Origin: Lysobacterales bacterium
GTDB taxonomy: Bacteria; Pseudomonadota; Gammaproteobacteria; Xanthomonadales; Xanthomonadaceae
Length of the DNA: 64,000 nt
Reading direction: 5' to 3'
NCBI GenBank assembly: GCA_019510125.1
Contig: JAEKKX010000009.1
Coordinates: forward strand, 124,001-188,000
Of the stretch, positions 1 through 64,000 are shown in pieces (position 1 is the first letter of the stretch; each line of letters starts with the position of its first letter). Under the pieces are notes generated by a model. The model worked only from the letters and a program-made list of their open reading frames with translations, was not told the origin of the DNA and did not search any database. Both the position numbers and the translations under genes were made by a program.

Positions 1-127
1 GGCAGGTCCACTCGCCCGTTTCCGGATGCTGGAAGACCTGCGACGAGCCGCAATGCGGACACGTGGTCTCCGCGATGCCGTCTGCGGATTTCTGCGAGTA
101 CCCTGTGGGAGAGTCGTGCCCGGACAT
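1..127 (-). CDS. Small zinc-ribbon-like protein, 3' end outside window
   Basis: This frame starts at an ATG at 127 and runs off the left edge, so only about 42 residues are visible. They contain one C-x2-C knuckle (TCPHCGSS) and a further Cys-containing turn (EWTC) at the very edge, the pattern of a short zinc ribbon. It is on the same strand as acnB and lies beyond the acnB terminator hairpin, so it is probably transcribed separately. The function is unknown. The call rests on the Cys spacing and the clean start only. Confidence 0.45.
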   Translation of the reverse strand, partial: MSGHDSPTGYSQKSADGIAETTCPHCGSSQVFQHPETGEWTC

Positions 128-156
128 GCGCGAATGCTAGCAGCGCGCCGTCCGAA

Positions 157-187
157 CGGAAACGCCCGGCATTGCCGGGCGTTTCCG
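157..187 (-). terminator. Hairpin terminator after acnB
   Basis: Perfect 14-bp inverted repeat (157-170 and 174-187) with a 3-nt loop, about 20 bp beyond the acnB stop codon. The T-run after it is weak, as at other hairpins in this GC-rich window, and the symmetry would let it work from either side. Confidence 0.65.
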
Positions 188-205
188 TTGCATCGCATGC
201 CTCGA

Positions 206-2809
206 TCAGGCGGCGACGCCGTCCGCGACCTGCTTGTAGTCGGCGATCCGGTCGAAGTTCATGTAGCGATAGATCTCCGCGCCCTTCTCGTTGATCACGC
301 CGATGTCGGCCATGTACTCGGCCTTGGTCGGGATGCGGCCGAGGCGCGAACAGATCGCCGCCAGCTCGGCGGAACCGAGGTAGACGTTCGAGTTCTTGCC
401 GAGGCGGTTCGGGAAGTTGCGGGTCGAGGTCGAGAACACGGTCGCGCCCTCGCGCACCTGCGCCTGGTTGCCCATGCACAGGGAGCAGCCCGGCATTTCC
501 ATGCGCGCGCCCGCCGTGCCGAAAGTGCCGTAGTGGCCTTCCTTGGTCAGCTCGGACGCGTCCATCTTGGTCGGCGGCGCGACCCACAGGCGGGTCGGGA
601 TGTCGCGCTTGCCTTCCAGCAGCTTCGCCGCGGCGCGGAAGTGGCCGATGTTGGTCATGCACGAGCCGATGAACACTTCGTCGATCACCGCGCCGGAGAC
701 TTCCGACAGGGTCTTCACGTCGTCCGGGTCGTTCGGGCAGGCCACGATCGGCTCGTGGACGTCGGCCAGGTCGATCTCGATCACCGCGGCGTATTCGGCG
801 TCGGCATCGGGCTCGAGCAGTTGCGGGTCGGCGAGCCACGCCTCCATCTTGGCGATGCGACGGGCCAGCGAACGCGCGTCCTGGTAGCCCTCGGCGATCA
901 TCCACTTCAGCAGGGTGATGTTGCTGGTGAGATATTCGATGATCGGCGCCTTGTCCAGGCGCACCGTGCAGCCGGCGGCGGAGCGCTCCGCCGAGGCGTC
1001 GGACAGCTCGAACGCCTGTTCCACCTTGAGGTCCGGCAGGCCTTCGATCTCGAGGATGCGGCCGGAGAAGATGTTCTTCTTGCCCTGCTTGGCGACGGTC
1101 AGCAGGCCCTGCTTGATCGCGTACAGCGGGATCGCGTTGACCAGGTCGCGCAGGGTCACGCCCGGCTGCATCTCGCCCTTGAAGCGGACCAGCACCGATT
1201 CGGGCATGTCCAGCGGCATCACGCCGGTGGCGGCGGCGAAGGCGACGAGGCCGGAGCCGGCCGGGAAGCTGATGCCGACCGGGAAGCGGGTATGCGAGTC
1301 GCCGCCGGTGCCGACGGTATCGGGCAGCAGCATGCGGTTGAGCCAGGAGTGGATCACGCCGTCGCCCGGGCGCAGCGAGATGCCGCCGCGGGTCGAGATG
1401 AATTCCGGCAGCGTGTGGTGGGTCTTCACGTCGACCGGCTTCGGGTAGGCCGCGGTGTGGCAGAACGACTGCATCACCAAGTCGGCGGAGAAGCCGAGGC
1501 AGGCCAGGTCCTTCAGCTCGTCGCGGGTCATCGGGCCGGTGGTGTCCTGCGAGCCGACCGAGGTCATCTTCGGTTCGCAGTAGGCGCCCGGACGGATGCC
1601 CTGGCCTTCCGGCAGGCCGCAGGCGCGGCCGACCATCTTCTGCGCCAGCGAGAAGCCCTTGCCGCTGTCGGCGGGCTGCTGCGGCAGCCGGAACAGGGTC
1701 GACGGCGCCAGGCCCAGCGCCTCGCGCGCCTTCCCGGTCAGGCCGCGGCCGATGATCAGCGGGATGCGGCCGCCGGCGCGCACTTCGTCCAGCAGCACGT
1801 CGGACTTCAGCACGCTCTCGGCGATCTGGCGGCCGTCCTTGAACGCGGTGACCTTGCCGCTGGCGTGATCGATCTTCAGTTCGACCACGTCGCCCATGTG
1901 CATGTCGGCGACGTCGATCTCCAGCGGCAGCGCGCCGGCGTCTTCCATCGTGTTGTAGAAGATCGGGGCGATCTTCGAGCCCAGGCAGACGCCGCCGAAG
2001 CGCTTGTTCGGGATGAACGGGATGTCCTCGCCGGTCCACCACAGCACCGAGTTGGTCGCCGACTTGCGGCTGGAACCGGTGCCGACCACGTCGCCGACGT
2101 AGGCGACCAGGTGGCCCTTGGCCTTGAGGTCGAGGATCTGCTGGATCGGGCCGCGCTTGCCGTCTTCCTCCGGCACGAACGGCGCGGCCTCGCGCTTGTT
2201 CTTGAGCATCGCCAGCGCGTGCATCGGGATGTCCGGGCGCGTGGTCGCGTCGGGCGCGGGCGACAGGTCGTCGGTGTTGGTTTCGCCGGGCACCTTGAAC
2301 ACGGTGATGGTCAGCGAGGACGGCACTTCCGGCCGGCTGGTGAACCATTCGGCGTCGGCCCAGCTCTGCAGCACGGCCTTGGCGTTGGCGTTGCCGGCCT
2401 TGGCCTTCTCTTCCACGTCGTGGAAGGCGTCGAACATCAGCAGGGTGTGCTTGAGCGCATTGGCGGCGATGGCGCCGACCTCGGCGTCGTCCAGCAGTTC
2501 GATCAGCGGATGGATGTTGTAGCCGCCGAGCATGGTGCCGAGCAGCTCGGTGGCGCGCGCGCGGTCGATCAGCGGGCAGGCTTCCTTGCCGAAGGCGACG
2601 GCGGCGAGATAGGACGCCTTGACCTTGGCGGCGTCGTCGACGCCGGCCGGCACCCGGTTTTCGATCAGGTCGACCAGGAAGCTTTCCTCGCCGGCCGGCG
2701 GGGCCTTCAGCAGTTCGATGACCTCGGCGGTCTGCTGCGCGGTGAGCGGCAGCGGCGGGATGCCGAGCGCGGCGCGTTCGGCGACATGTTGGCGGTAGGC
2801 GGCGAGCAT
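206..2809 (-). CDS. acnB: Aconitate hydratase B (bifunctional 2-methylisocitrate dehydratase)
   Basis: AcnB interconverts citrate and isocitrate in the cytoplasmic TCA cycle and usually also hydrates 2-methyl-cis-aconitate. The 867-residue length is that of the family, starting with the HEAT-like helical N-domain ([19 protein letters not shown]). The three 4Fe-4S ligands can be placed at Cys717 (GSCMTNIGH), Cys775 and Cys778 (GCSLCMGNQ). In family members apo-AcnB can bind mRNA when iron is short. It is monocistronic, with its own hairpin downstream, and is separated from the acnA paralogue only by a toxin-antitoxin pair. The annotation is secure. Confidence 0.97.
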
Positions 2810-2858
2810 GCGGGGACTCCTGGGAAAACGGACGTGGGAATGTCTGGAAATGACGGAC

Positions 2859-3281
2859 TCAGGCGGCGGGCACCACCAGCTTGAGCCCCTTGAAGTAGTC
2901 GCGGAAGAATCGGTCGTCGCGGGTGATCAGTCCATTGCACTGTAGTAGCGCATGGGCGCCGATCAGGAAGTCGGCGGTGGCGCGCGCGGGAGCGGCGGGC
3001 GCGGCGCCGCCGGCGACGCTGCGCTGGCGGTGCCGGCGCTGCATCTCGCCGGCGCGCAGGGCGGACTTGGCCTCGACCGGGCTGAAACGGATGCTCATCT
3101 CCTCCAGCACCGACAGGGCTTCGGCGCCGTCGCGCAGGGCGGCGCAGACTTCGGCCAGCGCGACCTCGCAGACCACCACCGGCCCGGCGCTGAGGCACTG
3201 GCGCAGGCAGGCTTCCGCGGCGTCGGCATGCGGCCCGTCGGTGAGCAGGTCGATCAGCACCGGGGCGTCGACGGCGATCAT
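2859..3281 (-). CDS. vapC: VapC-like PIN-domain ribonuclease toxin
   Basis: 140 residues starting [16 protein letters not shown]. The first strand carries the N-terminal Asp of the PIN active site ([10 protein letters not shown]), and the C-terminal part has the second acidic cluster ([13 protein letters not shown], then LITRDDRFF). PIN toxins are Mg-dependent endoribonucleases, usually cutting tRNA or rRNA when free of antitoxin. The ATG overlaps the upstream antitoxin stop by 4 nt (ATGA), so translation is coupled. A longer frame upstream exists but is only the antitoxin gene read out of phase. Its exact RNA target cannot be predicted. Confidence 0.82.
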
Positions 3282-3523
3282 TCGGCGGGCGCCTCGTCGG
3301 CGGCGTCGCCGCGCACCGCGCGGACCGCGGCGTCGGCGCTGTCGAAGCCGTCCAGCCGGAAGCGGCCGCGGGCGCGGGACACGGCGTCGTCCACGGACTT
3401 GCGCAGCACGATCCGGCTGCCTTCCAGCTCGACCTTGAGCACGCTGCCCTTGGTCAGGCCCAGCGCGTCGCGGACCGCCTTGGGCAGGGTGATCTGGCCG
3501 CGTTCGGCGACGGTGGCTTCCAT
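3278..3523 (-). CDS. vapB: VapB-like antitoxin with AbrB/SpoVT N-domain
   Basis: 81 residues. The N-terminal [20 protein letters not shown] is a typical AbrB/MazE swapped-hairpin DNA-binding motif. The acidic C-terminal tail (about residues 55-81) is the likely toxin-binding segment. It is the first gene of the pair and overlaps vapC by 4 nt, the normal antitoxin-toxin order. The ATG at 3523 was chosen because the AbrB motif begins there; an upstream in-frame Met would add about 16 residues. Autoregulation through the repeats at 3540-3577 is inferred. Confidence 0.82.
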
Positions 3524-3539
3524 CGGCGGCTCCCGGCTG

Positions 3540-3577
3540 AAGTATGCCGACATCATACATACTTTTCCTTGCATACT
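3540..3577 (-). promoter_or_regulatory. Candidate vapBC autoregulatory operator
   Basis: Immediately upstream of vapB is a perfect inverted repeat, AAGTATG (3540-3546) and CATACTT (3558-3564), with an 11-bp spacer. A further half-site, GCATACT, lies at 3571-3577. It is more AT-rich than its surroundings and placed where AbrB-type antitoxins normally bind. Function is inferred. Confidence 0.5.
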
Positions 3578-3673
3578 CCACGGGCGGTCGTGCAACACGC
3601 CGTCCGCCCTTGGCGTCCTGCGGTTGTCGCCGCGAGGGGGGATAATCGCCCCATCCCCCACCCGGAGCCCGCC

Positions 3674-6439
<2,766 letters not shown>

Positions 6440-6472
6440 GGGTTTCGGCTCCGGCAATGGGCGGAAGCCCGG

Positions 6473-6493
6473 CCCTCGCGCACGGCGCGAGGG
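6473..6493 (+). terminator. Hairpin after acnA, copy 1
   Basis: Perfect 9-bp stem CCCTCGCGC/GCGCGAGGG with an ACG loop, about 35 bp after the acnA stop. There is no T-run. It could serve as a terminator or an mRNA-stabilising hairpin. Confidence 0.5.
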
Positions 6494-6624
6494 CGCTCGC
6501 CGGCACGCGAACCGGTGGTTCGCCAGCGCACCGCCTCGCCCACCACGGCGGCATCCTGCACTACGTCCTCCGCCAGCTCGCCACCCCTTGAGGATGCCGT
6601 CTCCGGCAATGGGCGGAAGCCCGG

Positions 6625-6645
6625 CCCTCGCGCACGGCGCGAGGG
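6625..6645 (+). terminator. Hairpin after acnA, copy 2
   Basis: Identical to the hairpin at 6473-6493 and shifted by exactly 152 bp as part of the tandem duplication. Confidence 0.45.
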
Positions 6646-6838
6646 CGCTCGCCGGCGCGCGAACCCGTGGTTCGGGGACCGGCGGAGGCCGGCGCACAGC
6701 ATTCCCGGGACGCCTCGCGACGGCCCGCGGAAGGTCGCGCCCCCGCGGCTTGCGGCCCCCGGGGGCCTATGCTCCAATCCGGGAGACCATCCAGAGCCGC
6801 ACAGCGGCCGCATGCACAACTCCCGGGGAGGGAACTGA

Positions 6839-8539
6839 ATGAATTCCGAGCGTCAGTGGCTTGCGAGCTACCCCGCGGGCGTACCCGCCGAGGTCGACGT
6901 CGAAGCGTACGCGTCGATCGTCGCGGTCCTGCAGTCTTCCCTGGAGAAGTACCGGGACCGCGTCGCCTTCAGCAACTCGCCCAGCGGCAAGCCTGTCCTC
7001 GGGCGCTCCATCACCTACGCCGAGGTCGATCTCTACAGCAAACAGTTCGCGGCCTACCTGCTCGGCGAGCTGAAGCTCAAGAAGGGCGACCGGGTCGCGG
7101 TGATGATGCCCAACTGCCTGCAGTACCCGATCGCCATCTTCGGCATCCTGCGCGCGGGCCTCACGGTGGTGAACGTCAATCCGATGTACACGCCGCGCGA
7201 GCTCAAGCACCAGCTCGTCGACTCCGGCGCCAGCGCGATCCTCGTGCTCGACAACTTCGGCCGCACCGTGCAGGAAGTCGTCGCCGACACCCCGGTCAAG
7301 CAGGTCATCACCACCGGCGTCGGCGACATGCTCGGCTTCCCGCGCGGCGCGATCGTCAACTTCGTCGTGAACAACGTGAAGAAGGCGGTGCCGGATTACG
7401 AGATTCCCGGGGCGATCCGCTTCAGGAACGCCCTCACCCTCGGCCAGATGCACGAGCTGCCCGAAGTGCAGATCGCGGCCGGCGACATCGCGTTCCTGCA
7501 GTACACCGGCGGCACGACCGGCGTCGCCAAGGGCGCGATGCTGACCCACCGCAACCTCGTCGCGAACATGCAGCAGGCCGCGGCCTGGGTGGCCGGCATG
7601 ACCCGCGAAGGCAGCGAGCTGATCATCACCGCGCTGCCGCTGTACCACATCTTCGCGCTGACCGCGAACTGCCTGGTGTTCATGAAGCTGGGCGCGCGCA
7701 ACCACCTCATCACCAACCCGCGCGACATGCCGGGCTTCGTGCGCGAACTGTCCGGGATCCCGTTCACCGCCATCACCGGCGTCAACACGCTGTTCAACGG
7801 CCTGCTGAACACCCCCGGATTCGACAAGATCGACTTCTCCCACCTCCGCCTGACCCTGGGCGGCGGCATGGCGGTCCAGCGCGCCGTCGCCGAACGCTGG
7901 AAGCAGATCACCGGCTGCACCCTGGTCGAGGCCTATGGCCTGACCGAGACCTCGCCCGCGGCCTGCATGAACCCGCTCGACCTGCCCGAGTACAACGGCG
8001 CGATCGGCCTGCCGATCCCCTCGACCGACGCCTGCGTCATGGACGAGGAAGGCCGCCGCCTCGGCGTCGGCGAAGTCGGCGAGCTGTGCATCAAGGGGCC
8101 GCAGGTGATGAAGGGCTACTGGCAGCGCCCGGAGGAAACCGCCCAGGTGCTCGGCGCCGACGGCTGGCTGCACACCGGCGACATGGCGAAGATGGATGAA
8201 AACGGTTTCTTCTACATCGTCGATCGCAAGAAGGACATGATCCTGGTGTCCGGCTTCAACGTGTATCCGAACGAGATCGAGGACGTCATCGCGCTGATGC
8301 CCGGCGTGCTCGAAGTGGCCGCCGTCGGCGTGCCGGACGACAAATCGGGCGAGGCGGTCAAGGTCGTGATCGTCAAGAAGGATCCCGCGCTGACCGCCGA
8401 GGAGGTGAAGGCGCATGCGCGCGAGAACCTGACCGGCTACAAACAGCCCAAATACATCGAATTCCGGACCGAACTGCCGAAAACGAACGTCGGCAAGATC
8501 CTGAGGCGCGAACTTCGGGAGCAGACCAACAGCGGCTGA
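6839..8539 (+). CDS. rpfB: Long-chain fatty-acid CoA ligase, RpfB/FadD type
   Basis: Activates fatty acids to acyl-CoA through an acyl-adenylate. The 566-residue protein has the ANL-family P-loop YTGGTTGVAKGAMLTHRN (about residue 222), the A5 region AYGLTETSPA, the A7 GWLHTGDMAKMDENGF and the A10 lysine near KTNVGKILRRELRE. In Xanthomonas RpfB is a FadD-type ligase involved in DSF processing and turnover. A strong ribosome site (GGGAGGG) precedes the ATG at 6839. It follows acnA and precedes the ketosynthase-rpfF pair, separated from the latter by a clear terminator. Confidence 0.93.
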   Translation: MNSERQWLASYPAGVPAEVDVEAYASIVAVLQSSLEKYRDRVAFSNSPSGKPVLGRSITYAEVDLYSKQFAAYLLGELKLKKGDRVAVMMPNCLQYPIAIFGILRAGLTVVNVNPMYTPRELKHQLVDSGASAILVLDNFGRTVQEVVADTPVKQVITTGVGDMLGFPRGAIVNFVVNNVKKAVPDYEIPGAIRFRNALTLGQMHELPEVQIAAGDIAFLQYTGGTTGVAKGAMLTHRNLVANMQQAAAWVAGMTREGSELIITALPLYHIFALTANCLVFMKLGARNHLITNPRDMPGFVRELSGIPFTAITGVNTLFNGLLNTPGFDKIDFSHLRLTLGGGMAVQRAVAERWKQITGCTLVEAYGLTETSPAACMNPLDLPEYNGAIGLPIPSTDACVMDEEGRRLGVGEVGELCIKGPQVMKGYWQRPEETAQVLGADGWLHTGDMAKMDENGFFYIVDRKKDMILVSGFNVYPNEIEDVIALMPGVLEVAAVGVPDDKSGEAVKVVIVKKDPALTAEEVKAHARENLTGYKQPKYIEFRTELPKTNVGKILRRELREQTNSG

Positions 8540-8579
8540 TTAGCGACTCGTTAGCGACGAACGTCGCATTTCGATTCCA

Positions 8580-8612
8580 GGCGGGTCGGCATTTGCCGGC
8601 CTGCCTTTTTTT
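8580..8612 (+). terminator. Rho-independent terminator after rpfB
   Basis: An 11-bp stem (8580-8590 with 8595-8605, two G-T wobbles), a 4-nt loop and a run of seven T (8606-8612). It is the most canonical terminator in the window and separates rpfB from the ketosynthase-rpfF transcript. Confidence 0.88.
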
Positions 8613-8627
8613 GCGCGACAACGAAAC

Positions 8628-8656
8628 TTGAACTTTCGACGTTTTGGGAGCATACA
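8628..8656 (+). promoter_or_regulatory. Candidate sigma-70 promoter for ketosynthase-rpfF
   Basis: TTGAAC (8628-8633), a 17-bp spacer, then CATACA (8651-8656), in an AT-richer patch just beyond the rpfB terminator. A start near 8663 would leave a leader of about 345 nt before the ketosynthase ATG at 9007. The rest of this gene-free stretch (8657-9006) holds one short reading frame at 8736-8762 and nothing else recognised. Confidence 0.5.
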
Positions 8657-8735
8657 TTTAGTCCAAGGGAGACATCACTGCCGCGTACGGACACATTCCA
8701 CTGCGGCCGACGGCATCCGGACCACAGGGGGATCC

Positions 8736-8762
8736 ATGACACACTTACCAGCACGAGATTGA
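8736..8762 (+). CDS. Possible 8-codon leader peptide
   Basis: An ATG preceded by a strong AGGGGG ribosome site (about 5 nt spacing) opens a frame reading MTHLPARD and then TGA. It lies in the predicted long leader upstream of the ketosynthase gene. It could be a regulatory uORF or a chance match; no attenuator hairpins were identified with confidence. Confidence 0.2.
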   Translation: MTHLPARD

Positions 8763-9006
8763 CCCGGGATTCCCGACGGGCACTGCCGGATGCAGTCGCG
8801 CCCGGTCTCCGCAACGACGCCACTGACGTGCGCGAGACGACTTCCGCCAGAGCAGACACCGGCGGCAACCGCTCCATCCGTTTTCCGTATCCGCAACCGT
8901 TACGGAGGTCGCGTCCGCAGTCGACGCGCGGCACCGGCAGACGCCGATGCCATCCCGGAATCGACCGCAGATCGACCTTCAACCCGCACCAGGTAGTCGC
9001 CACGCA

Positions 9007-10239
9007 ATGGCCAAGAGTCTAGTCGCTATCACGGGGCTCGGTGTCCTTTCGCCCATCGGCCTCAACATCGACGAAGTCCAGGCATCGATCGCCAGCACGC
9101 GCTCGGGCATCGTCCCGCTGGAAGCGCCGCCACTCGGGAAAATCTACCCGGCCGGCGTCGTGCAGGCGCGCTTCGAAGACCGCTTCACCGCGCTCGAACT
9201 GCCGTTTCTCGATCGCTGCCAGCAGATGGCGATCCTCGCCGCCGACCAGGCCATGCGGCAGTCCGGACACGCCGACCTCGCGGAATACGGGCTTCGCGCG
9301 GCGGTCCACTACGGCAACGTCAACGGCGGCGTCGCCACCGCCCAGGCCTGGTACGGGCAGATGCTGCTCGAAGGCCGGGGCGCTTCCCGCCCCTTCACCG
9401 CGATGGCGATCATGGGCAACGCCGGCGCCGCGCAGATCTCGATCCGGCGCAAGGTCCACGGCCCGGTCATCACCCACTCCAGCGCCTGCAGTTCCTCCGG
9501 CGTCGCGATCGCGGAAGCGGCGCGGGCCATCTCCGACGGCCATCTCGACATCGCCATCGCCGGCGGCGCCGAAGCGCCCCTGACCGCCAGCCTGATCGGC
9601 GTCTTCGACGGCACCCGATCGCTCGCGAAGATCGACCAGGACGACCCGTCCCGGTCGTGCAAACCCTTTTCCTCGCAGCGCAACGGCCTGGTCGTCGGCG
9701 AAGGCGCCGCGTTCCTGATCCTCGAATCCGAGCACAACGCGCGCGCGCGCGGCGCCGAAGTGCTCGCCTACGTCTCCGGCAGCGCGATCGGCAGCGACGC
9801 CTGGCACATCGGCACCCCGTACGCCGACGGCCAGCGGGCCACGCTGCGCAAGGCGCTGGACGACGCCGGCCTCGCGCCCGGCGAGATCGGCTACGTCAAC
9901 GCGCATGCCACCGCCACCAACGGCGGCGACGTGGTCGAGTCCGACGCGCTGCGCTCGGTGTTCGGCAGCGGATCCGAAGCGCCCCCGGTGAGCTCCACCA
10001 AGGGCGTCCACGGCCACCTGCTCGGCGCCACCAGTGCGCTCGAGGCGGTGATCACGATCCTGGCGCTCCGCTCCGCCACGCTTCCCGCCACCGCGCACCT
10101 CGACCAGATCGATCCCCGATGCGCGTTGAACCACATACCGGCCGAGGCCGCACGCAACCGACGGATCGCGCACGCGCTGTCGTTCTCGTGCGGATTCGGC
10201 GGGACCAACGCAGCCCTCGTTTTCTCGTCCGCCCACTGA
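9007..10239 (+). CDS. FabF/KAS II-like 3-oxoacyl-ACP synthase in the rpf locus
   Basis: A 410-residue condensing enzyme predicted to extend acyl chains by decarboxylative condensation with malonyl-ACP. The catalytic Cys161 lies in HSSACSSSGVAIAEAAR, the histidines are His300 (NAHATATNGGD) and His337 (KGVHGHLLGA), and the buried lysine is Lys332, so the Cys-His-His triad is intact. The C-terminal GFGGTNAAL loop is present. It lies 59 bp upstream of rpfF on the same strand, so the two are probably co-transcribed. The Xanthomonas rpf locus has no ketosynthase here. A role supplying 3-hydroxyacyl-ACP for DSF-type signals is inferred; a separate secondary-metabolite role is possible. The start is uncertain because the ribosome site is weak. 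Confidence 0.85.
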   Translation: MAKSLVAITGLGVLSPIGLNIDEVQASIASTRSGIVPLEAPPLGKIYPAGVVQARFEDRFTALELPFLDRCQQMAILAADQAMRQSGHADLAEYGLRAAVHYGNVNGGVATAQAWYGQMLLEGRGASRPFTAMAIMGNAGAAQISIRRKVHGPVITHSSACSSSGVAIAEAARAISDGHLDIAIAGGAEAPLTASLIGVFDGTRSLAKIDQDDPSRSCKPFSSQRNGLVVGEGAAFLILESEHNARARGAEVLAYVSGSAIGSDAWHIGTPYADGQRATLRKALDDAGLAPGEIGYVNAHATATNGGDVVESDALRSVFGSGSEAPPVSSTKGVHGHLLGATSALEAVITILALRSATLPATAHLDQIDPRCALNHIPAEAARNRRIAHALSFSCGFGGTNAALVFSSAH

Positions 10240-10298
10240 TCCCCTTCCCATCCCCGCCGCCCCCTTTCCACACCTCGTCTACCCTCGGAGACCGCACC

Positions 10299-11207
10299 AT
10301 GAACACCGCCTCGCAGCCGATGCCCTTCGCTTCCGCCAACACCCACAGCCGCATCAGCGCGGAAGTCCGGCGCCAGAAGAAGGACAGCCTCTGGCTGACC
10401 CTCCATCGCGACCAGCAGCGAGGCGTCCACAACTTCACCGCGAGCCTGCTGCGCGAGCTGCGCAGCGTGATCGACGGCCTGAGCCGTTCCCAGGGGCAGT
10501 GGCCCGTCGATGCGACGACCACCGACATCGGCTACCTCGTGCTGAAATCGTCGGATCCGGAATATTTCAGCGTCGGCGGCGACCTCAAGCACTTCCGCGC
10601 CTGTATCGCCGAGGGCGACGAAAAGGCGCTGCTGTCCTACTCGAACCAGTGCCTCGACCTGCTCTGGAACTGGTCGAACCTGCTGAAGGACCGGATGACC
10701 TCGATCGCGCTGGTCCAGGGCCGCGCGCTGGGCGGCGGCTTCGAGATGGCGCTGAGCGCGGACTACATCGTCGCCGAGGAGCACAGTTCCTTCGGCTTCC
10801 CCGAGATCATGTTCGGGCTGTTCCCCTGCACCGGCGCGATGGGCCTGCTGACGCGCCGCGTCGGCGCGGTGCGCGCCGAGCGCATGATGACCGAGAACAG
10901 GATCTACACCGCGCAGGAGCTGCTCCAGGCCGGGATCATCGACGAGATCTGCCCGACCGGCGAAGGCGAATGCGCCGTCGAAGCCTACATCGCCCGCCAT
11001 TCCGCCCGGCAGAAGGCGTTCCTCAAGGTCCAGCAGAGCCGCATGCGCACCGCGCCGTTCGATCTCGACGAAGCCCGCCTCGTCGTCGAGGACTGGGTGG
11101 AACTCGCCATCGGTCTGTCGCCCGCGGAACTGCGCACGCTGGACATGCTGATCCTGATGCAGGAAGGCAACCGCAATCCGAAGCCGGCGGAACGCAAGGT
11201 GGCGTGA
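10299..11207 (+). CDS. rpfF: RpfF-like DSF synthase (crotonase-fold dehydratase/thioesterase)
   Basis: 302 residues of the enoyl-CoA hydratase superfamily. In Xanthomonas RpfF dehydrates 3-hydroxyacyl-ACP and hydrolyses the product to cis-2-unsaturated fatty acids (DSF). Two glutamates 20 residues apart are retained: Glu149 (GGGFEMAL) and Glu169 (FGFPEIMFGLFP), matching the catalytic pair of RpfF. The N-terminal extension (about 1-30) and several loops differ from Xanthomonas RpfF as I recall it, so a different chain-length preference is possible. It follows the ketosynthase and converges on rpfC, the arrangement expected for rpfF. Context supports RpfF over a beta-oxidation hydratase. Confidence 0.85.
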   Translation: MNTASQPMPFASANTHSRISAEVRRQKKDSLWLTLHRDQQRGVHNFTASLLRELRSVIDGLSRSQGQWPVDATTTDIGYLVLKSSDPEYFSVGGDLKHFRACIAEGDEKALLSYSNQCLDLLWNWSNLLKDRMTSIALVQGRALGGGFEMALSADYIVAEEHSSFGFPEIMFGLFPCTGAMGLLTRRVGAVRAERMMTENRIYTAQELLQAGIIDEICPTGEGECAVEAYIARHSARQKAFLKVQQSRMRTAPFDLDEARLVVEDWVELAIGLSPAELRTLDMLILMQEGNRNPKPAERKVA

Positions 11208-11249
11208 CCGACGCGCCTCGCGCACGGGCGGGCTCCGCCGTTATGGCCT

Positions 11250-13379
11250 TCAGCCATCCAGTGCGATGCGGCTTTCGAGCAGCGCGTTGAGCGCCTTGAC
11301 GCTTTCGACCGCGAGCTCCTGGGTTTCGCGCAGCCACTGGCTGCGTGTCGCGCGCAGTTCCGGCGCGGGGAGGCTCATCAACCTGCTGGCGGCGGAAGCC
11401 AGCCGCACGGCGCCGACGTTCAGGCTCACGCCCTTGAGCGAATGTGCGCCATGGCGGATGGCGTCGACGTCCTCGAGCGCGGCGCTTGCGGCCAGTTGTT
11501 CGACCAGCTTGTCGATGTCGGAAATGGCGTCGCCGATCATCGCCTCGAGGAACTGGCGCGAGGAGTTGATCTCGAGCAGGTTCTCGATCGCTTCCATGCT
11601 GATGTATTCGACCGGGACGACCTTGAGCTGGCTGCGCACGTCCTGGACGGGGAACGGCTCCCTCTGCCTCGGGGCGGGAGATTCGCTGTCGCCGATCGCC
11701 AGCGGGTAGTCCGACGGGTCGGCCACGAGCGCCGTACGCAGTTTGTGGAAGGTGATCGGCTTGTGGATCACGCCGCCCGCCCCGGTCGCCAGCAGTTTGC
11801 GCTGGGTGGTCTCCGAAGTGTCGGCGGTGATGAAGAAGGTCGGCGACGGCTTGATCTTGCCGAAGCGGTAGATCTGGAACACCTGGGCGCCATCCATGTC
11901 GCTCATGTTGAAGTCGAGGAAGATGGCGTCGTAATCGTTCTCGGCGAGGCATTCCAGGGCCTCGACGCCCGAATGCACGGCCTCGACGTCGTGTCCGTCC
12001 TTGAGCAGCATCTCCTGCAGCAGTCGCAGGTTGACCGGATGGTCGTCGGCGATGAGGATGCGACGCTTCGACACCGGCCCGGCGGCGACCGCGCGCGGCG
12101 CCTCGACCGGACGCGGCAGGCTGTGCGGCGACTTCTTCAGGCGCAGCTCGAACCAGAACACGGTGCCCTCGCCGACCCGACTGTCGACCTGGAGGGTGCC
12201 GCCCATCCGGCGCACGTGCTCGTACGCGATCGACGTGCCCAGGCCGGTGCCGCCGTAGCGCCGGTTGGAGCCGCGCTCGACCTGGTAGAACGGTTCGAAG
12301 ATCTTCTCCAGGTGCTCCTGCGGAATCCCGATCCCGCTGTCGGCGACGCGGAAGCTCACCGAATACTCGCCGGGCCTGTCGTCGATCAGCGCCACCGTGA
12401 CGCTGACCTTGCCCTTGTCCGTGAACTTCACCGCATTGCCGGCGAGGTTCATCAGGACGCTCGTCAGTTCGTGCTCGTAGCCGAGGATCGGCGCGTCGAT
12501 GCGCGCGTCGTGCTCGATCTCCAGCCGGATGTTCTTGCGCAGCGCGATCGGCTCCAGCGCGATCCGCACGTGGCGGGTCACCGCCTCGAGGCCGAACGTC
12601 GTCAGCTCGCTCTGGACCGTGCCCGACTGGAGCTTGGACAGGTCGAGCAGTTGCTTGATCTCGCCGTCCAGCGCAGACGACAGGTCGAGGATCGCGCCGA
12701 CGCGCTCGTGGATCGACGGGTCGCGGTGCTCGGAGGCGATCAACTGGGCCGACGAGACGATCCCGGTCAGGGGCGTGCGCAGTTCGTGGCTCACGTTCGC
12801 GAGCAGTTGCGACTTCGCCTTGCTCTCGCTTTCGGCGAGGTTGCGCGCGGTGTGCAGGTTGCGGATCAGGGTGGACGCGTACAGCGGGACGATCAGCAGC
12901 ACCAGTCCATGCGAGACCGCGGACATCGCCTCGTTGTGCCAGATCGGCGAATACAGGGCGACCAGGCAGAACCCCGCCATCGCCACGGCCTGGCACACGC
13001 GCATCGGCAGGATGCCGATGCGGAAACCGAAGCCGAGGATCGTGAACAGGTAGAAGCTGGTGAACAGGATCGACGCCTTGCCCATCACGAACAGCCACGC
13101 CGAGAGCATGATCGGATCGAAGATCGCGGTCAGCAGCACCTGGTCCCGGGCGGGCAGCAGTCGCTGGTGGCGCGCCATGTACCACGCCGTGAGGTTGTAC
13201 AGGGTGTATGCGATGGAGAGGCCGACGACCTCGGGCATGCCGATCGCCGGGGACGACGTACCCCAGACGTTGATCGCGGTCAAGATCAACGCCAGCACCG
13301 GGAAGCCCAGCTTGAGCCGCAGCGCCGCCTGCGCGCGAACGCTGTCGATCAGATGCGAATTCTGGGGAATGCTTTCCAT
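11250..13379 (-). CDS. rpfC: RpfC-like hybrid histidine kinase
   Basis: 709 residues that sense DSF at the inner membrane. The layout is: N-terminal region with about five hydrophobic helices (residues 25-175); HisKA with phospho-His198 (VSHELRTPLTG); HATPase with N-box LMNLAGNAVKF, DSGIGIP and GGTGLG; a receiver domain with Asp488 (IFLDFNMSDMDG); and a C-terminal Hpt domain with His645 (HSLKGVSLN). This is the domain order and length of Xanthomonas RpfC. In that system RpfC passes phosphate to RpfG and also binds RpfF to restrain DSF synthesis. It converges on rpfF with a gap of about 40 bp and diverges from the acyl carrier protein gene. Confidence 0.94.
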   Translation of the reverse strand: MESIPQNSHLIDSVRAQAALRLKLGFPVLALILTAINVWGTSSPAIGMPEVVGLSIAYTLYNLTAWYMARHQRLLPARDQVLLTAIFDPIMLSAWLFVMGKASILFTSFYLFTILGFGFRIGILPMRVCQAVAMAGFCLVALYSPIWHNEAMSAVSHGLVLLIVPLYASTLIRNLHTARNLAESESKAKSQLLANVSHELRTPLTGIVSSAQLIASEHRDPSIHERVGAILDLSSALDGEIKQLLDLSKLQSGTVQSELTTFGLEAVTRHVRIALEPIALRKNIRLEIEHDARIDAPILGYEHELTSVLMNLAGNAVKFTDKGKVSVTVALIDDRPGEYSVSFRVADSGIGIPQEHLEKIFEPFYQVERGSNRRYGGTGLGTSIAYEHVRRMGGTLQVDSRVGEGTVFWFELRLKKSPHSLPRPVEAPRAVAAGPVSKRRILIADDHPVNLRLLQEMLLKDGHDVEAVHSGVEALECLAENDYDAIFLDFNMSDMDGAQVFQIYRFGKIKPSPTFFITADTSETTQRKLLATGAGGVIHKPITFHKLRTALVADPSDYPLAIGDSESPAPRQREPFPVQDVRSQLKVVPVEYISMEAIENLLEINSSRQFLEAMIGDAISDIDKLVEQLAASAALEDVDAIRHGAHSLKGVSLNVGAVRLASAASRLMSLPAPELRATRSQWLRETQELAVESVKALNALLESRIALDG

Positions 13380-13522
13380 CGCGTCGCCTCTGAGTGGCGT
13401 ACTAGCTGGGCCAGTGTCTCACGCATTGTTTCGTGGGAGAATCGAGGTGGGCGGCCTCGTCGCTCGTTTCATCGACCCCGATCATGTCCGGACGGACGGC
13501 AGGCGCCGCCAGGAGACGCACA

Positions 13523-13765
13523 GTGGAAAAGAAAGACGTCATGGAGCGATTGGTCGCCCTGCTCCACGAGAAGTTCGGCACCGACCCGAAGACCGTCACG
13601 CTGCAGACGCGACAGGACGAGCTGGGCATCGACTCGATCCTCCTGGTCGACCTCATGCTGGACATCGAGGATCGAATGGACTTTTCCTTCCAGAGCATGA
13701 CGCTTCCGCCGAACCCGTCCATCGACGACATCTGCGAACTCGTCCTGCAGAACCGCACCCCTTGA
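13523..13765 (+). CDS. Stand-alone acyl carrier protein in the rpf locus
   Basis: 80 residues. The phosphopantetheine attachment serine is Ser38 in DELGIDSILLVDLMLDIED, followed by the acidic helix II typical of ACPs. A GTG start at 13523 is preceded by AGGAG at 7-nt spacing; an internal ATG at 13541 would remove six residues. The gene lies on the plus strand between rpfC and rpfG, both on the minus strand, the place occupied by rpfH in Xanthomonas. With the ketosynthase next to rpfF it suggests a dedicated carrier for the signal synthase or its feeding pathway. That partnership is inferred from proximity. Confidence 0.85.
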   Translation: MEKKDVMERLVALLHEKFGTDPKTVTLQTRQDELGIDSILLVDLMLDIEDRMDFSFQSMTLPPNPSIDDICELVLQNRTP

Positions 13766-13817
13766 ACGCGCGTCGCCGTCTCCCGCGCCTTCGCTGCGAC
13801 AGCGCACGCGGGGTCCA

Positions 13818-14891
13818 CTAGGCCATCCCCGGCCGCGGGGAACTCGTCGAATAGCGTTCGCAGATGTCCTCCAGCCGCGAGCGGTTGTTCACCAGCGCCT
13901 GCACGCACTGCGGATCGAACAGCTTGCCGCTCTGCTCCTGCAGGAAGTCGAGGGCGTTGTCGAAGCTCCACGGCGCCTTGTAAGGGCGCGGCGAGATCAG
14001 CGCGTCGAAGACGTCGGCGACCGCGACGATGCGGGCTTCGACCGGGATCTGCTGGCCGCTCAGTCCGTCCGGGTAACCGCTGCCGTCGAAACGCTCGTGG
14101 TGGCGCAGCGCGATCAGCGCGCCGACCTGGATGAAGCGGTTCTGGCTGCCGCTGAGCAGTTCGTGGCCGATCTGCGGATGCCGGCGCATGATCCCGAGCT
14201 GCTGCTCGTCCAAAGGACCGGGCTTGAGCAGGACCTCGTCGGGGATCGCGATCTTGCCGATGTCGTGCAGGGGCGCGGCCAGTTCGATCAGCCGGACCTC
14301 CTCCTCGGACATGCCCAGGCCCTCGGCGATCAGGCCGGCGATGTGGGCCATGCGTTCGAGATAGGCGCTGGTGCCGATGTCGCGGTACTCGATCGCGCGC
14401 GCCAGGCGGGACAGGGTTTCGCGTTCGCGCTCCTCGACCTCGTGCATGCTCGACAGCAGGCGCTGCTCGAGCGACAGCGCGCGCTGCTTGATCGATTCGG
14501 ACTGCTGGCGCAGTTGCAGCAGGTTGCGACAGCGGGCGCGCAGTTCGCGCGGGCGCACCGGCTTGACCAGGAAGTCGATGACGCCGGCGTCGAGCGCCGC
14601 CTGCCGGATCGGCTCGTCGCCGACCACCGTGACCAGCACGATCGGGACGTCGCGGTTGCTCAGCGAACGACGGAAGCGGCGGGCGAATTCGAGGCCGTCG
14701 ATCACCGGCATGCGGTAGTCGAGCAGCAGCAGGTCCGGACGGTTGTTCTCGGACCAGCGCAGCGCCTCTTCCGAGTCGCCGAAGTCGAAGACCTCAAGCT
14801 CCGGACTGATGTCCTCCAGGATGTGCCGCAGCATCGTGCGCGCGGACGTCTGGTCGTCGACGATGACGATTTTCACGGAGTTGCCCCACAT
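13818..14891 (-). CDS. rpfG: RpfG-like response regulator with HD-GYP domain
   Basis: 357 residues. The receiver domain has phospho-acceptor Asp58 (LLLLDYRMP) and Lys110 (FLVKPVRP). After a helical linker, the HD-GYP phosphodiesterase domain shows LHDIGK (His209-Asp210), HHERFDGSGYPDGL (about 264-277) and VADVFDAL. RpfG receives phosphate from RpfC and degrades cyclic di-GMP, linking DSF to virulence-factor and biofilm control in Xanthomonas. All signature residues are present. It is separated from rpfC by the oppositely oriented ACP gene, so an rpfG-rpfC operon as in Xanthomonas is unlikely here. Confidence 0.96.
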   Translation of the reverse strand: MWGNSVKIVIVDDQTSARTMLRHILEDISPELEVFDFGDSEEALRWSENNRPDLLLLDYRMPVIDGLEFARRFRRSLSNRDVPIVLVTVVGDEPIRQAALDAGVIDFLVKPVRPRELRARCRNLLQLRQQSESIKQRALSLEQRLLSSMHEVEERERETLSRLARAIEYRDIGTSAYLERMAHIAGLIAEGLGMSEEEVRLIELAAPLHDIGKIAIPDEVLLKPGPLDEQQLGIMRRHPQIGHELLSGSQNRFIQVGALIALRHHERFDGSGYPDGLSGQQIPVEARIVAVADVFDALISPRPYKAPWSFDNALDFLQEQSGKLFDPQCVQALVNNRSRLEDICERYSTSSPRPGMA

Positions 14892-15046
14892 GCGGATACC
14901 GTGCGTCCTTGCGCGAAAGTGAACAGTTGACCGGGCCTGGCCCAGTCCCGGAATTTAAAGCAATTTCCGCGACTTGTCTCGTATCCCGTTGTTCCACGGC
15001 CGGGGCGGCACAACGCCGGAAGCGGATGCGCCCGGACAACCGCCGG

Positions 15047-16555
15047 TCAGCTTTCCGGGCGCATGTACGGGAACAGCAGCACGTCACGGATCGACGCCGA
15101 ACCCGTGAGCAACATCACCAGACGGTCGATGCCGACGCCGAGGCCGCCGGTCGGCGGCAGCCCGACCTCGAGGGCGCGGATGTAGTCGGCGTCGTAGTGC
15201 ATGGCTTCGTCGTCGCCGCCTTCCTTCGCCTCGACCTGCGCCCGGAAGCGCGCCGCCTGGTCTTCCGGATCGTTCAACTCGCTGAAACCATTGGCCATTT
15301 CCTTGCCGCCGATGAACAGCTCGAAGCGGTCGGTGATCCCCGGCTCGGTGTCGGACTCGCGCGCCAGCGGCGAGACCTCGACCGGGTAATGGGTGATGAA
15401 CGTCGGCTGGACGAGATCGGCCTCGACCGTCTTCTCGAAGATCTCCAGCAGCAGCTTGCCCCAGCCGTAGCCCGGCTTGACGTGGATCTTCAGCCGCGCG
15501 CAGTGCGCGGCGAGCGCGTCGCGGTCGCGGCAGTCGGCGGCGGAGATGCCGGGGTTGCGCTCGCGCACCGCTTCTTCCAGTTTCCAGCGCCGGAACGGCT
15601 TGCCGAGGTCGATCGCGTTGCCTTCCCAGACCACCTCGTCCACGCCGACCGCCTCGCGCGCGACGTCCCGGATCAGGCCCTCGGTCAGGTCCATCACTTC
15701 GTTGTAAGTGGCGTAGGCCTCGTACAGTTCGAGCATCGTGAACTCGGGGTTGTGGCGGGTGCTGACGCCTTCGTTGCGAAAGTTGCGGTTGATCTCGTAC
15801 ACGCGCTCGAAGCCGCCGACGACCAGGCGCTTGAGGTACAGCTCCGGCGCCACGCGCAGGTACAGGTCGAGGTCCAGCGCGTTGTGGTGGGTGGTGAACG
15901 GACGCGCGGTCGCGCCGCCGGCGATGTAATGCATCATCGGCGTCTCCACTTCCTGGAAACGCCGCGCGTCCAGCCAGCGCCGGATCGCGGACACGATCTT
16001 CGAGCGCTTGCGGAACACTTCGCGCGACTCGGGGGTGACGATCAGATCGACGTAGCGCTGGCGGTAGCGCTGTTCGACGTCGGCCAGGCCGTGCCACTTG
16101 TCCGGCAGCGGACGCAGCGACTTGGTCAGCAGGCGCAGCGCGCCCGCCTTCACCGACAACTCGCCGGTCTTCGTGCGCATCAGCGTGCCTTCGGCGCCGA
16201 CGATGTCGCCGACGTCCCAGTGCTTGAACGCGTCGTAAGCCTCGCCCAGCGCGCCCGCCTGCAGGAACAACTGGATGCCGCCGGTCATGTCCTGGATCTG
16301 TGCGAACGCGGCCTTGCCCATCACCCGCTTGGCCATCAGGCGGCCGGCGACGGCGACGCTGCGACCCTCGGCGTCCAGCGCCTCGCCGGTCCACCGCGCG
16401 GCGTCTTCGTAGGCGTCCTGCAGGTCCTGCGCGTAGTCGCGGCGGACGAAGTCGTTCGGGAACGCGGTGCCCTGCCCGCGCAGCGCGGCGAGTTTTCCGC
16501 GACGCTCGGCGATCAGGGCGTTGTCGTCGTGCGGCGGGGTCTGGGCGTCGGTCAT
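15047..16555 (-). CDS. lysS: Lysyl-tRNA synthetase, class II
   Basis: Charges tRNA-Lys. 502 residues with an N-terminal OB-fold anticodon-binding domain (about 60-170; [18 protein letters not shown]) and a class II core including [18 protein letters not shown] and the C-terminal motif 3 [18 protein letters not shown]. The ATG at 16555 (MTDAQTPP) gives the usual length; in-frame codons upstream have no similarity. lysS next to rpfG is a conserved feature of the xanthomonad rpf locus. Confidence 0.97.
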
Positions 16556-16733
16556 GGGCGGGCTGTCGGGAGCGGAAGGGGGCGCCACCGGCACGGTCGC
16601 TGCGGATGCGATCGGCGACGGTAAAGGGCGACGGCCGCATCGACGCGGCCACCGCCCTGGCTGAGCGGAAGTATATCGGCAGGCCGCGGTCGATGTTCCC
16701 GCGCGGCCGGGCCGCGCCGCGGCCGGCTCGCGG

Positions 16734-17492
16734 TCAGCGCAGCATCTGCCGGGTCGTCGCCGCGGCCCAGGCGATGAGGCCGAAGCCCAGCATCCAGCCG
16801 ATGTCGATCCATGACCCGGTCACGTACCGCTCGGACAGCACTAGGTAGGTGTAGAGCTGGTTGGCGACGATGTAGAGGAGCACGCCCCACACGACGTACC
16901 ACCAGGCGCGTCCGATCACGCCGCCGCGGAAGGCGGTCGCGAGCAGGACGGTGACCGCCAGCAGGATCGGGTCGAACAGGGTGTAGCCGACGGAGGACAA
17001 CTGGGTGGCGACATCGCCGCCGGTCAGGCCCTCGCGGTTGGCCAGGAACGTCCAGTAGCCGCAGCCGATCAGCAGCGCGAGCGCCAGCGCCCAGCCCCAT
17101 GCCGGCGTCGTCAGCCCGGCCGAACGCCGGAACGACAGCAGTCCGGCGCTGATCAGCGGGCTGGTGGCGAGGTAACCGATGTCCGAGTAGTAGGGATAGG
17201 GCGTGTCCTGGCCGCCATGCAGGATCGGATAGGCGCCGAAGATCGTCGCTCCGATGCCCCAGGCGAGGACGCCCGCGCCGATCAGCCCCCAGGCCCTGCT
17301 GAGGGGACTGCCCGGGGGAAACGCGGCCCAGGTGCGGAAGCACAGCAGCGCCGCGATCAGACTGCTGGCGGTCTGCTGGACATTCGAGAAATACAGCCGG
17401 AACTGCGGGTCGTAATCGATCCACGCCAGCACCGCGAGCGCGATCGACAGCGCGACCCAGACGAACGCCACCCCTTTGCTTGCCTTGCCCAT
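16734..17492 (-). CDS. Multi-pass inner-membrane protein, unknown function
   Basis: 252 residues with about seven hydrophobic segments spread over the whole length (for example [17 protein letters not shown] and [16 protein letters not shown]). Short loops and no soluble domain are apparent. A strong ribosome site (AGGGGGAG) precedes the ATG. I do not recognise the family; in layout it resembles the membrane modules attached to signalling proteins, but no output domain follows. It may be transcribed with the upstream 17583-18227 gene, 90 bp away on the same strand. Confidence 0.7.
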
Positions 17493-17582
17493 CCCACTCC
17501 CCCTTCGATGTGCGATTGACGATGCGACGACGCCCCCCGGCGCGTCCTGGTCGATGCCGGCGGAAGGCCGGCACCGGATTGG

Positions 17583-18227
17583 CTACTGCGTGATCCGGTC
17601 GTAGAGCGGCGCCAGCAATGCGTCCGCCTTATGGGCGCCGATCATCATCGCCAGTTGCTGCCTGCAGGCATCGAGGAACAGGATCGGGTCCTCGTGCGGC
17701 GAGTAGCGCGCCGCGGCCTCCATGACCTTCTTCTCCGCGGCCGACCCGTAGAACTGCCCGAGGATGCCGACCGCGTCCCGGCGCAGGGCCTGCCACTGCG
17801 AATCGGACAGGACGTTCCCGGGCGGTGCGTCGGCCTGCATCGGCGGCATGGCCCCGGGCATGTCGCGGATCACCTCGCCGGCGGCTTCCGGACGCGGGTC
17901 GGACGCAGGCTCCGGCGGCGGCGACAGCCGTTCGATCAGGACATCGATTGGCAGCGCGGGGTTCGACGCCGTGAACGCGGCGCCGTCGTCGACCGGCATG
18001 AACACGATCTTGAGGAAGGTCATCCCCGCGATCTCGGCGATCGCCTCGTCGTTGCCCTTGTGCGCGTATTCGATCAGGCAGTGCCGCCCTTCCTGCACGC
18101 GGACATGGCCGTGCCTGAGCGGTCCGCCGCGTTCGGCGGGGGCATAGAAATAGACCCGCCCGGATGTTCCCGCTTGCCTGAGTTCGACGATGGCCGCCTT
18201 CAAATCAGACAATCCCAGCATCTCCAT
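17583..18227 (-). CDS. Unrecognised 214-residue cytoplasmic protein
   Basis: No signal peptide or membrane helix. Residues 1-100 form a compact domain (LSDLKAAIVELRQAGTSG, then an ALPIDVLIERL helix). A Pro/Ala-rich linker follows (about 103-145), then a helical C-domain (SDSQWQALRRDAVGILGQFYG to the end). The two-domain form recalls DUF4388-like or roadblock-associated proteins, but I cannot assign it. The second Met (MLGLSD at 18221) is better spaced from the GGGGG ribosome site than the first. Confidence 0.65.
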   Translation of the reverse strand: MEMLGLSDLKAAIVELRQAGTSGRVYFYAPAERGGPLRHGHVRVQEGRHCLIEYAHKGNDEAIAEIAGMTFLKIVFMPVDDGAAFTASNPALPIDVLIERLSPPPEPASDPRPEAAGEVIRDMPGAMPPMQADAPPGNVLSDSQWQALRRDAVGILGQFYGSAAEKKVMEAAARYSPHEDPILFLDACRQQLAMMIGAHKADALLAPLYDRITQ

Positions 18228-18317
18228 CCCCCGTGCGAACCATCGCTCCCGTCCTGGACGGGCGTGCAGGTCATGCGCCTGTCACGATTGGAGTCTACCG
18301 ATAAAAAGTGTGATGTC

Positions 18318-18346
18318 CATACGGCGGAGTACATCGATTCCGTCAA
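18318..18346 (-). promoter_or_regulatory. Candidate promoter for the 17583-18227 gene
   Basis: On the minus strand, TTGACG (18341-18346), a 17-bp spacer, then CGTATG (18318-18323). It lies in the only clearly AT-rich stretch (about 18300-18400) of this region, roughly 90 bp upstream of the start codon. Confidence 0.4.
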
Positions 18347-18460
18347 TGTAATTGCGAATAAAATTGACGAAATTCGCCATTTTCTTGACGGCGTGGCGAC
18401 AGCCGCGACGACGGCGGCGCAGTGCGCCGCCGGTCGCGTGCCGGATGGAGATTGGGATCG

Positions 18461-18558
18461 GGGTCGAGGGGCCCGGGTCGAGGAGCCCGGGTCGAGGAGC
18501 CCGGGTCGAGCGGCCCGGGTCGAGCGGCCCGGGTCGCGGGGCCCGGATCGCGGGGCCG
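18461..18558. repeat. 14-bp tandem repeat, seven units
   Basis: Seven consecutive 14-bp units with consensus GGGTCGAGGGGCCC and one or two changes per unit. The last two units are more diverged, and degenerate pieces continue to about 18590. It lies between the prfB terminator and the next promoter, in non-coding DNA. Each unit contains the GGGCCC or GCCCGGG core, so the array can fold extensively. Confidence 0.85.
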
Positions 18559-18581
18559 TGGCCAAGCGGCCGGGTCGAGCG

Positions 18582-18613
18582 GCCGGGGGCGATCGTGTCG
18601 GATCGCCCCCGGC
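18582..18613 (-). terminator. Hairpin terminator after prfB
   Basis: Perfect 13-bp stem (18582-18594 with 18601-18613) and a 6-nt loop, 5 bp beyond the prfB stop. There is no T-run. Confidence 0.7.
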
Positions 18614-18617
18614 GCGG

Positions 18618-19746
18618 TCAGGCCGCGTCGATGCGCTTGGCGCCGGCGTCGAGGCCCGATTTGAGGCTGGCCTCGACGAATTCGTCGAGATCGCCGTCGA
18701 GCACCTTCTGGGTGTCGCTGCGTTCGACGCCGGTACGCAGGTCCTTGATCCGGGACTGGTCGAGCACGTAGTTGCGGATCTGGCTGCCCCAGCCGATGTC
18801 GGACTTGGTGGCCTCCAGCGCATCGCGCTCGGCGTTGCGCTTCTGGATCTCCATCTCGTACAGCTTCGCCTTCAGCATCTTCATCGCGGTGTCGCGGTTC
18901 TGGTGCTGGCTGCGGCCGTTCTGGCAGGCCACCACGATGCCCGAGGGCACGTGGGTGATGCGCACTGCCGACTCGGTCTTGTTCACGTGCTGGCCGCCCG
19001 CGCCGGAGGAGCGGTAGACGTCGGTCTTGAGGTCGGCCGGGTTGATCTCGATGTCGATGTCGTCGTCGACTTCCGGCGAGACGAACACCGAGGTGAACGA
19101 GGTGTGGCGACGGTTGTCGGAGTCGAACGGCGACTTGCGCACCAGCCGGTGCACGCCGATCTCTGTCTTCAGCCAACCATACGCATAGTCGCCCTCGACC
19201 TTGACGGTCGCCGACTTGATCCCGGCCACGTCGCCGGCGCTGGCTTCCATCAGCTCGGTCTTCCAGCCGCGCGATTCGGCCCAGCGCAGGTACATGCGCA
19301 GCAGCATTTCCGCCCAGTCCTGGGCCTCGGTGCCGCCGGCGCCGGCCTGGATGTCGACGTAGGCGTTGGCCGAGTCCATCTTGCCGGAGAACATGCGCTG
19401 GAATTCGAGCTGGTCGACGCCGCGGGCATAGCGCTCCACGTCGGCCTGGATCGCCAGCGCGGTGTCGTCGTCGCTCTCCATTTCGACCAGTTCGAGGAGT
19501 TCCTCGGCGCCGGCGAGACCGTCCTTCAGGTCGCGGATGCCGTTGACGGTCTTGTCCAGCAGCGCGCGCTCGCGGCCGAGGGCCTGCGCGCGTTCGGCGT
19601 CGTTCCAGACGTCGGGGTTTTCCAGTTCGCGGTTGACTTCTTCGAGACGCTCGACCTTGGCGTCGTAGTCAAAGATACCCCCTCAGCGCATCGAGCCGGC
19701 CCCGGAGGTCGGCGATGCGCTGGCGGATCGGATTCAGTTCGATCAT
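18618..19746 (-). CDS. prfB: Peptide chain release factor 2, with programmed +1 frameshift
   Basis: RF2 recognises UGA and UAA and triggers peptide release. The frame opens at ATG 19746, reads 25 codons ([20 protein letters not shown]...) and meets an in-frame TGA at 19669-19671. A +1 slip on CTT-TGA-C continues the protein to 18618, giving about 375 residues. The anticodon-like SPF tripeptide ([11 protein letters not shown]) and catalytic GGQ ([12 protein letters not shown]) are present. The slip makes RF2 synthesis self-limiting: plentiful RF2 terminates at the internal stop. prfB lies in the conserved rpf-lysS-prfB-recJ neighbourhood. Confidence 0.96.
19669..19683 (-). promoter_or_regulatory. 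prfB programmed frameshift signal
   Basis: On the minus strand an internal Shine-Dalgarno-like AGGGGG (19678-19683) lies 3 nt upstream of CTT, followed by TGA and C. Spacing and order are the textbook RF2 recoding site. Confidence 0.95.
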
Positions 19747-19827
19747 GGCGATTCTGCGGTTGGAGCAAAGGCCGGCGATTCTAGCAGGCCGGCGTCCGCC
19801 GGGCGCCCGCGTCCGCCCTGCCCGGCC

Positions 19828-20724
19828 TCAGGCCGCCACACGGGCCCGCAGCGCGTCGCGGTAGGTGCGGCTGCAGGGCACGACCGCGCCGTCCTGCAGG
19901 TGGATGCGGGCGTCGCCGCTGTCCAGCGGCTCCAGCGAGGCGATCCGGCCGAGGTTGACGATGTAGCTGCGATGGACCCGGGCGAAGCGGCCGGCGTCGA
20001 GCCGCGCCTCGATGCCCGCGATGGTGCTGCGCAGCGGGTAATCGTGGCCGCGGACCCGGAGGTTCACGTAGTTGCCGGCCGCCTGCAGCCATTCGATGTC
20101 GTCGGCGGCGATCAGGAAATCCCGGCCGAGCTTGCGCACCAGGAAGCGCTCCGGGCGCTCGACCGGCTCCACCGGCTCGCCCTCGTCGGGACGTCCCAGC
20201 AGCGTGGCTTCGCCCTGCAGCCGGCGGATCACGAATCGATAGGCCTCGATCATCGAGACGAGCATGAGGTAGCCGCGCAGGTCCTTGAGGTATTCGTAGA
20301 CCAGTTCGCGCGGCCAGTCGCCGAAGTCGTAGTGTCCGCCCAGCGCGGCATAGGCGAGCTTGCGCAGCGCGACCATGCCCACGACGTGGACGAGCGAGAA
20401 CACCACGCTGCCGAGCAGGTGCAGCGCCAGCCGTCGTCCCAGTCCGTCCCAGTGGAAGGGCACGCGCCGGGTCCAGGCCAGCAGGCCGGGCACCATGGCC
20501 AGGATCATCACCCCGCTCGACCACTCCCAGACGGCCGGCTCCCAGTCGGCGAACCGCAGCCCGACCCGGCGGATGTCCATCAGCACGGTGACGGTGTTGG
20601 CGACGGCGTTGGTCACCGTCATCGCGATCCAGAAGGCGACTTCGATGGGCCGGCGCCGGCGCCAGAACCAGGCGGGGCCAGGCAGCCGCCCGGGGTCCGG
20701 GGCGGAAACGTCGTGGGTGGGCAT
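19828..20724 (-). CDS. Membrane-anchored LytTR transcriptional regulator
   Basis: 298 residues. The N-terminal half has about four hydrophobic segments (residues 28-55, 68-85, 98-125, 150-165), and the C-terminal 100 residues form a LytTR DNA-binding domain (FLIAADDIEWLQAAGNYVNL, RFARVHRSYIVNLGRIASLE). There is no receiver Asp, so it is not a classical response regulator; direct membrane sensing or partnering with a membrane kinase is inferred. It diverges from the acyltransferase gene at 20876, a possible target. No cognate kinase is adjacent. Confidence 0.85.
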   Translation of the reverse strand: MPTHDVSAPDPGRLPGPAWFWRRRRPIEVAFWIAMTVTNAVANTVTVLMDIRRVGLRFADWEPAVWEWSSGVMILAMVPGLLAWTRRVPFHWDGLGRRLALHLLGSVVFSLVHVVGMVALRKLAYAALGGHYDFGDWPRELVYEYLKDLRGYLMLVSMIEAYRFVIRRLQGEATLLGRPDEGEPVEPVERPERFLVRKLGRDFLIAADDIEWLQAAGNYVNLRVRGHDYPLRSTIAGIEARLDAGRFARVHRSYIVNLGRIASLEPLDSGDARIHLQDGAVVPCSRTYRDALRARVAA

Positions 20725-20875
20725 CGGCGCATTCTAGGGCGCGTGCCGGACATCCGGTTCCCGGGTCGTCCCGCCGGGCCCGCGACTCGTCCCTTTTCCA
20801 TCGCGATCAGGCACCTGGCGATGGCGGCCCTCGGCGCCGCGCCGAGACTGGGCCGACTTCCGAGGATAAACGACG

Positions 20876-22090
20876 ATGCAGCGCCGACACGATCTGGACT
20901 GGGTCCGGGTGGCCGCCTTCTTCCTGCTGGTGCTGTACCACACCGGCATGTACTACGTGACCTGGGACTGGCACGTGAAGAGTCCCTTCGCCAGCGAAGC
21001 GCTGGAGCCGTTCATGCTGCTCAGTTCGCCGTGGCGGCTGTCGCTGCTGTTCCTGGTGTCCGGCACGGCGACCGCGTTCCTGTTCCGCAAGTCCGACGCG
21101 ACCGGCCGGGGCTTCCTCGGCCCGCGCTCCTGGCGGCTGCTGGTGCCGCTGGTGTTCGGAATGCTGGTGATCGTCCCGCCGCAGAGCTACTACCAGGTCG
21201 TGGAGCAACTGCCCGGCGGCTACCGCGACGGCTACCTCGCGTTCTGGGGCCGCTACCTGCACGCCGACCCGCATTTCTGCCGCGACGGCGACTGCCTGCG
21301 GGTGCCGACGTGGAACCACCTGTGGTTCGTCGCCTACCTGTGGGTCTACACCGTGGTCGCCTGGATCGGGCTGCGGGGCTTCCCGCGCGCGGTCGAGGCC
21401 GCGGGCGCATGGTGCGAACGGCATCTCGCCGGGGTCGGCCTGCTGCTGTGGCCGTCGCTGCTGCTCGCCCTCGCCCGTCTCGCGCTGGTGGCGCGGTTCG
21501 AGCAGACCCACGCGCTGGTCGACGACTGGTACAACCACGCCCAGTACCTGCCGCTGTTCCTGCTGGGCATCGTCGTCGCGCGACGCGACGCCGTGTGGGA
21601 CGCCCTGCACCGGCAACGCCGGATCGCGCTGGCGCTCGCGGCGGCCGGCTATCTGTTCATCGTCTGGTATTTCTACGGCAGCGGCTATTCCGACAGCCCC
21701 GGCCATACGCCGCCGTGGACGCTCAGGGCGTTCCAGCGCGCGGTGTGGGCGCTGTTCCAGTGGACCGCGATCGCCGCGATCCTGGGCTACGCCCGCGGCT
21801 GGATCGTGCGCGAGACGCCGGCGCTGCGCTACCTGCGCGAAGCGGTCTTCCCGGTCTACATCCTCCACCAGACGGTGATCGTGGTCCTCGCCCACGACGC
21901 CCAGCCGCTCGGCCTGCCACCGCTGGTCGAAGGCCCGCTGCTGGTGCTGGCGACGTTCGCGCTGTGCTTCCTCGGCTTCGAGCTCGTGCGCCGGGTGCGC
22001 TGGCTGCGGCCGCTGTTCGGGCTGGGGCCGCGGGCGAAGGTCGACGCGCGGCGCGGGGCGATCGCGGTTCCCGCCGCCGACGCGGCCTGA
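20876..22090 (+). CDS. Acyltransferase family 3 membrane protein
   Basis: 404 residues with about ten hydrophobic segments. It begins MQRRHDLDWVRVAAFFLLVL and has the conserved N-terminal DWVR and later His residues (LYHTGMYY) of acyltransferase-3 (OafA/OpgC-like) enzymes, which O-acetylate or O-succinylate glycans from the inner membrane. A GAGG ribosome site lies upstream of the ATG. The substrate cannot be deduced. It is divergent from the LytTR regulator and ends at a convergent hairpin. Confidence 0.85.
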   Translation: MQRRHDLDWVRVAAFFLLVLYHTGMYYVTWDWHVKSPFASEALEPFMLLSSPWRLSLLFLVSGTATAFLFRKSDATGRGFLGPRSWRLLVPLVFGMLVIVPPQSYYQVVEQLPGGYRDGYLAFWGRYLHADPHFCRDGDCLRVPTWNHLWFVAYLWVYTVVAWIGLRGFPRAVEAAGAWCERHLAGVGLLLWPSLLLALARLALVARFEQTHALVDDWYNHAQYLPLFLLGIVVARRDAVWDALHRQRRIALALAAAGYLFIVWYFYGSGYSDSPGHTPPWTLRAFQRAVWALFQWTAIAAILGYARGWIVRETPALRYLREAVFPVYILHQTVIVVLAHDAQPLGLPPLVEGPLLVLATFALCFLGFELVRRVRWLRPLFGLGPRAKVDARRGAIAVPAADAA

Positions 22091-22116
22091 CGACACTGCC
22101 TGACGACGGACGAGAC

Positions 22117-22148
22117 GATGGCGCGCCCGGAGCAGCGGGCGCGCCATC
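22117..22148. terminator. Bidirectional hairpin between convergent genes
   Basis: Perfect 13-bp stem (22117-22129 with 22136-22148) and a 6-nt loop, centred between the acyltransferase stop and the stop of the VIT-domain gene. Confidence 0.75.
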
Positions 22149-22158
22149 GCCGGTCGCG

Positions 22159-25143
22159 TCACTTCACCGTGAACTCGCCGACCAGCACCGTCTCGCTCTG
22201 CCCGCTGAGGCGCAGGGTCACGGCTTCGTTCTTCTGCCGCGGCGTGCCCCAGCCGGTGCTGAAGACCAGGTTGAGCGTGGTCGCGCCGGTGACGATCTGC
22301 TGGCGGTCGCCGAAGAAGTTGGCCTCGACCTTGTACTTGCCCGGCTTGGCGTCCTTCAGCACGAATTCCTCGGGACCGTAGCCGCCGGTGAAGTCGTCGC
22401 TGAGCAGACCGCCCTGGTAGGTGTTGCGGTTGCCGTAGTAGCACTTCTCGCCGTTGGGATCGGTCACCCACAGGTCCATGTCGCTGTTGTCGCTGTCCCA
22501 GGCCAGCACCACGCGCAGGTCCAGCGGCATGTTCTTCAGCAGGCGCGGATCGATGAACGCCGTGTCCAGAGGGGTCGGGCTGGTGGCGATGATCGCGTTC
22601 ATCTCGTTCAACGCGACCAGTTCGACCTCGGAGAAGCGGCCGTCCCACGGCCGTGCGGCCACGTCGTACAGGTGGCGGATGGCTTCCTGCCGATCGCCGG
22701 CGGCGGCCAGGGCGAGGCCGAGGTCGCGATGGCTCTGCGGCTCCTCGTCGGCCAGCCGCAGCACTTCGCGCAGCACGTCGACCGCGTGGTCGTTGTCCTT
22801 CGCCTGCATCAGCCGGTAGCCCAGCACGCGCAGCACGTGGCGGTTCTCCAGGTCGAGCTCGGCGAGGTTGGACAGCACCCGCAGCGCCTCGGCGCGACGG
22901 CCCTGCCTGAGCAGCAGATCGGCCACGTCGAGGTAGAACGCCGTGCTCGACGCATGGCTGTCGCGTTCGTCGAGGTAGATGGCGTAGAGGTCCTCGGGCT
23001 TCGCCTCGCGCAGGCGACGCGCATACGGCGAGTCCGGGGCCCAGGTCTGGAGCTGGATCGAGACGCCCCGACCGGCCGTGTCGTCCACGGGCTTCGCCTG
23101 CTCGACGCCATCGGCCGCGGGCGCCGCAGCGGCGTCGGCGGAGGCGTCGGCGGCCGCCTCGGCGCGCCGGGCAGGCTCACCGGCGACGATGCTGTTCAAT
23201 TCCTCTGCCTGCGGCGGCGCCATCGCCGGCGCGGGCGGCGGCGGCGGTGCGCCCCCGACCATCGCGCCGGCGACCTTCGCCTCCGAGGCCGGCTTCGGCG
23301 GCGCGCCCTTCGGGAAATCGCGCTTCCACCATGCGAGGCGATCGGCGAACCGCGCGGCCACCTCGTCGAGGCGCTGGCTGCGCGACTGGGCCTGCTCGCT
23401 GGCCTGGACGCGGCGCAGCGCGGCGACGTCATCGCGCAGCGCGGCCGGCGCCGGGATGTCGTAGCGCACGTAATCGGCGGCGCTTTCCAGGACCAGCAGC
23501 GAGGTGCCCGGCGTGACCAGCCCGAAGCGCTGGCCGAGGCGCGCGATCGCGGCGCGACGCAGTTCCGGCTCGGCCATGTCGGCCGCGACCTGCCACGACG
23601 CCCACAGCGTCGCCGCCAGTTCGCTCTCCGGCGCATCGGCCGGCACCTGCACCGCGATCGTGCGGGTCTCGCCGCCGCTGCGCAGGCGCACGCGCACGGT
23701 GGCGTCGCGCTCGGTCATGCGCCCGGCCACGCGGACGATGCCGCCATCGATCCACCACGCCTGCGGCTGCAGGTCCTCGATGCCGTCGCCTTCCAGCGCG
23801 AGGATGCGCGCGCCGTCGCCGAGCAGCGCGGCCGCCGCGGCCTCCAGCCCGTCGCGGCCCTGCCACTGCACCAGCCGGCCGCCGCGCGCCTCGGCCAGCG
23901 CCGACAAGCGCACCGCGTCGGTCTTCGCGCCCGCCGAACTCAGCGCATACAGCGCCTGCCCTTCGCGCAGCCGCGGGAACGCCTCGCTGCCGTAGTTGCG
24001 CACGCCGTCGCTGACCAGCAGGTATTCGCCGACGCCGGCGTCCGGGGTCCAGTCGGCCAGGTCGCTGGCGCCGTCGTACACCGCCGATTCCAGCGCCTTG
24101 CGCAGCGCGCTCCAGTCGCCGCCGTGGATCTCGAAACGACCGCCGTCCTCGCCCACGTCGCGCAGGAAGCGCAGGCGCACGCTGCCCTCGCCCATCGCCG
24201 AGAAGTAGCGGTCCAGCAGCGCGAACTCGCCCTGGCGGTCGCGGTTGCGCGCCGACGCCGAGGCGTCCCAGAGCAGGCCGATCGCGCCCGGCACCTTGCG
24301 CGGCCGCGCACGATCCAGCGCCACCGGCACGTCGACCAGCGCGAAGCGATCGCCGTCGTAGGCCTGCACCGCCGCCTGCGCATCGGCCGCGGCCGGCAGG
24401 CGCAGGCCCAGCGTGCGCGGCCGCGACGGATTCGCCGGCTGCGCGCGCGACACCGCGTACTGCGCGTTCCAGCCGCCGCGGGCGCGCTCGAACTTCAGCG
24501 CGTCGAAATTGCCGACCTGCGCCGGCGCCGTGCGCGGCCCGCGCGCGCGGACGGTCATCGAGGCCGCCGCCGCGGCGTCGAGCAGGTGGACCGGCACGTC
24601 CAGCCGCCAGGCGTCGCCTTCGCGGCGCAGCGCTTCGTCGATGCTCACCCGCACCTGGCGCGTGCCGCGCGGCGGGATCGGATACACCCGCAGCCGGAAC
24701 TGGTTGCCGGCGGTCTGCTCGATCAGGCCCGGATCGACGTTGCGCCGCTCCACGCTCTCGAACACCTGCTGCGCCTTCGGCTTGGGCACCGGCACCGCAT
24801 CGCGCATGATCCCGCCGACGTCCAGCGCGAACCCGCTGATCTGCTGCCCCGGCTGCAGCGGCAGCGACAGACTGCCTTCGAGCAGCCGCTCGTTGGGATT
24901 GAACAGCGTCAGCAGCAGCGTGGTCCGGGCGAGGCCGCCGTCGGTCTCGACCTGCAGCGACGCGCTGCGCAGTTCGATCGGCACCTTCGCGCCTGGCGCG
25001 ACGATCAGCGGCGGCGCGATCAGCGCCGGCTCCGGCTGCGGCGGCGCGGGGCGGCGAAGCCGGGCATCGGCGGGCGTGGCCTGCCCGAGCAGCAGGCCGG
25101 CGATCAGGGTGACGGCCGCCGCGGCGGCGAAATGGCGTGACAT
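22159..25143 (-). CDS. Secreted VIT-domain/TPR/DUF2135 protein
   Basis: 994 residues from MSRHFAAAAAVTLIAGLLLG, a clear signal peptide ending near ATPADA. Residues about 45-190 form a VIT domain (LFNPNERLLEGSLSLPLQPG, IPPRGTRQVRVS). A von Willebrand-like middle region, an Ala/Pro-rich linker and short TPR-like helices (about 760-850) follow. The C-terminal about 120 residues match DUF2135/YfaP (LRVVLAWDSDNSDMDLWVTD). VIT proteins are usually surface or periplasmic adhesion or stress proteins; no enzymatic role is predicted. Upstream in-frame codons to 25212 lack a signal sequence, so 25143 is preferred. Confidence 0.82.
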   Translation of the reverse strand: MSRHFAAAAAVTLIAGLLLGQATPADARLRRPAPPQPEPALIAPPLIVAPGAKVPIELRSASLQVETDGGLARTTLLLTLFNPNERLLEGSLSLPLQPGQQISGFALDVGGIMRDAVPVPKPKAQQVFESVERRNVDPGLIEQTAGNQFRLRVYPIPPRGTRQVRVSIDEALRREGDAWRLDVPVHLLDAAAAASMTVRARGPRTAPAQVGNFDALKFERARGGWNAQYAVSRAQPANPSRPRTLGLRLPAAADAQAAVQAYDGDRFALVDVPVALDRARPRKVPGAIGLLWDASASARNRDRQGEFALLDRYFSAMGEGSVRLRFLRDVGEDGGRFEIHGGDWSALRKALESAVYDGASDLADWTPDAGVGEYLLVSDGVRNYGSEAFPRLREGQALYALSSAGAKTDAVRLSALAEARGGRLVQWQGRDGLEAAAAALLGDGARILALEGDGIEDLQPQAWWIDGGIVRVAGRMTERDATVRVRLRSGGETRTIAVQVPADAPESELAATLWASWQVAADMAEPELRRAAIARLGQRFGLVTPGTSLLVLESAADYVRYDIPAPAALRDDVAALRRVQASEQAQSRSQRLDEVAARFADRLAWWKRDFPKGAPPKPASEAKVAGAMVGGAPPPPPAPAMAPPQAEELNSIVAGEPARRAEAAADASADAAAAPAADGVEQAKPVDDTAGRGVSIQLQTWAPDSPYARRLREAKPEDLYAIYLDERDSHASSTAFYLDVADLLLRQGRRAEALRVLSNLAELDLENRHVLRVLGYRLMQAKDNDHAVDVLREVLRLADEEPQSHRDLGLALAAAGDRQEAIRHLYDVAARPWDGRFSEVELVALNEMNAIIATSPTPLDTAFIDPRLLKNMPLDLRVVLAWDSDNSDMDLWVTDPNGEKCYYGNRNTYQGGLLSDDFTGGYGPEEFVLKDAKPGKYKVEANFFGDRQQIVTGATTLNLVFSTGWGTPRQKNEAVTLRLSGQSETVLVGEFTVK

Positions 25144-25292
25144 GCGGAGGTTTCCTTGCGGACGATGACCGCTCAACGGCCGGACGCCACGAACGGGGTT
25201 GAAGACCGGCATCGTAGGTCGAACGGGGGCGGCTTTGAAAGACGGATGCGGGCGGTCGCCCGGCCCGCGGCACTGCTCGCGCGCCGGGTGCG

Positions 25293-25311
25293 GGCCGGTC
25301 GCGAACCGGCC
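25293..25311 (-). terminator. Hairpin after DUF488 gene
   Basis: A 7-bp stem GGCCGGT/ACCGGCC with a 5-nt loop, about 30 bp beyond the DUF488 stop. The T-run is absent. Confidence 0.35.
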
Positions 25312-25339
25312 GAAGACGGCGTTCGGCCGGGCGGCCGGA

Positions 25340-25687
25340 TTACCGGCTGCGTTCGAGGATCCGCTTCAGCACGACGGCCTCGTTGTGCATCTCGTCGCGC
25401 GCGGCGTAAAGCAGCGTGACGTGTTCGTCGCGGGCCAGCGCCTGCAGCTCGGCCAGCGCGGGATTGCCCTTCAACTCGGCGCGATAGCGCTTCTGGAACT
25501 CGGTCCATTTCGCCGGATCGTGCGCGAACCATTTGCGCAGCTCGGTGGACGGCGCGACCGCCTTGAGCCACAGGTCGATCCCGGCCCGGGCCTTCGCCAG
25601 GCCGCGCGGCCACAGGCGATCCACGAGCACGCGCCTGCCATCGGCAGCGGCGGGCGGTGCGTACGCCCGTTTCAGCGCGACCTTCAT
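25340..25687 (-). CDS. DUF488 family protein (YeaO-like)
   Basis: 115 residues with the family signature VLVDRLWPRGLAK near the N-terminus, then LRKWFAHDPAKWTEFQKRY and a C-terminal VTLLYAARDEMHNEAVVL. DUF488/YeaO proteins are small cytoplasmic proteins with conserved Arg/Asp residues and no settled function. The ATG at 25687 begins at the first conserved strand (MKVALKRAY). It is probably a single-gene transcript. Confidence 0.85.
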   Translation of the reverse strand: MKVALKRAYAPPAAADGRRVLVDRLWPRGLAKARAGIDLWLKAVAPSTELRKWFAHDPAKWTEFQKRYRAELKGNPALAELQALARDEHVTLLYAARDEMHNEAVVLKRILERSR

Positions 25688-25818
25688 CCGAACCCCTCCG
25701 TGCAGCGGCGACGCGGGCGCGCCGTCGGCGTCCCTCGCCGGACGGCGGCATGGCACGGGTTATCGCACATCCCGGGCCGCCGGGGCCAGCGCACGCCGCC
25801 AGGGGCGCCGCCTGCCGG

Positions 25819-26127
25819 TCAGATTTCCGTGTAGACCAGCACGAAGCCGGCCACCAGCAGCAGCACCAGCGACAAGGAGAAGATCCACTCCGCGAGCTTC
25901 TGGATACGGCGGGCGCGCGGCTGCTCGCGTTCCTTCTGTGCGAGGTAGCCCATCGACAGCACGACCAGGAAACCGATCGAGGAGAACAGGAAGAAATCGT
26001 CGGCGATGGTTTCGGTCTTGTTGAGCGCGGACTTGGCCGACATGATGCCCACGAGCGCCAGTCCGATGCCGGCGAGGGTCCCGCTTGCGGACACCAGCGT
26101 ATCGAGCGAATTGTCCTGGTCGGGCAC
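25819..26127 (-). CDS. Small membrane protein
   Basis: 102 residues from a GTG at 26127 preceded by GAGG. Three hydrophobic stretches (LVSASGTLAGIGLALVGIM, FFLFSSIGFLVVLSMGYLA, WIFSLSLVLLLVAGFVLVY) with a basic/Gln loop between the second and third. The family is not recognised. An upstream ATG (26232) would add residues with no similarity and no ribosome site. Confidence 0.65.
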   Translation of the reverse strand: MPDQDNSLDTLVSASGTLAGIGLALVGIMSAKSALNKTETIADDFFLFSSIGFLVVLSMGYLAQKEREQPRARRIQKLAEWIFSLSLVLLLVAGFVLVYTEI

Positions 26128-26253
26128 GGTGTCCTCGCGGGGCCGGTCGATGCCGAATGACGCCGCTGCCCGGCGGAGCGGCGCCGCGCAAGCGTAGCGA
26201 GCGCCGATGCCGCCGCCAAGATGCCGGCGCACGCCGCGGCGTGGTTCGGACCC

Positions 26254-27300
26254 TCAGGCGCCGACCGGTTCGCGATGCACAACGACCAGTTGCACCGCGT
26301 CGCCGCCGCGCCAGTCGTCGGGCTGCAGCCGGTACGCGATCCGCTCGCGCGGCAGCGGCGGCGCGCCGGTCCAGCCGCCGAAGTGGATCGCGTCCACCCG
26401 CTGCCGGGTCCCCGGCCAGGCCAGTTCGAGCTTCAGGTGCTGCTCGCCGACCGGCCGCCAGCGCACGATCTCGAACACGTCGTCGAACACCGGCTCCGCG
26501 AACCCCTGCCCCCACGGCCCGCCGTCGCGCAGGGCCACCGCGGTGGCGATGCCGCAGTCGCCGGGCGGCAGCCCGCCGTCGCTGAGGATCGCGTCCTGCA
26601 GCAGTTCGGGCGACAGCCATTCGCGTGCGCAGGCCTCGAACGCCTGCTGGAACGCCGGCAGGTCGGTCACGTCGAGGCTCAGACCCGCGGCCATCGCGTG
26701 GCCGCCGAATTTCGGGATGAGTCCCGGATGCCGCGCATCGACCGCGGCCAGCGCATCGCGGATGTGGAAGCCGGCGATCGAGCGCGCCGAACCGCGCAGC
26801 AGCGATCCGCCCGGTTCGCCCGGCGCGAACGCGATCGTCGGCCGGTGCACGCGTTCCTTGACCTTCGAGGCGACCAGGCCGACCACGCCCGGATGCCAGT
26901 CCTCGCGATACAGACACACGGACGCGCGCCCCTGCACAGTCCCGTCCGCGCGATCGAACGACAGCGTCGCCAGCGCGTCCTCGGCCTCGGCGACCATCTG
27001 CTGCTGCACGCCGCGGCGCTCGGCGTTGATGCCGTCGAGCACCTCGGCGAGTTCGCGCGCGCGCCGCGGGTCGTCGCACAGCAGGCATTCGATGCCGAGG
27101 CTCATGTCCTCCAGGCGGCCGGCGGCGTTGATCCGCGGCGCCAGCGCGAAGCCGATGTCGGCGGCGGTCAGGGTCGCCGCCTGGCGGCGCGAGACGTCGA
27201 TCAGCGCCTGCAGTCCGGCGCAGCCCTGCCCCGCGCGCAGCCGGCGCAGGCCGGCGCCGACCAGCGCGCGGTTGTTGGCGTCCAGCGGCACGAGATCCGC
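26254..27300 (-). pseudogene. recJ: recJ 3' portion, 5' half missing at island junction
   Basis: RecJ is the 5'-3' single-strand DNA exonuclease of recombination and mismatch repair, normally about 560-580 residues. Here only the C-terminal about 345 residues are present, from ADLVPLDANNRALVGAGLRRL through DHHA1 (SIAGFHIRDALAAVD, KFGGHAMAAGLSL) to the OB domain and stop. The DHH catalytic half with its DYDADG motif is absent. The open frame extends to 27429, but codons beyond about 27300 bear no similarity to RecJ. The break coincides with a drop in GC and the start of accessory genes, so insertion or deletion is the likely cause. Without the N-domain the product cannot be an active nuclease. 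Confidence 0.85.
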
Positions 27301-27625
27301 TAGGGCGCGGCGCCCGTCTGGACACTTTTTCGGTAGCTGTCGAAATTTAGGCAACCTCGCCTGTGGATTCGAAACAGAGCCGAACACTTCAGATATTCCT
27401 TGGGTTGTGCACTTTTGGCCAGGGTCCATCGTGCGAGGAGATGCTAGCTAACAACTTGCACCAACCCTACCAGCCGTGTGACTCCGTCGGAAGCGGACAC
27501 AAAACAGACTTCGGCGCAGCCCCCGAGGGGCTGCCGATATCCGCCTGAAAGGAGCAATAAACCCAAGGATATGCCTTTAATATCAATTAGTTACTTGATA
27601 CTAGCTGCCATAGTTGCTGCCCTGA
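27301..27625. other. Island left-junction sequence
   Basis: About 325 bp without a confident gene. It begins with a GGGCGC-G-GCGCCC palindrome (27303-27315), then an AT-richer stretch with scattered GGACAC, CTGTCG and GAACAC motifs that could be recombinase-binding repeats but do not form a clear terminal repeat by eye. A short hydrophobic frame begins at 27571. Confidence 0.4.
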
Positions 27626-27651
27626 TTACGTTCGCCAAGGCTCAGGTGTGA
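27571..27651 (+). CDS. Possible 26-residue hydrophobic peptide
   Basis: The ATG is preceded by AAGGAT and, further up, AAAGGAG. The frame begins MPLISISYLILAAIVAALI and ends FAKAQV before TGA, a single membrane helix with a short polar tail. It converges on and overlaps the last 26 nt of the 27626-28117 gene. Small membrane peptides of this kind can be type I toxins or regulators, but chance is a fair alternative. Confidence 0.25.
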   Translation: MPLISISYLILAAIVAALITFAKAQV

Positions 27652-28117
27652 GATCAGACGCTGCGTGATACAGCGGCAGACGATAGGTCCCGAATAGCCG
27701 CCGAAGCCGGCCCCAGTCGCGCCCTAGGAAGAGCCAGCGGAAATCTTCGTCGAATTGAAACTCCGAACGGAATGGATAGGTCGGCCTGTCATTGTCCACT
27801 CCTTCCAGAAGATCGAACCCATCTAGCGCAAGCACGCTGATCGCAGGCGCATCCTTCCGCTTCCGCCTACCCTCAAAGCCACATAGCCGCTCGGTTACCC
27901 TGCCAAGGAGTTCGGCAGGCGCAGGACGCAGATCAATGATCTCCGTCGCAACTCCTCTTGCACCTGCCGCACGCGTAACTGCAGCGAGCACTGCTTTGGC
28001 GCACAAATCGTCTGGGCAAGCCAAAAACGCCGGTGTTCGGAAACTCGGAAACAACGCATGTACGAATTCCGAGGCAACCTGTTCGGCGAGAACTTCACCT
28101 TCGCGTAGCGAGGTCAT
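27626..28117 (-). CDS. Unrecognised protein paired with SseB-like gene
   Basis: 163 residues, soluble. Features are an N-terminal helix (REGEVLAEQVASEFVHALF), a possible Rossmann-like strand pair (PAFLACPDDLCAKAVLAAV, ATEIIDLRPAP) and a C-terminal part rich in aromatic and acidic residues (FRSEFQFDEDFRWLFLGRDW). Its ATG immediately follows the TAA of the SseB-like gene, so the two are translationally coupled. I cannot assign a family. The less GC-rich sequence and junction location indicate acquired DNA. Confidence 0.65.
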   Translation of the reverse strand: MTSLREGEVLAEQVASEFVHALFPSFRTPAFLACPDDLCAKAVLAAVTRAAGARGVATEIIDLRPAPAELLGRVTERLCGFEGRRKRKDAPAISVLALDGFDLLEGVDNDRPTYPFRSEFQFDEDFRWLFLGRDWGRLRRLFGTYRLPLYHAASDLTPEPWRT

Positions 28118-28876
28118 TTACTGCAGCCCCTGCGGACCAAGACCTATCCGCTCGCCCATGGCGCGCACATAGAACGGTTCGAGGCTGGCATCCTTTAACC
28201 AACCCGGGAGATCACCAGGCTCAAAAGCAGTCAGGTCGACGGTGGTTCGAAGCGCTCGGCAGTGCGGCTGCAATTCCGTCGTAGTGGCACGGGCGACACG
28301 CTCGGCATCTTTCGCTGGCACAGAGACGGCAACCAACAGTCCTCGCTGTTCGGAGCCATAGGGCGCACCGATGCCAGCCAGATAAGCCGCCTCGACACAA
28401 TCCAGACCCGCGTAGAGCGCAATCAACCGGTCGACTAACCAAGTAGGCCAATCGCTGGAAGCCCCTATCCAAAGCTGCTGACCGCCCGTGTCGATCCGCT
28501 CGACGATGGCCACCTCTCCATGATCGAGCAGCGCAGCGATTTCTTCGGGATACAGCGTACAACCTACCTCGTTTGGGTTGAGCATCAGTGTCGCACCCCG
28601 TGTCCATTCGAATAGTTGACGTCCGGTTAGCACCAAGACAGTCGCTGCAGACCCGGCCGCTGTTCTGGCCTGCGATTCTTCGGTGAAGAATGGCAACACG
28701 GTCAGACCTTCGGGCGTTGTGAACTGGATGAAGCGCAGACGTTCACCACGACGACCACTGCGTGGCGTGTGAGCGTAGACCGTTGCATCCAGCAGCGCAC
28801 GGAAAAAGGCCGGTTCCGCCGACTTGTCGGCGAGTGCCTCATGCATCAGCCTGGCGAGTTCGTCTGCAGGAATCAC
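28118..28876 (-). CDS. SseB-like protein (enhanced serine sensitivity family)
   Basis: 252 residues from a GTG. The N-terminal SseB domain shows VLPFFTEESQAR, a central VLVLTGRQLFEWTRGATLML and NPNEVGCTLYPEEIAALL; the C-terminal domain has LWIGASSDWPTWLVDRLIALY. Family members are cytoplasmic with unclear biochemical function; some lie beside secretion or toxin genes. Here it heads a two-gene operon downstream of a perfect palindrome at 28894-28922. A shadow frame on the same strand covers part of it but has no family similarity. Confidence 0.7.
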   Translation of the reverse strand: MIPADELARLMHEALADKSAEPAFFRALLDATVYAHTPRSGRRGERLRFIQFTTPEGLTVLPFFTEESQARTAAGSAATVLVLTGRQLFEWTRGATLMLNPNEVGCTLYPEEIAALLDHGEVAIVERIDTGGQQLWIGASSDWPTWLVDRLIALYAGLDCVEAAYLAGIGAPYGSEQRGLLVAVSVPAKDAERVARATTTELQPHCRALRTTVDLTAFEPGDLPGWLKDASLEPFYVRAMGERIGLGPQGLQ

Positions 28877-28893
28877 GCGTGTTCGTTGGGCTC

Positions 28894-28922
28894 GGTTAGA
28901 CTAAGGAATACTTAGTCTAACC
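28894..28922 (-). promoter_or_regulatory. Perfect 12-bp palindrome upstream of SseB-like operon
   Basis: GGTTAGACTAAG (28894-28905), a GAATA spacer, and its exact reverse complement CTTAGTCTAACC (28911-28922). It lies 18 bp upstream of the GTG start and is AT-rich against its surroundings, so it fits a repressor operator or a recombinase site better than a terminator. No cognate regulator is adjacent. Confidence 0.6.
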
Positions 28923-29003
28923 GGATTGTATGCCTCCGCGCCCATGCCTGGAAGCAAGCCCACGCCTCGGGCGCGACCGTGCGCGCCCCTTTCCCGACGC
29001 GCA

Positions 29004-29405
29004 CTACTTGCGCACTATTTTGGTGATGGTGCCATCCATACCGGTCGAGGTGAGCTCGAAGTTAACCTGATCGCCCTGCTTCAGGGCGGTCAGGTCCACC
29101 TCGGGCGCCTTGAAGGTCATGGTCATCGCCGGCCACTTCAGAGCATCGATTGGTCCATGAGCGATCGTGATCGTCTTCGCAGCGGTGTCGACCGCCTCGA
29201 CCGTGCCGCTGGCCGACGCCATGGTAGCCGCCGATGCCATTTCCGGCATGGGCATCGATTCGTTGGAAGCTGATGCCGCCGTGGATGCTTTCGATTCTGC
29301 AGGCATTTCCGCATGATTCGTCGACGCGGGGGCATTCGCATCCCCCGAAGGCGACGAGCAGGCGGTCAGCAGTGCAAGGGTGAGTACGAGGGTGGGCATT
29401 TTCAT
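29004..29405 (-). CDS. cusF: CusF-like periplasmic copper/silver chaperone lipoprotein
   Basis: 133 residues. The N-terminal signal ends in a lipobox (LALLTAC, Cys16), followed by a Met/Ser/Ala-rich linker (about 17-65) and a CusF domain with the metal-binding set KWPAMTMTF (Trp plus two Met). CusF carries Cu(I)/Ag(I) in the periplasm and loads the CusB/CusA pump. It lies at the 3' end of the cusCBA operon with one small gene between. Membrane tethering differs from E. coli CusF, which is soluble. Confidence 0.88.
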   Translation of the reverse strand: MKMPTLVLTLALLTACSSPSGDANAPASTNHAEMPAESKASTAASASNESMPMPEMASAATMASASGTVEAVDTAAKTITIAHGPIDALKWPAMTMTFKAPEVDLTALKQGDQVNFELTSTGMDGTITKIVRK

Positions 29406-29484
29406 GGGTTCTCCTTGGGCTAGATGATGAGTGCAAAAAAGGGACCACCTACGCAGCTGCCAGTGCCCAGGTGGTCATACTTCG

Positions 29485-29850
29485 TCAGCAAGGGCAATTG
29501 CGGTCGCCCTCTTGTGTAGCAGCGGTCCTATCCGTGGTGATGACGCGGTCGTAGCGCTTCGCGGCGCCATCCACCAGTTCAGCGGTCACACACGAGTCCT
29601 CGGTGACGGTGACGCGTGCGTGGCCGATGGTTTTGTATAGCGTGGCACCGCTGCTCTTGTAGGGGACGAAGCCGCGCTGGATCGCCAGCGACGTGCCGAC
29701 ATCCGGTGCCGGCGTGTGCTTGAAGCACACCTGGAGCTGATGATCGGCGATCTGGTGGACCGAGCCGACTGGGGCTCGCTCACGCGGCGCGGCCGCAGCA
29801 GCGATCGGGAGCAGCAGGCTGATGGCGAGCGATGTTAGATGCAGTTTCAT
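29485..29850 (-). CDS. Small exported protein in the cus operon
   Basis: 121 residues with a signal peptide (MKLHLTSLAISLLLPIAAAAA). The mature part is about 100 residues with three or four cysteines, including a terminal CPC, and no recognised domain. It lies between cusA and cusF with short gaps, so co-transcription is likely. The terminal Cys pair could bind metal; this is inference. Confidence 0.6.
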   Translation of the reverse strand: MKLHLTSLAISLLLPIAAAAAPRERAPVGSVHQIADHQLQVCFKHTPAPDVGTSLAIQRGFVPYKSSGATLYKTIGHARVTVTEDSCVTAELVDGAAKRYDRVITTDRTAATQEGDRNCPC

Positions 29851-29917
29851 GGGAACCTCCTGATAAGTCAGAGGGAGTGGCACGCCGGGCACCAAACGGG
29901 GCGCTCGCCGTGGCCGG

Positions 29918-32900
29918 TCATGTCGGCAACGCCGACGAAGAAAGTGAGCTGGGACGTGATTGGCGTGATCGCCGCAAGCGACGCCGCTGCAGCAACCGGT
30001 ACGCGGCCGGAATCACGAGCATCGAGAGCAACGGCGCACTGAGCATGCCGCCGACCATCGGCGCAGCAATGCGCTGCATGACTTCCGAGCCGGCGCCGCT
30101 TCCGATCAGGATCGGGAACAGACCGGCCAGGATCACGGCTACGGTCATCGCCTTTGGTCGCACGCGTTGCACGGCGCCTTCGCGGATCGCGGCGTCGAGT
30201 TCCGCCTCGCCCGCGCTCGGATTCGCGGCGAGTTGGCGTTCCCACGCGTGGCGCAGGTACAGCAACATGATGATGCCGAACTCGGCGGCGACGCCGGCCA
30301 GGGCGATGAAGCCGATCAGCGTGGCGACCGATACGGCATGGCCCATGCCCCAGATCAGCCACAAGCCCCCGACCAATGCGAGTGGCAGGCTGAGCATGAT
30401 GATCGCGGCCTCCGACACGCGTCGAAACACCAAGTAAATCAGGCCGAAGATGATTACCAACGTCGCGGGAACCACCACGCGCAGCCGCTCACTGGCACGT
30501 TTGAGGTACTCGTACTGGCCGGACCAACCCACGGCGTATCCGGCTGGCATCGGCACCTGCTTTGCGACCGCACGTTGCAGATCGGTCACCACCGAGCCGA
30601 GATCGCGTCCAGCCACATCCACGTAAACATAATTGCTGAGGCGAGCGTTATCGCTGCGCAACATCGGCGGGCCTTCGCTGAAGCTCAGCTCGGCGACCTG
30701 TCCCAACGTCAGCTGCACACCACTTGGCGCGAGCAAAGGCAACTGCGCGAGTGCGGCCGGCGAGTCGCGGATCGTGCGTGGATAGCGCACCACCACCGGG
30801 TAGCGTTCGCGGCCCTGGATGGTCTCCGCGACCGGTTCTCCACCCACCACCGTCGCAATCAACCGCTGCACATCGGCCTGGCTTAAGCCGTACCGGGCGG
30901 CCATATCGGGCCGCACCTTCACGTCGATGTAGCGACCACCCGCGATGCGTTCGGCCAGCGCCGAACTCACGCCGGGCACGGTGCGTGCAACCCGTTCGAT
31001 GCGATCGCTCAACTGCGCCAGCACCGCAACGTCGGGCCCCGAGACCTTGATGCCGATCGGGCTCTTGATGCCGGTGGCCAGCATGTCGATGCGGTTGCGG
31101 ATGGGCGGCACGAACAGGTTCGTCAGCCCCGGCACCTTGACTGCGCGGTCAAGTTCCTCGCGCAGCTTCTCGGGTGTCATCCCCGGCCGCCATTGGCTGC
31201 GCGGCTTGAAGGTGATCGTCGTCTCGAACATCTCCAGCGGTGCCGGGTCGGTGGCGGTCTCAGCCCGGCCCGCCTTGCCAAACACGTGGTCCACTTCGGG
31301 CACGGTCTTGAGCATGCGGTCAGTCTGTTGCAGCAACTGCGATGCCTTGCCAGCAGACAAGCCGGGCAATGCCGATGGCATGTATAGCAGCGTGCCTTCC
31401 TCCAGGGGCGGCATGAACTCACTGCCAAGACGTAAGAGCGGAATCAGGCTAACCAGCAGCACGACACCGGCCAGCGCCAATGTCAGTTTCGGGAAACGCA
31501 GCACTGCATCCAGCACCGGCCGATACAGCGCGATCAGGATGCGATTGAGCGGGTTGTCTTTCTCGGATCGGATATGGCCGCGGATCAGGTAGCCCATCAG
31601 TACCGGAATCAGGGTGATGGACAGGCCCGCCGCAGCGGCCATGGCATAAGTCTTGGTGTAGGCCAGCGGTGAGAACAACCGTCCTTCCTGCGCCTGCAAG
31701 GCGAACACCGGCACGAACGACAGCGTGATCACCAGCAGACTGACGAACAGCGCCGGACCGACCTCGCTGGCGGAAACCGCCATCAGCTCCCAGCGCTCGG
31801 CGCCCTCGGGTTCACGGTGGTGCTCGTCGCGGAAATGCTCGAGGTGCTTGTGCGCGTTCTCGATCATCACCACCGCGGCATCGACCATCGCGCCAATCGC
31901 GATCGCGATGCCACCGAGCGATAGCAGGTTCGCGGTGATGCCCTGCATGTGCATGACGATGAAGGCCGCGAGCACGCCCAAGGGCAAGGTGATCACCGCC
32001 ACCAAGGAGGAGCGTACGTGCCACAGGAACAGCGCACACACCAGGGCGACGACAAGGAATTCCTCGCCGAGCTTGCGAGTGAGGTTGCGCACGGCTTCGA
32101 GGATCAATTCGGAGCGGTCATAGGTCGGCACGATTTCGACACCGGCCGGCAGGCTTCCCTTCAGGTCCTGCAGCTTGGCCTTGACGGCTTCGATCGCGGC
32201 CAAAGCGTTCTTGCCCGAACGCAGAATGATCACGCCGCCGGCGACTTCGCCTTCGCCATCGAGTTCGGTGATGCCGCGGCGCAAGGCCGGTCCGCGTTGC
32301 ACCATCGCCACATCCTGCAGTAGCACCGGCACGCCGTCGTTGCCGGTCGTCACAGGGACGCGCTCGAAATCGGCGCGCGTACGCAGATAGCCTTCGCTGC
32401 GTACCATGAACTCGGCTTCGCCCTGCTCGATCACCGAGCCGCCAGTGGCGCCGTTGGCGGACTGAATGGCTTCGACGAGTTGGTTGATGGTGAGGCCGCG
32501 CGCCGCCAGCGCCTGCGGATTTGGCACGATTTGCCAGGCTTGGACCATGCCGCCGACGCTTGCGACTTCGGCCACGTCGGGCACGGTCTTGAGGTCGTAG
32601 CGCAGAAACCAGTCCTGTAAGGCGCGCAGCTGCCCCAGGTCGTGCTTGCCGGTGCGATCGACGAGCGCGTACTCATAGATCCAGCCAAGACCCGTGGCAT
32701 CCGGCCCGATCGCCGGACTGACCTGCGCCGGCAAGCGATCACGTACCTGGCTCAGATACTCGAGCACGCGCGAGCGTGCCCAGTACAAGTCGGTCTTGTC
32801 GTCGAACAGCACGTAGACGAACGAGTCGCCGAAGAACGAGAAGCCACGCACCGCCTTGACGCCCGGCACCGACAGCATCGTTGTGGTCAAGGGATAGGTG

Positions 32901-33094
32901 ACCTGGTCTTCGACGATGCGCGGCGTCTGCCCGGGCCATTCGGTGCGGATGATGACCTGCGTATCCGACAGGTCGGGCAAGGCATCGAGCGGCGTGTGCA
33001 ATACCGACCAGATGCCGGCCGCTGCCAGCGCAATGGCAGCCACCAGCACAAATAGCCGGTTAGCGATAGAGGCGCGAATGATGCGGGCGATCAT
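29918..33094 (-). CDS. cusA: CusA-type Cu(I)/Ag(I) RND efflux transporter
   Basis: 1058-residue heavy-metal RND proton antiporter, inner-membrane part of a CusCBA trans-envelope pump. The TM4 motif reads [17 protein letters not shown], the form of the monovalent (HME4) group rather than the DG form of CzcA. The N-terminal docking region ([22 protein letters not shown]), periplasmic domains with several Met, and the C-terminal TM block are complete. The start overlaps the cusB stop (ATGA). The substrate is inferred from the motif and the neighbouring CusF. Confidence 0.93.
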
Positions 33095-34638
33095 GGCTGC
33101 CGTCCCGCCGCAGGCACATCACGAATGGTGCAATCCGGGTTCGCCTCGGGCGCGAACTTGGGCACCAACTGCATGTCCATGTAGGGCGACTTGCCGGGTT
33201 TGTCGAAGTGCTTGTCCGGCACCATCGGGTCATACCAATAGGTCACTGGGCATTGCCGTGCCTTGGGTGACGCGGTGACCGCTGGTGTTGCAACGGCTGG
33301 GGGCGCCTTCTTCTTGGGCGGTACTACGGGTGGCGCCGGGCGCGCGGGCGCAGCCTGCGGCGGCATCGCCATGTCTGGCATACCGGGCATGACATCGCTC
33401 GGCATGTTCGCTTCTTCATCACCCGCACCGGCATTGAGGCGTTCGAGTGCGCCTGACAGGTTCGCTTCGGAATCGATCAGGAACTGCCCCGAGGCCACCA
33501 CCTTCTCGCCACCTTTCAGCCCCGCGAGAATTTCAGTCATGCCGTCACCACTGCGACCGGTCTGCACGCGCACGGGATGGAACATGTCGTCGGCGCCGAG
33601 CACGATCACGCGAGCCTGCGCACCCGCTCCGATCAACGCGTCCGTCGGTACCAGCGGCCGTTCGATACTCGCAGTTGGCTGCAAGGTGATCTGCGCGAAC
33701 ATGCCCGGTGCCAGGAGACCGTCCGGGTTGTCCAGAACGATGCGGGCCCGTTGGGTGCGGCTACTCATGTCCACTTGCGGCAGCAAGGTTTCCACGCGGC
33801 CGTGGAAGGCCTCGCCTGGCAATGCGTCGACAGCCGCTTCCACCAACGTACCCGTCGCGATGCCCGCAGTGCCCGCTTGCGGAATCGACGCTTCGAGCCA
33901 GACCGTCCGGGTACCGTTGACGCGGAACAGCAGCGTGCCTATCGGCGCCGACTGCCCTTCGCGCACGCCGATTTCGCTGACGACGCCGGTCACGGGTGAG
34001 GTCAAGGTGAGTCGTCCGCGCTGCCCCGCACCACTGCCCGCGGGCAGACCCAACGCACGCAACCGTTCGTGGGCGGCGGATTGCAAACCTCGTGCGGCGG
34101 CGGAGCGAGCTCCACCTAACGCTCGCGCTTCGGCAATCGCAGTGTTCCAACTTGGCGCGATGATGCTGGCCAGGGGTTGCCCCGCGCGCACCGGCTCAAA
34201 CGGGGCACGCACGTGCAAGCGCTCGACGATGGCGTCGACTCGCGCACTGACGATGCGTTCCTGACGCAGGTCCCAGCCAATGGTGCCCGGCACGCGGACG
34301 GCTGCCGTCAGTCGGCCAGGCTTGACCACCACCGTGCGGATGCCGAGGTTCTGGCGCACGCCCGGTGCAACGGCAACGCCGCCGGCCGTCGCCTCGTCGG
34401 CGTACTTCGGCACCAGTTGCATGTCCATGAAGGGCGACTTGCCAGGCTTGTCGAAGTGTTGGTCGGGCACCATCGGGTCGTACCAATAGAGCGCCTTGCG
34501 TTCGGCGGACTGCGGGCTCGAGGTGTCGGCGGCGGATGAACTCCCGTGAGTGCGCCCCCACCAGTAACCGAGGCCGACGGCGGCCACCAGCGCAAGGGAA
34601 ACAGCAGCAGTGACCACGCTGCGACGAGTGGTATTCAT
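33091..34638 (-). CDS. cusB: CusB-type membrane fusion protein with two metal-binding domains
   Basis: 515 residues, longer than usual CusB. One N-terminal TM anchor ([20 protein letters not shown]) is followed by a heavy-metal-binding domain ([20 protein letters not shown], about residues 52-80). Then come the adaptor's barrel-sandwich/lipoyl parts and a Pro-rich linker (about 410-455). A second, nearly identical metal-binding domain ([20 protein letters not shown]) lies near residues 468-495. It joins CusA and CusC and receives metal from CusF. It overlaps cusC and cusA by 4 nt each. Confidence 0.92.
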
Positions 34639-35927
34639 GGCTGCATCTCCGAGGGCAACAGGAAGGCCAGCGCGGCCCAGGCACGTCCGAGTTCACCCAG
34701 GTGTTCGGCGTGCGCGAGGTGCACATCGAGTTCGTCACGTCTGGCGTTGAGCCACGGCTGCAGTTCGCCGCCGGCGCGATACGCGGCGAGCGTCGTCGCA
34801 CTGCGGTCCTGCGCGAGCGGCAACAGGGAGTGCTCATGCAGGGCGACCTGGCGCTTCAGCCCTTCCCATCGAGCGAGATCCGCGCGAATGCGCGCCGCTT
34901 CCTGGCGACGCAGGTCTTCGCGGGTCGCCAACGCGGCCTGATAGTCCGCTTCCCGGGCTGCGATGCCACGATCCTGCCGGTTACGCGAGAACAGCGGCAA
35001 GCCGATGCCCACTTCGAACATGATCATGTCGCTGCGACCACCGGCACGCTGGCCATAGGACGCACCCACGCTCCAGTCCGGATGCTTGTCGGCGCGGGCG
35101 ACATCGATCGCAGCTGCGGCGGTTTCGAGCTGAGCGGTGGCGGGAAGCAACGGCCCTACCCGATTCACCTCTGCCAGCAATCGGGCTTCGGATACAGGCA
35201 GCGAGTCAAAGTTCGGGGCTTGATCGGCAACCTCGACCGGCGCGTCGCCCAGCCAGCGCGCCAGCCCGGCTTGTGCCGCCAGCTTCTCGGCACGGGCGGC
35301 CTCGATGCGGTTGTCGAGTTCCAGCAGTGCGGCCTCGGTGGCGAGTGCGTCGCTCACCGGTTCGCCACCGCTCGCCACGCGTGCCTTCGACACCTTCGCC
35401 GCCAGCGCGGCTTGCTCACGCAGCTTCTGCAGCGCCGTCAATTGGCGCTGCGCGGCCCACACGGCGATCCAGGCTTCGGCCGTGGCGCGGCGCACGGCCA
35501 GCACTTCGGCGTCTGCTTGCGCCTGCGCTTCGTCGATCTGGCGCGCGGCGAAGGACTGACGCGCTGAACGCTTGGCCCGCGAGGGAATCTCTTGCCGCAG
35601 CCCGATCTTCTTCATGGTCATGTCGTCGGCGCGCGTATCGAAGGCATCGCTTCCGGTGACTGGCAGGTTGTCGATGCCGACCATCAGCATTGGATCAGGC
35701 AAGGCGCCGGCGCGGGCTGCTTCTTCTTGCGCGGCCAACACACCGGAGCGGCGGGCATCGAGCATCGGCGCACGCTCGCTGGCCAGACGGATGGCTTCCG
35801 GCAGCGTGAGCTTATGGGATGCGGCCAAAGCCGCAAATGGCGTCGCCAGCACGGCCACGCACAAGGTCCGGACCAACGCACACTTAAGTGCGGCCCAGGA
35901 CCGACAACGATCAAAACGGGAGTTCAT
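34635..35927 (-). CDS. cusC: CusC-type outer membrane efflux protein
   Basis: 430-residue TolC-family outer-membrane channel that completes the CusCBA pump. A basic leader and hydrophobic signal (ALVRTLCVAVLATPFAALAA) precede two repeated helical-hairpin modules (LPEAIRLASERAPMLDARRS in the first). No lipobox is evident. The ATG at 35927 gives a proper signal peptide; the longer upstream frame does not. First gene of cusCBA. Confidence 0.9.
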   Translation of the reverse strand: MNSRFDRCRSWAALKCALVRTLCVAVLATPFAALAASHKLTLPEAIRLASERAPMLDARRSGVLAAQEEAARAGALPDPMLMVGIDNLPVTGSDAFDTRADDMTMKKIGLRQEIPSRAKRSARQSFAARQIDEAQAQADAEVLAVRRATAEAWIAVWAAQRQLTALQKLREQAALAAKVSKARVASGGEPVSDALATEAALLELDNRIEAARAEKLAAQAGLARWLGDAPVEVADQAPNFDSLPVSEARLLAEVNRVGPLLPATAQLETAAAAIDVARADKHPDWSVGASYGQRAGGRSDMIMFEVGIGLPLFSRNRQDRGIAAREADYQAALATREDLRRQEAARIRADLARWEGLKRQVALHEHSLLPLAQDRSATTLAAYRAGGELQPWLNARRDELDVHLAHAEHLGELGRAWAALAFLLPSEMQP

Positions 35928-36002
35928 GACGCCTCCGAAACGGACATGGCCGCGCGCACGGCGCATCGGCGCCGGCGCGGATTCGCTACGTCGTTTCGGG
36001 GG

Positions 36003-36389
36003 CTAGATCAGAAGACTGCAGAAACGCAGCCGTGGGGGCGGATCGGATCGGGCGATCGGCACGTCAGCCTGGATGGTGACGTGGGATACAGGTTGCACGT
36101 AGACCGGCGCCAGGATGAGCGCCGGCAACGCAAGCGGTGGCACCGATAGCTTGGCGGTGTCGGTAGTAACTGTGTGATCAGGATTACAGTGCTTCTGACA
36201 AAGAAGCGGATTGTCCTTGTCGTGCTGCTGGGCCATGCCCATCTCGGCGCAAGGCTCCGCCATCGCCATGGTCTGGGCGGACATCTGCTCCATCGGGCAC
36301 AGATACGCCGCCAGCGCCGCCTGCTGGAACAGCAGGCAGACGATCACCAGGACGGCGATCTGTAGGCGGTGGCGGGCGCGCCGGGTCAT
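36003..36389 (-). CDS. Exported Met/Cys/His-containing protein upstream of cusCBA
   Basis: 128 residues from the ATG at 36389. A signal sequence (LQIAVLVIVCLLFQQAALAA) is followed by a short mature part with Met, Cys and His clusters (LCPMEQMSAQTMAM, EPCAEMGMAQQHD, LLCQKHCNPDHT), then a hydrophobic Pro/Leu segment. The arrangement suits a small periplasmic copper- or silver-binding protein. Its position before cusC suggests it belongs to the same transcript. The family was not identified. Confidence 0.65.
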   Translation of the reverse strand: MTRRARHRLQIAVLVIVCLLFQQAALAAYLCPMEQMSAQTMAMAEPCAEMGMAQQHDKDNPLLCQKHCNPDHTVTTDTAKLSVPPLALPALILAPVYVQPVSHVTIQADVPIARSDPPPRLRFCSLLI

Positions 36390-36482
36390 GGGCGGGATGG
36401 TACTCCTCTGGCGGCGAGCAAGCCGAATAGTCCATAGACGCGGTTTAGCGCGGCGAGTTCCCAACATCCGGTGGCCAACCGA

Positions 36483-36695
36483 CTACCCACAGCACGGCCT
36501 TTGCTGCTGGATGGGCGGACACGGCACCGTGCCGTAGGAGCAGAAAACACAGCAGTCGCCCGGTTCGGGCTTCAGCAGCTCGCCACAGGCCGTGCACTCG
36601 TAGAAGAACTGGCACGCCGTCGTCGGCATGGTCTCGACGGCCTGGTGACCGCATTGCGGACACGTCAGCGTGCTCTGCAACTGCAACTCAGCCAC
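36483..36695 (-). CDS. GDCCVxC-domain protein of the mer operon
   Basis: 70 residues from a GTG at 36695 overlapping the merP stop by 8 nt. Two C-x2-C pairs (CPQCG, CTAC), then the signature PGDCCVFCSYGTVPCPP and a terminal PCC. The protein family takes its name from this GDCCVxC motif and includes selenoproteins; here all positions are Cys. It usually accompanies merT/merP-like genes. A role in binding or passing Hg(II) is plausible but not established. A longer start at 36773 would lie inside merP. Confidence 0.82.
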   Translation of the reverse strand: MAELQLQSTLTCPQCGHQAVETMPTTACQFFYECTACGELLKPEPGDCCVFCSYGTVPCPPIQQQRPCCG

Positions 36696-36972
36696 CGTTG
36701 GCCCTCGCCTTGGCCGGGAAGCCTGCCTCGGAGATCGCACGCGCGATAGCTGGCACGTTGGTGCGATCGGCATCGAAGTCCACGGTGACAGTAGCCGCCT
36801 TGGTGTCGACTTGTGCCTTGGAAACGCCGGGCACCTTGTCCAGGGCCTTTTCGATCGTGATGCTGCACGCCGGGCAGGTCATGTTTTCAACATCGAGGAC
36901 GGCCTTCTTCGGCGTCGCGGCCCACGCCATGCCCGTCCACAAGATCATCAACCCAACAATCCACTGGCGCAT
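36688..36972 (-). CDS. merP: MerP periplasmic mercury-binding protein
   Basis: 94 residues. A signal peptide (QWIVGLMILWTGMAWA) is followed by a heavy-metal-associated domain with the GMTC-type loop ENMTCPACSITIEKAL; the two cysteines bind Hg(II). MerP scavenges periplasmic mercury and hands it to MerT. It lies 10 nt after merT. Confidence 0.93.
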   Translation of the reverse strand: MRQWIVGLMILWTGMAWAATPKKAVLDVENMTCPACSITIEKALDKVPGVSKAQVDTKAATVTVDFDADRTNVPAIARAISEAGFPAKARANGG

Positions 36973-36982
36973 CGTTCGTCTC

Positions 36983-37339
36983 CTACATGAACCAAGCTAC
37001 GTAATACGGGAAGAGCAGCAGCAGCGCGATCACGACGGTTGCCATCCAGAGCCAACGCCGGCGGCGGCGCAGCCCGCCTGGATCAATGCAAGCTCCGTCC
37101 GTTCGACAGCGGGAGGCAGGACCGTACAGACTCCAAAATGCCCAGCCAAGGCACGCCAACGTGGCCACGCTGAACCAAGGTCGCCAGGCATCCAGCGCGG
37201 TGAGGTTGGCAATCCACGCGCCGCTGACGCCCAGCAGCACCAGAACCAGCGGCACCACACAGCACACGGACGCCGCGATGGCGGCAAAACTCGCCGCAAC
37301 GATGGCTGGCAGGGAGGATTTGGCGGGGAGGTTGGCCAT
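36983..37339 (-). CDS. merT: MerT mercuric ion transporter
   Basis: 118 residues with three hydrophobic segments. The first holds the vicinal Cys pair (SVCCVVPLVLVLLG), and a cytoplasmic loop holds a second pair (SRCRTDGAC). MerT imports Hg(II) from MerP to the cytoplasm, where MerA normally reduces it. It is transcribed from a canonical Mer promoter and divergent from merR. No merA follows in this operon. Confidence 0.93.
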   Translation of the reverse strand: MANLPAKSSLPAIVAASFAAIAASVCCVVPLVLVLLGVSGAWIANLTALDAWRPWFSVATLACLGWAFWSLYGPASRCRTDGACIDPGGLRRRRRWLWMATVVIALLLLFPYYVAWFM

Positions 37340-37346
37340 GAGCGCA

Positions 37347-37377
37347 TACTACGGTCTGTACCTGGGTACGGAGTCAA
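37347..37377 (-). promoter_or_regulatory. merT promoter/operator for MerR
   Basis: On the minus strand TTGACT (37372-37377), a 19-bp spacer with the dyad CCGTACCCAGGTACAG, then GTAGTA (37347-37352). The overlong spacer and GTAC dyad are the hallmark of MerR-activated promoters. It lies between divergent merT and merR. Confidence 0.88.
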
Positions 37378-37380
37378 GCC

Positions 37381-37827
37381 ATGGCCGAGAGCGCCCTCAC
37401 CATCAGCAAACTGGCGGCATCGGCCGGCGTGCATGTCGAAACCGTGCGCTACTACCAGCGCCGCCGGCTGTTGCCGGAACCCCAACGGCCCTTGGGCGGC
37501 TTCCGCCACTACGGACCAGCCGATGTCACCCGTCTTCAATTCATCCGGCGAGCCCAAGCGATGGGATTTACCCTGGATGAAATTGCCGGCCTGCTGGAAC
37601 TCAAGGGCAAGCGGGCCTGTGAGCAAACGCGTCGACTGACCGAACTCAAACTGGTCGATGTTCGCGAACGACTCGATGCGTTACATCGGCTGGAAGTCGA
37701 TCTTATGAACCTCATCGCTGAATGCAGTCAGGCGCCTGGCGGCGAGTCGTGTCCGACCCTGGACCGTCTAGAGCATGCGACGGAGCACTCGGACAAGCGC
37801 GGTCGATGCGCCGCGATAGCCGATTAG
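37381..37827 (+). CDS. merR: MerR mercury-responsive regulator
   Basis: 148 residues with the MerR N-terminal helix-turn-helix (ETVRYYQRRRLLPEP). The Hg-binding cysteines are Cys80, Cys115 and Cys124, with the 35 and 9 spacing of canonical MerR. The protein represses and, with Hg(II), activates the divergent merT promoter. Its stop overlaps the convergent czcD stop. Of the mer genes it is the only one on the plus strand. Confidence 0.95.
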   Translation: MAESALTISKLAASAGVHVETVRYYQRRRLLPEPQRPLGGFRHYGPADVTRLQFIRRAQAMGFTLDEIAGLLELKGKRACEQTRRLTELKLVDVRERLDALHRLEVDLMNLIAECSQAPGGESCPTLDRLEHATEHSDKRGRCAAIAD

Positions 37828-38717
37828 GCATGACCATGTGCATCGTCACATGGCGTCATTTCGACTTGCAGCGTCGCGTGGTGAATGCTGAACCGCTCCT
37901 CCAGTGCAGCGGCCAGTGAGCGCCGGACTTGTTCTCCATCGCCCCCATCGCGCAACACGATATGCGCCGTCAGCACCGGCTCCTTGGAGCCCAAGGCCCA
38001 GGCATGCAGGTCATGAACCGCGATGACGTTGGGGTGCGACAGCATCATGGTGCGGACCTCGTCCAACTCCAGGCCATGCGGCACGCCTTGCATCAGCACC
38101 TGACCAGCTTCCCGCAACAATGTCCACGTACGCGGCAGCACCCAAAGTCCGATGAGGACTGCGATGATGGGGTCGGCCACCGTCCATCCGGTGAACTTGA
38201 TCACCAACGCGCCGACGATGACACCGACGGAACCCAGCATGTCGCTCCAGACTTCCAGATAGGCGCCCTTGACGTTGAGGCTGGTGCCGCTGCCCGCCTT
38301 GAGTAGGCGCATCGAGATCAGATTGATGACCAGGCCAATCGCAGCGATCACCAGCATGCCGCTCGAGGCGACTTCCGGCGGATCGCGAAAGCGGCCGACG
38401 GCCTCCCACAGGATGTAGCCGGCGACCAGGAACAGCAGGCCACCATTGATCATCGCGCCTATGGCTTCCATCCGCGCATAGCCATACGTGCGCTTGGCGT
38501 CGGGTGGTCGTCGGCTCAAACGCACAGCGAACAACGAGATTGCCAGCGCAATGACATCTGTGCCCATGTGAGCGGCATCGGACAGCAATGCCAGGCTATT
38601 GGTAATCAATCCACCGATGACCTCCGCAATCAGGAACGCGGTAGTTAAGCCAAAGGCCCACCACAATGGCTGTTCGTGCTTTATCTCGCCGGTGCCGTGA
38701 TCGTGTCCTGCGCCCAT
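37824..38717 (-). CDS. czcD: CzcD-type cation diffusion facilitator
   Basis: 297 residues, six-TM zinc/cobalt/cadmium proton antiporter. The TM2 metal site is LLSDAAHMGTDVIAL, and TM5 has the partner site (AYLEVWSDMLGSVGVI). The C-terminal cytoplasmic domain ends in a His/Asp-rich tail. His-rich N-terminus (GAGHDHGTGE). It exports excess Zn(II) from the cytoplasm and ends the czc operon. Confidence 0.93.
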   Translation of the reverse strand: MGAGHDHGTGEIKHEQPLWWAFGLTTAFLIAEVIGGLITNSLALLSDAAHMGTDVIALAISLFAVRLSRRPPDAKRTYGYARMEAIGAMINGGLLFLVAGYILWEAVGRFRDPPEVASSGMLVIAAIGLVINLISMRLLKAGSGTSLNVKGAYLEVWSDMLGSVGVIVGALVIKFTGWTVADPIIAVLIGLWVLPRTWTLLREAGQVLMQGVPHGLELDEVRTMMLSHPNVIAVHDLHAWALGSKEPVLTAHIVLRDGGDGEQVRRSLAAALEERFSIHHATLQVEMTPCDDAHGHA

Positions 38718-38755
38718 AAGAAGTCTCCCGTAATCGAATCGATGGTTCGAACGCG

Positions 38756-40003
38756 TTATTCGGTCTGCGGACTCGTTCCGAGCATTGCCCGCATCAGTGC
38801 GGGCAATCGCCGGATGTGGCGAACAAGCAGTGCTACCGCCAGCGCGAGATACACCCAGGCCAAGGCCGTCAGCACGGCGATCTCGCGCTCGGGCGTGGCC
38901 TGGTAGAAGAAGGCCAGCCCGAGTTGCGTCACGAACAGACTCGCCAAGGCCAATGCCCCCCAGAGGCTAAGCCGCAGCGGCAACAGCAGCGCCAGCGCGA
39001 ACACGGATTGCGCCGCCGTCAGGAAGAACTCCTCGTGCTGGCGCGCATCCAGCGGAAGCGACATCACTCGCCCAGCGCCGATGCTCATCGCGATCGGCAA
39101 CATGCCGACCAACAGCGTCCACTGGTTGATCTTGTCACTGATCATGGTGGTGAGGCCGGCACGGGCGCGGCCATCAAGGGCGAACAGGATGGCGATGGTG
39201 ACCGCTGGCGCTTCGCTGGCCAGCGGTGCCAGCCACTGGACTACAAGGAACTCGTCGATGCCTAGACGACGACCTGAAGCCACCAGCGATTCGGCGAAGG
39301 GTTCGGCCGCCAGCAGGATGACACCGGCCGCCACCACACTCATCGCCGCCATCACCGTCCAGCGCTTGGCGGGCGTCAACTGCGCGATCACCGCGCCTGG
39401 GCCCGGTTCTTCGTCTTCCTCTTCCTCTTCGTTCTCCGCGCGCGAGGTGCGCCACAGGTACAGGCAGAACAAGACGCCCAGCACGAGAAAGTCGATTATG
39501 CCAATGCTGTTCTTCAGCAAGATGATGAAGGCATACGCGCTGGCTAGGGCGAGGAAAACGATCTCGACCGAGTTTTCGTACTGCAGCACGATTCCTCGCT
39601 GTCGCGAACGCCACCAATGCAGGCCCACCAGCAGCGGCCAGGCCAGGCCGATCAGCAGACGATTGGCGCCTGTCATGTTCGCTGCGGCGTAGGCGACGTA
39701 ACCCGAGGCCGGATCCTGCCCGGCGCGATAGGCGTAGTAGAAGTCGACCGCGTATTCGGGCAGCACTGTAATCAACGCAACCACCGCCAGCACGAAACCG
39801 GTGGCGATGTATTTTTCCGCCGCTTCGGCACCCCATGACAACAGGAAGCCCGCTGCCAGGATCGCAAGACCAAACAGCACCGCATCACCCAGCGCACCCG
39901 CGCTACCGCTGGTGATGCGCAGATACGTGGCGGGCAGGACGGCCGCTACTGCGGCGCTCACGGGAACGACGAATTCGCGAATGCCGTTATGGAGGCGAGT
40001 CAT
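38756..40003 (-). CDS. Sodium/calcium exchanger family cation antiporter
   Basis: 415 residues with about ten hydrophobic segments. The two alpha-repeat signatures are seen as VVALITVLPEYAVDFYY and WLAPLASEAPAVTIAI. A run of glutamates (ENEEEEEDEEPGPG) sits in the central cytoplasmic loop. CaCA-family members exchange Ca2+ or other cations for Na+ or H+. Position between czcD and the PII-like genes suggests divalent-metal export, but the actual ion is unknown. Confidence 0.8.
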   Translation of the reverse strand: MTRLHNGIREFVVPVSAAVAAVLPATYLRITSGSAGALGDAVLFGLAILAAGFLLSWGAEAAEKYIATGFVLAVVALITVLPEYAVDFYYAYRAGQDPASGYVAYAAANMTGANRLLIGLAWPLLVGLHWWRSRQRGIVLQYENSVEIVFLALASAYAFIILLKNSIGIIDFLVLGVLFCLYLWRTSRAENEEEEEDEEPGPGAVIAQLTPAKRWTVMAAMSVVAAGVILLAAEPFAESLVASGRRLGIDEFLVVQWLAPLASEAPAVTIAILFALDGRARAGLTTMISDKINQWTLLVGMLPIAMSIGAGRVMSLPLDARQHEEFFLTAAQSVFALALLLPLRLSLWGALALASLFVTQLGLAFFYQATPEREIAVLTALAWVYLALAVALLVRHIRRLPALMRAMLGTSPQTE

Positions 40004-40025
40004 GCGCGGCTTCTCCTTCGATGAG

Positions 40026-40346
40026 TCATTCGGCTGGGCTCGACGGGCCGATTGCCTCGTGCCGCTCCACCGGCACGACGAACACGGCCCCTACCGGCAG
40101 GTCGCCGATGCGGCCTACCTCATGGATCAGGGCCACAATCTGTTCGGTCCGCGCATCTTCGCAATAGGCTTCCAACCGCACGTCGGATTCACCCTCTGGC
40201 GCCAGATCGGCACGGACGATGGCTTCGTTCGGATGCACGACGCCGTGCACCCGGGACAGCGAGAGGTGGTAGAGGCCCGCACGCTCGATTACCCGCACGA
40301 TGCGATCAGCCAGCGATGGACGGACAAAGGCGACAATCATCTTCAT
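40026..40346 (-). CDS. PII-like protein, copy 2
   Basis: 106 residues with a PII/CutA-like ferredoxin fold: KMIVAFVRPSLADRIVRVIE, a central GVVHPNEAIVRADL T-loop region and IGDLPVGAVFVVPVE near the C-terminus. PII paralogues of this group (PII-NG) are known beside heavy-metal RND genes. They probably sense a small molecule or metal and act on the neighbouring transporter. Not a glnB: the uridylylated Tyr region of GlnB is not evident. Confidence 0.75.
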   Translation of the reverse strand: MKMIVAFVRPSLADRIVRVIERAGLYHLSLSRVHGVVHPNEAIVRADLAPEGESDVRLEAYCEDARTEQIVALIHEVGRIGDLPVGAVFVVPVERHEAIGPSSPAE

Positions 40347-40419
40347 GGTGGGCACTCCCGATGTTGAAGGACGCGACAGGCCGGGCCCGCCGCACCCAGT
40401 CACGGCACCGCTTCGGCCA

Positions 40420-40740
40420 TCAACGGACGTCGTTGATGGGAATCGACTGATCGATGGTGCTCACGTATATCCAGCCGGCTTCCGCTCGACCCGTCCGCCC
40501 GATCTGGCGAAAAATCTCCACCGCACGCCCTACGTCGCTGTCCTCGCAGAACAGTTCCATCTGCACTTCGTTGATCACTTGATCACCGAACTCGACCGAA
40601 TACTCCTGCTCGCGCGCACTGAGTGCGCGCAGCAGGCCTTTCACGTCGAACAGGCTGAGGCGCTGGAAGCCGGCGGCTTCCAGCGCGTGGATCAAGTCTG
40701 AGACACGATTGCGGTGCACAAATGCCTTGATCTGTTTCAT
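40420..40740 (-). CDS. PII-like protein, copy 1 (coupled to czcA)
   Basis: 106 residues: MKQIKAFVHRNRVSDLIHAL, a T-loop-like SAREQEYSVEFG segment, and IGRTGRAEAGWIYVSTIDQS, equivalent to the GDGKIFV region of PII. The start overlaps the czcA stop by 4 nt, so it is co-translated with the pump. It is diverged from copy 2 but shares its fold and length. Regulation of CzcA activity is inferred from coupling. Confidence 0.78.
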   Translation of the reverse strand: MKQIKAFVHRNRVSDLIHALEAAGFQRLSLFDVKGLLRALSAREQEYSVEFGDQVINEVQMELFCEDSDVGRAVEIFRQIGRTGRAEAGWIYVSTIDQSIPINDVR

Positions 40741-43700
40741 GACGCAGTCTCCTGAGAATTGTGCTCGGCCGCCTTGCGGTCGGAGCGGTTTTCAAGCCAT
40801 TCGTACAGAACCGGAAGCAGGATCAACGTGAGCAGCGTTGAACTGATCAGACCGCCAACGACCACCGTCGCCAACGGACGTTGCGTTTCCGCGCCGACAC
40901 CGCTGGACAGCAGCATCGGCACCAGACCGAGGATCGCCACGCTCGCGGTCATCAGCACCGGTCGCAGACGCAGAGCCGTGCCCTGCACCACCGCTTCGCG
41001 CACCGACAGGCCTTTCTCACGCAGCTCGTTGAGGAAGCTCACCAGCACGATGCCGTTGAGCATCGCCACGCCGAATACCGCGATGAAGCCGATCGCTGAG
41101 GGCACCGACAGGTACTGGCCGGTGACAAACAAGGCCAACAATCCGCCAATGGTGGCGAACGGCACGTTGGCCAGAATCAGCGCCGCGTACTTGACCGAGT
41201 TGAAGGCGGTATAGAGCAACACGAAGATGAAAAAGATCGTGACTGGCACGATCAGCGCCAACTTGGCCAGCGCACGCTGCTGGTTCTCGAACGCCCCACC
41301 CCACTCGATCCAGTAGCCCGGCGGCAGCTTCACCTGCTGCTTAATCGCCGTCTCAGCGTCCTGGACGAAGCTATCGACGTCGCGGCCTCGGACGTCCATC
41401 TGGATCACCGCATAGCGTTGCAGTTGCTCGCGACGGACGAACGAGTAACCTTCGGCCACGTTGATGTCGGCTACCTCCGACAGCGGCACCAAGGCGCCGG
41501 TTGCCGTGCGGAGCGGGATGCGACGCAATGACTCGACCGAATCGCGTGTCGCGTCATCCAGCCGCACTGCGATATCGAAGCGTTTCACGCCATCGAGCAG
41601 TACGCTCACCGGTTCGCCGCCCAGGCCATTGCGGACGATGGTGAGCACCTCCTCAGCGTTCATGCCATGGCGGGCCAGTTCGTCGCGCTTGACCGCGATG
41701 CGAATCTGCGGCTTGCCGATGTTGGCTTCCAAAGCAAGGTCGGCCACGCCCGGCACCTTGTCCAGCACGCGCTTGATGCGGCCGCTCAGCTTGTCGAGTT
41801 CGCCCAGGTCTTCACCGTAAAGCTTCAGCGCCAAGGTGGCGCGCACGCCGGAGATCAGTTCCTCCACGCGCATCTGGATCGGTTGGGTGTAGCCGGGCAC
41901 CACGTTCGGCACGACCTTCTCCAGCGTCTCTTGCATCGCCGCTTCGAGCTGCTTGATGTCGCGGCCCGACTTCCACTCTTCCTCGGGTTTGAGCGCGGTG
42001 TAGATCTCCATGTAATTGACGTCGGCGGTCTCGCCCTTCTCGGCACGGCCGATCATCGCCAGCGTGGTCTCGACCTCCGGGAATTGCTTGAAGGCCGCGG
42101 CGATGGTGTTGCTGGTCTTGATCGATTCGTTGAGCGAGGTCGACGGGATGCCCGTCACGCGCCACATGATCGAGCCTTCCTGCAGTTGCGGCATGAACTC
42201 CTTACCCAGGAAAGGGAACAGCGCCAGGCTCGCGACCAAGGCGACAAGCGCGCTGATCACGACCACTTTCTTGCGGCCCAGCGCCTTCGCCAACAGCGGC
42301 TGATAACCACGCTTGATCCTGGCCACCAACCACGTATCGCGCTCGGGCTTGGGCTTGAGAATCATCGACGCCAAGACCGGGATCAGCGTCAGGCTCAGGA
42401 TCAGCGAACCGGCCATCGCGAAGGCGATGTTGAATGCCATCGGCTTGAACATCTTGCCTTCGAGGCCTTCCAGCGCGAACAGCGGCAGGAACACCACGAT
42501 GATGATGCCGATCGCGAACGTGATTGGATTGGCCACTTCCTTAGCCGCGGCCAACACCGCAGAAGTCTTGTCGACCTTCTCTCCGTGTTCCAACCGCTCC
42601 GCCATGATCCGGAAGGCGTTCTCCACCATTACCACCGCGCCGTCGACCATCATGCCGATGCCGATCGCCAGGCCCGCGAGCGACATCAGATTGGCGGACA
42701 AGCCGACCTGCCCCATGCCGATGAAGGCAATCAGCATGGCCAGCGGCAGTGTGACGATCACGACCAGCGCTGAGCGGACCTCGCCCAGGAACAGGAACAG
42801 GATTACCGCGACCAGCAGCGAGCCTTCCACCAGCGCCCGCACCGCGGTTTCGACCGCCTTGTTGACGAGGTCAGTGCGCTCGTACATCGGCTTGAGCACC
42901 ATGGTCTTCGGCAGTGCATCGCGCACCACGTCAAGCTTGCCCTTGACCGCCTCGACCACGTCCTTGGCGTTCTCGCCGATGCGGGCCAGCGCCTGGCCCA
43001 TCACGACTTCCTGGCCGTCGCGGGTCACCGCACCGAAGCGCGGCGCGGGGGCTTCGACCACGGTTGCCACGTCACGCAGATACACCGGCACACCGTCCTC
43101 CGACTTGAGCACGATCGCGCCGATGTCCTCGGTCGACTTCAGCAAACCCAGACCGCGCACCAGGAACTGCTCGCGGCCCACGTCCATCACGTTACCGCCG
43201 ACCTGGCCGTTGTTGGCGGGGAGCGCGTTGATGACATCGCCGAAGCCCAGCCCGCGGGCGTAGAGGCGTTGCGGATCGATCTGCACCTGGTACTGGCGTT
43301 CGCCACCGCCCCAGGAACTAACGTCGTCCACGCCCGGTGCCGTGCGCAGGATCAGCCGCACGGTCCATTCCTGCCATGTGCGCAGGTCCATATCGGTGAC
43401 CTGGTCCTTACTGACGCCGGGCGCGCGTTCGACGGTGTACCAGTACACCTGCCCCAGGCCCGACGTGTTCGGGCCCATGCTCGGCTTGCCATAGCCTTCA
43501 GGCAGACGATCGCCGATTTCCTGCAGGCGTTCGTTGACCAGTTGTCGCGCGAAGTAGATGTCCATGTCGTCCTTGAAATAGACCGACACGTACGACAACC
43601 CGAACAGGCTGACCGAGCGGATTTCCTGCACCTTCGGCAGGCCGGCCAACGCAGACTCCACCGGCGTGGTGAGCAACTGCTCGACGTCCTCGGCGGCCAG

Positions 43701-43865
43701 GCCCGGGGACTCGGTGTAGATGTTGACCTGGACCGGCGTCACGTCGGGGAAGGCATCGATCGGCACGTTGCGAACGGCGCTGATGCCGAGGAAGGCGACG
43801 ACCGCGAACACGATCAGGACCAGGAACTTGTAGCGCAGGGAGAGTTCGACCAGGCGATTCAGCAT
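40737..43865 (-). CDS. czcA: CzcA-type Co/Zn/Cd RND efflux transporter
   Basis: 1042-residue inner-membrane RND proton antiporter. The TM4 motif GMMVDGAVVMVENAFRI is the DG form of divalent-cation (HME1) pumps. N-terminal docking segment LNRLVELSLRYKFLVLIVF and a complete C-terminal TM block. It forms a CzcCBA pump with the two upstream genes and moves Zn(II), Cd(II) or Co(II) out of the periplasm. 40 bp lie between it and czcB. Confidence 0.94.
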   Translation of the reverse strand: MLNRLVELSLRYKFLVLIVFAVVAFLGISAVRNVPIDAFPDVTPVQVNIYTESPGLAAEDVEQLLTTPVESALAGLPKVQEIRSVSLFGLSYVSVYFKDDMDIYFARQLVNERLQEIGDRLPEGYGKPSMGPNTSGLGQVYWYTVERAPGVSKDQVTDMDLRTWQEWTVRLILRTAPGVDDVSSWGGGERQYQVQIDPQRLYARGLGFGDVINALPANNGQVGGNVMDVGREQFLVRGLGLLKSTEDIGAIVLKSEDGVPVYLRDVATVVEAPAPRFGAVTRDGQEVVMGQALARIGENAKDVVEAVKGKLDVVRDALPKTMVLKPMYERTDLVNKAVETAVRALVEGSLLVAVILFLFLGEVRSALVVIVTLPLAMLIAFIGMGQVGLSANLMSLAGLAIGIGMMVDGAVVMVENAFRIMAERLEHGEKVDKTSAVLAAAKEVANPITFAIGIIIVVFLPLFALEGLEGKMFKPMAFNIAFAMAGSLILSLTLIPVLASMILKPKPERDTWLVARIKRGYQPLLAKALGRKKVVVISALVALVASLALFPFLGKEFMPQLQEGSIMWRVTGIPSTSLNESIKTSNTIAAAFKQFPEVETTLAMIGRAEKGETADVNYMEIYTALKPEEEWKSGRDIKQLEAAMQETLEKVVPNVVPGYTQPIQMRVEELISGVRATLALKLYGEDLGELDKLSGRIKRVLDKVPGVADLALEANIGKPQIRIAVKRDELARHGMNAEEVLTIVRNGLGGEPVSVLLDGVKRFDIAVRLDDATRDSVESLRRIPLRTATGALVPLSEVADINVAEGYSFVRREQLQRYAVIQMDVRGRDVDSFVQDAETAIKQQVKLPPGYWIEWGGAFENQQRALAKLALIVPVTIFFIFVLLYTAFNSVKYAALILANVPFATIGGLLALFVTGQYLSVPSAIGFIAVFGVAMLNGIVLVSFLNELREKGLSVREAVVQGTALRLRPVLMTASVAILGLVPMLLSSGVGAETQRPLATVVVGGLISSTLLTLILLPVLYEWLENRSDRKAAEHNSQETAS

Positions 43866-43905
43866 GGCGCACCTCCCGCAAAGGCGGGATTGGCGTCAGA
43901 GATCA

Positions 43906-45066
43906 TCACTCTTCTCCTAACTGCGACTTGAGCATCTGCGCTTTGACGGCAAAGGCGCCTTCGACCACGACGGCGTCGCCGGGCTTGAGGCCTTCGCGGA
44001 TGACGGTCCGATCGCCGATCGCTTCACCGGTACGCACCGGCGTCGGTTCCAACGCACCGGTCGCGTTGCGACGGAACACGACCGTGTCGCCTTCCAACTG
44101 CACCACCGCGTCGGTTGGCACCGACACCATAGTCACGGCGGCGTTGCCATCCTTGGCGACGTCGCTGGCCTCGAAGAACACATCGACGTAATCGCCGCTG
44201 TGCAGGCGGTCGTCCCGGTTCGGAACCTCGATCCGCACCACCGCATTGCGGGTCGTGTCCGACGTGCGATGCGCGGGATGCTGAACGGTACCCTTCAGGC
44301 GCTCGCCGTTGAACACCACCGTCGCTTCCGTGCCGGGTGTGATGCGCGGAACGATCCCCGATGGCAGCTTGGCGTCGACCCAAACCACCGATTCATCGAC
44401 CAGGCGGAACAGCGTCTTGCCCGGTTCAATTTTCTCGCCGACGACCACGGCATCCTCGGTGATTCGCCCGGCATGCGGCGCGGTCAAGGTGAACTGGCCG
44501 TTGCTGCGCCCGGCCGCCGTGCCCGGCAAGCCATACGCCTGTGCCGTTGCGCGAGCGCGATCGAGCGCGACCTGTGCCTCGTTGATGCGGCGCCCGGACA
44601 CGGCCTCACGACCGAGTGCAGAGACGCGGCGCCATTCCTGTTCGGCGATGCGCAACTCTGCCTGGGCATTGGCGACTTCGACGCTGGACAGCGTCACCAG
44701 CGGTGCGCCGGCGCGCACTTCGTCGCCGAGCTTGGCATGGCGACGCACGACCAGGGCTTCGACACTGGGCGTGATCAGCGCCGTGCCGTAGGCATTGTCG
44801 AGCACTTCACCGGGCGCACGCAGCTGTTCGCTCATCGAAGCGGGCTGCAACGCCTGCACGACGATGCCGGCAGCTTTCATCGCTGCGGCATCGAGCTTGA
44901 CGGGCGCGATGCCGGCTTCGCTTTCGGTGGGCGCTTCAGCGCCTTCGGCTTCGGTCGGGGCCGACTCGGTCGAGGGGGACCTCGAACATGCGGCCATGGC
45001 AAGCAGTAACGCCGCGGCCAGCAACGGCGACATCAGACGGAACGGGGTCATCGAAAGTTCTCTCAT
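43906..45066 (-). CDS. czcB: CzcB membrane fusion protein (lipoprotein)
   Basis: 386 residues. A signal with lipobox (LLLAMAACSRSPS) and an acidic Glu/Ala linker are followed by lipoyl and beta-barrel adaptor domains (VEALVVRRHAKLGDEVRAGA, PHAGRITEDAVVVGEKIEPG). It links CzcA with CzcC. The start at 45066 overlaps the czcC stop by 4 nt; an internal Met six residues on is also possible. Confidence 0.92.
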   Translation of the reverse strand: MRELSMTPFRLMSPLLAAALLLAMAACSRSPSTESAPTEAEGAEAPTESEAGIAPVKLDAAAMKAAGIVVQALQPASMSEQLRAPGEVLDNAYGTALITPSVEALVVRRHAKLGDEVRAGAPLVTLSSVEVANAQAELRIAEQEWRRVSALGREAVSGRRINEAQVALDRARATAQAYGLPGTAAGRSNGQFTLTAPHAGRITEDAVVVGEKIEPGKTLFRLVDESVVWVDAKLPSGIVPRITPGTEATVVFNGERLKGTVQHPAHRTSDTTRNAVVRIEVPNRDDRLHSGDYVDVFFEASDVAKDGNAAVTMVSVPTDAVVQLEGDTVVFRRNATGALEPTPVRTGEAIGDRTVIREGLKPGDAVVVEGAFAVKAQMLKSQLGEE

Positions 45067-46343
45067 GGGGTGCCCTCCAGGCCGGCCCAGCGTTCAAGCT
45101 GTCCGGTGGCGGCGAGGTAATCGGCGTAGCTGCGCCACAGGCGCGCTTCGAGTTCGGCGCCGGCGAGTTGCGTGTCGAGGGTCTGCTTGAGTTGCAGCAG
45201 GTAGTCAGCGGTGGACAGCTCGCCCTCGCGCCACAAGCGCTCAAGGAGAGTGGCGCGACGCTCCACATCCGTGCCGCGGCTCGCCTGCCAGCGCGACCAG
45301 GCCGATTGCGCTGCGGCGTAGCTGTCGATCGCACGGCGACGATCGGCATCGAGTTCGACGCGCACGCGCTCGGCCTCGGCGATCGCGACATCGGCATCGG
45401 CCTGAGCTGCCACTACCTCGGCGCGATAGGAATTGCGCACGAACAGCGGAATGCTGAGCGACACGCCGACCACGTTGTCCTGCACATTGCCGTAGTCGAT
45501 GCGTCCGCCGCGCACGCCCACGGTGGGATCGGCCACCCGATTGCGGCGGGCAACGGTCACTTCGCGTTCGGCAGCCAGCGCAGCGGCTTGTGCGGCTTGC
45601 CAGTCGGGCAACTGTTCGATGCCGGTATGGGAGGGCATCGGCGGCGGCAATGCGTCGCTGGGCAGCGTCAGGCTCGCCAGGAGTTCCGGCGAGCCGCCGA
45701 CCGCGCGGAAACGCGCTTCGGCCTCCGCCTGTTCGGCGACGAGTTGCGACTGCTGGGCTTGCGCTTCATCGCGGGCCAGCAGTGCCAAATCGCGCTCCAA
45801 CCCGGAAATGTCGGCTGCAGCAAACTGCTTTTGTGCCAACTCGCCAAAGCGCGTGACCAACGCCAATCGACGTTCACCGGTGCGCACACGTTGCTGCGCC
45901 GTCTGTAGCTCAGCCCAACTGGCGAACCACTGCTTGGCGAAATCGCGGCGACGCAGCTTGGCTTCAGCGGTGGCTAGATCGACCCGCGCGGAGGCCGCGT
46001 CGCGACGCGCGCGACGCTTGCCGCTCAGATCGAGCGTGAGGTTGAGGCCAGCGGTTGTGGTGCGATCCGGGCCTTCATCGTCGCCGGCCAACTCGACTTC
46101 GGGGTTGTAGAGCGGTCGTCCGGCCGCATCGTACCGGGCACGGGCTGCGGCCAGTTGCGCTTCGGTGGCGCGATAACTCGGATGGTGTTGCCAGGCGGCC
46201 TGCAGCGCCTCGCGAAGTGCGACTGGGGCCTGTGTATCGGGGGTTTGGGCGGCCATGGCCAAGCCCGACAGCAAACTCGCTGCCAGAACCAGGACGGCCA
46301 GCCGCGCGACGCGACGTCGTCGCGGCGAACGAACAAGGTGCAT
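45063..46343 (-). CDS. czcC: CzcC outer membrane efflux protein
   Basis: 426-residue TolC-family channel. Arg-rich leader and signal (LAVLVLAASLLSGLAMAAQ), then two helical-hairpin repeats (ALREALQAAWQHHPSYRATE in the first). It completes the CzcCBA system. The ATG at 46343 fits the signal peptide; an upstream start would add an unrelated extension. Confidence 0.92.
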   Translation of the reverse strand: MHLVRSPRRRRVARLAVLVLAASLLSGLAMAAQTPDTQAPVALREALQAAWQHHPSYRATEAQLAAARARYDAAGRPLYNPEVELAGDDEGPDRTTTAGLNLTLDLSGKRRARRDAASARVDLATAEAKLRRRDFAKQWFASWAELQTAQQRVRTGERRLALVTRFGELAQKQFAAADISGLERDLALLARDEAQAQQSQLVAEQAEAEARFRAVGGSPELLASLTLPSDALPPPMPSHTGIEQLPDWQAAQAAALAAEREVTVARRNRVADPTVGVRGGRIDYGNVQDNVVGVSLSIPLFVRNSYRAEVVAAQADADVAIAEAERVRVELDADRRRAIDSYAAAQSAWSRWQASRGTDVERRATLLERLWREGELSTADYLLQLKQTLDTQLAGAELEARLWRSYADYLAATGQLERWAGLEGTP

Positions 46344-46407
46344 TGGAAGATCCTCTGAGTCGACGGTGTCCTCTGGCGCTCCGCGCCAAAGGGGCAAAAC
46401 ACCTGAC

Positions 46408-46794
46408 TCAGGCGATCGGCGGCCTCAGTTCCAAGGGTTGCGACGCGCTGGGCGGCAACCCGGACGTACGCATAGGCAGCGCCTGCGGCACGAGCACAAC
46501 CACGATCTGCGTATCCGGCACCATGGCGGCAGCATGATGGCAACCGCAGTGACTGCAAGCGGCATGCCCGAGCTTGAGCTTCGTGGAATCGTCATTACCG
46601 CTATCCAGCGGCGATGCCTTCACCGCCACGGCATGGCTGCCATCCGTGCCGAAGCCCATGTCCGCGAAATCGTGCTTCGCACAGGCGGCCGCCGCGCCGA
46701 TCTTCAGGGCGAAGATCAGCAGCACCAGTACCGCCAGCCGCGTGGAAGCGCGCAGGCGGGCCAGCAGCAGGCAGGAGGAGGCGACCGGGTTCAT
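46408..46794 (-). CDS. czcI: CzcI-like exported protein
   Basis: 128 residues. A signal sequence (LAVLVLLIFALKIGAAAACA) precedes a mature part with His/Cys clusters (AKHDFADMG and ACSHCGCHHAAAM). CzcI is a small periplasmic protein heading czc operons in beta- and gammaproteobacteria and is thought to influence induction. Position and metal-binding motif match; sequence similarity is judged by pattern only. A TATAAC at 46822-46827 just upstream could be its -10 box. Confidence 0.65.
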   Translation of the reverse strand: MNPVASSCLLLARLRASTRLAVLVLLIFALKIGAAAACAKHDFADMGFGTDGSHAVAVKASPLDSGNDDSTKLKLGHAACSHCGCHHAAAMVPDTQIVVVLVPQALPMRTSGLPPSASQPLELRPPIA

Positions 46795-46903
46795 CCTGCC
46801 AGCCTAGCCGGTGCCACGGACGTTATAAAATCTCATCAGGCCGGTTCCCGGGAGCGGGTCATGCCGTTCCTCGCTCGTGGACACATGCGCGACGGTATCC
46901 ACG

Positions 46904-49294
46904 TCACTTCCTCAGCAGGCGCATGCCGTTGCCCACCACCAACAGGCTGGCGCCCATGTCGGCGAACACCGCCGCCCACATCGTGGCCTGACCGGTAAAG
47001 GTCAGCACCAGGAATACTGCCTTGATGCCCAGCGCCAGGGTGATGTTCTGCGTCAGCACGTGAGCGGTGGCGCGCGACAGCCGGATGAAGGCCGGAATCT
47101 TGCGCAGGTCGTCGTCCATCAGGGCCACGTCGGCGGTTTCGATCGCGGTGTCGGATCCAGCCGCGCCCATGGCGAAGCCGATGTCGGCCCGTGCCAGGGC
47201 CGGGGCGTCGTTGATGCCGTCGCCAACCATGCCGCTGGTACCCTGTGCGGCGAGCGCTTCGACCTCGCGCAGCTTGTCTTCGGGTAGCAGGTTGCCTTGG
47301 GCGCGGTCGATACCGACCTCACCGGCGATGGCCTGCGCCGTGTGCGGGTTGTCCCCGGTCAGCATCAGGGTCTTGACCCCGAGCGCGTGCAAGTCGGCGA
47401 TCGCCTGTCGGCTGCTGTCCTTGACCGTATCGGCGACCGCGAACACCGCCTGCACGCCGTCGCTGCCTACGACGGCGACCACGCTCTTGCCTTGGGCTTC
47501 CAAGGCCGCGAACTGCGCTTCCAACTCGGCGGAACTGGCACCCAACTCCTGCACGAGCCGGTGATTGCCCAGGTGGTAGAGCGACCCAGCGACGCGGCCA
47601 CTCACGCCGCGGCCCGGCAGTGCAGCGAACTCCTCGACCTCTTGCATCGGCACGCTGTCATTCTGTCCCGCCACGGCGATGGCCTTGGATACAGGATGAT
47701 CGGAACGCGCCGCCAGGCTGGTCGCTATGGCGCGCACGCGGGTCGCATCAGCCTGGCCCCAAGCCGCGAAATCGGTCTGTTTAGGCTTGCCGTGGGTGAT
47801 CGTTCCGGTTTTGTCCAGCGCCAACCACCGCAGCTTGCGGCCATTCTCCAGGTACACGCCGCCCTTGATCAGGATGCCGCGTCGCGCCGCCGCGGCCAGA
47901 CCGCTGACGATGCTCACCGGGGTGGAGATCACCAGGGCGCAGGGACAGGCGATCACCAGCAGCACCAGGGCCCGGTACGTCCAGTCCAGCCAGTCCGCGC
48001 CCATCAAGAGCGGCGGCACCACCGCCACGCCCAGGGCGACGGCAAACACCAGCGGGGTGTACCAGCGCGCAAACTGATCGACGAAACGCTGGGTCGGCGC
48101 ACGATTGCCCTGCGCGGCTTCGACCGCGTGGATGATGCGGGCCAAGGTGGAATCGCTGGCCACGGCGGTAACGCGATACTCCAGGGAACCTGCTTCGTTG
48201 ATGGTGCCGGCGAATACCGGGTCGCCTTCGGCCTTTTCGACCGGCAGGCTCTCGCCGGTGATCGGCGCCTGGTTGACCGTCGAACGGCCGAGCACCACCA
48301 TGCCGTCCAGCGCTATGCGTTCGCCGGGCTTGACCCGCACTCGGCTGTCGAGTGCGACGGCCTTGGCATCCACCTCGATCCAGCGCTGATCGTCTTGCAG
48401 AACGGTGACACGTTCGGGCGTGAGATCCATCAGGCCGCGTATCGCATTGCGGGCGCGATCCAGCGACTTGGCCTCGATCACCTCGGCCAACGCGAACAGC
48501 ACCATCACCATCGCCGCCTCGGGCCAATGGCCAATGAGCATCGCGCCCGTGACAGCGATCGACATCAGGGCGTTCATGTTGAGATTGCGGTTCTTGAGCG
48601 CAATCCAGCCCTTCTTGTAGGTCGACAGACCGCCAGTCCCGATGGCGACCAACGCCAGCGCGATGACCAGCCACGTCGGGGCGCCGAGCCAAGACACGAC
48701 TTCGGCCAGGATCGCCGCCACACCGGAGACGGCCAATGGCCACCACGCGGTGCGTGTCGGTACCGGCGCGCCCGGCTCTGCGCCACCTTGGCTGCCCACC
48801 ACCTCGGCCTCGAAGCCCAGCGACTTCAGGCCGGTCAGCACGTCAGGCAAGGCCTCGGCCGCGTGACGCACGGTCAAGGTGCGCTGCACGAGGTTGAAGG
48901 CCAGCGACGCCACCCCGGGCATGCCGCCGAGTTTGCCGCGGATCAGGCCTTCCTCGGTGGGGCAATCCATCTTCGCGATACGCAGTGCTGTTTCCACGTC
49001 GGAGGACGGCGTATCCATGGGCGCCGCCTGCATGCCGATCGCGGCCAGCGCTTCGTCCACGGGCGTCAGCGCAGACAAGGTGTGGTGCACCGACAACGTC
49101 CGTTGCACCAGATTGAATTCCAGATCCGTCACTCCCTGGACTTGGCCGAGCTTGTTGCGGATCAGCGCCTCTTCGGTGGGGCAGTCCATGTTCTGGATGC
49201 GATAGCGCATCGGCGACCGGACGGCCGCTGCTGCGGGCACCGTCGTCGTTGCCACTGCCTGCGTGCTACCGCAGCTATTGCAGGTGTCGCTCAT
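46904..49294 (-). CDS. cadA: Cd/Zn/Pb-translocating P-type ATPase with two N-terminal metal domains
   Basis: 796 residues. Two N-terminal heavy-metal-associated domains each carry MDCPTEE (about residues 36 and 105) instead of GMTCxxC, typical of Zn/Cd/Pb pumps. Core motifs are CPC (ACPCALVISTPVS), the DKTGT phosphorylation site, a SDHPVSKAIAV loop and the [10 protein letters not shown] hinge. It exports divalent soft metals from the cytoplasm. It lies downstream of the PbrT-like gene (109 bp) and is probably controlled by the CadR/PbrR regulator. The start MSDTCNSCGS adds a further Cys pair. Confidence 0.93.
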   Translation of the reverse strand: MSDTCNSCGSTQAVATTTVPAAAAVRSPMRYRIQNMDCPTEEALIRNKLGQVQGVTDLEFNLVQRTLSVHHTLSALTPVDEALAAIGMQAAPMDTPSSDVETALRIAKMDCPTEEGLIRGKLGGMPGVASLAFNLVQRTLTVRHAAEALPDVLTGLKSLGFEAEVVGSQGGAEPGAPVPTRTAWWPLAVSGVAAILAEVVSWLGAPTWLVIALALVAIGTGGLSTYKKGWIALKNRNLNMNALMSIAVTGAMLIGHWPEAAMVMVLFALAEVIEAKSLDRARNAIRGLMDLTPERVTVLQDDQRWIEVDAKAVALDSRVRVKPGERIALDGMVVLGRSTVNQAPITGESLPVEKAEGDPVFAGTINEAGSLEYRVTAVASDSTLARIIHAVEAAQGNRAPTQRFVDQFARWYTPLVFAVALGVAVVPPLLMGADWLDWTYRALVLLVIACPCALVISTPVSIVSGLAAAARRGILIKGGVYLENGRKLRWLALDKTGTITHGKPKQTDFAAWGQADATRVRAIATSLAARSDHPVSKAIAVAGQNDSVPMQEVEEFAALPGRGVSGRVAGSLYHLGNHRLVQELGASSAELEAQFAALEAQGKSVVAVVGSDGVQAVFAVADTVKDSSRQAIADLHALGVKTLMLTGDNPHTAQAIAGEVGIDRAQGNLLPEDKLREVEALAAQGTSGMVGDGINDAPALARADIGFAMGAAGSDTAIETADVALMDDDLRKIPAFIRLSRATAHVLTQNITLALGIKAVFLVLTFTGQATMWAAVFADMGASLLVVGNGMRLLRK

Positions 49295-49403
49295 CGCGTG
49301 GGTTCCTCCATGCAGGCCTGTAGGGTCTGCGGGATCGATCGCATCTGGAAGGCGTCGCGCCGAGCGCCGTCCCTGCTGCCGCGCGCAGGCCACATGCCGT
49401 GCC

Positions 49404-51356
49404 TCATTGTTCCACTCGTGCGGACACGCGCGAGGTGCGGGCGTTGAAGTAGAAGCCGCCGATGGCGATGACCGCGACAGTCACTTGCGCTAGCAGCGAC
49501 TGCCAGGACGGATACACGCCGAGCCAATCGATTCTCGGAGCAGCGACCAGGGCCTGGCCTATCCAGCCGGCCTCCTGCAGCGCCGCCACGCCCTTGCCAA
49601 CGAGCACAACCGCGAGCACCGCAATCAGGATCGAGCTGATCGAGAAGAACTGGCCGATTGGCAAACGCTTGCTCATGCGCAGCATCCAATAGGCGACCGC
49701 CGCGAGCACGACGCAGCCCGCCACTAGTCCGCCGAGAATCGCGGTGCTGTTCTCCTGGCTCCACATCGCGATGAAGAACAAGATCGTTTCGAACACTTCG
49801 CGATAGACCGCGACGAAGGCCAGCAGGAACAGGAACACCGCCGAGCGTCGCGTCAGCGCCGCCGACACCTTGGCGTGCAGATACTGTTGCCAGCGGCCGG
49901 CCAGGCTCTTCTGGTGCATCCAAATCCCCACGCTCAGCAGCACCGCGGCAGCGAACAATGCGGAGACGCCTTCAGTCACCTCGCGATTGGCGCCGCTCAC
50001 ATCGACCAGGTGGGTGGCGATCGCCCAGGTCGCCACGCCCGCCAGCAACGCGCCGATCCAGCCGGCGTGCACCGCCGGCAGGACCTCGCGGCGCTCGGCC
50101 TTGCGCAGAAAGGCGATCATGCCGATCACGATCAACAACGCCTCAATGCCTTCGCGCAACAGGATGGTGAAGCTGCCGAGGAACGCCGTGGTGCGATCGG
50201 TATGCGCGTCCTGCAGCACGCCCTCGGCGCGGTCGAAGAGTCCGGTGACCTGCGCGGCCTGCACGGTCGCGTCGGCCACCGGCACGCGCCGGCCGATCAT
50301 GTCGCGATAGCGCGCCATCGTCGTTTCCAGCTCCCGCATCAGCGCGTTGTCGCGGGCGGCGAGCGTGGGTTCGACCGGCTCCACCCCATCCAGGTACGCC
50401 GACAAGGCCGCGGTCTTCGCCTGCACGGCATCGCCGGCCTCGTAGGCGCTGAGGCTTTCGGCCATGCGTTGGCGGGCCAGCGTGAACGGCCCGGCCGCCA
50501 CGCCTGACGCCGGGTGCTGCAGCGCCTGCGGGTGCGCGCGCAGGTAGGCAACGATCGCCCGCGCTTGTGCCGCCTCGCTGCCGGCGGCCACCAGATCCGC
50601 CTCGCTGGTGCGGGTCAGCGCTTCCAGCGTGGGAATGCGCTGGCGCCAGGCGGGATCCTCGCGCCACAGGGTTTCACCCTCGGCCCGCGCCTGCGGCGAA
50701 TGCGCCAAGCTGCCGACATGGAACGCCAACGCCCAGCGATCAGCCTCGGGCAGCGACGCGAAGCTGGTCATGGCCGTGCCCTGGATGCCTTGCGAGATCG
50801 CCTCGTACAAGGCGAAGGGCGTGCGCCGGGCGGCGCGGGTGGCATCGGTGAAGGCGATCGGGGGCGGATCCAGGCTCGCCGCGGCCGGCCCGTCGCCAGC
50901 GCCTGACGGGCCGTGGCAAGCGGCACACTGCGCGGCGTACAGATCCGCGCCGTGGGCAGGATCAGGAGGCGTCGCCGGCACGGCACCCACCGGATAGCTG
51001 GCCAGCAGGCCGTCTGCCAACTGGTGCGCCAACGAGGCGACGTGCCCAGCATCGGCCTTACCCTCGACGGCTGCGACCAGTTGATCCGCCTGGCCGATCA
51101 GCGCCGCTTGGCCCGGCGTGGTCGGCAGCACCGCCAATTGGCTCCGCACGGCGCCTGCAAACTCGCGCATCTCTGCGTACTCGGCCTCGGACACGACGCG
51201 TCCGGCTTGCACGGCCGCGCTGTAGTCGACAGCCACATAGTCCAGCAATTGCCAGGTCTGGCGCGGATTCACTGCCGACGTGGGGGCCCCAAAGACCGGC
51301 AGGCACATCGAGGCCAACAACGCGATCAGCAAGCCACGGCAAAAGGAGTTCGTCAC
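49404..51356 (-). CDS. pbrT: PbrT-like FTR1-family permease with cytochrome c domain
   Basis: 650 residues from a GTG at 51356. Signal peptide (LLIALLASMCLPVFG), a c-type haem motif (CAACHGPSG, about residue 140) and a helical periplasmic region. A C-terminal seven-TM FTR1 domain carries two R-E-x-x-E motifs (REGIEALL, REVFETIL). PbrT proteins are linked with Pb(II) or Fe uptake in lead-resistance operons. A start at 51434 is excluded if promoter A (-10 at 51416-51421) is used, since it would lie upstream of the transcript. Confidence 0.85.
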   Translation of the reverse strand: MTNSFCRGLLIALLASMCLPVFGAPTSAVNPRQTWQLLDYVAVDYSAAVQAGRVVSEAEYAEMREFAGAVRSQLAVLPTTPGQAALIGQADQLVAAVEGKADAGHVASLAHQLADGLLASYPVGAVPATPPDPAHGADLYAAQCAACHGPSGAGDGPAAASLDPPPIAFTDATRAARRTPFALYEAISQGIQGTAMTSFASLPEADRWALAFHVGSLAHSPQARAEGETLWREDPAWRQRIPTLEALTRTSEADLVAAGSEAAQARAIVAYLRAHPQALQHPASGVAAGPFTLARQRMAESLSAYEAGDAVQAKTAALSAYLDGVEPVEPTLAARDNALMRELETTMARYRDMIGRRVPVADATVQAAQVTGLFDRAEGVLQDAHTDRTTAFLGSFTILLREGIEALLIVIGMIAFLRKAERREVLPAVHAGWIGALLAGVATWAIATHLVDVSGANREVTEGVSALFAAAVLLSVGIWMHQKSLAGRWQQYLHAKVSAALTRRSAVFLFLLAFVAVYREVFETILFFIAMWSQENSTAILGGLVAGCVVLAAVAYWMLRMSKRLPIGQFFSISSILIAVLAVVLVGKGVAALQEAGWIGQALVAAPRIDWLGVYPSWQSLLAQVTVAVIAIGGFYFNARTSRVSARVEQ

Positions 51357-51415
51357 GGGAAGCGCCTGGATGGGAGAGAGTCGAAAACGGGAATGGGAAC
51401 CAGTTGCAATTGCAC

Positions 51416-51446
51416 AGGGTAAACCCCGTACCACCTACAGAGTCAA
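51416..51446 (-). promoter_or_regulatory. MerR-type promoter A, before pbrT
   Basis: On the minus strand TTGACT (51441-51446), a 19-bp spacer and TACCCT (51416-51421). The 19-bp spacing marks a MerR-family-activated promoter. A transcript would begin about 50 nt before the pbrT GTG. Confidence 0.75.
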
Positions 51447-51508
51447 GCGGCTGTATTCCCTGGCATGGCGACTTCGTTGTTGCAGGGCATAGCACCCGTA
51501 GGCCCCAC

Positions 51509-51539
51509 AGGGTAAAGTCCGTAGCCGCTATAGGGTCAA
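51509..51539 (-). promoter_or_regulatory. MerR-type promoter B, next to the cadR/pbrR start
   Basis: On the minus strand TTGACC (51534-51539), a 19-bp spacer containing CTATAGCGGCTACGG, and TACCCT (51509-51514). It resembles CadR/PbrR operators and lies 10 bp from the divergent regulator start, where autoregulation is usual. It is offset from promoter A by exactly 93 bp. Confidence 0.82.
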
Positions 51540-51548
51540 GAGGCGTCG

Positions 51549-51992
51549 ATGAAGATCAGCGAAGCGGCCGAATCCAGCGGCTGCCATCTGGAAACCATCC
51601 GCTATTACGAGCGCGTGGGGCTCATGCCCAAACCGCACCGGACCGCCAGCGGTTACCGCGAGTACCGCGACGAGGAGGTGGATCGGCTGCGCTTCATCAC
51701 CCGCAGCCGCAACCTGGGCTTCAGCCTGGACGAGATCCGCAGTCTGTTGCGGTTGGAGCACAACCGCATGTTGTCCTGCGCCGAGATCGATGCCATCGCC
51801 CGCGAGCATCTGGCCGATGTCCGTAGCAAGGTCCGCGAACTCAACCGCATCGCCCGCGAACTGGACCGCACGATCAACGCGTGTTCGGGCGGCGCCCGCG
51901 GCCAATGTTCGATCCTGGCCACCTTGCGCGAACCACCGCCGGCCAAGCGGACAGAGAAAGCAGCAAATGTGCGTCGGACCAGGCAAGCGTGA
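51549..51992 (+). CDS. CadR/PbrR-type MerR-family regulator
   Basis: 147 residues with N-terminal helix-turn-helix (ETIRYYERVGLMPKP). Cys77, Cys112 and Cys120, plus Cys12, fit the divalent Pb/Cd/Zn sensors (CadR uses 77, 112 and 119). There is no CadR-like His-rich tail; instead a basic tail. It divergently controls the pbrT-cadA transcript. PbrR and CadR cannot be told apart from sequence alone. Confidence 0.88.
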   Translation: MKISEAAESSGCHLETIRYYERVGLMPKPHRTASGYREYRDEEVDRLRFITRSRNLGFSLDEIRSLLRLEHNRMLSCAEIDAIAREHLADVRSKVRELNRIARELDRTINACSGGARGQCSILATLREPPPAKRTEKAANVRRTRQA

Positions 51993-52029
51993 AGCGTCCC
52001 GCAGCCCGATGCAATGACCGAAACCGCGC

Positions 52030-53676
52030 ATGAGCCTGCGCATCGCATTGGTCCAGGCGGACTTTCCGGTCGGAGACCTCGACGGCAATGCCGCTCGCAT
52101 TGCCGAACGGATCGCCGAGGCGCGCGATCTCTACCGCGCCGACTTGGTGCTCTTTCCCGAACTCACAGTCAGCGGCTATCCGCCCGAGGATCTGCTGCTA
52201 CGACCGCAGTTCCTGTCCGACTGCGTCGCCACGTTGCACCGCGTCGCGCAAGAGGTCACTGGGATCGTGGCCGTAGTGGGCTGGCCGGAAGCTGTCGGCG
52301 CTGTGGTCTACAACGCACTGAGTGTGCTGCGTGAAGGCGCCGTTACCACGACCTATCGCAAGCGCGATCTACCCAATTACGCGGTCTTTGATGAGCGGCG
52401 TTACTTCGCTGTCGATCCCGATGGTGGGCCATGCGTCTTCGACGTCAACGGCGTCACCGTGGGCGCGATGATTTGTCAGGACTTGTGGGGATTGGAGCCC
52501 ACGTTTGAAACCGTCGCGGCCGGCGCTCAGCTGATCCTGATCCCGAATGCTTCGCCATTCGAGCGCGACAAACATGCTGAGCGCGATGCACTGCTCGCCG
52601 AGCGCGCCCGCGCGAACCAAGTCGCGCTCGCATACGTCAATGTCGTCGGTGGCCAGGATGCGATCGTGTTCGATGGCGCGTCCCTGCTCGCCGACGCCAA
52701 TGGCCACGTACACCCGGCGGCCATTGCCTTCGAGGAACACGCACTGGTTGCTGATTTCGATCCGCATTCACGTAGCTTTACCCCAGTCGCGTGGCCGATC
52801 GACACCGATGTCGGCCGCGACGCGGTCGCCTGGCGGGCAATCGTGCGGGGGCTAACGGACTACTGCAGCAAGAACGGCTTCGATCGGGTCTGGGTCGGCC
52901 TGTCCGGCGGACTGGATTCGGCGGTCGTGCTGGCGATGGCCGTCGATGCGCTCGGCGCCGACCGGGTCACCGCCGTGCGCCTGCCATCGCGCTACACCAG
53001 TGCGTTGAGCAACGATCTGGCCGCCGCGCAATGCGCGGCCCTGGGCGTGGCACTACGGACGGTGCCGATCGACGCACCGTTTCAGGGCTACCTCGACACG
53101 CTCAGTGGTCTGTTCGCGGGTACGACGATCGATGCGACCGAAGAGAACCTGCAATCTCGCGCGCGCGGCGCGGTGCTGATGGCGCTGAGCAACAAGCTTG
53201 GCGGGTTGCTGCTGACCACTGGCAACAAGAGCGAGTACGCGGTCGGCTACACCACGATCTACGGCGACATGTGCGGCGGCTATGCCCCGCTCAAGGACGT
53301 GTACAAGACCGAGGTGATCGCACTGGCACGCTGGCGCAATACCGTGGGCGGCGCACCGGTCATTCCACCCGAGGTGATCGCCCGGCCGCCGACGGCAGAA
53401 CTGCGCGAGCATCAGACCGATCAGGACACGTTGCCGCCCTACGACGTACTCGACGCAATCCTGTTCCGCCACATCGATCAGGAGCAGTCGCGCGAGGAGA
53501 TCCTGGCGGCCGGATTCGCCGCTTTCGTTGTCGACCCGGTGCTGGAGCTGGTGCACCGCCACGAATGGAAGCGGCAGCAGGCGGCGCCGGGACCGAAGAT
53601 CTCGCGCCGGGCGTTTGGACGCGAACGGCGTTACCCGATCACCAATGCCTATGCTCAGGTGTTCCCCACACCGTGA
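52030..53676 (+). CDS. nadE: Glutamine-dependent NAD(+) synthetase
   Basis: 548 residues in two domains. An N-terminal nitrilase-like amidase (about 1-260; Glu in LVLFPELTVSGYPPEDL, catalytic Cys in VGAMICQDLWG) makes ammonia. A C-terminal synthetase with P-loop LSGGLDSAVVLAM converts deamido-NAD to NAD in the cytoplasm. It is complete. It lies 37 bp after the regulator on the same strand inside the metal island, an odd place for a cofactor gene. A chromosomal copy elsewhere is likely but not visible. Confidence 0.94.
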   Translation: MSLRIALVQADFPVGDLDGNAARIAERIAEARDLYRADLVLFPELTVSGYPPEDLLLRPQFLSDCVATLHRVAQEVTGIVAVVGWPEAVGAVVYNALSVLREGAVTTTYRKRDLPNYAVFDERRYFAVDPDGGPCVFDVNGVTVGAMICQDLWGLEPTFETVAAGAQLILIPNASPFERDKHAERDALLAERARANQVALAYVNVVGGQDAIVFDGASLLADANGHVHPAAIAFEEHALVADFDPHSRSFTPVAWPIDTDVGRDAVAWRAIVRGLTDYCSKNGFDRVWVGLSGGLDSAVVLAMAVDALGADRVTAVRLPSRYTSALSNDLAAAQCAALGVALRTVPIDAPFQGYLDTLSGLFAGTTIDATEENLQSRARGAVLMALSNKLGGLLLTTGNKSEYAVGYTTIYGDMCGGYAPLKDVYKTEVIALARWRNTVGGAPVIPPEVIARPPTAELREHQTDQDTLPPYDVLDAILFRHIDQEQSREEILAAGFAAFVVDPVLELVHRHEWKRQQAAPGPKISRRAFGRERRYPITNAYAQVFPTP

Positions 53677-53986
53677 TCCCACGAGCAACGTTAACCGCTA
53701 CCTCGGAACCGCCACCCGCCCTTTCCGCACCTTGAACCGCGTGGCATTCAGATGCTGACCATCCTCGCGCCGTCCCGAAAACGTGCCTAGCCCGAGGAAC
53801 AACGGTGAGCAAACCAGCTACTCAATCGGGCTTTGTCAAGCTCCCCACGATCCTCACGCAGTTAGTCGTGGATGTCGGCGCCGCACTGGCCGTGCTGATC
53901 GCGACGGCCACGCCGTCAGTGTTCAAACCGGCGGGCGACCCATCGCGGTTGGGCGACGAAAGCCGCCCGCTAGTTGATCGCATCAC
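53677..53986. other. Gene-free stretch between nadE and the nqrF remnant
   Basis: No convincing gene. A GTG-initiated plus-strand frame from about 53804 (VSKPATQSGFVKLPT...) runs through the nqrF remnant and has no recognised family. It may be decayed sequence from the same rearrangement that brought in the nqrF and hutG pieces. Confidence 0.4.
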
Positions 53987-54217
53987 TCAGATCTTGAAAT
54001 CATCGAAAGCCACGTGGCTTTCCGGAACCTCCAGTTCCGCCAGCATGTGGCGGGTAGCCGACAGCATCGCCGGGGGGCCACACAAATAGAAATCGCACGA
54101 TTGCAGGTCGGGATGGCCTTGCAGCAGATGATGGGACGCCGCCTCGTGCACCAGTCCCTGCAACAGCGCATCGTCGCATTCGGCGGCTTCCGAAATCACC
54201 AGGTGCCAGGTGAAATT
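53987..54217 (-). pseudogene. nqrF: nqrF 3' remnant
   Basis: 76 codons matching the C-terminus of NqrF (FAD/NADH-binding subunit F of the Na+-translocating NADH:quinone reductase). They begin at NFTWHLVISEAAECDDA and continue through CDFYLCGPPAMLSATRHML to AFDDFKI and stop. The ferredoxin domain and most of the flavin domain are absent, and the frame becomes unrelated upstream of 54217. It abuts a broken hutG in divergent orientation. Not functional. Confidence 0.75.
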
Positions 54218-54256
54218 GGAGCTCCTCGACCTGCCCTTTCAAGGCAACTGAAATAA

Positions 54257-54961
54257 CTGGCATCTGGGCATGGCCGCATCGACCCGCCGGGCTTGGCGGA
54301 CACGCGCCGGTGGCACCAGGTGGTGCGCAAGGCGGACGAATCCGGTTCGCCGGGCGTCGCCCTGATGGGTTTGGCCAGCGATGAAGGCATCCGCCGCAAT
54401 TCGGGCCGAATGGGTGCGATGCAAGGGCCGCTTGCGTTGCGGAAAATGCTGGCCAACCTGCCGGTGCTGCACGCCAGCGCGCTGTATGACGCCGGCGACG
54501 TAGCCTGCGAAGGCGAAGCACTCGATGACGCGCAGGCCCGTTATGCCGAACGCGCCAAGGCCCTGCTCGACGCCGGTCACTTCGTCGTCGGCATGGGCGG
54601 CGGACACGAAATCGTTTATGCAAGCTATTCCGGCCTGGCTTCGCATCTGGCGAACGCGCGGCAACGTATCGGCATCTTCAATTTCGATGCACACTTCGAC
54701 CTACGCGAACAACCGCGCGCCAGTTCCGGCACGCCGTTCCTGCAAGCCATCGAGGACGCGCGACGCCTGGGCCACGACGTTCGCTACCACTGCCTTGGCG
54801 TCAGTCGAACGAGCAATACGCCAGACTTGTTCGCCGTGGCCGACAGGGTCGACGCGCGCCATATCCAGGACGACGCGCTATCATGGACGTGTGCCGAATT
54901 GTCGCCACCACTGGACATCGACAACGCGACCGCGCGCGTGGCAGCACGACTCATCCACTGA
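54257..54961 (+). pseudogene. hutG: hutG remnant (formimidoylglutamase), both ends damaged
   Basis: Formimidoylglutamase/arginase-family segment. GHGRIDPPG resembles the normal N-terminus but no ATG is in frame; a TAA at 54254-54256 lies just upstream. Metal ligands of the first half are kept (GGGHEIVY, NFDAHFDLRE), but the frame ends after ARLIH without the second arginase motif (S/T-I-D-x-D and following). So one half of the dinuclear Mn site is missing. A TTG at 54293 could start a shorter product, which should still be inactive. Confidence 0.72.
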
Positions 54962-54994
54962 GTCGTCGGTCGCCGCTGAGCCGTATCGTGGAAG

Positions 54995-55034
54995 ACGGGT
55001 TTCGGCTTCGGCCGCAACCGCTACCGAAACCCGT
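54995..55034. terminator. Hairpin after hutG remnant and EF-hand gene
   Basis: ACGGGTTTCGG (54995-55005) and its exact reverse complement (55024-55034) with an 18-nt loop, between convergent reading frames. No T-run. Possible terminator of the minus-strand copper operon. Confidence 0.5.
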
Positions 55035-55047
55035 TCACCGCAAAGCG

Positions 55048-55344
55048 TCACATGCCTTTGCCGGCGGCGAACTCTTTCGGGCTCAGGCGACCATCCTTGT
55101 TGGCATCCAGCATGCCGAAATGCGGGCCGAGGCGGTGCTTGGCCAACTCGGCCTTGGACAGCGTGCCATTCTTGTCCGTATCAAGCGTGGTGAACTCGTC
55201 CGGCTTGGCATCCATCTTCATCGCACCATGGTTCATCTTGCCGTGATCCATCTGGCCATGGTTCTGCGCTGGTGCCGTCGTTTGTGCCATCGCGGTGCCC
55301 GCAAAGAACAAGGATGCCGCCAATAGGGAAATCATCGTTTTCAT
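55048..55344 (-). CDS. Exported EF-hand protein
   Basis: 98 residues. Signal peptide (ISLLAASLFFAGTAMA), a His/Met-rich stretch (QNHGQMDHGKMNHGAMKM) and two EF-hand loops (DTDKNGTLSKAE and DANKDGRLSPKE). Predicted periplasmic Ca2+- or metal-binding protein. It follows the Cu-ATPase by 27 bp, so it is probably in the same operon. The His/Met stretch suits Cu(I)/Cu(II) binding; this is inference. Confidence 0.8.
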   Translation of the reverse strand: MKTMISLLAASLFFAGTAMAQTTAPAQNHGQMDHGKMNHGAMKMDAKPDEFTTLDTDKNGTLSKAELAKHRLGPHFGMLDANKDGRLSPKEFAAGKGM

Positions 55345-55371
55345 CGTTCTACTCCAGTGGAAAGTGGGACC

Positions 55372-57865
<2,494 letters not shown>

Positions 57866-57879
<14 letters not shown>

Positions 57880-58273
57880 GTGTTTCCCCGACGAGCGCAT
57901 TTAGGATGGGGCAACCCTGCAGTTCCCCGTGACCCGGACAGGCATCGACCAGGCTAACCAGGCCGTCGCGCAGGCGGGTCAGTTCCGCCAGCTTGGCTTC
58001 GACGCCGGCCAGCCGCGCTTGCGCGGCCTGCCTGACCTGGGCCATGTCGGAAGTACGGTCGCCCGACAGGCTCAGCAGATCGCCGATGTCGGCCAGGGTG
58101 AAACCGAGCGCCTTGGCGCGCTGGATGAACTGCAGTCGCGCCACGTCGTCCTGGCCGTAGTTGCGGTAGCGCGATTCCAGGCGCGCCGGCGATGGCAGGA
58201 CGCCTTCCCGTTCGTAATAGCGGATGGTGTCCGGCGTGACGCCGGCCTGTTTCGCGAGTTGTCCGATATGCAT
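57866..58273 (-). CDS. cueR: CueR-type copper-responsive MerR regulator
   Basis: 135 residues: helix-turn-helix ([15 protein letters not shown]), a Ser at the CueR monovalent-selectivity position (RTSDM, residue 75) and the metal loop Cys112-Cys121 ([15 protein letters not shown]). Only two Cys and the Ser mark a Cu(I)/Ag(I) sensor. It is inside the operon it should control, between the EF-hand gene and the ATPase, rather than divergent. Confidence 0.93.
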
Positions 58274-58288
58274 GTCCCGGCTCCAAGG

Positions 58289-58597
58289 TCAGGCGTGGCG
58301 GATTTCCGCAGCCTCAATGACGCCGTCATGATTGCGGTCGATGCGGTCTCGGCACTTGGCCTGGCATGCTGCCGACATCTGCGGATTGTCGGTTTCGGCC
58401 GCCTCAAGGAGACCATCGCGATTGACATCGCGCTGGGCGAACTGGTGCTTCAAGAGGCGGGCCTGTTCGTCGGCCTTTTGATCGCACGTGGCAAGATGGA
58501 TTTCGTGCGGCGTGGACTGACCCATGGCCAACGTGGTGAGGGGCGCCAGAGACAGCAAGCCGGCGCTGATTGCAAAGATGTGGGAAGCTATTTTCAT
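58289..58597 (-). CDS. Exported EF-hand protein heading the cueR operon
   Basis: 102 residues from the ATG at 58597. Signal peptide (ISAGLLSLAPLTTLAMG) and two EF-hand loops (DVNRDGLLEAAE, DRNHDGVIEAAE) with cysteines between them. It is 15 bp upstream of cueR. It shares only the EF-hand design with the 55048-55344 protein, which ends the same operon. Function in copper homeostasis is inferred. Confidence 0.75.
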   Translation of the reverse strand: MKIASHIFAISAGLLSLAPLTTLAMGQSTPHEIHLATCDQKADEQARLLKHQFAQRDVNRDGLLEAAETDNPQMSAACQAKCRDRIDRNHDGVIEAAEIRHA

Positions 58598-58667
58598 GAT
58601 CTGTCTCCAGCGACAAGTTCTGGAAGAATTCGGTTTTTCAGCTAGGTGACCCTGGCTGACAAGGCCA

Positions 58668-58698
58668 GCTTGCACTTTGGAGTTACCTCCAAGGTCAA
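58668..58698 (-). promoter_or_regulatory. CueR-type promoter
   Basis: TTGACC (58693-58698), a 19-bp spacer containing the perfect dyad TTGGAG-GTAA-CTCCAA, and a weak -10 (GCAAGC, 58668-58673). The ACCTTGGAGG...CTCCAA dyad is like CueR sites. It lies about 70 bp upstream of the EF-hand start and drives the whole operon. Confidence 0.8.
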
Positions 58699-58769
58699 GC
58701 GTTTTGTCTCGGATTCAGGAAAATATTTCGCCTTCATTCATGCAGGGATGTCCTAAGGCAAGATGGGCA

Positions 58770-59279
58770 TCAATGCTGGGCGAAAGCCTGTGTGCTGCCA
58801 TCACGGGCAACCTGCTCCACGGTGTACGGCTCCGTTCGCCCGTCCGGCAGTTCCATGCCCGGCGAACCGGCCGGCATGCCGGGAAGCACCAGTCCCTTCA
58901 CGTCGGGCTTCCGCACCAGCAACCGCTTGATGTCTTCCGCCGGCACGTGGCCTTCGATGAAGTAGCCCGCCACTTCCGCGGTGTGGCACGACCCCTTGCC
59001 ATACGGCACCCCAAGACGCTGTTTGATCGGGGTGACGTCGTTCTGGTTGTCCACCTGCACCGTGAATCCGGCTTGTCGCATGTGTTCGACCCATTGGTTG
59101 CAGCAACCGCAAGTGGGACTCTTGTGCACCAGTACCACTGGCAATGTTGGCGTGGCCGTTGCCTGCACCTCAGGCGATATGCGGGTACCTTCGGCGACGG
59201 TTGCAACCGGCTTGGCGCAGGCCGCCAGGGCAGTGCCGCCTAACAACACCAGGATCGGAAAAGCGTGACGAATCAACAT
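58770..59279 (-). CDS. DUF411 metal-binding lipoprotein
   Basis: 169 residues. A lipobox (LGGTALAAC) is followed by a DUF411 domain with CGCC (HKSPTCGCCNQWVEHM), a second Cys-His pair (GKGSCHTAEV) and IEGHVPAEDIKRLL. DUF411 proteins (CopG-like) bind copper in the periplasm. It is the last gene of the cop operon. A longer upstream start has no signal sequence. Confidence 0.85.
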   Translation of the reverse strand: MLIRHAFPILVLLGGTALAACAKPVATVAEGTRISPEVQATATPTLPVVLVHKSPTCGCCNQWVEHMRQAGFTVQVDNQNDVTPIKQRLGVPYGKGSCHTAEVAGYFIEGHVPAEDIKRLLVRKPDVKGLVLPGMPAGSPGMELPDGRTEPYTVEQVARDGSTQAFAQH

Positions 59280-59289
59280 GGCGGCTTCC

Positions 59290-59772
59290 TCAGCGTTTGG
59301 GTCGCGATGACCAATGGATGTGGACGATGCGCCAGCCCTGCGTCCCACGCTTGAGCACCATGGTCTCGGTACTGAGCAGGGTCAGGGGCTTGCCATCCTT
59401 GCTGGCATGCAATTCGCTTTCGCTGCCGACCCAAGCCAGTTCGCCCACCGCCTTTGCCGTGCGTTGCTTCAGCTGTACATGCGCGCCTTTCAGGAATTCC
59501 GCATCGTGCTTGGCATGCCCATCCAGGTATTCGGTCCTGGAGCGCTCGGCACCACCGCTTTCCAAGATCAGCACATCATCGGCCAACCAATTGCCGGCGC
59601 GTTTCAGGTCGCCAGCCTGCAATGCACTCGAGAAGGCTTCCACGACAGCGACAGCAGGCTTCGCTTCGGCGGCGATGGCGGGCTCGCTGGCCTTCGCATG
59701 CTGCGCGGGATCATGGGCTTGCGCGGCGAACGGCAGGGCCAGCAAGGTCAGGAAAACGATTCGATGGATCAT
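59290..59772 (-). CDS. Exported NTF2-like (SnoaL/DUF4440) protein
   Basis: 160 residues. Signal peptide (RIVFLTLLALPFAAQA), then an NTF2-like domain (VVEAFSSALQAGDLKRAGNW, WVGSESELHASKDGKPL, GWRIVHIHWSSR). The cone-shaped fold often binds small ligands or has no enzymatic activity. It lies 10 bp from the DUF411 gene and 16 bp from the cytochrome. Its role in copper tolerance is unknown. Confidence 0.78.
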   Translation of the reverse strand: MIHRIVFLTLLALPFAAQAHDPAQHAKASEPAIAAEAKPAVAVVEAFSSALQAGDLKRAGNWLADDVLILESGGAERSRTEYLDGHAKHDAEFLKGAHVQLKQRTAKAVGELAWVGSESELHASKDGKPLTLLSTETMVLKRGTQGWRIVHIHWSSRPKR

Positions 59773-59788
59773 GAGACTAATGCTCCGG

Positions 59789-60664
59789 TCAGTGTTGGTG
59801 ATCGTGTCCATCGCTGGCCGGTTTGGTTTCGGGCATGTCCATGCCGGCATGCGGGTCGACGACCGCCGGCTTGGCTGTCGCAGAGACAGCCGGCTTGGCG
59901 GCAGGAGCAGCGGCGTGGACGTGCTCCTTGCCATCGGCATGGGTATGCACTTGGCCGCCGGCCGGTGCTTTGGTGTTCTTCGGCGCGTCGTCGTGCGGTG
60001 GCGTGCCCGGAGGATGCGGGTGCGGCTTCGCCTCGCTCATCGGCATGCCGGCCATCTCGTCGTGCCCCTCGCCTTCGGCATGCTCATGCTCCTCGCCCTC
60101 CTCCGCATGCGAATGGCCGCCGCTCTCGCCACCACCATGCGAGTGCCCTCCGCTGCTGGCGACCAAGGTTTCGTATCCCGCCTTGTTGAGCTTCGGCAAT
60201 TCCTGCAGGAAGGCGGCCATGTTCCAGATGTATTCGTCATTCATGCTCTTGCCCCACGCCGGCATGCCGCTGGCCTTGATGCCGTGCTTGATCACCCAGA
60301 ACGCTTCGGCTGCATCGACCGATTCCTTTGCGAGATTGGGCGGCGTCGGGTACAGGCCCTTGCTCAGTTCGGTTTCCTGCATGCCCGGGCCGAGATGGCA
60401 ACCCGTGCACATGGCGTTGTAGTTACCGGCGCCTTGGCGAATGCGTGCCGGGTCATTGAGGTTGGCCGGCAGTTGCAGCTTGTGCGCGCGGGTGTCGATC
60501 GAGCGCTCGCGCAGCGTTTGCAGCACCGCATACACGGGCTTGGTGTGTGTGTCGTCGGCGCCGATGTTGTAGATGCCCGACCAGACGAAACCGGCCGTCC
60601 CCACGAGGGCGACACCGGACAGGAGGCTCATAGCGAGCAGGGACTTTCGTGTTACGAACGGCAT
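59789..60664 (-). CDS. His-rich cytochrome c in the cop operon
   Basis: 291 residues. An N-terminal TM/signal (LLAMSLLSGVALVGTAGFVW), a class I cytochrome c domain with haem motif CTGCH (Cys86-His90) and likely axial Met in GMPAWGKSM. A C-terminal tail of about 110 residues is packed with His, Met, Glu and Pro (HSHGGGESGGHSHAEEGEEH, then several HPHPP and HVHA). The tail resembles metal-storage segments. Co-occurrence with CopA suggests electron transfer or copper buffering in the periplasm. Confidence 0.82.
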   Translation of the reverse strand: MPFVTRKSLLAMSLLSGVALVGTAGFVWSGIYNIGADDTHTKPVYAVLQTLRERSIDTRAHKLQLPANLNDPARIRQGAGNYNAMCTGCHLGPGMQETELSKGLYPTPPNLAKESVDAAEAFWVIKHGIKASGMPAWGKSMNDEYIWNMAAFLQELPKLNKAGYETLVASSGGHSHGGGESGGHSHAEEGEEHEHAEGEGHDEMAGMPMSEAKPHPHPPGTPPHDDAPKNTKAPAGGQVHTHADGKEHVHAAAPAAKPAVSATAKPAVVDPHAGMDMPETKPASDGHDHQH

Positions 60665-60678
60665 GGTGATCTCCCCAA

Positions 60679-61791
60679 TCAGAACCAGATGCGGATGCCC
60701 GCCACAAAGCGGGTGTCGTTGACGTCTTCACCTTCTTCACGGCGCAAATCCGCGGTGCGGCCGAAGGCTCGTTCATGGACTACTCCGAGGTAAGGCGCGA
60801 ATTGCCGGGTGAACTCGTAGCGCAGGCGCACGCCGGCTTCGGCGGTGCTCAGGCCGGAACCGATGCCGCGGCGCGCGTCGTTCTTGCCGTAGACATTGAC
60901 TTCAATCAGCGGCTGCAGGATCAGCCGGTTGGTCAGCAACGTTTCGTACTCAGCTTCCAGGCGCGCACCGGTTTGCCCGGATTGGCCGATGTAGGCCGTG
61001 GCCTCGACTTCGAACTTGTATGGCGCCAGGCCCTGCACGCCGATCGCGACGAAGTTCTGCGAATCGCCGGGCTTGAAGTCGTGGCGCATGCCGGCGACCA
61101 CGTCCCACCAGGTCGAAACGCTGCGCCCGTAAAGCACTTCCAGATCGGCCGACTCGGTACGCCCATCGACCCGCTCGCCTTCGCTGCGCCACCACAGGCG
61201 GTCCAGGTCTGTGCCGATCCAGCCTTGTCCTTCCCAAGCCTGCCCCTTGCCCGGATCGGCATTCCAGCCTTCCAGGCGATTGAGTAGCGTATAGCTGTGG
61301 ATGGCATTATCGAGGTGTTCCATGTGCTTGGAGGGCGGCATGGCGGCAGCGCGGTCGGCTTCGATGATCGGCGGAATCGGCGTGCGCGGCTCGCCAGGTG
61401 CCATCTCCATGTCGCCGTGCTGCATGCCGGGCATGGCTTCCATCGACATGCCGGCCATGTCATGCCCCATGCCAGCGTGGTCCATCGGCGGTGCGATTTC
61501 GGCGGGGGGCTCCGGCATCGCATGGTCCATCTTGGAATGATCCATCGGCATCGCGGCAGGTTTGGCTGCCGTGGCCGGTGCCATCGGGTGCCCGGCATGG
61601 GGATCCGCAACCGCAGGCTTGGCGGCTATTTTCGGCGCCGGCTCGGCTACTGGCTGCTTCTTCGCCGTCGGCTTGGTTTCGGTCGACGGCGACATCGGCA
61701 TGGCCATCTTCGAATGGTCCATTTCCTGCGCCCCGGCGGGCAGTGCCGTTGCCAGCGCGATGCCCAGCAGTGAGGTCTTCAAGGCATTCAT
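60679..61791 (-). CDS. copB: CopB outer-membrane copper-binding protein
   Basis: 370 residues. Signal peptide (TSLLGIALATALPAGAQ), a Met/His/Asp/Pro-rich region (about 25-160; MDHSKMAM, MDHAGMGHDM, MEAMPGMQHGDMEM) and a C-terminal beta-barrel of the CopB/PcoB family (DLDRLWWRSEGERVDGR, ending RFVAGIRIWF). It binds copper at the outer membrane. The ATG at 61791 overlaps the copA stop by 4 nt. Confidence 0.93.
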   Translation of the reverse strand: MNALKTSLLGIALATALPAGAQEMDHSKMAMPMSPSTETKPTAKKQPVAEPAPKIAAKPAVADPHAGHPMAPATAAKPAAMPMDHSKMDHAMPEPPAEIAPPMDHAGMGHDMAGMSMEAMPGMQHGDMEMAPGEPRTPIPPIIEADRAAAMPPSKHMEHLDNAIHSYTLLNRLEGWNADPGKGQAWEGQGWIGTDLDRLWWRSEGERVDGRTESADLEVLYGRSVSTWWDVVAGMRHDFKPGDSQNFVAIGVQGLAPYKFEVEATAYIGQSGQTGARLEAEYETLLTNRLILQPLIEVNVYGKNDARRGIGSGLSTAEAGVRLRYEFTRQFAPYLGVVHERAFGRTADLRREEGEDVNDTRFVAGIRIWF

Positions 61792-63686
61792 GCGACGCCC
61801 TCCCCTACCTGCACGGCCCGCATCATGCCTGCCTCCATGTGATAGAGCAGGTGGCAGTGGTAAGCCCACAGGCCCAATGCATCGGCACGCACGCGGTAAC
61901 TACGCTTGCTGCCTGGCGGCATGTCCACGGTGTGCTTGCGCACCATGAAGTTGCCGGCGGCGTCTTCCACATCGCTCCACATGCCGTGCAGATGGATCGG
62001 ATGGGTCATCATGGTGTCGTTGACCAACACGATGCGTACGCGCTCGCCGTAGTTGAGCCGCAATGGCGTCACCTCGGAGAACTTCTGCCCGTTGAAGCCC
62101 CAGGCGAACTTCTCCATGTGCCCGGTCAGGTGCAGTTGGATCTCTCGACCGGGATCGCGGCCATCCGGATCCTCGAACGTGCTCTTGAGCATCGAATAAC
62201 TAAGCACGGTGCGGCCGTTGTCGCGCAGGCCGTTGCCCGGATCGTCGAGGCGCGAGCTGACGGTCATCGCCTGGTTGTCGAGCAGCGGGTTGCGCGTTTC
62301 GCTGGCCGGGTGTGTGACCATGCTCCCGGGGTCCATGTCCGCCATCGCGCCGCCTTTCATGCCGGCCATGTCATGACCCGCGTCCGGATCGGCATTGGCC
62401 GGCTTCGACTCCTGCGTCATCGCGCCGTGGTCCATGCCGGCCATGCCCATGTTGGCGCCGCAGCTCATTTCCATGCCCTTGCCGCCGGACATATCCATGC
62501 CGCCCATGCTTCCATGATCCATTCCCATGTCCTGCATGGTCAGCAACGGGCGCGGATCGATCGCCGGGACCGGTGCGCGCAGGCCTTCGCGCACCGCCAG
62601 CGTGCCGCTCACGTAACCGGTGCGGCCCATATCCTGGGCAAAGATCGTGAAGGCATCCTGCCCCGACGGCTCGACGATCACATCAAAGGTCTCAGCCACC
62701 GCGATGCGGAATTCGTCCACAGTCACTGGATGCACGTATTGCCCATCGGCGGCGACCACGGTCATCTTCAGACCCGGGATGCGCACGTCGAAATAAGTCA
62801 TCGCCGAACCGTTGATGAAACGCAGCCGCACCTTTTCCCCGCTGCGGAACAGACCGGTCCAATTGCCCAACGCCGTGGTGCCGTTCATCAGATAGGTGTA
62901 GGTGTTCGCGTTGACGTCCGACAGGTCAGTCGGCGACATGCGCATCTGCCCCCACATCTTGCGATCCTCGACCGTGGCGGCCACGCCATCGCGCTTTGCA
63001 TCGTTGAAGAAGTCCCCGACGGTGCGCATGTAGTAGTTGTCGTACATCGACATCTTCTTCAGCCGCGCGAACAGCCGTGTCGGATCCATGTCGGTCCAGT
63101 CGGACAGCATGACCACGTAGTCTCGATCGTAGGCGAAGGGTTCCGGTGCGATCGGATCGATGATCAGCGGCCCGTACAAGCCGGCCTGTTCCTGGAACGC
63201 CGAATGGCTGTGGTACCAGTAGGTACCGCCCTGGTTGACCGTAAAACGGTATTGATACGCCTCGCCACGGGCGATGCCGTTGAAACTCAGCCCTGGCACG
63301 CCGTCCATGTTGGCCGGCAGGATGATGCCGTGCCAATGGATCGAGGTTTCATTGCCGTGGATCGAGCCGGTGGGTAACGCGTTCGCCACGCGCAGGTTCA
63401 CCGTGGTGCCTTCACGCCAGCGCAGGATCGGTGCCGGCAGCGAGCCGTTCACAGTGATCGCCGGCCGCACACGCCCGGTGAAGTCCATCGGGGTTTCGCC
63501 GATGGTCAGATCGAAGTCGGTGCCGGCCAGGACGTTGGCGTTGCCGGGGCCTTTCAGCGCCCAGCTGTTCTTGGGCCACAACCCCAACCCCAGCGCCGCA
63601 CCACCGGCGGCCAGACCTTGCACGAAGCGGCGGCGCGATGGCTGGAATGCGCCATCTGCCGTCCAGCCGAATTTTTCGGAAAACAT
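61788..63686 (-). CDS. copA: CopA/PcoA multicopper oxidase
   Basis: 632 residues. A Tat signal (SRRRFVQGLAAGGAALGLGL) is followed by three cupredoxin domains with copper ligands IHWHGI, YWYHSHSAFQEQAG, HPIHLHGMW and AYHCHLLYHMEAGMM. A Met-rich insert (MGMDHGSMGGMDMSGGKG and MSCGANMGMAGMDHG) lies near residues 390-440. It oxidises Cu(I) to Cu(II) in the periplasm. The start at 63686 is chosen for the twin-arginine signal; an earlier in-frame Met lies in the spacer from copL. Confidence 0.95.
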   Translation of the reverse strand: MFSEKFGWTADGAFQPSRRRFVQGLAAGGAALGLGLWPKNSWALKGPGNANVLAGTDFDLTIGETPMDFTGRVRPAITVNGSLPAPILRWREGTTVNLRVANALPTGSIHGNETSIHWHGIILPANMDGVPGLSFNGIARGEAYQYRFTVNQGGTYWYHSHSAFQEQAGLYGPLIIDPIAPEPFAYDRDYVVMLSDWTDMDPTRLFARLKKMSMYDNYYMRTVGDFFNDAKRDGVAATVEDRKMWGQMRMSPTDLSDVNANTYTYLMNGTTALGNWTGLFRSGEKVRLRFINGSAMTYFDVRIPGLKMTVVAADGQYVHPVTVDEFRIAVAETFDVIVEPSGQDAFTIFAQDMGRTGYVSGTLAVREGLRAPVPAIDPRPLLTMQDMGMDHGSMGGMDMSGGKGMEMSCGANMGMAGMDHGAMTQESKPANADPDAGHDMAGMKGGAMADMDPGSMVTHPASETRNPLLDNQAMTVSSRLDDPGNGLRDNGRTVLSYSMLKSTFEDPDGRDPGREIQLHLTGHMEKFAWGFNGQKFSEVTPLRLNYGERVRIVLVNDTMMTHPIHLHGMWSDVEDAAGNFMVRKHTVDMPPGSKRSYRVRADALGLWAYHCHLLYHMEAGMMRAVQVGEGVA

Positions 63687-63785
63687 GGAAACTCCATCAA
63701 CGCGTCCAGAGGATCCGGTGTTAAGACCGGAACAGCCTGCGATCCCATGCGGTTCACAGCACGGTAAAACACACGCAAGCGAAGG

Positions 63786-63800
63786 GGCGCCGCAGGCGCC
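63786..63800. other. Hairpin between copL and copA
   Basis: GGCGCC-GCA-GGCGCC, extended by partial AAGG pairing. It lies 10 bp after the copL stop on the minus strand and could be an attenuator or partial terminator in the copL-copAB transcript. Confidence 0.4.
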
Positions 63801-63809
63801 TTGGGACAC

Positions 63810-64000
63810 TTAGCCGATGGGAGGTCGGACCAGATGCGGCAACGTGGGATCCGCGTGACGGAGGGACAGCGGACGGACCACGTCCGAGTGCAGCGGGCCC
63901 ACGCCAAAGGCGGCCACGGTCATGAGTGCAGCCGCAACGGCCTGCGTACAGGCGCATCGGCAGACACTGGACTTGCAGCAATCCGGGGTCGAGTGCTTGG
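63810..64000 (-). CDS. copL: CopL-like protein, 5' end outside window
   Basis: 63 visible codons ending HLVRPPIG and stop. A Cys cluster (DCCKSSVCRCACTQ) is followed by a hydrophobic Ala-rich stretch, His residues and the PHLVRPPIG terminus characteristic, as I recall, of CopL, the regulatory or copper-responsive small protein preceding copAB in Xanthomonas and Stenotrophomonas. It lies 124 bp upstream of copA on the same strand. The N-terminus cannot be examined. Confidence 0.72.
   Translation of the reverse strand, partial: KHSTPDCCKSSVCRCACTQAVAAALMTVAAFGVGPLHSDVVRPLSLRHADPTLPHLVRPPIG

Follow-up and report, generated by a model that had tools for sequence, protein, structure and literature searches.

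A ketosynthase- and acyl carrier protein-containing rpf cassette that replaces ordinary rpfF-rpfC and probably serves a signal other than DSF

DSF signaling is described as taking its precursors from housekeeping fatty-acid synthesis. Why, then, would an rpf locus include a dedicated enzyme for chain building, a dedicated carrier and an apparently matched receptor? The question is raised by a 64,000-nucleotide stretch of DNA from a Lysobacterales bacterium, analyzed as a whole and called the window here, in which the rpf genes are arranged as follows.

6839..8539, + strand: rpfB-like gene of the host rpf locus, encoding a long-chain acyl-CoA ligase (NCBIfam PRK08751, 1045.9 bits; cut-off, 1023)
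9007..10239, + strand: cassette ketosynthase, FabF-like fold, Cys161-His300-Lys332-His337 (Pfam, active-site residues, tree)
10299..11207, + strand: cassette-type RpfF, Glu149/Glu169, with Cys102, Cys177 and Cys218 typical of the cassette type
11250..13379, - strand: cassette-type RpfC hybrid histidine kinase, N-terminal sensor changed
13523..13765, + strand: cassette acyl carrier protein (ACP), GTG start, Ser38
13818..14891, - strand: RpfG, host rpf-locus gene (REC-HD)
15047..16594, - strand: lysyl-tRNA synthetase-like gene, rpf-locus landmark (Pfam tRNA-synt_2 and tRNA_anti-codon), which we take to be lysS from rpf synteny
18618..19481, - strand: peptide chain release factor gene (prfB-like), rpf-locus landmark (Pfam PCRF and RF-1)

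A sequence-only reading of this locus had placed an intact KAS II-type ketosynthase 59 bp ahead of rpfF and an ACP between rpfC and rpfG. Coordinates, strands and the gap were verified; Cys161, His300 and His337 of the ketosynthase were found, together with Lys332, and the ACP scored above the PF00550 cut-off, with Ser38 in a DS motif. The ketosynthase has an extra in-frame ATG at 8947; its relatives start at about 9007. The translation of RpfG shows an HHE...GSGYP stretch. With the Xanthomonas DSF/Rpf system (RpfB-RpfF-RpfC-RpfG), the locus shares the synthase fold and its catalytic glutamates, an RpfC with REC and Hpt domains, RpfG, and the position by rpfB and lysS-prfB, but it differs in the added ketosynthase and ACP, in divergent RpfF and RpfC proteins and in the changed N-terminal sensor of RpfC. 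Literature searches returned no description of an rpf cassette containing a ketosynthase or ACP. Large polyketide synthases are encoded on the same contig.

We determined how constant this association is in a family survey of 297 genomes, counting ketosynthase relatives of at least 55% identity and RpfF relatives of at least 50% identity (next best, 41% in both cases). A close ketosynthase relative was present in 16 genomes, and the identical 16 carried a close relative of the cassette-type RpfF. The two genes adjoined each other in all 16, which exceeds what chance would produce. The pairing proposed from the window alone holds across orders and despite changes in gene order. Scanning 84,980 species genomes with the patterns FGLFPCTG and L[VI]QGRALGG yielded 65 relatives of the cassette RpfF; since the scan selected on these letters, their conservation among the 65 loci is biased, and for them only the 16 family members are unbiased. 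The named hosts were Lysobacterales and Betaproteobacteria, and some soil and water bacteria are among the carriers; Dokdonella immobilis and Pseudoxanthomonas helianthi are two environmental examples. A ketosynthase lay nearby at 63 of the 65 loci and an ACP at 53, 30 of these having consecutive ACP, ketosynthase and RpfF genes, and RpfC was found at 58. Gene order thus differs between loci while the set mostly remains together; at locus L100, for instance, the ACP-ketosynthase pair lies beyond rpfG. Exceptions were four loci with ample flanks but no nearby ACP (L123, L126, L135 and L142), two at which no RpfC was found (L109 and L134) and one on a short contig with RpfF at which the ketosynthase was not found (L140). 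Distance correlations among the cassette genes (0.75 to 0.89) were comparable to the values obtained between cassette genes and host rpfG or rpfB (0.69 to 0.82) and therefore provide no argument for co-evolution. When carriage on plasmids was checked, the ketosynthase had matches in 140 plasmid records, every one at less than 60% identity.

Close relatives carry ordinary rpfF-rpfC at the chromosomal position occupied here by the cassette, and the RpfG of the window is 95% identical to a same-genus RpfG adjoining ordinary rpfF-rpfC. In 6 of the 7 ordinary loci examined, an rpfB-like gene likewise lies close to rpfF. Among genomes in which the cassette sits at another site, ordinary rpfF was missing in 5 of 7, with rpfB and rpfG retained. 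Given the linkage, the ordinary rpfF-rpfC at the same spot and the lack of ordinary rpfF in most genomes with the cassette elsewhere, the four cassette genes behave as a transferable synthase-receptor unit that swaps with, and replaces, the DSF module. A primer fragment published for an L. brunescens strain, which could have linked that strain to an ordinary allele, had no match among 186 loci. The situation resembles that of the rpf-1 and rpf-2 variants of Stenotrophomonas maltophilia, matched RpfF/RpfC pairs swapped at one locus, which reportedly differ mainly in the N termini of both RpfF and RpfC (PMC4517397); unlike the cassette, however, those variants are described in the relevant portions of that paper with no mention of a ketosynthase or ACP.

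The ketosynthase and ACP could simply have been the housekeeping FabF and AcpP. The ketosynthase matches PF00109/PF02801, its best structural matches are FabF (31 to 36% identity in the structure list), and it shares with FabF (KAS II) the fold and the Cys-His-Lys-His active site, which is kept in 62/62 cassette ketosynthases. It nevertheless scored 338.5 bits with the FabF model TIGR03150, below the cut-off of 493.75, compared to 651.4 for the genome's own FabF, and in the tree the cassette ketosynthases formed a clade of their own, apart from FabF and FabB, with a support of 100/100. The ACP, too short for a tree, was set apart by family-model scores, reaching 21.8 bits with the AcpP model TIGR00517 (cut-off, 70.45), compared to 120.3 for the genome's own AcpP. 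The clade and the scores thus rule out the housekeeping assignment and bear out the earlier proposal that the two are dedicated copies, as a separate FabF and a separate AcpP encoded in this genome pass the cut-offs that the cassette proteins miss. Access to the FabF pocket is reportedly controlled by Ile108 and Phe400 (PMC5206705). Positions 107, 108 and 398 are mostly altered in the cassette enzymes, the residue at the Ile108 position being Arg in 25, Asn in 20 and another residue in 17 (n = 62), whereas the gate residue Phe400 is retained in 60/62, which counts against the proposal of a different product.

The cassette RpfF has the fold of RpfF/DfsA, and among solved structures it is closest to Xanthomonas RpfF (3m6m; E = 4.8e-63 with a 16-member alignment as the query). 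Its Glu149 and Glu169 align with Glu141 and Glu161 of the Xanthomonas enzyme, and both catalytic glutamates of this crotonase fold are present in 67/67 cassette and 17/17 ordinary RpfF proteins. The two types are nonetheless only 33 to 41% identical, and Cys177, eight residues beyond the second glutamate, is found in 65/67 cassette RpfF proteins, while all 17 ordinary ones have glycine there. The protein passed the broader PRK08788 model (261; cut-off, 177) but scored 180.7 bits with NF053515, below the cut-off of 550. This failure is weakened as proof of a difference by the controls: a Xanthomonas-like RpfF scored 598.8, but the ordinary RpfF proteins of genomes G137 and G008 scored 374 and 347, which shows the cut-off to be a narrow one. 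Pseudomonas aeruginosa DspI is likewise a crotonase with two catalytic glutamates and a cysteine eight residues past the second (Glu146/Cys154 in PMC5834635, compared to Glu169/Cys177), although it is only distantly related in sequence (5wyb; E = 2.5e-20).

The cassette RpfC is a HisKA-HATPase_c-REC-Hpt hybrid kinase, 27 to 31% identical to ordinary RpfC over the aligned part. In Xanthomonas RpfC, the sensor residues reported to bind DSF are Arg15, Asp17, Ser18, Glu19 and Gln22 (PMC5391125). Ordinary RpfC proteins kept the Arg, Asp, Glu and Gln in 8/8 cases. Among 56 readable cassette sequences, by contrast, Glu19 was retained in none, Asp17 in 2, Arg15 in 5 and Ser18 in 10, while Gln22 was retained in 57/57. 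The RpfC of the window keeps Asp17, Ser18 and Gln22, with Arg15 and Glu19 changed; no other protein among the 57 retains three of the five.

On balance, we consider it fairly likely that ACP, ketosynthase, distinct RpfF and distinct RpfC form a four-gene quorum-sensing module that works through host RpfG, supplies its own precursor and makes a product other than DSF. The ketosynthase would extend an acyl chain carried on the dedicated ACP, and the 3-oxo group would be reduced by a FabG of the host, which has to be assumed because a FabG-like open reading frame occurs at only 3 of the 65 loci (L108, L109 and L134). The cassette RpfF would then dehydrate the 3-hydroxyacyl-ACP and, by hydrolyzing it, release a free acid, to be sensed by the cassette RpfC and passed through RpfG to the ordinary c-di-GMP output. 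The signal is probably neither DSF nor BDSF, since departures from the ordinary type are seen in the pocket of the ketosynthase, the active site of RpfF and the sensor of RpfC alike, and the data suggest an undescribed chemical dialect able to replace the usual one. More tentatively, the signal might belong to a separate class, in which a ketosynthase-ACP assembly line would build an acyl chain that is polar or unusually short, the cysteine-bearing RpfF would finish and release it and a matched receptor would read it, a transferable private language feeding into RpfG output. Repeated substitution for the ordinary pair with RpfG kept would show that a quorum-sensing language can be swapped wholesale, and signal specificity becomes testable, since at one locus some genomes of the same genus have the cassette and others the ordinary pair.

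The ketosynthase and ACP might instead merely increase the usual supply of C12-C13 3-hydroxyacyl-ACP, the signal being ordinary DSF or BDSF. The catalytic glutamates, the RpfF/DfsA relatives, the retained host RpfB and RpfG and the three sensor residues left in the window are compatible with this, but Xanthomonas reportedly makes DSF-family signals via the ordinary fatty-acid synthesis cycle (PMC4542539), a mere booster would not need its own receptor type, and Glu19 is lost in 56/56 readable RpfC proteins, with Arg15 and Asp17 mostly lost, making this explanation unlikely. Somewhat less probable still is that RpfF introduces a cis double bond while the chain is bound to the ACP, after which the ketosynthase would elongate that chain in the manner of FabA and FabB, leaving the bond deeper within it. 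The change at the Ile108 position would fit, as this residue may partly explain how FabF and FabB differ on unsaturated chains (PMC5206705); however, Xanthomonas RpfF is reported to cleave the thioester as well (PMC4542539), and the chain would therefore leave before elongation.

That the two genes belong to another quorum-regulated pathway and are mere neighbors seems very improbable: related ACP-ketosynthase pairs without RpfF do occur in fetched stretches (for example, G290, G006 and G689), but the pairing with cassette-type RpfF in every family carrier and, for the ketosynthase, at nearly all scanned loci persists despite rearranged order, as at L100. Moreover, when an extra shared enzyme was sought in open reading frame clusters common to at least 5 of the 65 loci, the five hub sequences annotated with Pfam (lysyl-tRNA synthetase-like, REC-cyclase, chemotaxis receptor, HDOD and DUF4440) included none resembling a gene of another pathway. 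A polyketide beta-branching cassette, which combines an HMG-CoA synthase with a decarboxylating ketosynthase lacking the cysteine, was rejected despite the shared crotonase, ketosynthase and ACP, as the active-site Cys is present in 62/62, the crotonase is RpfF-like, the partner is RpfC and no HMG-CoA synthase was found among the annotated shared clusters. Some of the remaining shared clusters were antisense frames.

We re-examined the rpf locus of the window (G000:C7:124001-188000, from a genome of 4.08 Mb, G000). The gene order is rpfB-like ligase (+), ketosynthase (+), rpfF (+), rpfC (-), acyl carrier protein (ACP) (+), rpfG (-), lysyl-tRNA synthetase-like gene (-) and release-factor gene (-). 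The ketosynthase, RpfF, RpfC and ACP are referred to as the cassette.

9007-10239, plus strand, ketosynthase
10299-11207, plus strand, RpfF
11250-13379, minus strand, RpfC
13523-13765, plus strand, ACP
13818-14891, minus strand, RpfG

The coordinates, the 59-bp gap before rpfF and the active-site residues named in a sequence-only reading were all correct. That reading had also proposed that the ketosynthase and the ACP form a dedicated pair. The genome indeed has its own FabF and AcpP, adjacent at C1:304276-305923, which score 651.4 and 120.3 bits and pass the NCBIfam cut-offs, while the cassette ketosynthase (338.5 bits) and ACP (21.8 bits) fall below them; by these family scores, the ACP is not the housekeeping AcpP. 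The RpfF search scored seven candidates in G000, and none of them was a second RpfF copy at E <= 1e-20.

We queried 297 genomes of the family Xanthomonadaceae with the ketosynthase and with RpfF. Ketosynthase matches of at least 477 bits occurred in 16 genomes (next score, 282 bits), and the same 16 gave RpfF matches of at least 300 bits, the next score, 192 bits, marking the start of the Xanthomonas-type, hereafter ordinary, RpfF. In the window and in up to 20 kb fetched around the 15 other carriers, the two genes were adjacent in 16/16 cases, bearing out the association suggested from the window. RpfC and ACP were found in 15 of the 16; the exception, G151, is cut off by the end of its contig. 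The cassette rpfC frame of G279 is broken into two pieces that overlap (L068, about 11173-13265), reflecting sequencing error or decay.

We then compared these loci with those of genomes carrying ordinary rpfF-rpfC. In seven genomes checked, including G137 and G216 of the same genus, ordinary rpfF-rpfC lies beside rpfG, with lysS-prfB beyond rpfG and, in six of the seven (not seen in G207), rpfB on the other side; the window RpfG shares 95% identity with that of G137 and 89% with that of G216. Of the 16 carriers, eight have the cassette between rpfB and rpfG, and one, G151, has it next to rpfG at the contig edge; in the other seven, it falls outside the rpf locus within the stretches fetched. 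The rpf loci of G138, G090 and G254 keep rpfB and rpfG, and neither rpfF nor rpfC was found there; that of G026 gave no match to rpfF or rpfC. In G239, the rpf locus (L189) has an ordinary-type rpfC without rpfF and the cassette is elsewhere, G159 and G174 keep both genes (G174, one of the seven genomes above, has its cassette elsewhere), and in G008 the two systems are next to each other. An ordinary RpfF match (E <= 1e-20) was present in 3/16 cassette genomes versus 213/281 others (Fisher p = 5.7e-6, which overstates the significance because the genomes are related, with at most seven RpfF candidates scored per genome). Overall, the cassette behaves like a stand-in for rpfF-rpfC that reuses RpfG.

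On a wider scale, a single RpfF-alignment scan of a collection of 84,980 species genomes yielded 70 loci, of which five weak crotonases (L143-L147) were left out and 65 (L078-L142, E <= 2e-61) were counted, a lower bound since the scan relied on two short alignment-derived patterns. By record title, the hosts include Lysobacter, Luteimonas, Pseudoxanthomonas, Dokdonella, Rudaea, Herbaspirillum, Noviherbaspirillum, Herminiimonas, Thiomonas and Sulfuritalea, many of the records being metagenome-assembled genomes. A ketosynthase was present in 63 loci, RpfC in 58, ACP in 53, RpfG in 33 and the rpfB-like ligase in 15. The ketosynthase was absent from L132, whose contig starts inside rpfC, and from L140 within 4.8 kb; RpfC was not found within 11-15 kb in L109 and L134. 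For eight loci lacking the ACP, the contig is short or cut (L083, L090, L091, L104, L129, L132, L136 and L140), and no ACP was found in L123, L126, L135 and L142, although their contigs are neither short nor cut. ACP, ketosynthase and RpfF run in one direction in 30 of the 53 ACP-bearing loci (29 tallied plus L130, in which two ketosynthase-RpfF sets flank one rpfC, with a single ACP). The window-like order, with the ACP beyond rpfC, was seen in 19, 13 of them Lysobacterales and six, by title, Oxalobacteraceae or other Burkholderiales (L085, L092, L107, L115, L119 and L139); the ACP follows RpfF in L109 and L134, and L100 and L133 are further rearranged.

Searching with the ketosynthase alignment gave 6/299 genomes of the order at E <= 1e-140, window included; the three outside the family also have cassette-type RpfF and ACP. 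Within the class, 2/321 genomes matched at E <= 1e-120, the window and G689, which has an ACP-ketosynthase pair without RpfF within the 9 kb fetched. Another ACP-ketosynthase pair occurs in other family genomes (L165, L174, L160, L162-L164, L166, L175 and L176); its ketosynthase is about 39-45% identical to that of the cassette, and no RpfF was found beside it in the stretches fetched.

The arrangement is real and conserved. We found no account of it among the matches listed in the open-access literature (titles and abstract openings, subscription journals being mostly outside the scope), and a Lysobacter brunescens paper mentions neither ketoacyl nor acyl carrier nor rpfB. As far as these searches reach, it is an undescribed form of DSF/Rpf signalling.

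In a tree of 87 ketosynthases, all 62 from cassettes (three fragments left out) formed one clade with 100/100 support, separate from the 25 others (a partial C26 copy of G000 left out); the root serves for drawing only, and the program warned of long branches among the non-cassette rows. Outside the clade fell E. coli and G000 FabF (100/99), E. coli and G000 FabB and the ACP-linked ketosynthase of other family genomes, placing the cassette enzyme apart from the housekeeping ones. The predicted structure (mean pLDDT, 83.5) best matched FabF, and the catalytic Cys, His, Lys and His are retained in 62/62. Position 107 (E. coli structure numbering, as below) is Val in 54/62 versus Gly in 17/17 FabF, FabB and ACP-linked enzymes, and position 398 is Ala, Cys or Ser in 62/62 versus Phe in 17/17; both presumably face the pocket. 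Position 108 is Arg in 25 and Asn in 20 of the 62, and Ile, Gly, Val or Ala in the comparison set, while the gate residue Phe400 is retained in 60/62. In FabF, Ile108 and Phe400 are reported to control chain access, and Ile108Phe to lower long-chain elongation (PMC5206705). At 107, 108 and 398, most cassette enzymes differ from the comparison set.

Cassette RpfF retains both glutamates in 67/67 copies, and ten other positions are conserved within each group yet differ between the cassette copies and 17 ordinary RpfF. Three are cysteines: Cys102 (65/67; ordinary, Leu 16/17 and Cys 1/17), Cys177 (65/67; Gly 17/17) and Cys218 (66/67; Val 17/17). Cys177 belongs to one scan pattern and is also invariant in the 16 family members found without it. 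It lies eight residues past the second glutamate, the same spacing as DspI Cys154, for which a catalytic part was proposed by its authors (PMC5834635). Judging from spacing, the counterpart of Cys177 in enoyl-CoA hydratase would be Gly172, and related isomerases reportedly can have their catalytic glutamate there (PMC13126182). The model (mean pLDDT, 80.5) best matched Cronobacter RpfF, DfsA and Xanthomonas RpfF.

In Xanthomonas RpfC, Arg15, Asp17, Ser18, Glu19 and Gln22 are reported to be required for DSF sensing (PMC5391125). We aligned 57 cassette RpfC (that of the window and those of 56 out of 58 loci, after removal of two partial sequences) with eight ordinary ones. In this small ordinary set, Arg, Asp, Glu and Gln were found in 8/8 and Ser/Thr in 8/8, versus Arg in 5, Asp in 2, Ser in 10 and Glu in 0 of 56 readable cassette rows, and Gln in 57/57. 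The window RpfC retains the most among cassette rows, namely, Asp, Ser and Gln. On score gaps and fixed differences rather than trees, we call cassette RpfF and RpfC distinct types.

Ordinary RpfF is described as dehydrating 3-hydroxyacyl-ACP from the fatty-acid cycle and then hydrolyzing the thioester (PMC4542539, PMC5941067). In the most straightforward interpretation, the cassette would provide its own acyl-ACP: the ketosynthase would elongate a chain on the dedicated ACP, host FabG would reduce it, and cassette RpfF would then act. Of the 65 loci, only three have a FabG-like gene close by. Because the ketosynthase pocket, the RpfF active site and the receptor are all altered, the product is likely to be other than DSF.

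No RpfG was found in the betaproteobacterial cassette loci L089, L093 and L095. They harbor a response regulator with receiver and class III nucleotide cyclase domains (L089:4036-5085, L093:10351-11397 and L095:4032-5075; Pfam domains from the L093 copy, the remaining two showing 68-75% identity over the cyclase portion), which may serve as an alternative output for cassette RpfC.

Elsewhere in the window, a VapBC-like pair, a MazE/AbrB-type antitoxin domain (PF04014) next to a PIN-domain protein (PF01850), lies at 2862-3595 on the minus strand, flanked by two aconitase genes. Outside the window, very long open frames of G000 (1,448 to 5,993 aa; C7:29311-97052, C32 and C26) contain 19 ketosynthase domains. 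These frames are large modular polyketide synthase genes; most are located on the window's contig, where they stop about 27 kb short of the window.
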